20,037 bases of DNA, taken from IMG/VR virus record IMGVR_UViG_3300023179_000636, positions 1 to 20,037 of that record. The stretch is one strand, 5' to 3'. Position numbers and translations under genes: made by a program. The notes below the pieces were generated by a model. It searched no databases. It saw only the letters and a list, made by a program, of their open reading frames with translations, and was not told the DNA's origin. Source of the DNA: a virus. Within the stretch, counting starts at the first letter, position 1, and each line of letters opens with the position of its first letter. Shown here piece after piece: positions 1 to 20,037 of this stretch.

Positions 1-49
1 GCGACCAACGCGCGCGTTTTTGACCACCTTTACCCCATTTTGGTGACCC

Positions 50-553
50 ATGGGACGCCGCGGCCGCCTGCCTGACCCGAAGTCGAAGCGATCGCAAGCC
101 GCCATCGCTCGCGCCAAGCAGCTTGGCCACATCGCAATCGCAAGGCCGGCGGCCGGCGGCCACGATCGGCCAAACCCGCCCACCGCACCGTCGCACGTTG
201 CGGCCCGTCCGCTCGCCGCCGCCTTCTGGGAGCAGCACTGCTCCACGCTGGCCGACGAGGGCCGGCTACGCCAGGTCCACGCCGAGACGTTCGCCCAGTT
301 GTGCCACATGCACGCGGACATCATGCAACTCTCGGAGCAGGTCGCCGCCGAAGGCTGGGTGATCGCGACCGACAAAGGGCAGTCCATATCACCAGTAGCT
401 AGGCTGCTCCAAACCACCCGCCGCGACTTCGTGGCCCTCGCGGGCAAGTTCGGCCTGACCGCAGCCGACGAAGCCAGGCTCCCAACCGACGAGGCGACCG
501 ATGGCGAAGCGGAAGACGACGACGCGACCGCGCTCCGCCGGTTCACGGGCTAG
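50..553 (+). CDS. phage terminase small subunit, P27 family
   Basis: The 167-residue product is recognised as a P27-family small terminase, the DNA-recognition subunit that brings phage DNA to the packaging motor. Seen: a basic Gly/Arg-rich N-terminus (GRRGRLPDPKSKR), a Pro-rich linker around residues 40-55, a helical core, and the family's C-terminal signature FGLTAADEARL at residues 134-144. The acidic tail fits the family. The ATG at 50 follows a TGA-CCC-ATG junction without a clear Shine-Dalgarno (SD) sequence, so translation may be coupled to a gene left of the window. The 3' end overlaps the large terminase gene by 53 bases in another frame, the usual terS-terL arrangement. The family call is confident; the exact start is less so. 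Confidence 0.9.
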   Translation: MGRRGRLPDPKSKRSQAAIARAKQLGHIAIARPAAGGHDRPNPPTAPSHVAARPLAAAFWEQHCSTLADEGRLRQVHAETFAQLCHMHADIMQLSEQVAAEGWVIATDKGQSISPVARLLQTTRRDFVALAGKFGLTAADEARLPTDEATDGEAEDDDATALRRFTG

Positions 554-2147
554 GACCAAGCCGCGGCCCGAGGCGTGCAAGGGCTACACGTTCGACGCCG
601 ACGCGGCCGCCAGGCCAGTCGAGTTCATCGAGCGATTCTGCTGGGTGCCGTCGGCCACCGGCGGCGATCCCGAGCGGATGCGTCTCATCGAGTGGCAGAA
701 GGAGCGGGTCGTCAAACCCATCTTCGGATGGAAGCGGCCAGACGGCAGGCTCCGTTACAGGCGTGCCGGCATCTTTTGCCCGAAGAAGCAAGGCAAGAGC
801 TTCCTCATGGCGGCGATCTCCGAGTACCTGCTGACGGCACACTACCCGCTCTCGGACGTTTACCTCGCGGCGGTCGATCGCCTCCAGGCTCGCGAGATCT
901 ACCGCGTAGTGTCCAAGTTCGTCCACGCGTCGCCGCAGTTGTCCAAGCTGCTCGATGTCATCGATTCCAAGTCGATCATCAAGAACCGCGACAACGGCAA
1001 CGTGCTGCGGTGTCTGTCGGCCGACGCGTACCGGAACGAGGGGCTGAACGGTCACGTGATCGTGGACGAGATCCACGCCCATCGGTCGGACGAGCTCATA
1101 TCGGCGCTGACCTACGCAACGCGAGCCACGCCGAACGGTCTGGTGATCGCAATCTCCACGGCCGGCGACAACAGAAACAGCGTGGGATACCAGTGGTGGA
1201 AGGACGCCGAGCTCGTCATGCCGGAGCGCGGCGGCGACCCGTCGGCAAATCCTTCGTTCTATGGGCTGATCTACGCGGCGAAACCAGACGACCCGCGAGG
1301 CTACGGCGATCCTGCCGTATGGCGTGAGGCGAACCCGTCGATGGGCATCACGTTTCCAGAGGAGGAGTTTGCCGCCGACTACCAAGACGCGACGACTGAC
1401 CCGCGGAAAATGTCAAAGTTCCTCCGCTACTCGCTCAACGTGTGGTCAGAGTCGGATAACCGCTGGTTCCACGGCGACGCGTTTTCCGAGTGCCGCTCAG
1501 ATCCGCCGGCACCGCTCGCCGGCCGCCCGTGCGTTGTGGGCGTCGACCTGGCGTCGAACCTCGACATGACAGCGGCCGCGTTCCTGTTCAAAAACGACGA
1601 CGGCTCGTTCGATTGCGATATGCGGTACTGGGTTCCCGAGGACACCATCCGCGACCGCGAGCGGCGGGACAATATCCCGTATTCCACGTGGGTCCGCGAC
1701 GGCTGGCTGACTGTCACGCAGGGATCACGACTCGACCACGAGGCTGTGGGCCGCGATATCGTCGAGTACGGGAATACGAACCAGATCGTCGCGGTGGGCT
1801 GCGACCCGTGGCAGGTCGGGCCGCTCGCGACGTACCTGCAACGCGAGTCGATCGAGGTCAAAGGCGTGCCGCAGAACACGCGGGCGATGAACGCGCCGAG
1901 CCGGATGCTTGAGGGGCTGGTGGCCGAGCGGAAGTTTCGCTACCGCTCGCCCATCCTGCTCTGGAACGCGAACAACTGTGCGATCTACGAAGACACCACC
2001 GGGATGATCAAGCCAGACAAGAGCAAGAGCTCAGAAAAGATCGACGGCATCTCGGCGACCGTGGACGCGTTTGCCATGGCGATCACGGCCGACGAGCAAC
2101 TGACGCCCACCAGCGAGGACGAATACCGCATCGTGTCGCTCTGGTAG
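501..2147 (+). CDS. phage terminase large subunit (ATPase/nuclease)
   Basis: The 548-residue product is the packaging motor: an N-terminal ATPase pumps DNA into the prohead and a C-terminal RNase H-like nuclease cuts the concatemer. Seen: a Walker A-like CPKKQGKS at about 93-100, Walker B VIVDEIH at 186-192, a coupling-type AISTAG at 217-222, and nuclease-domain acidic residues in VVGVDLAS (D349), GCDPWQ (D435) and KIDGISATVDAF (D515, D522). Length and order match HK97/Terminase_1-like proteins. The ATG at 501 lies inside terS, giving a coupled start. Only 58 bases separate it from the portal gene. All key residues appear intact. Confidence 0.95.
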   Translation: MAKRKTTTRPRSAGSRARTKPRPEACKGYTFDADAAARPVEFIERFCWVPSATGGDPERMRLIEWQKERVVKPIFGWKRPDGRLRYRRAGIFCPKKQGKSFLMAAISEYLLTAHYPLSDVYLAAVDRLQAREIYRVVSKFVHASPQLSKLLDVIDSKSIIKNRDNGNVLRCLSADAYRNEGLNGHVIVDEIHAHRSDELISALTYATRATPNGLVIAISTAGDNRNSVGYQWWKDAELVMPERGGDPSANPSFYGLIYAAKPDDPRGYGDPAVWREANPSMGITFPEEEFAADYQDATTDPRKMSKFLRYSLNVWSESDNRWFHGDAFSECRSDPPAPLAGRPCVVGVDLASNLDMTAAAFLFKNDDGSFDCDMRYWVPEDTIRDRERRDNIPYSTWVRDGWLTVTQGSRLDHEAVGRDIVEYGNTNQIVAVGCDPWQVGPLATYLQRESIEVKGVPQNTRAMNAPSRMLEGLVAERKFRYRSPILLWNANNCAIYEDTTGMIKPDKSKSSEKIDGISATVDAFAMAITADEQLTPTSEDEYRIVSLW

Positions 2148-2205
2148 GCGGTTCAGCGGGTCGGGGGCGGCGTCGGACACTGTCCACGAACCTGGACGCC
2201 CCACG

Positions 2206-3474
2206 ATGCCAAAGCCGCCGGCCCGACCACGCTCGCCCCGCCGGGCACCGGCGAAGCCGCGCAAGGCGGCCGAAGAGCGTTTCATCTCCGTGCTGGGCAC
2301 GCTCCTCGAGCCGTCGCCCTACGGCCGGTTGTCGGCGGCCGACGTGACGCCGGAAGTCGCCGTGCGTGTTTCGGCGATCTTCGCGGTGTGCCGGTTCATC
2401 GCCCAGGGCGTCGGCGTCATGCCGATCCAGATCGGCCGCACGCTGGCGAATGGACGGAAGGAGCGTTTCTCGCCGCCCTGCTCGTACACGATTCGCCAGC
2501 GTCCGAACGGCTGGCAGTCGCGATTCGATTTCATGACGCTCCAAGCTTATTGGACCGCGCTTCATGGGAACGGGTTCGCTCGCATCATGCCGGGCTCGCG
2601 TGGGTTCATGAGCACGCTTGTGCCAATGCACCCCACGCGCGTGAGCGTCCAGCAGCTCAGCGACTACACGATCTCCTACAAGTTCCTCGAGGCGAGCGGC
2701 ACGTGGTCGCCGCTGCGGCAGGACGAGGTGCTCCACTGGAAGTGGATGAGCGAGAACGGCATCTGGGGCATGGCTCCAAGCGAGATCTGCGCCACCTCGA
2801 TCTCACTGGCCCGTCAGTTGGACATCGCGGCCACTGCGTTTTGGAAGAACGGAGCGCGGCCCGACTTCCTCATCAAGACGGCCGAGAAAATCTCGGACCC
2901 GGCAATCGCGGAACTACGCGAGCAGTTCCGGCAGATGTACGGCGGAAACAACCGCGGTGCTCCTGGCGTCGTGTCGAGCAAGGTCGACATCGTGCCCATG
3001 CAGTCGAACACGATGGAACAGAGCCAGTACCAGGAACTGCGGGCCGCGATCCTGCCCGACGTGTGCCGGCACTGGGGCGTTCCTTCGACGCTGCTCGGTG
3101 ACGCCAAGATGGCGAGGTACTCAAACGTCGAGCAGGAGCATCTGTCGGCGCAGGTGTGGTGCTTGCTTCCGTGGCAGCACCGGATGGAAGGGCCTTTCGA
3201 CATGGCACTCCAGCCCGTCTACGGCGAAGACGTATACGTAAAGCTCGACAGTCGCGGGCTCCTGCGTGGCGACAACGCGAGCCGGGCCGCCCTGTATCAG
3301 TCGATGTTCAACATGGGCAGCATCACGCCCAACGAAATCCGCGACCTGGAAGACTTCGATCTGATCAGCGAGCCAGCCGCGGATCAGACGTTTATGCAGT
3401 TGGGTTTCTCGACGCTGAACGCGGCGGCGTCGCAGGCCGCAGCGCCGGCCGCAAGCAATGGAGGGAACGCATGA
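2206..3474 (+). CDS. phage portal protein, HK97 family
   Basis: The 422-residue product is the dodecameric portal at the unique prohead vertex, through which DNA enters and to which the tail attaches. The HK97-type pattern is clear: VSAIFAVCRFIAQGVGVMPIQI-like helix/strand at about 55-76, the DEVLHWKWMS segment near 173-182, the long helix ISLARQLDIAATAFWKNGARPDFLI around 199-223, and GVPSTLLGD at 291-299. The C-terminus is a low-complexity Ala tail. The ATG at 2206 has no strong SD; the 58-base leader can fold (GGGGCG at 2164-2169 against CGCCCC at 2197-2202). The stop overlaps the next ATG as ATGA at 3471-3474. Confidence 0.95.
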   Translation: MPKPPARPRSPRRAPAKPRKAAEERFISVLGTLLEPSPYGRLSAADVTPEVAVRVSAIFAVCRFIAQGVGVMPIQIGRTLANGRKERFSPPCSYTIRQRPNGWQSRFDFMTLQAYWTALHGNGFARIMPGSRGFMSTLVPMHPTRVSVQQLSDYTISYKFLEASGTWSPLRQDEVLHWKWMSENGIWGMAPSEICATSISLARQLDIAATAFWKNGARPDFLIKTAEKISDPAIAELREQFRQMYGGNNRGAPGVVSSKVDIVPMQSNTMEQSQYQELRAAILPDVCRHWGVPSTLLGDAKMARYSNVEQEHLSAQVWCLLPWQHRMEGPFDMALQPVYGEDVYVKLDSRGLLRGDNASRAALYQSMFNMGSITPNEIRDLEDFDLISEPAADQTFMQLGFSTLNAAASQAAAPAASNGGNA

Positions 3475-4460
3475 GCACCGTCGAAACGCGATATCTGTCG
3501 CAGGCAGAAGATGCGGACGTTGCATTGCACGTTGAGACGCGAGACGACGGCCGCCCAGTGATCGTGGGTATGGCCCCGCCGTGGAATAAGTGGTCGGTCG
3601 ACCTTGGCGGATTCAAGGAGCGTTTCATGCCGGGGGCGTTCCGGAAGTACCTGGACCGCTCGCCGAACGACCCGCGCGGCAAGGCCGACGTTGTTGCCAA
3701 GTACAACCACCAAGACTCCGCGGTGCTCGGCCGCACGACGAATGGCACGCTCGACATCCAAGAGACCGAAAAGGGGCTCGTATTTCGTGCCACGCCGCCG
3801 GTCGGAACTCCGACGACGGCGGAGGTCGTGCCGCTGATTCGCGACCGATACATCTACGGCTCGTCGTTCGCGTTTTCGCTCGTGGACGCCAAGGGCGAAC
3901 AGTGGGACGAAGACCCGGCCGGCAACGTCACGCGGACGATCACCGAGGCCGCGATCTATGACGTGTCGCCGGTGACGCACGCCGCCTACCCGAACAGCAC
4001 CGTGGGCCTTCGATCCCTGTCCGCATGGCGTGAAGCCCGCGGGCTCGTCCAGCACAGGGCCGAGGGCCGCGGGCTGCTGATCTCGCTGGACTATGACCAG
4101 ACCTTCACGGCCGCCCCCGGGCTGTGGCGATCCTTCGTCGCCATGGCAACCGCCGACGGCAATCAAGTCGTGTGCATCTCGCGGCGTGACGACACAGAGT
4201 CGAACCGCGAAGAAATCCGGTCGGCGTTCGCCGATCTCGACGTGTCGCAAGTCGTGCTGTGCGGACCCGAAACGCGAAAGCGAGCGGCAGCCGCTGCGGC
4301 CGGTCTCGACATCGACATTTGGATCGACGACTACCCGGAAGGAATCACAGACCAGGAGTTCCTCGCTCCGAAGTCTCGCGGCGTGACGTTCTCGACGCTG
4401 GCCGGTGCTCGAGCCGCTGCCGCCGCAGCGTCTGCACGTATGCGAATCGTCACCGGCTAG
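3471..4460 (+). CDS. prohead protease fused to a HAD-like phosphatase domain
   Basis: The 329-residue protein has two recognisable parts. Residues 1 to about 185 match the HK97 prohead protease family (S78), which matures the capsid: candidate catalytic His80 in KYNHQD, Ser132 in YGSSFAF, and the late motif DVSPVTHAAYPNS around 164-176. Residues about 200-329 read as a HAD-superfamily domain: motif I LDYDQT (D207, D209, T211), motif II Ser237 in CISR, a basic residue near K270 for motif III, and motif IV IWIDD (D286-D287). HAD proteins of this type are known as separate phage proteins; the fusion is the odd point. The start at 3471 forms an ATGA overlap with the portal stop. The stop (TAG, 4458-4460) is embedded in the next gene's SD. 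Confidence 0.87.
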   Translation: MSTVETRYLSQAEDADVALHVETRDDGRPVIVGMAPPWNKWSVDLGGFKERFMPGAFRKYLDRSPNDPRGKADVVAKYNHQDSAVLGRTTNGTLDIQETEKGLVFRATPPVGTPTTAEVVPLIRDRYIYGSSFAFSLVDAKGEQWDEDPAGNVTRTITEAAIYDVSPVTHAAYPNSTVGLRSLSAWREARGLVQHRAEGRGLLISLDYDQTFTAAPGLWRSFVAMATADGNQVVCISRRDDTESNREEIRSAFADLDVSQVVLCGPETRKRAAAAAAGLDIDIWIDDYPEGITDQEFLAPKSRGVTFSTLAGARAAAAAASARMRIVTG

Positions 4461-4469
4461 GAGGTCGCC

Positions 4470-4865
4470 ATGGTCAGCGTGCCGGTGCCAGCCGTCGTCG
4501 CCGCGAAGCAGGCCGCTTCGGACGCATCCGATGGGCTCGTCAACAAGGTGGCCGCGTTCATCGAGGCCGCGTCGCTCGCTGCCGCGGACGGGCTCACGTG
4601 GTCCGAGTTCGGCGAGCTCATGCTCTCGCTCTTGCGTCTGGTCATGACGAGCCTCGACATGGTGGCGAGCCTGACGGGGCCGCAGAAAAAGGCGCTCGCC
4701 GTGGACGCCGTGGCACGCCTGTTCGACGCCGTCGCTGACCAGGCGGTGCCGGCCGCTGTCTACCCGCTCTGGCTGATCGTGCGTTCGCCGGTGCGGGCAC
4801 TGGTCGTGGCGATCGCGTCCGGTGCCATCGAGCAACTGTTGCCGCTGGTGAGGGCCGCAGCATGA
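4470..4865 (+). CDS. hypothetical helical, probably membrane-associated protein
   Basis: The 131-residue product is not firmly recognised. It is Ala/Leu/Val-rich and predicted helical. A hydrophobic stretch near residues 95-117 could span or lie on a membrane. The GPQKK segment at 70-74 followed by amphipathic helices recalls small phage holin-like proteins, but this is an impression only. It has one of the best ribosome sites in the window (AGGAGGT at 4459-4465, 4 bases before the ATG), overlapping the protease stop. Its stop overlaps the next start (ATGA, 4862-4865). It opens the five-gene cassette between protease and capsid, and its neighbours suggest an envelope-related role. Confidence 0.8.
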   Translation: MVSVPVPAVVAAKQAASDASDGLVNKVAAFIEAASLAAADGLTWSEFGELMLSLLRLVMTSLDMVASLTGPQKKALAVDAVARLFDAVADQAVPAAVYPLWLIVRSPVRALVVAIASGAIEQLLPLVRAAA

Positions 4866-5428
4866 CGTGGCTGAGCGTGGCACTTGTGGTCGCCGCCGCG
4901 TATGCGATGGCTGGGCCGCAGATTCTCAAAAAGCTCAAAGAGGCCGCCGGCGTGGTCGACCTTCCGCACCTGGACCGACGGCACCTTGCCGGTGCTGCCT
5001 TGCTCTTGGCTGCCGCCCTCGTCTGGCGGTCTGGTGGATCGACCGAGCCGACGCCAGCCCCCGCCCCCGCTCCAGACGCGGCGATCGTGCTCCGTGGTGC
5101 GTTCGTCGGACCCGAGGCCGCGGTCGACGCCGCGACCGTGGCAGCGATGTTCGACGAGCTCGCGGCCGAAGTCGAGTGGGACGCCATGCAGGCCGAGCCG
5201 CTGATCCGTACCGGCGTCGCATTCGACGACCTCCGGGTCCGTGCGTTCGACCTACGGCTCCGTGGCGTGTCGCTTGGCGAGCGATACCCGCGAGCACGTG
5301 CCACGATCAAGGACTACCTGGACCGCACGGCAGGAACGTCTGGCGGGCCGCTGACGCCAGCCCAGCGGTCGGCGTGGGTGTCCGCATACCGCGAGGTCGC
5401 GAGGGCAGCAGCCGATGCCACGCGCTAG
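4862..5428 (+). CDS. hypothetical two-TM protein with Pro-rich linker and soluble domain
   Basis: The 188-residue product is not recognised. Seen: hydrophobic segments at about 2-17 and 42-56 (AGAALLLAAALVW), a Pro/Ala linker (TPAPAPAPDA, 64-73), then a 110-residue soluble, mostly helical domain ending in a basic helix. This layout (membrane hairpin, flexible linker, soluble domain) suits a protein that presents a domain from the inner membrane, as spanins and lysis accessory proteins do; that role is inferred from architecture and neighbours only. The start is an ATGA overlap with the upstream stop, and the 3' end overlaps the peptidase gene by 14 bases. Confidence 0.8.
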   Translation: MTWLSVALVVAAAYAMAGPQILKKLKEAAGVVDLPHLDRRHLAGAALLLAAALVWRSGGSTEPTPAPAPAPDAAIVLRGAFVGPEAAVDAATVAAMFDELAAEVEWDAMQAEPLIRTGVAFDDLRVRAFDLRLRGVSLGERYPRARATIKDYLDRTAGTSGGPLTPAQRSAWVSAYREVARAAADATR

Positions 5429-6497
5429 CCTCGCACGCTGGGGCGTGTTCCTGCTGCTTCTCGGATTGGCGGCAGCCGCCGTCGTCCACGGCATCTACGG
5501 CGACCGTGTGCCGGCGGGCCAGTACGGCTACACGCCAGACCCAGACGGCGTCCAGCGGTTCCTCTCCGAGCTCGAGCAACCGTTGTTCCGCGACGCCGGC
5601 GCGGAGACAATCCGCGAGGCAAAGGGCGTCGACACGTTCCTTTACCGGGCAGCAAACAAAGCCCACGTCGCCCTCTACGGGAAGCCGTGGGTCGTCGAAC
5701 GGCAGGGCATCGGTGACTGTGTCTCGTGGGGCTGGGCTCACGGCGTATACGTCGCCCAGTGCGTCGACTGGGAAACGGGCCGGCTTGCGAACCCGCCGCC
5801 GTTCCCATGCACGGAAGCCGTGTACGGCGGGAGCCGCGTCGAGGCCCGCGGCCGAAACGGCGACGGTTCGTCACCAGTTGGCGGATGGTCCGATGGATCG
5901 TACGGCGCTGCCGCCGCCCGATGGGTGCGTGACTGGGGCGTGGTCTACCGCGAGCAGGTTGGCGGGCACGATCTGCTCACATATTCGCCAGACCGCGCGA
6001 AACAATGGGGAGCGTACGGCAACGGCGGCAAGGGGGACGGCGGAAAGCTTGACACGATCGCGAAGAAGCATCCGGCACAGAACGTCGCGATGGTCAAGAC
6101 GTTCGCAGAGGCGGCCGCCGCGATCGAGGCCGGGTTCCCGGTTGCGGTCTGCTCGATGCAGGGTTTCGCGAGCGTGCGAGACCAGCACGGCTACGCAGCC
6201 GCCAGCGGTAGCTGGGCACACTGCATGTGCTTTGTCGCGGTGCGGTACGCCAAGAACGGTTCGCCAGACGACGCGCTGCTCTGTCTCAACTCATGGGGGC
6301 CTCGATGGATCAGCGGTCCAAGGTGGCCCGACGATATGCCGGAGGGCTCATTCTGGGTTCGTCGCACGATCGTTGAGCGGATGCTTGGCTCGCAGCCGGA
6401 CTCTTACGCCGTCGGCTCGGTCGCCGGGTTCGGCTGGCGTGATCTCGACAATGGCGGATTCTTGGCTCCATCACTGCCCGACAAGGTGATTCCATGA
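5415..6497 (+). CDS. membrane-anchored papain-like (C1-type) cysteine peptidase
   Basis: The 360-residue product has papain-type active-site order: Gln97 and Cys102 in QGIGDCVSWGWAHG, His269 in GSWAHCMCF, and Asn292 in CLNSWG, followed by a GSFWV closing strand typical of the fold. Residues about 10-26 form one hydrophobic Ala/Gly-rich segment with no obvious signal-peptidase site, so the enzyme is probably membrane-anchored or signal-anchored, with the catalytic domain outside the cytoplasm. Several extra cysteines (116, 132, 246, 270, 272, 290) could form disulfides. Such a peptidase is not a standard head gene; with four small membrane proteins around it, a lysis or envelope-degrading role is plausible. 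A virion-borne entry protease is the main alternative. Confidence 0.87.
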   Translation: MPRASLARWGVFLLLLGLAAAAVVHGIYGDRVPAGQYGYTPDPDGVQRFLSELEQPLFRDAGAETIREAKGVDTFLYRAANKAHVALYGKPWVVERQGIGDCVSWGWAHGVYVAQCVDWETGRLANPPPFPCTEAVYGGSRVEARGRNGDGSSPVGGWSDGSYGAAAARWVRDWGVVYREQVGGHDLLTYSPDRAKQWGAYGNGGKGDGGKLDTIAKKHPAQNVAMVKTFAEAAAAIEAGFPVAVCSMQGFASVRDQHGYAAASGSWAHCMCFVAVRYAKNGSPDDALLCLNSWGPRWISGPRWPDDMPEGSFWVRRTIVERMLGSQPDSYAVGSVAGFGWRDLDNGGFLAPSLPDKVIP

Positions 6498-6745
6498 CCG
6501 TTGACCGATCGACCGCGTTTGCAGTGATCTTCGCCTTTGCTCTCGGTGTATGGGTTGCCACGCCGACGACGCCGCAGCCTCCCGACCGGCCGGTGCTGTC
6601 GTGGATCGCACGTGCCGCAAAGACGTTGCTCTGGGTGGCCGCGTTCGCAGAGCAACCGCCAGAGCATCGCCACGACGCACGCATCGTGCAGCACGCGATT
6701 GGCGATGACGGCTACCCGATCGTCGATCACGGTAGGGGGCTCTGA
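6494..6745 (+). CDS. small two-TM hypothetical protein (holin candidate)
   Basis: The 83-residue product is unrecognised by sequence. It has two hydrophobic segments, about 8-23 (AFAVIFAFALGVWVAT) and 37-52 (WIARAAKTLLWVAAFA), separated by a short Pro-rich turn, then a polar His/Asp-rich tail. Two membrane helices in a very small protein directly downstream of a peptidase is the architecture of class II holins, so it is my first candidate for the pore former of this cassette; only topology and context support this. Translation is coupled on both sides: ATGA overlap at 6494 with the peptidase and TGATG overlap at 6743-6747 with the next gene. Confidence 0.75.
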   Translation: MTVDRSTAFAVIFAFALGVWVATPTTPQPPDRPVLSWIARAAKTLLWVAAFAEQPPEHRHDARIVQHAIGDDGYPIVDHGRGL

Positions 6746-7035
6746 TGGCACTGTGGCGCTGGCTGGTGTCGCTTCTGGTCTGGCTGTCAAGCGACTCCGC
6801 GACGATCGACCGCGAGGTTCCTCGAGCCGCCGCCGCGGTGTCGGCCGCACGTGCGTCAATGATCGTGGACGCGACGCCAAATCCGGCACCGTCGCCGCAG
6901 GCGTGCGACTGCGGCCAGACCTGCGTGGCCGGCAAATGGAAGCCAGACGGTCGCGTCGTGCAGGACTGCCGTTGCCAGTGCAATCGGTGCGTCGCGGAAC
7001 GCAAAAAGCAACCCGTCACTTCAGCGGGTCGGTGA
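6745..7035 (+). CDS. small N-anchored Cys-cluster protein
   Basis: The 96-residue product is unrecognised. Residues 4-15 (WRWLVSLLVWLS) are a short hydrophobic anchor. A helical stretch and Pro-rich linker follow, then seven cysteines in two clusters: CDCGQTC at 54-60 and CRCQCNRC at 75-82, with a basic tail. The clusters could bind zinc or form disulfides. It is the last gene of the cassette before the capsid gene and starts by TGATG coupling. A spanin-like envelope function or a metal-binding membrane adaptor are both possible; neither can be settled from sequence alone. Confidence 0.75.
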   Translation: MALWRWLVSLLVWLSSDSATIDREVPRAAAAVSAARASMIVDATPNPAPSPQACDCGQTCVAGKWKPDGRVVQDCRCQCNRCVAERKKQPVTSAGR

Positions 7036-7088
7036 GGCTGTTTTAGTTTTCTGGAAGGTTGATAACCCAAAACATTCAGGAGGGCACG
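7036..7088 (+). promoter_or_regulatory. AT-rich leader with strong SD before the capsid gene
   Basis: This 53-base gap is markedly richer in A/T than its surroundings (runs such as GTTTTAGTTTTC and ACCCAAAACATTC). It ends in a strong ribosome site, AGGAGGG at 7077-7083, 5 bases before the capsid ATG. An AT-rich island just before the most highly expressed structural gene suggests an extra promoter or an unstructured, efficiently loaded leader. I find no convincing -35/-10 pair with normal spacing. Confidence 0.45.
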
Positions 7089-8312
7089 ATGCCCAGCCCC
7101 AAGCTCGCCCAGCTTCAGGATGAAGCCGCCACGCTCACCAAGACCATCGCCGACCTTCGTGCCGTCGAGCCGAAGGACGACGCCGACGCGGCGAGCATCG
7201 CCGACCGTCTGGCTGCCGCCGAGAAGCGTGCCGACGAGGTGGCTGGTGCCGCCCAGCGTGAGCGTGATCTCGACGCTCGCCTCGCCGCCCTCCAGGCGGT
7301 GAGCGCTGCCAGCGAGCCGCGGTCGGTGGTCGAGCGTGCCAGCGACGACGACGCGTCGCAGCCGGTCGACATCAGGTCGGGCGTGCGGGCGTTCTCTTCG
7401 CCCAAGGCCGCTGCCGCTGTCGGCGGGTACCTCAAGCAGCTCTACACCGGCGAAATCCGGGCGATGGGCGAGACGAGCTCCACGTACGACCTGCTCGGTG
7501 CCGAGTACGTCGTGAAGGAACTGTACGGAGCGATCGTCAACCGCCTCCAGTACGCCTCGGTTGCGTTGCAACTCGCGACGGTTGTGCGGCCGACCGGTCA
7601 GAAGATCAGCTTCCCGAAGGTCGGCGACGCGACCGCGTCGTTCGTGGCCGAGGGCACGGCGACGACCGACCAGGACATCGCGACCAGCGCCAGCGACCTG
7701 ACTTTGTACGAGATGCGTGCATCGGTCGCGGTGTCGCGAAGCCTCATCGAGGATTCGCCGATCGACGTGGCCGGGCTCGTGGCCGAGCGTTTCGCGCTCT
7801 CCTACGCGACCAAGTTCGACAACGTGTGGCTTGGCGGCAACAACGCAAACCCGGCGATCACCGGGCTCGCGGCGGCGGTCGCCAACGGCAACACCATCAC
7901 GGTTGCGGCCAACGCCGCGACCACCGTGGCGAACCTGGCCGACGTGGTCGGCAAGGTTGACGAGACGATCATGGGATCGGCAGCGTGGGTCGTGAGCAAG
8001 GCCGGCTGGGTAGACCTGATGAAGTTGTGGTCTGCCCAGCAGACGACGCTCACCGTCGGCGGCGGGCGGATCGTGCCGAGTATCTTCGGTGCCCCGGTCT
8101 ACATCGTGAAGGGTCTGCCGGCGACCACGCTGGCTCTGTACGGCGACTTCGCGATGGCAACCGCGGTGGGCGTCAAGGCGAACGGGCTCGAGATCGAAGC
8201 CGGCCGCGAAATCCTCATGCGGAACCGGCAGGTGCTCTACGTCGCGAACACCCGGTTCGGCGTCGTGAACCACGCCCCCGAGTTCGTCGGTCGTCTCGCC
8301 AAGGCGTCCTGA
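7089..8312 (+). CDS. major capsid protein, HK97 family
   Basis: The 407-residue product is the main shell protein. Residues 1 to about 90 are a charged coiled coil (KLAQLQDEAATLTKTIADLRA onward) corresponding to the delta/scaffold domain that the prohead protease removes. Residues about 130-407 have the HK97-fold pattern: ELYGAIVNRLQYASVALQLATV, the E-loop-like region with FPKVGDATASFVAEG, SVAVSRSLIEDSPIDVAGLVAERFA, the GAPVYIVKGLPA segment and a C-terminal strand. The ATG at 7089 is chosen over an in-frame TTG at 7059 because AGGAGGG sits correctly before it. It is unusual that five genes separate it from its protease. A perfect hairpin follows the stop. Confidence 0.95.
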   Translation: MPSPKLAQLQDEAATLTKTIADLRAVEPKDDADAASIADRLAAAEKRADEVAGAAQRERDLDARLAALQAVSAASEPRSVVERASDDDASQPVDIRSGVRAFSSPKAAAAVGGYLKQLYTGEIRAMGETSSTYDLLGAEYVVKELYGAIVNRLQYASVALQLATVVRPTGQKISFPKVGDATASFVAEGTATTDQDIATSASDLTLYEMRASVAVSRSLIEDSPIDVAGLVAERFALSYATKFDNVWLGGNNANPAITGLAAAVANGNTITVAANAATTVANLADVVGKVDETIMGSAAWVVSKAGWVDLMKLWSAQQTTLTVGGGRIVPSIFGAPVYIVKGLPATTLALYGDFAMATAVGVKANGLEIEAGREILMRNRQVLYVANTRFGVVNHAPEFVGRLAKAS

Positions 8313-8335
8313 GAATAGAGCGTGCCATCTACGTA

Positions 8336-8369
8336 GGCCCGGGGGCCGCACGGACGCAGCCCCCGGGCC
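8336..8369 (+). terminator. perfect 11-bp GC hairpin after the capsid gene
   Basis: GGCCCGGGGGC (8336-8346) pairs exactly with GCCCCCGGGCC (8359-8369) around a 12-base loop. It lies 24 bases after the capsid stop and 21 bases before the next start. There is no U-tract after the stem, so it is unlikely to be a classical intrinsic terminator. It more likely stalls or partly terminates transcription or protects the 3' end of capsid mRNA, raising capsid yield relative to downstream genes. Confidence 0.7.
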
Positions 8370-8390
8370 GCACGCCATGAGGAGCGAGCC

Positions 8391-8609
8391 GTGGGGTCCA
8401 TTACGAGCCGGCGGCAGGTATGGCTCCTGCGTCCGTATCGCGGGCACCCTGCCGGCACCGTGCTCTCGGTCACCCAAGAGCTCGCGACGCGGCTTGTCGT
8501 CGGCAACTGGGCCACGTTCGTGGAGCCTGGCTTGATGGCGGCGAGCGTGCCACGCCATGAGCGAGCGGTAGCCACGCACCACGCCGAGACGCGCGGAGGC
8601 ATTCAATGA
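8391..8609 (+). CDS. small hypothetical head-region protein
   Basis: The 72-residue product has the pattern seen in small phage proteins encoded next to capsid genes: WLLRPYRGHPAGTVLSV, then a helix with a pair of small residues (ELATRLVVGNWATFVEP). Its role is unknown; a head-tail joining or decoration role is only suggested by position. The start is GTG at 8391 with AGGAG at 8380-8384, 6 bases upstream. An ATG at 8377 lies in another frame. The stop overlaps the connector start (ATGA, 8606-8609). Confidence 0.75.
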   Translation: MGSITSRRQVWLLRPYRGHPAGTVLSVTQELATRLVVGNWATFVEPGLMAASVPRHERAVATHHAETRGGIQ

Positions 8610-9163
8610 GGCCCGACACGTTCCGCGTCATCGCCTTGCCTGTCGTCGAGCCAGTGACGCTCTCCGAGGTCAAGGCACAGATTGGCATGGGAACGGACGT
8701 GACCGACTTCGACCGGCTGCTCATGGACAAGGTCGCCGCAGGTCGGGCGCTCATCGAGTCACGGCTTGGCATAACGATGGTCGCCACGCGATACCGGGCG
8801 GTCTGGAAAAGCGTGTCGGGCACCGTACGTCTTCCGAGCCCGCCGCTGCTTGTGACGCAGACATACACGCTGGTCGCGACGCTGGACGCCGTGGCGCTCA
8901 CGCAAGGCCAGTACACGATCGACGCGGACGCGATCCCTGGCACGCTGACGCTCGAGGACGGCCGCAGAGGAAAGCTCCAGGTCGAGTATTGGGGCGGCGT
9001 GCCGCCTGAGACGCGGCCCGAGCCGATGCTGAAAAGCGCCCTCCTCGCGTACGTCACGCACGCGTTCGAGAACCGCGGCATCCTCGCGACCGACGCCACC
9101 GCCGAGCTTCCGCAGGCGTTCGACACCCTCCTCGCCGCGAGCTCGTGGAATGGAGGCTGGTGA
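8606..9163 (+). CDS. head-tail connector protein (gp6/phiE125 gp8-like)
   Basis: The 185-residue product resembles head-tail connectors that form a ring under the portal. The N-terminal pattern VTLSEVKAQIGMGTDVTDFDRLLMDKVAAGRALIESRLG at about 17-55 matches the family's helical start. Then come a strand-rich middle (YRAVWKSVSGTVRLPSPPLL) and LQVEYWGG, and a closing helix with FENRG. Translation is coupled to the previous gene by ATGA and to the next by TGATG (9161-9165). Its place between capsid and head-tail adaptor is canonical. Confidence 0.85.
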   Translation: MRPDTFRVIALPVVEPVTLSEVKAQIGMGTDVTDFDRLLMDKVAAGRALIESRLGITMVATRYRAVWKSVSGTVRLPSPPLLVTQTYTLVATLDAVALTQGQYTIDADAIPGTLTLEDGRRGKLQVEYWGGVPPETRPEPMLKSALLAYVTHAFENRGILATDATAELPQAFDTLLAASSWNGGW

Positions 9164-9492
9164 TGGCACCCGCCGGCACGCTCACCGAGGTGTACGTCCT
9201 GGAGCGTCCGATCGCCACGCGTAACGCGGCCGGCGAAACCGTCACGACCTGGCAGGCGGTCGCACGCATCTACGGATCGTATGAGCAGGTCTCGTTCTCT
9301 GAGCAGGCGCGCCGCGGGCAGATCGGCGGCAGCCTCCAGGCAACTGTGCGAATTCACTACCGCAGCGATGTCACGTCGTCGATGCGGCTCCGCTGGGTGT
9401 CGCGGAACGACCGGATTCTGATGATCGCGGCGATGGTCGAGGGTCCTCGGCAGTTGGAGCTCGAGCTCACCGTCGAGGAACAGGCCGCATGA
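9163..9492 (+). CDS. head-tail adaptor (SPP1 gp16-like)
   Basis: The 109-residue protein has the compact beta-rich pattern of head-closure/adaptor proteins: TRNAAGETVTTWQ, then RIYGSYEQVS, ATVRIHYRSDVTSSMRLRW, and a DRILMIAAM strand. These proteins close the connector after packaging and dock the tail. The ATG at 9163 is preferred over an in-frame GTG at 9145 because GGAGG (9152-9156) lies 6 bases upstream and the ATG overlaps the previous stop as TGATG. The stop overlaps the next start by ATGA. Confidence 0.83.
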   Translation: MAPAGTLTEVYVLERPIATRNAAGETVTTWQAVARIYGSYEQVSFSEQARRGQIGGSLQATVRIHYRSDVTSSMRLRWVSRNDRILMIAAMVEGPRQLELELTVEEQAA

Positions 9493-10034
9493 TTTCGCTT
9501 TCATGGTCAGGCAATCCGAATCGACAGATCGCCGCGCTCATGTCGCGGTTCCACGAACTACCGCGGCACATCGCGAAGAAGCACGTACAGGCAGCGGTCA
9601 AGCGGGCCATGAAGGACGGCGTGCCGGTGCTCAAGGCGTTGACGCCGAAAGGCAGCGCCAAGAACGTCAGAAACGCCGTCCAAAGGGACACGCGAGGACG
9701 GTTTCTGACTGGCAGCGGAAAGAAGATGCGAAAGCGCGGCGGTGCTCTGCGTCGCTCAGTGACCACGAAAGCCAAGTACGTCGGCCGCAACCGCGACGGG
9801 TTCGTCTACGGCGTCGTCGGCTACAAGGCCGGAATGGAAAGCCGAAAGGCTATCTGGCTGGAATTTGGCACGTCGCGTGGCATTGAGCCGCGGAAGATCA
9901 TCGACAAGTTCCGAGCCAGGTACGGCGGCCCAGCCGCGGCACGCATGGCGGCCGAGCTCGCCGCTGCGTTGCCGAAGGCCGCAGCCGAACTTGCGGCCGG
10001 CAAAAACCCGGTACGCGATTACGGGAGGTCGTGA
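9489..10034 (+). CDS. HK97 gp10-like tail completion/neck protein
   Basis: The 181-residue protein carries the gp10 hallmark AIWLEFGTSRGIEPRKII (about 121-138), equivalent to the EFGT-x-PFLRP motif of this family, here with a diverged end. The first half is basic and helical with a Lys/Arg-rich stretch (RGRFLTGSGKKMRKRGG) that looks like an inserted flexible loop. The C-terminus is Ala-rich helix. The family acts at the head-tail joint during tail completion. Starts and stops are coupled: ATGA at 9489-9492, and the stop adjoins the next ATG at 10034. Confidence 0.85.
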   Translation: MISLSWSGNPNRQIAALMSRFHELPRHIAKKHVQAAVKRAMKDGVPVLKALTPKGSAKNVRNAVQRDTRGRFLTGSGKKMRKRGGALRRSVTTKAKYVGRNRDGFVYGVVGYKAGMESRKAIWLEFGTSRGIEPRKIIDKFRARYGGPAAARMAAELAAALPKAAAELAAGKNPVRDYGRS

Positions 10035-10450
10035 TGGGTTCCCCTCACAACTGGATCCGCGGTGCGATCGAGGCGGCCGCCTCCGGTATCGACGCCTACC
10101 CGGTCGAGATGACCGGCGGCGGCGACCCGCCCTACATAATTTACAGCCGCGAGGCGACCACCCGCGAGCCGATGCTGTCCGACGGCTTCAGTGCCTCGCC
10201 GGCCGCCGACGTGATGCCACCCACGGCACGGTTCGCCGTCGTCATCTACGCGGACTCCTACGCCCAGTGCTGGGAGATTGCGGGCCAGATTCGGGCCGCT
10301 GTCCACCGGTTCAGCGGGTCGGCCCACGGCGAAACAATTCAGCAGTGCCTCGTGATCGACGAGCGAGACGGCGACGCCGGCTACCTCGACGGTCGCGAAC
10401 AGCCCACGTACACGGTCGAGCAAACCGTGGAACTTGCATACGCGGAGTAA
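10034..10450 (+). CDS. tail terminator/completion-like protein (DUF3168-like)
   Basis: The 138-residue protein has the size, position and pattern of DUF3168-type tail terminators that cap the tail tube at the head side: an N-terminal helix (NWIRGAIEAAASGIDAYPVEM), a strand PPYIIYSRE, ARFAVVIYADSYAQCWEIAGQIRAAVHRF, and a C-terminal strand YTVEQTVELAY. The ATG at 10034 is preferred over a GTG at 10031 because GGGAGG (10023-10028) is better spaced for it. The family call rests on fold pattern and gene order and is moderate. Confidence 0.75.
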   Translation: MGSPHNWIRGAIEAAASGIDAYPVEMTGGGDPPYIIYSREATTREPMLSDGFSASPAADVMPPTARFAVVIYADSYAQCWEIAGQIRAAVHRFSGSAHGETIQQCLVIDERDGDAGYLDGREQPTYTVEQTVELAYAE

Positions 10451-10453
10451 GCC

Positions 10454-10849
10454 ATGCCTGAAGCACAAGCCCCTACGTTCGTCTCGTCTCACGGCACGAC
10501 GTTCACGTGGAACGGCAATACGTACAAGTGCATGGATATCACGTTTGAGGGCGCTGCACCGAGCCGCGAGCGGATGGATATGACGACTCTCGACGTTGCC
10601 CACGGGTCTGAGGCCGTCATGAGACTCGGCCCGATCAAGGGCAAGCGTGACCCGAAGAAGTTCACGATCGCGTACCGCACGATGAGCGACCACGTCGCCA
10701 TCAACGAAGGCGACGAGTACACGCTGACGACGACCGGCGGGTCGGGCACGTATCGCGTGACGCAGACCGGCATCAGCCGGAAGACCAACGCGTACGTCGA
10801 GGGCTCGGCCACGTTCGAGGAGATAATCTCGGCCGAGGTCGTCGCCTGA
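10454..10849 (+). CDS. tail tube (major tail) protein-like, copy 1
   Basis: The 131-residue protein is beta-rich: SSHGTTFTWNGNTYKCMDITFEG, then PSRERMDMTTLDVAHGSEAVM, KKFTIAYRT, and YVEGSATFEE at the C-terminus. Residues resembling a change-of-basis phrase (RERMDMTTLD) and the position between tail terminator and chaperone point to a tail-tube subunit. It shares SSHG near the N-terminus and EGSATF near the C-terminus with the next gene product, suggesting tandem duplication. The start is 3 bases after the previous stop with GGAG 6 bases upstream. Confidence 0.75.
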   Translation: MPEAQAPTFVSSHGTTFTWNGNTYKCMDITFEGAAPSRERMDMTTLDVAHGSEAVMRLGPIKGKRDPKKFTIAYRTMSDHVAINEGDEYTLTTTGGSGTYRVTQTGISRKTNAYVEGSATFEEIISAEVVA

Positions 10850-10864
10850 CCGGGAGCGTGACCG

Positions 10865-11248
10865 ATGCCCGGCTTTGACTCGTCGCACGGCGTGTCGGTT
10901 TCGTTCGCCGGCGTGGCGATCGGCTACCTCACCGGGTTTGACGACGAGACCTCTGCCGGCTCGCTGGTGGAGTACACCGGATCGTCTGCAAGCATCCTCG
11001 GATCTGGCTCGAGCTCTCGTCTATTGCGTCGGTATGACTGCACGTCGATTGAACCCATGAAACTGTCGCTGACGTTCCACGGCGCTCCGAGCTACACGCA
11101 GAACGACGTGGGCGCAAAAGGCACGCTCTCGTTTTCCGCGCCGAATAACTCATGGTCTGCCCAGGCCATCCTGACCGGCTGGAATCATTCGGGGCGAGCG
11201 GGTCGGTTCTCGGAGGGAAGTGCCACGTTTCAACTGACGGGGGGATGA
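10865..11248 (+). CDS. tail tube (major tail) protein-like, copy 2
   Basis: The 127-residue beta-rich protein begins DSSHGVSVSFAGVAIGYLTGFDDETS and ends FSEGSATFQLTG, a pattern typical of small siphophage tail-tube proteins. It is a diverged relative of the preceding protein by shared ends, similar length and adjacency. One of the two is presumably the tube subunit and the other a second tube or decoration component; I cannot say which. The ATG at 10865 follows GGGAG at 10852-10856. The stop overlaps the next start (ATGATG, 11245-11250). Confidence 0.75.
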   Translation: MPGFDSSHGVSVSFAGVAIGYLTGFDDETSAGSLVEYTGSSASILGSGSSSRLLRRYDCTSIEPMKLSLTFHGAPSYTQNDVGAKGTLSFSAPNNSWSAQAILTGWNHSGRAGRFSEGSATFQLTGG

Positions 11249-11607
11249 TGCCTGCCATCTTGAATTTTGAAGAGCTTCTGGCTGCGGCACCGCGTCAAAA
11301 GCCGATCGCGTACCACTGCAAGGCGTTCGGCCGCGAGGTGCTGCTGCGCGACCCGACATCGTCGGACATCGACGAATGGCGGATGTACTGCCAGAGGAAC
11401 ATCGGCAACAGCGTGCCATTCGCGGCAAAGCTGCTTCAGATTCTGCTCTGCGACGAGCAAGGCGAGCGGATCGTGCCGCAGGATGACGAAGCGCTGGCGG
11501 CAATCGGCGAAATGGACGCCGCGGGAGTAACCGAGATCAGCGAGTTCGCAGCTGGTCTGATGAAGTCGCCGACCGACGAGGACATCGAGGAAATCCAAAA
11601 AAACTGA
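11245..11607 (+). CDS. tail assembly chaperone, gpG-like
   Basis: The 120-residue product sits directly before the tape measure region, has an acidic C-terminus (SPTDEDIEEIQKN) and resembles tail assembly chaperones (gpG analogues) that wrap the tape measure protein during tail assembly. Seen: FGREVLLRDPTSSDIDEWRMYCQ, then FAAKLLQILLCDEQGERIV, a beta-then-helix pattern usual for the family. Its last sense codons CAA AAA AAC form a perfect slippery heptamer immediately before TGA, so a fraction of ribosomes should continue into the gpT-like frame. ATG 11248 is an alternative start. Confidence 0.85.
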   Translation: MMPAILNFEELLAAAPRQKPIAYHCKAFGREVLLRDPTSSDIDEWRMYCQRNIGNSVPFAAKLLQILLCDEQGERIVPQDDEALAAIGEMDAAGVTEISEFAAGLMKSPTDEDIEEIQKN

Positions 11608-11644
11608 GGAGCCAGCCGTGGGAGTTGTTCGCCTACCGGCTGGC
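11598..11644 (+). promoter_or_regulatory. programmed -1 ribosomal frameshift signal
   Basis: A AAA AAC at 11598-11604 is in the correct phase of the gpG frame (CAA AAA AAC TGA). A spacer of 6 bases (11605-11610, TGAGGA) follows, then a perfect 8-bp stem: GCCAGCCG (11611-11618) pairs with CGGCTGGC (11637-11644) around an 18-base loop. Heptamer, spacer length and downstream stem all match known -1 frameshift cassettes. Slippage moves ribosomes into the frame that encodes the gpT-like extension. Confidence 0.85.
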
Positions 11645-12011
11645 ACTCGCGATGCACTGTCCAGACGTGGAGGCTTTGAAACAACGAATCACGTTCGCAC
11701 AACTGAAACGGTGGTTTGCGTTCTACCAGCTCGAGCCGTGGGGCCAGCCGTGGTTGATGGCAGGGCGGATGACGAGCCTCATACGTGCCGCGCTGGGCGT
11801 CAGGTATGACCGACACGACGAAGAACGATTTCTGATCACGTACCGCAGCGGCGACGAATACAGATCACACGTAGCACAGACTCCTGAGCAGATCGAAGCG
11901 AAGCTAGCAAGCCTCCCGGGGCTAAAAAAGCAACAGGTGCCCGCATGGCGACGATCGGCAAAGTCTCGGCAGTCTTCACGGCATCCACGTCGGGGCTCAC
12001 GTCGGGCGTGA
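11604..12011 (+). CDS. gpT-like extension of the tail chaperone, made by -1 frameshift
   Basis: This frame continues gpG after slippage, starting with codon CTG at 11604, and adds 135 residues, giving a gpGT fusion of about 255 residues. The sequence right after the slip, LRSQPWELFAYRLALAMH, then CPDVEALKQRITFAQLKRW and AFYQLEPWGQPW, is the typical gpT pattern (a helix repeat ending in Glu-Pro-Trp-Gly). The frame has no good start of its own: only TTG at 11625, without SD. The 3' end overlaps the tape measure gene by 67 bases and contains a second slippery heptamer, A AAA AAG at 11924-11930. Confidence 0.83.
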   Translation: MRSQPWELFAYRLALAMHCPDVEALKQRITFAQLKRWFAFYQLEPWGQPWLMAGRMTSLIRAALGVRYDRHDEERFLITYRSGDEYRSHVAQTPEQIEAKLASLPGLKKQQVPAWRRSAKSRQSSRHPRRGSRRA

Positions 12012-13468
12012 ACCGGGCCGCGAGCTCGCTCAACAAGCTCCAAGGGTCGGTCAACAGCCTTGGCGGCAGTATGCGGACGCTGGTCGCGATCCAAGGAGCG
12101 CAGCTGTTCGGCTCGATGGCGGCGACGGCGTCGCAATACGTCAGCAGCCTGGTGCGGATGGGGCAGGCCCAGGCCGAGGTGCTCGACAGTCAAAGCAAGC
12201 TCGCCGCACGAACCGGCATGACGATGGGCGAGTTCCAAGGGTTGGCTCTGGCCGGCGACTTGGCTGGTGTTTCGTACGAGACGATCGCCAAGGCCGCCAC
12301 AAAGGCGGATATCGCGTTCGTCAAGGCCGCCGGCGGGTCCGCCACCGCGCGTGCCGCGTTTGCTGCGATCGGGCTCTCGATTGACGAGCTCAACGGCAAG
12401 AGCGCCGCCGAGCGGTTTGACATGATCGCCGCCTCGATCGCGGCGTTGCCGACTGAGGCCGAGCGTGCCGCGGCCGCCGTTTCAATCTTCGGCAAGGCCG
12501 GTGCGGAACTTCTGCCGCTGTTTGCCGGCGGGGCCGAGGGCATCGCCCAGGCACGCGAGCAGGCCGAGCGGCTGGGCATCGCCCTCACGAATGCACAGGG
12601 CCGCGACATCGAGGCGATGAACGACGCCATCACAATGGCGGGAAAAGCGATCGAAGGCGTGGTGACCCAGATCGTGGCGTACCTTGCACCGGCCGTGCAG
12701 GCGGTGGCCGATCAGTTCACGAACCTGGTCGGCACGATTGGCGGTGCGAACATCGGACAGGCGATCGGCGAAGGCATCGTGCAAGGGGCGCGATTCTTGG
12801 CAGGGATCGGCGACTACATCATCCAGAATTTCTCCAGCGTGTTTCAGTACGTGTCGCAAATTGGTGCTCAGTGGGGAGCCGTCGGCGACGCCATCAACCG
12901 CACGGCGAATTTCTTGAGCGGCGTGTTCCACGCAGCGAAAGCCGCCATGGGATTCGTCATTCTTGGTTTTGGCGGCGTGATTGAGGGTCTGGCAAGAGTC
13001 GCGCAAAACATCGGGAGTTACCTCGGGTTCGACACGTCAACCCTGGACGCGATCGTGGCCGGCGCGAGGGCGTTCAATAAAGAGATTGGCAACGGCATCA
13101 CCCAGAGCATCAACGCGTCAGCCGCCGGCTTCAGTGCGGCGTTTGCGGAAAGCTCGTCTGCCGTGGGCCAGGCCGTCGCTGGTCCGCTCACGCAAATGCT
13201 TGATGACGCCATTGCCCAGGCCGACGCGTCGCGTGCGGCGATCGACGAGGCATCACGCACGCCCATCGAGGTCAAGGCGACCGTCGATACTGCCGAATCG
13301 CAGCAGGCGGTCAAGGGCATTGACTCCCGATCGGCCGAAGGCGTCGCCGAGATGTTCCGAGCCCTGCGTGGTGGCGGCGGTGACGTGCAGCAGAGGCAGC
13401 TATCCGTGCTCGAGCAGATTGCCGAGAACACGTCAGACGACGGTTCAGATCTCGCCATTGATTTCTGA
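11945..13468 (+). CDS. tape measure protein
   Basis: The 507-residue product is long, helical and Ala/Gly-rich, starting with the typical MATIGKVSAVFTASTSGLTSGVNRAASSLNKL. The middle has repeated amphipathic helices (SIAALPTEAERAAAAVSIFGKAGAELLPLF, a phrase common in tape measures), and a hydrophobic stretch lies around 335-352 (AAMGFVILGFGGVIEGL). Tape measures set tail length and leave the tail tip during DNA ejection. It is short for the family: at roughly 0.15 nm per residue it would give a tail near 75 nm. The ATG at 11945 overlaps the gpT-like frame; its SD (CAGGTG) is weak, so coupling to upstream translation is likely. Confidence 0.88.
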   Translation: MATIGKVSAVFTASTSGLTSGVNRAASSLNKLQGSVNSLGGSMRTLVAIQGAQLFGSMAATASQYVSSLVRMGQAQAEVLDSQSKLAARTGMTMGEFQGLALAGDLAGVSYETIAKAATKADIAFVKAAGGSATARAAFAAIGLSIDELNGKSAAERFDMIAASIAALPTEAERAAAAVSIFGKAGAELLPLFAGGAEGIAQAREQAERLGIALTNAQGRDIEAMNDAITMAGKAIEGVVTQIVAYLAPAVQAVADQFTNLVGTIGGANIGQAIGEGIVQGARFLAGIGDYIIQNFSSVFQYVSQIGAQWGAVGDAINRTANFLSGVFHAAKAAMGFVILGFGGVIEGLARVAQNIGSYLGFDTSTLDAIVAGARAFNKEIGNGITQSINASAAGFSAAFAESSSAVGQAVAGPLTQMLDDAIAQADASRAAIDEASRTPIEVKATVDTAESQQAVKGIDSRSAEGVAEMFRALRGGGGDVQQRQLSVLEQIAENTSDDGSDLAIDF

Positions 13469-13476
13469 GGATTGCC

Positions 13477-14373
13477 ATGGCTGTCGTGTGGTACGAAGAA
13501 ACTGCGAAGGGCACCGGGGCAACCGGCTCATTCGGCGAAAGCGTCCGCGTGCAACGTCGGTGGATGGTTCGCGTGGACGATCCACTAACGAGCAGGATTT
13601 CAATCGCCAGCGCCCCAGGCATCACGTACGGAGCAGCGCATCCCAACGCGGCGGTGCTCAAGATGATGGAGCTCGACGCGGCGATCGCGGACGAAGTGGG
13701 GATGATGTGGACGGTGACCGCCACGTACTACGTGCCGCCACGGGACCGCAACCCGGCAAACAACGGCATCCCTACCGACTACTGGGATGGCAGCGGATCG
13801 ACACGCACCGTGCCGCTGTTCAAAGATGTAAGCGGCAACGTGATCACCAATTCAGCAGGCGACCCGCTGGAAGGATTGGAAAAAGAGCGGAACGACTTTG
13901 CGTATACGCTGCACAAGTTCTACACGACAAACACATGGGCGACGCACGCCGGCACGTACTCCGGTGCCGTCAACAGTTCCGCATGGGCCGGCGGTGCAGC
14001 GAAGACGTGGAAAGCCGAGTTTCGCTCCGCGACCATGAAGACCGTGTACTCCGTCGGCAACAACCCAGGTGCGACAAACTACGTCGAGGCCGTATGGGAG
14101 TTTCGATACGAACCAGACACGTGGAAGGCGAAGCCGTGGGATATCGGCTTTGCAGAGCGGTGCGGAGCAGATGGTGTTTCAAGCGCAAATGGCACGAAAC
14201 GGAAAGCCATCATCGGCCAGGACAACAAGCCGGTGAAGCAACCAGTCGGCCTGAGCAACGGCGTGGCGCTGGCCCCCGGGTCGCCGCTTGAGGTGATAAA
14301 CGGCGGGGCCGGCGTCGACATCTATCCGTTCTACGATTTTGCGGCCGTCTTCGGCACTCCTGCCCTGCTGTGA
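13477..14373 (+). CDS. hypothetical tail-tip region protein
   Basis: The 298-residue product is not recognised as a named family. It is rich in Trp, Tyr, Thr and Asn and looks beta-rich: VRVQRRWMVRVDDPLTSRISIASAPG, then YGAAHPNAAVLKMM, VTATYYVPPRDRNPANNG, and a late stretch VEAVWEFRYEPDTWKAKPWDIGFAERC. Lying directly after the tape measure gene, where distal-tail and baseplate-hub genes occur, it is the best candidate for a tail-tip structural protein. It starts 8 bases after the tape measure stop with AGGA upstream. Confidence 0.8.
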   Translation: MAVVWYEETAKGTGATGSFGESVRVQRRWMVRVDDPLTSRISIASAPGITYGAAHPNAAVLKMMELDAAIADEVGMMWTVTATYYVPPRDRNPANNGIPTDYWDGSGSTRTVPLFKDVSGNVITNSAGDPLEGLEKERNDFAYTLHKFYTTNTWATHAGTYSGAVNSSAWAGGAAKTWKAEFRSATMKTVYSVGNNPGATNYVEAVWEFRYEPDTWKAKPWDIGFAERCGADGVSSANGTKRKAIIGQDNKPVKQPVGLSNGVALAPGSPLEVINGGAGVDIYPFYDFAAVFGTPALL

Positions 14374-14376
14374 CCC

Positions 14377-14718
14377 ATGGCACGCCAACGCGGATACCTG
14401 ACGCCGGCCGCGGCACGCCGTGTCGGCCGAGTCGTGCGCGAATACGAAGCCGGCGACCGTGATCAATCGCCTATCAAGTTCCGCGACGCCGGCGGGGACG
14501 ACGATCAGATCCGCATGGGCACCATCGCGGCGACCTGGACGAAGGGCAACACGGCGACAGTAACGCCCATCCGGTCAGACGGCAGCGCCATTACCGGTGC
14601 CGTGACGTTCGAGGCTACCAACTGGTTTGCCACGGTTACGGTCGCATCCGGCACAAAGAAGGTGGCGTGTGCATGGTGTGATGGGCGGTGGATTCTGATT
14701 GCCGCGGAGTGCGATTGA
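14377..14718 (+). CDS. small hypothetical tail-region protein
   Basis: The 113-residue product is unrecognised. Residues 1-35 are basic and helical (TPAAARRVGRVVREYEAGDR); the rest looks like a small beta-barrel (IAATWTKGNTATVTPI, ITGAVTFEATNWFATVTVASGTKKVACAW, GRWILIAAEC). A short helix plus beta domain of this sort occurs in accessory tail-fibre or carbohydrate-contact proteins, but I do not assign a function. The start is a TGA-CCC-ATG junction with no SD, and the stop overlaps the next start as TGATG. Confidence 0.72.
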   Translation: MARQRGYLTPAAARRVGRVVREYEAGDRDQSPIKFRDAGGDDDQIRMGTIAATWTKGNTATVTPIRSDGSAITGAVTFEATNWFATVTVASGTKKVACAWCDGRWILIAAECD

Positions 14719-15731
14719 TGATCGACGACCCACTCTCGCTGGTGCTGTGGTTGTCTTGGCTCATGGCGGCCGGGATGTACCCGGTCGGGTTTTTGTTTGG
14801 CAGTTGCAGTGATTGCTGTAACCAGGAGTGCGTCTGCGGATTCTCCGATTTCGCAAGCGGTACCGCATACAGGAACACCGCAAACTGGTGTTGCGCCGGA
14901 ACGCAACCCAGCGAGATCACGGTGCGGCTGTCGAACGCCGTGTCGACGGCGCAGGACCGCGCTGCGGGTGCCAATGACTGCATCGACAATCGCCCTTGCC
15001 TTGAGGTGACGCCGAGTTGCGACCAAATGGAGGGCGACTACGTCTTACAGTTTTCAAGCACGTTTCTCGGAAACGACAAGCAGCAAACCAGCAGCACAAA
15101 CTGCGGATACCTGTACGTGCCGTCGTGCGACGATTACGTGTGTGGTGAATGGGATCCCGATGCCGAGGCTGGCACATTTACGCCACCGGTTTTCATCCCT
15201 GGACTGCTGCTTGCCGTCTACGCATCCGACCCGGGAAACCAACTGCACACATCGTCGTCGCTTGGATCGCCCACCCTGCTGATGCCGGGATCGCAGTACA
15301 AAATCTCATTGACGCTTCAGACCAGCATCAACAGCACCACAACATATGGGCATTGCCTGACTGAGTACGGCATCCCTGGGCAGATGACAAACACGGGATC
15401 GAACGGAACACCAGGTGATTTGTTTGACAACGGACTGGCCGCAAACCAATCGGCCCCGGTGCTGCTCAGTTTTTTTGCTAACAGCACAACGGCATTTAGC
15501 TCGCAGAATTGCGACCTGCGCGGGGACATATCAGGATCCGTGTCGGCGACGATCCAGTATCGCACGCGACCGCCGGGCGATCCGTTTGGCGACGAGCAAT
15601 CGGAGACAGTGGAAAACTGCGATTCCGTGGCGGTTGTGGCGGCGCAAAATAACCGGATGACTGCCGGCATGGCGTCCGGCAACAACACCAACGCAGCCTG
15701 CTCGTTCAGTGTCGAGATACTGGCTCCATGA
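14718..15731 (+). CDS. Cys-rich surface/receptor-region hypothetical protein
   Basis: The 337-residue product is unrecognised. Residues 7-28 are hydrophobic (LSLVLWLSWLMAAGMYPVGFLF), followed by a cluster of five cysteines at 30-40 (C30, C33, C34, C38, C40). There are 17 cysteines in all, and the body is rich in Ser, Thr, Asn and Gly with repeated NST-type phrases, suggesting a disulfide-stabilised beta-rich extracellular protein. The DNA is visibly less GC-rich than its neighbours, a hint of separate origin. At the end of the tail block it could be a receptor-binding or tip protein, or a membrane-anchored lysogenic-conversion protein. TGATG coupling sets the start at 14718. Confidence 0.75.
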   Translation: MIDDPLSLVLWLSWLMAAGMYPVGFLFGSCSDCCNQECVCGFSDFASGTAYRNTANWCCAGTQPSEITVRLSNAVSTAQDRAAGANDCIDNRPCLEVTPSCDQMEGDYVLQFSSTFLGNDKQQTSSTNCGYLYVPSCDDYVCGEWDPDAEAGTFTPPVFIPGLLLAVYASDPGNQLHTSSSLGSPTLLMPGSQYKISLTLQTSINSTTTYGHCLTEYGIPGQMTNTGSNGTPGDLFDNGLAANQSAPVLLSFFANSTTAFSSQNCDLRGDISGSVSATIQYRTRPPGDPFGDEQSETVENCDSVAVVAAQNNRMTAGMASGNNTNAACSFSVEILAP

Positions 15732-16030
15732 ATTGCAACTATGACGCCCAGACGCTCGCGTGCGTGCGGTGCGGGCACAAAGCGCTGCGCCTGCCAACGT
15801 ACCGTAGATGTTCGTCAAGTCGCCGCCTCCCACGCATCGCCGTCGGCGATCTCGTCGAGACCATGTTGACCCGCATCGGCATCAGTAAGGATCGCGTGAA
15901 GCAGTGGCTGCGCGTCAAGGACTGCGGTTGTGCGAAGCGTCAGCGGTGGCTCAACCAGTGGGGCTACCGCCAACAAGACCGGATTGAACGAATTCTGAAT
16001 GCAGCTGCACGGTGGTACGGGCTGGTGTGA
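15728..16030 (+). CDS. small putative zinc-binding protein
   Basis: The 100-residue product has C3, CVRC at 12-15 and C28, a possible zinc ribbon, followed by a basic patch. A helical domain then ends in the compact motif DCGCAKRQRWLN at 65-76. The GCxxRxxWLN phrase recurs, as I recall, in small phage proteins near tail genes, but their role is unknown to me. It overlaps the Cys-rich gene as ATGA (15728-15731) and is followed by a 39-base gap. Confidence 0.75.
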   Translation: MNCNYDAQTLACVRCGHKALRLPTYRRCSSSRRLPRIAVGDLVETMLTRIGISKDRVKQWLRVKDCGCAKRQRWLNQWGYRQQDRIERILNAAARWYGLV

Positions 16031-16069
16031 TTTGGCAGCATTGCGATACGCCACGCATGGAGGTTGCCG

Positions 16070-17074
16070 ATGGCCCCGGCCGATGTGCTCACCGACATGG
16101 CACGCGAGCTCTGCCGCAGGTGGCCGGACGCCCCAGCCCGGACGCTTGCACGCCGGCTAGCCAAGGCCAGCAACGGCGCTCTGACGATCGACCAGGCACG
16201 CGCCCGCATCGCGCGGCAGTTTGGACTGTGGGGGAAACAAGCCCGGAAGAAAATAAAGTCGGCTGCACCGCGACAACCTCGCGCCGCCGGCCAGGTGTAC
16301 GAGATGCCGGCAAGCATCGCCGAGCCGTGGACGCCGCACCGCATGGACTTGGTCGGCACGGTCGGCATTCTCTCCGACGTTCACGTGCCGTATCACTCCG
16401 AGCTCGCCGTGTCGGCTGCGGTGAACTACCTGCGACAGCAGGAGCTCGCAGGTCTGGTGCTCAACGGCGACGTGTGCGACTTCTACGCGATATCGCGTTA
16501 CCTAAAAGACCCGACGCAACGCGACTTCAAGGGCGAGCTCGAGGCGGTGCGGCAGTTCCTTGGGTGGATTCGGCAGCAGTTCCCGACCATCCCCATCGTC
16601 CTAAAAGCCGGGAACCACGAGGAGCGCTGGAAGCATTGGCTTTGGCAGCACGCCCCCGAGATTGCCGACGAGCCAGTGATGAGCCTTACCGGCTGGCTGC
16701 GGCTTGGCGAACACGACATCACGCTCGTCGAGGATCAGCGGCCGATCATGGTCGGGAAGCTGCCCGTTTTCCACGGCCACGAGCTTCCGCGTGGGTTCGC
16801 CGCGCCGGTCAACGCCGCACGCGGGCTATGGCTGCGGCTCAAGTCTTCCGGCCTTGCCGGCCACCATCATCGAACCAGCAACCATACCGAGGCAGACTGG
16901 AAGCGACGCGAAACGGCAGCGTGGTCAACTGGATGCCTGTGCGACCTGACGCCGGAATACTCGCGAGTCAACGGCTGGAACTGGGGATTCGCGACAGTAA
17001 CCGTTCACGCCGGCGGCGACTTTGACGTTGAAAATCTTCGCATCACTTCCGACGGCACGGTGAGGACCGCATGA
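16070..17074 (+). CDS. calcineurin-like metallophosphoesterase
   Basis: The 334-residue product has the full metallophosphoesterase motif set: SDVH (D103, H105), GDVCD (D134, D137), GNHEE (N182, H183), HGHE (H235-H237) and GHHH (264-267). These residues bind two metal ions and hydrolyse phosphomono- or diesters. The substrate is unknown: nucleic acid ends, cyclic nucleotides and phosphoproteins are all possible. Residues 1 to about 85 form a basic helical extension (ARRLAKASNGALTIDQARARIARQFG) that looks like a helix-turn-helix or helical DNA-contact module. ATG 16070 is preferred over TTG 16064 because GGAGG (16059-16063) sits 6 bases upstream. Confidence 0.88.
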   Translation: MAPADVLTDMARELCRRWPDAPARTLARRLAKASNGALTIDQARARIARQFGLWGKQARKKIKSAAPRQPRAAGQVYEMPASIAEPWTPHRMDLVGTVGILSDVHVPYHSELAVSAAVNYLRQQELAGLVLNGDVCDFYAISRYLKDPTQRDFKGELEAVRQFLGWIRQQFPTIPIVLKAGNHEERWKHWLWQHAPEIADEPVMSLTGWLRLGEHDITLVEDQRPIMVGKLPVFHGHELPRGFAAPVNAARGLWLRLKSSGLAGHHHRTSNHTEADWKRRETAAWSTGCLCDLTPEYSRVNGWNWGFATVTVHAGGDFDVENLRITSDGTVRTA

Positions 17075-17364
17075 TCCACCACTTCCAGATCCGCGGGCGG
17101 CGTGTCGTCTGGAAGTACGCCAGGCTGCGAGGCCGCGCCGATGGGTGGTCGATCACGCCGGACGACCGCCTGCCTGACGGCGAGCGGAAGGTGCTGATCT
17201 CCGACAAGCTCCGCGGTCGTGCTCGGCTTGAGACCGAGGTACACGAGGCGCTGCACCAACTGTTTCCCGATCTGTCGGAGGAAACTGTCACCAACGCCGG
17301 CCGCGACATCGCACGAATTCTTTGGTCGCTACAGTACCGCATCACGCAAGAGGAAAACGCATGA
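17071..17364 (+). CDS. small HExxH zincin-like protein
   Basis: The 97-residue product contains HEALH at 58-62 with Glu70 in the following SEE as candidate third ligand, in the context LETEVHEALHQLFPDLSEE, which is the pattern of minimal zinc metallopeptidases. A C-terminal helix (AGRDIARILWSL) follows. Small phage proteins with this HEALH-FPDLSEE layout exist, as I recall, but have no defined function. It is ATGA-coupled to the phosphoesterase and to the next gene (17361-17364), so the three products are made together. Confidence 0.8.
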   Translation: MIHHFQIRGRRVVWKYARLRGRADGWSITPDDRLPDGERKVLISDKLRGRARLETEVHEALHQLFPDLSEETVTNAGRDIARILWSLQYRITQEENA

Positions 17365-17861
17365 CCGAGCTTGAGGCTGCCAACCACGCCCTCCGATCCG
17401 CCGTCGAGTCACGGCTTGCCGGAACCGATCCGGCACCGTCCGAGACGTACAGCGAGTGGACGCCGCCCGACTACGCGGCGCGTGTTGAGGCGGTGAAGGG
17501 CTTCGCCCGGCTCGTCGAGGATGCGAAGCCCGCGCGGCTCGCAAGGGCGACGCATCCAACGAGTCAGGCGTTCTACGATCTGTGCGATCAGATCAAGGAC
17601 ATGCACCGACGGAAGTCAGCCGACTACGGCTCCGCGACCGACCCGCTCGCCAACATCCGCAACGGTGCCGAGTTCGTCGGCATCGAGGCGTGGCGTGCCG
17701 CGATGGTCAGACTCAGCGACAAGGTCACGCGGCTGCAAACCTACTGCCGCACCGGACAGCTCGAGCACGAAGGCGTCGAGGACACGCTGATGGATCTCGC
17801 GTCCTACTCGCTGCTGGTGCTGCTTACGCACCGCGAGGCCCACCACGCAGGGGACGCGTGA
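17361..17861 (+). CDS. MazG/DUF1599-like nucleotide pyrophosphohydrolase-type protein
   Basis: The 166-residue product has a C-terminal domain like DUF1599/MazG-type proteins: RRKSADYGSATDPLANIR (83-100), AMVRLSDKVTRL (114-125) and GVEDTLMDLASYSLLVLL (138-155) with acidic residues E140, D141 and D145 as candidate metal ligands. These families cleave or bind non-canonical or free nucleotides; substrate here is unknown. Residues 1-65 are a less conserved helical extension. Placement at the 3' end of the late operon rather than with replication genes is worth noting. ATGA at 17361 and TGATG at 17859-17863 couple it on both sides. Confidence 0.78.
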   Translation: MTELEAANHALRSAVESRLAGTDPAPSETYSEWTPPDYAARVEAVKGFARLVEDAKPARLARATHPTSQAFYDLCDQIKDMHRRKSADYGSATDPLANIRNGAEFVGIEAWRAAMVRLSDKVTRLQTYCRTGQLEHEGVEDTLMDLASYSLLVLLTHREAHHAGDA

Positions 17862-18094
17862 TGTTCGGCTCCGGCCTGCGGCAGCGCGTCGATCAACTGG
17901 AGGCGGTCGTCGCCATGATGGCCGCGAACCAGCGTGCGATGGCCGAGGGCATGAGGTCGATTGCCGAGGCGACAAACACCAACGCCGACGCCTGCAACCG
18001 CAATTTCACGGCGATCGTCGCGTCGCTCCAGCAGATCGTCGATCGGCTCGCCGAGGATGCCAGCGACGACTGGTGGAAGCACCCACACGACTGA
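17861..18094 (+). CDS. small helical (coiled-coil) hypothetical protein
   Basis: The 77-residue product is almost entirely helical with heptad-like hydrophobics (LRQRVDQLEAVVAMMAANQRAMAEGM, then FTAIVASLQQIVDRL) and an acidic, Trp-containing end (DDWWKHPHD). No family is recognised. It closes the rightward operon: the stop at 18092-18094 is followed by an 11-bp hairpin. A coiled-coil adaptor or oligomerising small protein is likely from composition alone. Confidence 0.7.
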   Translation: MFGSGLRQRVDQLEAVVAMMAANQRAMAEGMRSIAEATNTNADACNRNFTAIVASLQQIVDRLAEDASDDWWKHPHD

Positions 18095-18112
18095 CCCATG
18101 GCGGCCGGGAGC

Positions 18113-18144
18113 GGCGGCGCGAGTCCTCCTCCGCTCGCGCCGCC
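18113..18144. terminator. 11-bp hairpin between convergent late operon and integrase gene
   Basis: GGCGGCGCGAG (18113-18123) pairs perfectly with CTCGCGCCGCC (18134-18144) around a 10-base loop. It lies between the rightward operon's last stop (18094) and the leftward integrase stop (18154), where a bidirectional terminator is expected. No T-run follows on either strand, so termination may need Rho or rest on stem strength alone. Confidence 0.65.
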
Positions 18145-18153
18145 CCCGGTCTG

Positions 18154-19302
18154 TCAGGCCGCGTCCCCCTGCCCCGCGATCCACCCGTCGAGCAGCCCCC
18201 GGCTAAACGCCGCCACGTCCTCGGGCTCGATTCCCGCAGCCGCCGCCAGGGCGTCGTGCTGAGCCCGAGGCGGGCACGCGAGCCCTCGGGCTGCCATCGA
18301 CCGCCCGACCGCTGCACCAGCCTCTGCGGGGCCGCTGGACGCCCGTGCAGGCGAGGTAGGCTCCGGGGCTGGGAGCGGGGCTGGCTTGCCCGCACGTCGC
18401 TCGCTGGGGAGTTTGGGGAGGAGGTCGAGCGGGTCGGCACCACCGACGATCCCGGCGTCGAGGTAGTGCTGCCGCGTCGTGGACGGGTCCGAGTGCGACA
18501 GGTACTCGGTGGCGTCCCCGCCAGCCGCAGCGACGTAGGAGCCTGCCGCCTTGCGGATCGCATGGAACCCGTGGACGGAGACGCCCGCCGTGTCGCCTAG
18601 GAGCCGCAGCGAGATCCAGAGCGATTGTGGCACTCGGTGCTCCAACCACGGCCAGACGAGCTCGTCGTCGCCTCGCCGATGCTTGCCGAGCAGGCGGGCG
18701 AGCTCGGGAGTGATCGACCGCACGATGGTCTTCGTGCCGCCCTTACGGGTCGCGCCGTCGAACGTGATCCGCCGAGCGTCGAGATCAACGTCTCGCCAGC
18801 GGAGCGCCAAGAGCCCGCCGATCCGTTCTGCGGTCTGCCACGCGCCCTGAAGGATGGTCACCCAGAACCACCACGCCGGTACCGGGCCGACATCCCCTCG
18901 GCGGCGTCTGGCGGCTTTGACGAGCGCGTCTATCTCCTCGAGGCGGTAGCCTTTCGGCGGTCGCAGCGAGACCTTGACCAACCCTCGCGGGAGGTCTGGG
19001 TGCTCGATGAGCACGCCGTCGGATCGCGTGAGCCGCTTTTTGGCGGCGTGCGTCCAGAGCGCCGACAGGTGGGCGATGTCCTTTTTCACGGTCGCCGGTC
19101 GCGGCGGCTTGCCTCGCCAGTGCCGATCCTCGGCTCGCCATTTGGCGAACCGGGCGAGCGTCATGTCGTCGAGGTCATCGAGCGTCGCCGGTCGTCCGAG
19201 AAACGCATCGAACCGGTCGAGCGTAGATGAGAGTAGGGCTGTCGTTCTGTCTTTCAGCCCGTGCCGAGTCGAGTACACCGAGAGCAGATCACGCAGAGTC
19301 AT
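18154..19302 (-). CDS. int: tyrosine recombinase/integrase
   Basis: The 382-residue product is a phage integrase. Residues 1-100 are the helical SAM-like DNA-binding domain. The catalytic domain shows R160 in AERIGGLLALRW, candidate catalytic lysine K187 or K191 in RKGGTK, H247 and R250 in HAIRK, H270 in LSHSDPSTTRQHY, and the nucleophile Y280. Residues about 300-382 are an Ala/Pro-rich tail ending in a helix (AAFSRGLLDGWIAGQ), longer than in minimal integrases. The start at 19302 is preferred over an in-frame upstream codon at 19347 because GGAGG (19315-19311, minus strand) is well spaced. It catalyses insertion and excision at att sites; no att duplication is visible. Confidence 0.93.
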   Translation of the reverse strand: MTLRDLLSVYSTRHGLKDRTTALLSSTLDRFDAFLGRPATLDDLDDMTLARFAKWRAEDRHWRGKPPRPATVKKDIAHLSALWTHAAKKRLTRSDGVLIEHPDLPRGLVKVSLRPPKGYRLEEIDALVKAARRRRGDVGPVPAWWFWVTILQGAWQTAERIGGLLALRWRDVDLDARRITFDGATRKGGTKTIVRSITPELARLLGKHRRGDDELVWPWLEHRVPQSLWISLRLLGDTAGVSVHGFHAIRKAAGSYVAAAGGDATEYLSHSDPSTTRQHYLDAGIVGGADPLDLLPKLPSERRAGKPAPLPAPEPTSPARASSGPAEAGAAVGRSMAARGLACPPRAQHDALAAAAGIEPEDVAAFSRGLLDGWIAGQGDAA

Positions 19303-19330
19303 CGTCGTTCCTCCGTACCTAGATGGGACT

Positions 19331-19362
19331 AGTATACGGGCGACCACTGGAACCTATGTCTA
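19331..19362 (-). promoter_or_regulatory. candidate integrase promoter
   Basis: On the minus strand TATACT (19336-19331) is a near-perfect -10 and TAGACA (19362-19357) a near-perfect -35, but 20 bases separate them, long for an unassisted promoter. Such stretched spacers are typical of promoters activated by DNA-twisting MerR-type proteins, and an HTH protein with a MerR/Xis-like pattern is encoded next door. Predicted mRNA start near 19324 leaves a short leader with GGAGG before ATG 19302. Confidence 0.45.
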
Positions 19363-19392
19363 CCATGCCCTCCGCTAATACGATCGCCCGTA
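19335..19392. repeat. 9-bp inverted repeat in the int/HTH intergenic region
   Basis: TACGGGCGA (19335-19343) and TCGCCCGTA (19384-19392) are exact reverse complements, 40 bases apart. The left arm overlaps the -10 of the candidate integrase promoter. This suggests an operator or recombinase/excisionase arm sites. It is seen directly; function is inferred. Confidence 0.5.
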
Positions 19393-19445
19393 GGACTTGA
19401 GGTTACGTAGGTTTAGGGTGTTCGGGCAAGCGACGCGGCGGCGAT

Positions 19446-19474
19446 TTGACCCGTTGCGTTGTCGAAACTACCAT
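19446..19474 (+). promoter_or_regulatory. candidate promoter for the HTH gene
   Basis: TTGACC (19446-19451) and TACCAT (19469-19474) are separated by exactly 17 bases. The expected start of transcription, about 7 bases after the -10, falls on or next to the ATG at 19481, which would make the mRNA leaderless. The -10 lies within a 9-base motif, CTACCATGC, also present at 19360-19368 over the integrase -35. Confidence 0.55.
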
Positions 19475-19480
19475 GCAGGC

Positions 19481-19792
19481 ATGATTGCGATGGCTGTGCA
19501 GGATGACTGGGTTCCCGTGGAAAAAGCGGCTGAAATCGCTGGCTGCACGCCGCAGTACCTACGTCGAATCCTCGACCACTCCCTGCCCCGAGACGCCTCG
19601 GGGAAGATCACGAGCGACCGCACCAGCGGCGGTCGGGTGGACGGCTGGCGCGTCAACGGCAAGGCGTGGCTTGTCTTGAAGAGCTCGGCGACCGCCCTCC
19701 GCGAGACGCTCTCGACCAGGGCCACGGCGAACCGGAAAAAGGCTCCCGCCGCCGGTCGCCGGAAGGTCGCCAAGCGGAAGAAAGCCCGCTAA
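19481..19792 (+). CDS. excisionase/MerR-like HTH DNA-binding protein
   Basis: The 103-residue product has a winged-HTH pattern like small phage excisionases: WVPVEKAAEIAGCTPQYLRRI at 10-30, then a wing-like segment DRTSGGRVDGWRVNGKAWLV at 46-65. The tail from 80 to 103 is a Lys/Arg/Ala stretch (KKAPAAGRRKVAKRKKAR) that should bind DNA non-specifically. It lies divergent from the integrase, as Xis-type regulators often do, so it may control integrase direction and its promoter. The start is ATG 19481 or ATG 19490; no strong SD precedes either, consistent with a leaderless message. An upstream TTG at 19397 lies before the promoter and is rejected. Confidence 0.78.
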   Translation: MIAMAVQDDWVPVEKAAEIAGCTPQYLRRILDHSLPRDASGKITSDRTSGGRVDGWRVNGKAWLVLKSSATALRETLSTRATANRKKAPAAGRRKVAKRKKAR

Positions 19793-19797
19793 TCCCC

Positions 19798-19824
19798 GGC
19801 GGAAACGCCATTTCGGATTTTTTT
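19798..19824 (+). terminator. probable Rho-independent terminator after the HTH gene
   Basis: GGCG-GAAA-CGCC (19798-19809) forms a short stem closed by a stable GNRA tetraloop, and a run of seven T follows at 19818-19824. It begins 6 bases after the HTH stop. The stem is only 4 bp and 8 bases separate it from the T-run, so efficiency may be modest. Confidence 0.5.
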
Positions 19825-19835
19825 CTGGACTCCCC

Positions 19836-19863
19836 TTGACCGTAGTTTCGATACTGCTACTAT
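19836..19863 (+). promoter_or_regulatory. candidate promoter for the truncated right-end gene
   Basis: TTGACC (19836-19841) and TACTAT (19858-19863) are 16 bases apart. The spacer contains GTAGTTTCGA (19842-19851), the exact reverse complement of TCGAAACTAC at 19462-19471 in the HTH promoter, and the -10 lies in CTACTATG, a one-base variant of the motif over the other two promoters. Expected transcription start is near 19870. Confidence 0.55.
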
Positions 19864-19869
19864 GTGGGT

Positions 19870-19890
19870 GTCAGGCGATTGAGACCTGAC
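19870..19890 (+). promoter_or_regulatory. 5'-end stem-loop in the leader of the right-end gene
   Basis: GTCAGG (19870-19875) and CCTGAC (19885-19890) pair around a 9-base loop. The stem begins where the mRNA is predicted to start, so it would cap the transcript's 5' end and could stabilise it. The SD and ATG at 19915 lie outside the stem. Confidence 0.45.
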
Positions 19891-19914
19891 GCAACGCGAA
19901 CCGGGAGAAGAACG

Positions 19915-20037
19915 ATGAAGACCTTCAAGTTCAGCAAGGCCGAGATCAAGAAGCTGCAGGATGAGCTGGCCGTTCTTGTCGCCATGCGTGGCGACGATCG
20001 CTACTGCCAGCCCGAAGTCATCGGCCAGATCAAAGCC
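19915..20037 (+). CDS. hypothetical protein, cut off by the window edge
   Basis: Only the first 41 residues are present: a Lys-rich helical start (MKTFKFSKAEIKKLQDEL) followed by AVLVAMRGDDRYCQPEVIGQ. No family is recognised. A good ribosome site (GGGAGAAG at 19903-19910) sits 4 bases before the ATG, and a promoter and 5' stem-loop lie upstream, so it is very likely a real, independently expressed gene, probably the first of the early region. Confidence 0.7.
   Translation, partial: MKTFKFSKAEIKKLQDELAVLVAMRGDDRYCQPEVIGQIKA

Follow-up and report, generated by a model that had tools for sequence, protein, structure and literature searches.

A predicted HAD phosphatase domain inserted ahead of the C-terminal tail of a phage prohead protease

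Nudix domains occur fused to MuF, to the portal and to the capsid-processing serine peptidase, and are read as head-packaged by Iyer and colleagues (PMC9503650). Similarly, 2H and PBECR domains have been described as fusions to MuF or portal (PMC5512222). The fusion of an enzyme to a head carrier is already known for Nudix, and the HAD domain found here on a head protease and on a portal appears to be a new variant of that arrangement. Literature searches, covering mainly openly accessible papers, returned no report of a HAD-prohead protease fusion or of a HAD on these carriers.

An S78 protease and a HAD domain in one reading frame

The window, i.e. the whole stretch of 20,037 nucleotides of viral DNA analysed here, carries a head module in the order small terminase, TerL, portal, protease-HAD, small genes, papain-like ORF and HK97-type major capsid protein, followed by connector and tail genes and a tyrosine integrase (Table 1). 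Three planctomycete MAG contigs (L139-L141) suggest that the host group is Planctomycetes. The 360-residue ORF between the protease and capsid genes (5415-6497, + strand) is papain-like by eye (QGIGDCVSWGWAHG, SWAHCMCF, LNSWGPRW); it has no match in Pfam, PHROG, NCBIfam or PDB sequences and is kept in most related head modules. Further along the + strand of the window, a metallophosphoesterase (16064-17074; phrog_221, E 4e-30) represents a second phosphoesterase in the same phage, and the frame at 17322-17861 has a weak DUF1599 match.

Table 1. Coordinates of the features of the head module in the window
Feature	Position	Strand	Basis
S78 prohead protease with HAD inserted ahead of its C-terminal tail	3471-4460	+	329 aa plus stop, single frame without internal stop
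S78 protease domain, residues 21-180	3531-4010 (His80 3708-3710, Ser132 3864-3866)	+	Pfam, TIGR01543, invariant H80/S132, T4 gp21 fold match
Linker, residues 188-201, with candidate release site A-E-G-R200 / G201	4032-4073 (site between 4070 and 4071)	+	Likeness to capsid-site matrix
HAD domain, residues ~201-298	4071-4364	+	phrog_4919, phrog_4256, invariant motifs, AF2 model, T4 Pnkp phosphatase match
HAD motif positions	D207-x-D209-x-T211 4089-4103; S237 4179-4181; R239 4185-4187; K270 4278-4280; D286-D287 4326-4331	+	
C-terminal tail of the protease (residues 308-329), a basic helix rich in Ala; probable encapsidation signal	4392-4457	+	HAD-less L291, tail profile test; function by analogy (PMC7411985)
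Portal protein; alternative HAD carrier in related phages	2206-3474	+	Pfam Phage_portal E 9e-71
HK97-type major capsid protein, with predicted maturation site R124 / A125	7089-8312 (site 7460 / 7461)	+	Pfam Phage_capsid E 8e-27; HK97 mature chain alignment; conserved ExR-AMGE
p131, next gene 3' of the HAD in fused and separate states; its position locates the empty site where relatives lack the HAD	4470-4865	+	

An earlier note, made from the sequence alone, had read the protease-HAD gene as one uninterrupted frame carrying an S78-type protease with His80 and Ser132 and a HAD-like domain with intact catalytic residues. This reading holds: the frame contains no stop over its 329 residues, and its parts have separate Pfam and PHROG matches. 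Residues 21-180 match Pfam PF04586 with 103 bits against a cut-off of 21 (E 2.3e-29), and the NCBIfam model TIGR01543 (proheadase_HK97) scores 67 bits against a cut-off of 59. Both His80 and Ser132 are invariant in an alignment of 13 fusions, and the corresponding columns are likewise invariant in a more diverse set of 10 S78 proteins. The gene sits between those of the portal and of the capsid protein, the latter having ~124 residues, a scaffold-like N-terminal part, before its predicted maturation site. By profile, catalytic residues and gene position, the N-terminal part belongs to the S78 / HK97 prohead proteases and is predicted to cleave the capsid protein. The model of the full-length fusion is weaker (pLDDT 62), and its N-terminal part matches gp21, the head protease of T4 (Z 8.3).

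The motifs of the C-terminal part are D207-Y-D209-Q-T211 (motif I), S237 (II), K270 (III) and D286-D287 (IV). No variation is seen at D207, D209, T211, S/T237, R239, K270, D286 or D287 across 83 distinct fused sequences, apart from a single one that is gapped at the last three. HMMER matches this part to phrog_4919 (E 7.6e-17) and phrog_4256 (E 1.1e-13), two families of free-standing proteins of unknown function. In Pfam and NCBIfam nothing falls under E 0.001, and the likeness to the T4 Pnkp family is one of fold alone. A search of PDB sequences with the HAD profile gave one designed protein (E 5e-5), weak class B acid phosphatases (E 0.3) and nothing else. Structure prediction bore out the proposed fold: AF2 modeled the HAD part alone, from an alignment of 73 relatives, with a pLDDT of 93.6, and its best solved matches are HAD phosphatases. 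The top structure is the T4 Pnkp 3'-phosphatase (Z 10.1, 97 residues, 2.7 Å), followed by Pnkp1 of the Rnl/Hen1 RNA-repair complex (Z 9.3) and by other HADs at 8.8 and lower. As modeled, the insert folds as a cap-less HAD. Its motifs I (DxDx[TV]), II (S/T), III (K) and IV (DD), together with the predicted Rossmann-like fold, place it in the HAD superfamily, with a predicted Mg-dependent phosphatase activity.

Insertion ahead of the protease tail

The earlier note had placed the HAD where an inhibitory tail or a scaffold might sit. This part of its reading does not stand, since the tail is kept after the HAD. L291, a relative lacking the HAD, has a short stretch behind its protease core and then RSLAGAKAAAAAAVARMRAHAG, nearly identical to the post-HAD tail of the fusions; because this HAD-less protease keeps the tail, the insertion point of the HAD lies between core and tail. 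A profile built on the tails of separate proteases gave a median of 13.9 bits for fused tails and 3.5 bits for the tails of separate HADs. The value of 13.9 bits was reached by 23 of 3100 tail shuffles and by none of 283 Ala-rich control tails, the sequences scored being related and the counts not independent. Given the two medians, an origin of the fused tail from the separate HAD's own tail is not supported.

Many S78 relatives end in short, mostly basic tails. The head protease of phage SPN3US likely carries its packaging signal in a C-terminal propeptide (PMC7411985). By analogy, the tail of the window's protease is likely an encapsidation signal.

Additional sequence next to the S78 core was also observed in other relatives. 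In L299, the S78 frame starting at about 5001 continues, C-terminal of the core, with a second protease domain of the ClpP type (PF00574, E 1e-31). The S78 proteases of L312, L313, L320 and L321 have 324-423 additional residues ahead of a short basic tail, and one of these four ORFs, scanned against Pfam, gave no match. The gap between S78 core and tail looks tolerant of cargo, as the ClpP domain of L299 may illustrate.

Four states of the HAD at the head locus

Relatives of the window carry the HAD at the head locus in one of four states: within the protease, at the portal C-terminus, as a separate neighbour gene, or not at all; each locus has one HAD or none. The HAD lies in one frame with a head protein in 86 distinct complete S78-HAD and 50 distinct complete portal-HAD ORFs, most relatives being contig fragments, so that sequence counts do not equal independent events. 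The S78-HAD sequences come from IMG/VR contigs of many metagenomes and from one Planctomycetaceae MAG (L139), and their loci follow the order TerL, portal, S78-HAD, p131, p188, papain-like ORF and capsid protein, or a shorter version of it. A sequencing error joining two genes, which the earlier note had named as a way to be wrong, or an error of assembly does not account for the same open fusion in so many sequences and sources. Likewise, a chance match to HAD motifs is at odds with the independent support from PHROG matches, invariant residues, the AF2 model and structure matches, and we give an artefact of either kind practically no weight. In the L139 prophage, a frame starting at 8527 (+ strand), upstream of the capsid gene, has a trypsin-like GDSGGPI motif.

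In the portal-HAD group, which also includes the MAG contig L140 (incomplete at its end), the HAD occupies the C-terminus of the portal and the protease is separate. The portal domain of these proteins is strong (Pfam E 7e-89 in L198). L141 and L163-L173 form a sister group that encodes the HAD separately, in a gene 3' of the protease that has its own ribosome site; motif IV of the separate HADs of L171 and L173 reads D-N instead of D-D. In L314 and L319, relatives of the separate-HAD group, the HAD is cleanly missing between the same flanks. These two loci have a frame of ~50 residues with CxC pairs (Zn-ribbon-like), overlapping the end of the separate protease gene ahead of p131 (3355-3513 in L314 and 5677-5835 in L319, + strand). 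L177 may perhaps represent a second protease fusion.

In the tree, the HADs of head modules form one clade (98/93) that excludes the free-standing relatives found in other phages and in bacteria, the alignment having ~100 columns and the inner forks being weak. The free-standing proteins of phrog_4919 and phrog_4256 fall outside this clade (phiEco32 is row L162). A scan of 392 genomes from the phylum of a source MAG recovered, beyond that MAG, weak matches in only 5, indicating that the HAD family is rare in that phylum. Pairwise identities of the HAD do not track those of the carriers: 68% in the HAD for 47% in the protease, 83% for 96%, and 82% for 54% in the portal. This fits a HAD exchanged as a unit, an accessory cassette.

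The HAD could instead serve the protease structurally or in regulation, through the timing of its activity, as an internal scaffold or in metal or phosphate binding, with phosphatase activity secondary. Its conserved place beside the protease in one clade is compatible with such a role, as is the retention of 68% HAD identity in pairs whose proteases are 47% identical. However, the close relatives L291, L314 and L319 manage without a HAD, the portal carries it in other phages, and every catalytic residue is kept, so that we consider this role improbable.

Candidate release site and proposed role

In the portal-HAD proteins, the linker is Pro/Ala-rich and freely variable except directly before the HAD, where it mostly reads RSxxExR-A[ML]-T-[ILV]-S. 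The capsid proteins of the same phages have, at the expected junction, VExR followed by A, V or T, and by Q. Most capsid sites of S78-HAD phages read R-AMGE, represented in the window by R124-A125, and the mature N-terminus of HK97 extrapolates to ~residue 127 of the window's capsid protein. Using a matrix derived from capsid sites alone, each capsid site being picked by conservation and position, the portal-HAD linker takes first place in 20 of 52 proteins, each with ~625 positions, against an expectation of 1.6 and with a median rank of 2. The S78-HAD linker does so in 11 of 62 proteins (3.4 expected), with a median rank of 3 of ~331; in both sets the sequences are related and the counts not independent. 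The fit of S78-HAD linkers to the capsid site is only moderate, and some end in K-P or Q-G, which counts against cleavage. The resemblance to the capsid maturation site, strongest in portal-HAD proteins, suggests release by the phage's own protease; as evidence of release it is suggestive, not proof. The chances that the HAD is cut free from the portal may be about even, and cutting from the S78 protease would be somewhat less probable than that. It is unlikely that portal-HAD genes contain a second start of translation for the HAD, as the M at the HAD start is often L and the preceding R-A is kept.

The linker motif also bears on the alternative that the HAD is an accessory phosphatase of the infected-cell cytoplasm, its fusion to an upstream head gene being tolerated and its packaging incidental. 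The free-standing relatives in other phages are found among replication or unknown genes, away from head genes, and sister phages have the HAD as a plain separate gene, both of which agree with cytoplasmic action. On the other hand, simple loss of a stop codon would not place the HAD within the protease before a retained tail, two different procapsid proteins act as carriers, and the linker motif is conserved in portal-HAD proteins. On balance, we regard this alternative as unlikely, while still giving it real weight.

The reading that seems to be supported more favorably is that of an accessory HAD phosphatase loaded into the procapsid via the head-maturation protease, in line with the co-packaging or self-cleavage put forward in the earlier note. 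As a whole we give this explanation slightly better than even chances, and encapsidation of the HAD, taken by itself, appears probable. Invariant catalytic residues, a HAD placed ahead of a kept tail, two carriers that both enter the procapsid, the precise presence or absence of the HAD in sister phages, an identity decoupled from that of the carrier, the capsid-site-like linker, the fold match to T4 Pnkp and the published enzymes on portal and capsid-processing peptidase count for this explanation, whereas no targeting feature was identified on the HAD of the separate-gene sisters, which counts against it. The HAD would enter the procapsid as part of the protease, between the catalytic core and the tail that would target the protease there. 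Once active, the protease would process the capsid protein to its mature form, and cleavage of the linker ahead of the HAD by the same enzyme may leave a small, free, cap-less HAD phosphatase inside the head. In the head, or after ejection with the DNA, this enzyme might strip phosphates from nucleic-acid ends or nucleotides. Such substrates are suggested by the proximity of the HAD model to Pnkp and by free-standing relatives that, in some other phages, lie within a few genes of DNA polymerase, primase or RNA ligase; on its own, a nucleic acid or nucleotide substrate is a tentative guess. Related phages have the same enzyme on the portal behind a capsid-site-like linker, as a neighbour gene, or not at all.

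The C-terminal end of the portal faces the head lumen, and portals are not ejected. Since protease and portal are both procapsid components, a HAD on either carrier should start inside the procapsid. Prohead 1 of HK97 contains about 60 proteases and 12 portals, and that of D3 about 90 proteases, none of which is left in Prohead 2 (PMC12749128). Together, these points imply that a HAD left uncut would remain attached to the portal or be lost along with the protease, which weighs against the favored explanation. An extended proposal is that of capsid cargo in the form of a transferable module. A HAD acting as a 3'-end phosphatase would enter the head either within the protease, ahead of its encapsidation tail, or on the portal behind a linker that the protease can cleave. 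Freed in the head by the maturation protease, it would leave with the DNA and, as infection begins, repair nucleic-acid ends blocked by phosphate or break down a defence nucleotide. This we consider rather doubtful.

If loaded into heads, a phosphatase would join the enzymes for which phages appear to use fusion as a loading route. Among close relatives the carrier is the only difference (protease, portal, separate gene or none), which makes loading, release and benefit directly testable, and the fusions provide a setting for phrog_4919 and phrog_4256, both large families of phage proteins whose function is unknown. These families (e.g. phiEco32 gp47) are clearly homologous to the HAD part, but their members are unfused and lie outside the head module. 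The 3'-phosphatase domain of T4 polynucleotide kinase/phosphatase is, like the insert, a cap-less HAD with the same four motifs. Compared to it, the HAD described here has 14-17% identity, lacks a kinase domain and is a predicted phosphatase, with class B acid phosphatase and MDP-1 following within 1.5-2 Z units of the T4 Pnkp match.

XkdF proteins belong to another family of head proteases (PMC7824862). In BFVD, the predicted structures of proteins annotated as XkdF from uncultured Caudovirales (301-531 residues) have a region matching the HAD model with TMq 0.57-0.69 and 16-24% identity. They are possibly independent head-protease-HAD fusions, a lead suggesting that similar fusions may exist elsewhere unnoticed; BFVD entries annotated 'Prohead protease', with TMq about 0.5, were not counted as HAD fusions.

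The closest parallels are the head-packaged enzyme fusions with NudE-like Nudix, 2H, PBECR and ART domains which likewise have an intact enzyme domain on a portal or head protease and are read as packaged and injected (PMC5512222, PMC9503650). Compared to the fusions as described there, the present ones differ in the HAD domain itself, in its position before the protease tail rather than appended to the protein, in the switch of carrier within one phage group, and in the candidate release site for the phage's own protease.

Follow-up and report, generated by a model that had tools for sequence, protein, structure and literature searches.

The block and its genomic setting

The window analysed here is an entire IMG/VR record of 20,037 bases, probably a fragment, from a tailed phage of the HK97 type that carries an integrase. 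The genes identified in it encode the terminase, the portal, the S78 prohead protease, the capsid, connectors, tail-assembly proteins, the tape measure and the integrase. Five genes, here termed A to E, lie between the prohead protease and the capsid genes:

3471..4460, + strand: S78 prohead protease (Pfam E 2e-29), left neighbour; context, outside the module
4470..4865, + strand: gene A, 131 aa; candidate holin-like protein, constant in both types of cassette
4862..5428, + strand: gene B, 188 aa; two predicted membrane helices at the N terminus, then a Pro-rich linker and a helical outer domain
5415..6497, + strand: gene C, 360 aa; predicted membrane-anchored papain-fold cysteine peptidase (Q97, C102, H269, N292)
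6494..6745, + strand: gene D, 83 aa; small, with a hydrophobic segment at its N terminus
6745..7035, + strand: gene E, 96 aa; Cys-cluster protein
7089..8312, + strand: HK97-type major capsid protein (Pfam E 8e-27), right neighbour; context, outside the module

Successive genes of the block overlap along the same strand by 4, 14, 4 and 1 bases, and all five were also found by an independent codon-usage caller. Their dN/dS values against two near relatives are 0.06-0.16 (0.09-0.16 against L003) and resemble those of the capsid and prohead protease genes, indicating that A to E are real genes under purifying selection. These observations bear out the original prediction of five coupled genes at this position. 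In single-sequence searches none of the five gave a significant match to Pfam or PHROG.

Two further features were noted in the flanking genes. The prohead protease (3471-4460) carries a C-terminal extra domain (residues ~200-311) that corresponds to phrog_4919/phrog_4256, of unknown function, and contains a HAD-like 'DYDQT' motif. The tail assembly chaperone gene (11245-12011) is followed by a second frame, making a programmed frameshift likely.

Features of the individual proteins

Of 46 homologues of the A protein, 85% have two hydrophobic segments. The second segment of A contains conserved Arg, and Pfam and PHROG searches returned no match to a holin family. In B two predicted N-terminal helices are followed by a Pro linker and a helical outer domain, as had been proposed when it was described as a two-TM protein with a soluble domain, and no fold match for it was obtained in the PDB.

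The C protein has an N-terminal hydrophobic segment in 98% of 55 homologues, and this anchor shows a Gly/Ala/Ser/Thr fraction of 39% and a mean hydropathy of 2.4. Q97 (the oxyanion Gln), C102, H269 and N292 are invariant across 22 divergent sequences, and a Foldseek comparison (3ois, E 4e-8, probability 1.00) matched the AlphaFold model (mean pLDDT 75) to xylellain and cathepsin B, with the NSWG motif as a further point of resemblance to the C1A proteases. On the strength of this model C is a papain-fold peptidase with intact catalytic residues and predicted activity, and its earlier reading as an anchored papain-like peptidase stands. The papain relationship is seen by fold comparison only: no Pfam family matched C at E <= 1, and neither phmmer nor profile searches against PDB sequences gave anything significant.

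The remaining two proteins depart in part from what had been proposed. D shows one clear hydrophobic segment in place of the two TM segments assigned to it. E does contain the expected Cys cluster, but its supposed anchor is weak, the hydrophobic segment passing the threshold in just 24% of homologues. The Blastopirellula elements described below have a secreted, thioredoxin-like protein in place of E (Thioredoxin_7, E 5e-7), and in contig L145 a single protein combines a Cys cluster with a thioredoxin-like CxxC stretch, as judged by eye and with no Pfam match. The same contig has a lipobox-like E'; inspection by eye revealed no lipobox in A to E of the window, and no spanin-like lipoprotein was seen in the window block. 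The N-terminal hydrophobic segments of B, C and D suggest that the soluble parts of these proteins probably face the periplasm.

The block as a position-free module

A scan with C recovered 119 relatives, and among the best 80 of these, which were analysed, the order A-B-C-D-E is nearly always kept, so that the block is indeed conserved in related phages. Among viral loci fetched by either C or A, the C-type enzyme lies between the prohead protease and the capsid gene in 67 contigs and away from both in 28, frequently behind the tail genes, with another 35 contigs cut at one side. Four phages whose head genes are of another kind (G008, G015, G016 and G019) carry the block after the tail genes, near the end of the late operon, and in the Blastopirellula element the cassette is directly upstream of the terminase. 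The lysis genes of lambda also sit upstream of the terminase. Judged by gene order the block is a module rather than a group of head genes, and the phages that carry it apart from head genes make a structural head role unlikely, in keeping with the view that none of A to E is a capsid part.

Two exchangeable protease sets behind gene A

A scan with gene A recovered at least 306 relatives, of which 80 contigs were sampled. Many of these have A in the same slot with a different gene set replacing B to E. This alternative cassette (L170:5429-8524; similar in L177, L187, L223 and L224) comprises proteins of 83 aa, 79 aa, 125 aa, 289 aa and 263 aa and two small proteins with hydrophobic segments. 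The 263-aa protein is secreted and combines a Cys cluster with a trypsin-like domain (Trypsin_2, E 8e-19) in which the His-Asp-Ser triad is intact. The 289-aa protein, a putative Cys enzyme for which the searches gave no database relative, contains a Cys/His motif (Q76-x5-C82, H234) that is merely suggestive of a papain-like enzyme; profile comparison gave no tie to papain, and no match to it was found among 50,697 cultured-phage records.

The papain set was present in 50 of the 80 contigs drawn by A and the trypsin set in 19, both sets together in none, the other 11 ending before the slot. As the first sample had been chosen by C, a selection artefact was considered; it is removed, for near relatives, by a second sample of 80 contigs drawn by the portal. 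In that sample, which consists of near relatives of the window phage's portal and was scored with alternative-set models built from loci of the present analysis, all 29 contigs extending as far as the capsid gene contain A and exactly one set (22 papain, 7 trypsin). The slot is thus obligatory and its content exchangeable among near relatives of the window portal. The swapping of unrelated proteases behind one membrane protein leads us to argue, from these sequences, that proteolysis is the likely function of the slot.

A GTA-like element and chromosomal cousins

A phage-like element of ~29 kb with terminase, portal, capsid and tail genes and the cassette is present in 4/4 Blastopirellula species (L105:6027-20942 and L157:5741-20000 in B. 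marina; L140/L159, L141 and L143/L161 in the others). It occupies the same locus, with conserved host genes flanking the cassette side, and both sides in B. marina and G029. At synonymous sites it has diverged much as the flanks have, most dN/dS values are 0.05-0.3, and an integrase was not found in it. By these comparisons the element is GTA-like and vertically inherited under purifying selection. The retention of the cassette in an integrase-less element of this kind makes it more likely that it serves the production, release or delivery of particles. Immediately upstream of the Blastopirellula cassette lie genes for an ABC-ATPase/GNAT fusion (L105:6724-7800) and for a small protein whose domain resembles the C-terminal one of RNA polymerase alpha (L105:7894-8268).

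In the tree of the C family a well-supported branch (97/94) parts the enzymes of phages and elements from a group of chromosomal enzymes. Those of the latter that were examined lie in triads that encode a secreted B-like protein, C and a secreted E-like protein (L149, L150, L152, L154, L155 and L156), and the chromosomal B-like protein is related to phage B (hhalign E 1.3e-8). Gene A was not detected near these triads, and there were no phage families among those listed nearby. The presence of such triads without phage genes in Planctomycetia implies that the proteases also have some non-phage role. By analogy with endolysins and host autolysins, to whose relation that between the phage enzymes and the chromosomal triads is similar, this suggests that a host envelope-protease system may have been taken over by phages, or the reverse.

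Hosts and the search for a conventional endolysin

The hosts that could be traced are all Planctomycetota, namely the four Blastopirellula genomes and other Planctomycetia; relatives are present in Blastopirellula marina DSM 3645 and in planctomycete MAGs. A homologue of C at E <= 1e-10 is found in 88 of 398 Planctomycetia genomes, some of which have four each, and no match to C was found among the 50,697 cultured-phage records. Contig L103 is almost the same as the window phage (99% in C) and has been assigned to an alphaproteobacterial MAG, probably through mistaken binning. The host assignment agrees with the earlier guess of a host with a protein-rich envelope, as most peptidoglycan-synthesis genes are non-essential in Planctopirus limnophila (PMC10632474). 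Planctomycetes nevertheless possess peptidoglycan, and their cells are disrupted by lysozyme (PMC4432640).

No peptidoglycan hydrolase was found by Pfam or PHROG in the window, a 20-kb fragment, which agrees with the original prediction. A conventional endolysin elsewhere in such phages would speak against a protease in that role, and it was looked for in larger relatives and by translated search. When ~196 unassigned proteins of eight larger relatives were compared with all of Pfam, there was no peptidoglycan hydrolase among the matches listed, and the same was true of the Blastopirellula element; the further Pfam families (four in the eight-contig scan and two in the Blastopirellula scan) were single-member matches weaker than ~2e-4. 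When 33 contigs, including six that carry the trypsin set, were searched in six frames, the results were negative for phage lysozyme, Amidase_2, SLT, M15 and NlpC/P60, and control genomes gave positives. These searches cover known families in contigs that are all fragments, and their outcome is absence of evidence across most of the late region rather than proof.

Functional inference

Taken together, these observations lead us to regard it as fairly probable that the block is an egress module, most likely for lysis, of a large planctomycete phage group, in which proteases would replace the endolysin. The proposal of a protease-based lysis system thereby gains from the negative endolysin searches, the location of the module apart from head genes, the host envelope and the exchangeable protease; lysis itself and holin action by A, together with the timing and the substrate, are what we infer. 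In the proposed sequence of events, A would open or depolarise the inner membrane late in infection, in the role of a holin, and C, tethered to the membrane together with B and D, would cut envelope proteins. E might act on disulphides, either in the envelope or in the protease. Phages of the alternative type may do the same job with their trypsin-like serine protease, which is secreted, and a second enzyme of the putative Cys type. Several points count against this interpretation: A matches no holin family and has a conserved Arg within its second hydrophobic segment, the window block has no visible spanin-like lipoprotein, and the chromosomal B-C-E triads exist without phage genes. A planctomycete phage has also been reported to leave its host without lysis (PMC10945688), and the lysozyme sensitivity of planctomycete peptidoglycan (PMC4432640) means that a muralytic enzyme would work in these hosts, which counts against lysis by a protease.

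Other functions can be considered for the same set of proteins. They could form an entry module, carried in or on the particle or acting in the recipient, with the protease opening the protein envelope during DNA delivery. An unusual envelope must be crossed on entry too, most contigs have the genes among those of the head and the GTA-like element likewise needs delivery, but the hydrophobic N-terminal segments of A to D and the secretion signals of the alternative set fit export better than packaging, and in other phages the block is apart from both head and tail genes, so that we regard an entry role as unlikely. It is rather improbable that the proteins remodel the envelope in such a way that particles leave a living cell. 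This would need the same proteins and has its precedent in the chronic release described for one planctomycete phage (PMC10945688); however, that phage is outside the sequence comparison made here, most tailed phages lyse, and a holin-like A with paired protease sets better fits an abrupt event. A similarly low probability attaches to C being a papain-fold peptidoglycan endolysin of the NlpC/P60 or CHAP kind, in which case the cassette would serve lysis in the ordinary way, with an enzyme from a new family. This would suit the lysozyme sensitivity noted above (PMC4432640), and CHAP and Amidase_5 endolysins have a papain-like topology (PMC8586454); yet C resembles C1A proteases such as cathepsin B and xylellain, down to the NSWG motif, the enzyme that stands in for it functionally is a serine protease of the trypsin-like family, which cuts proteins, and the 33 contigs contained no NlpC/P60 match.

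The GTA-like element, the 28 contigs with the enzyme elsewhere and the slot filled in 29/29 contigs speak against two further readings, which were rejected. Superinfection exclusion, which the original prediction listed as an alternative, or lysogenic conversion, brought about by a protease and membrane proteins, is often the business of small membrane proteins of temperate phages, and the window phage has an integrase. Such a moron would hardly be expected to fill its slot in all of these 29 contigs, to lie coupled within the late operon without spacing of its own or to be kept under selection in a GTA-like element, which has little use for superinfection exclusion, and we consider it very improbable. 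That the genes aid capsid maturation beside the prohead protease, as their place between it and the capsid gene in most contigs might suggest, is scarcely credible in view of their occurrence elsewhere and in phages with other head genes, their membrane anchors and the secreted protease of the alternative set.

Returning to protease-based lysis, the chances appear evenly balanced that there is a class of such systems in which general proteases of papain-like or trypsin-like type, secreted or anchored in the membrane and exchangeable behind one holin-like protein, replace the endolysin, the class being matched to hosts with largely dispensable peptidoglycan-synthesis genes and domesticated in the GTA-like element of Blastopirellula.

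Relationship to known systems

The A-E cassette is similar to holin-endolysin(-spanin) cassettes in being a compact, coupled and position-free block of the late operon that combines a small hydrophobic protein with an enzyme and further envelope proteins. It differs in its protease in place of a peptidoglycan hydrolase, in the lack of a recognised spanin pair and in an A protein that belongs to no holin family. The C enzyme has an N-terminal hydrophobic segment, a putative signal-anchor comparable to that of SAR endolysins such as P1 Lyz and HP1 Lys, whereas its catalytic domain is a predicted papain-fold protease and not a muramidase. With peptidase family C1A (papain, cathepsin B, xylellain) it shares the fold, the catalytic Cys, His and Asn and the oxyanion Gln, and it is distinguished by the lack of a Pfam match at E <= 1, an identity of ~14%, its presence in phages, its anchor and its partners. 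To our knowledge, the lysis enzymes of tailed phages attack peptidoglycan, and a lysis system built on proteases, if confirmed, would be a new solution to phage lysis.

Parallels outside the tailed phages of bacteria include PeiW and PeiP of methanogen viruses, which are also viral peptidases that act as lysins on a non-murein wall (PMC12596118, PMC4456609); the wall concerned is pseudomurein, and the comparison with them is one of description. A review of archaeal virus egress has proposed a holin combined with an S-layer protease and knew of no such enzyme (PMC4456609). The mechanism is the same as that proposed here for A to E, with the difference that candidate genes are now at hand, in bacterial phages. 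We found no description of such a cassette in the literature on planctomycete phage lysis, of which few subscription journals were covered.

Whether the planctomycete cell is held together by protein or by peptidoglycan has long been disputed. Since the layer that bears the load is what lytic phages attack, a protease-based lysis module would bear on this question. Having two protease sets that can replace each other allows the idea to be tested cleanly by genetics, and in the Blastopirellula element the cassette is available at a fixed locus in a host that can be cultivated.

A metallophosphoesterase gene, at 16070-17074 in the window, is encountered again near the cassette in five phages that do not have the window's head genes (L067, L217, L225, L229 and L230).
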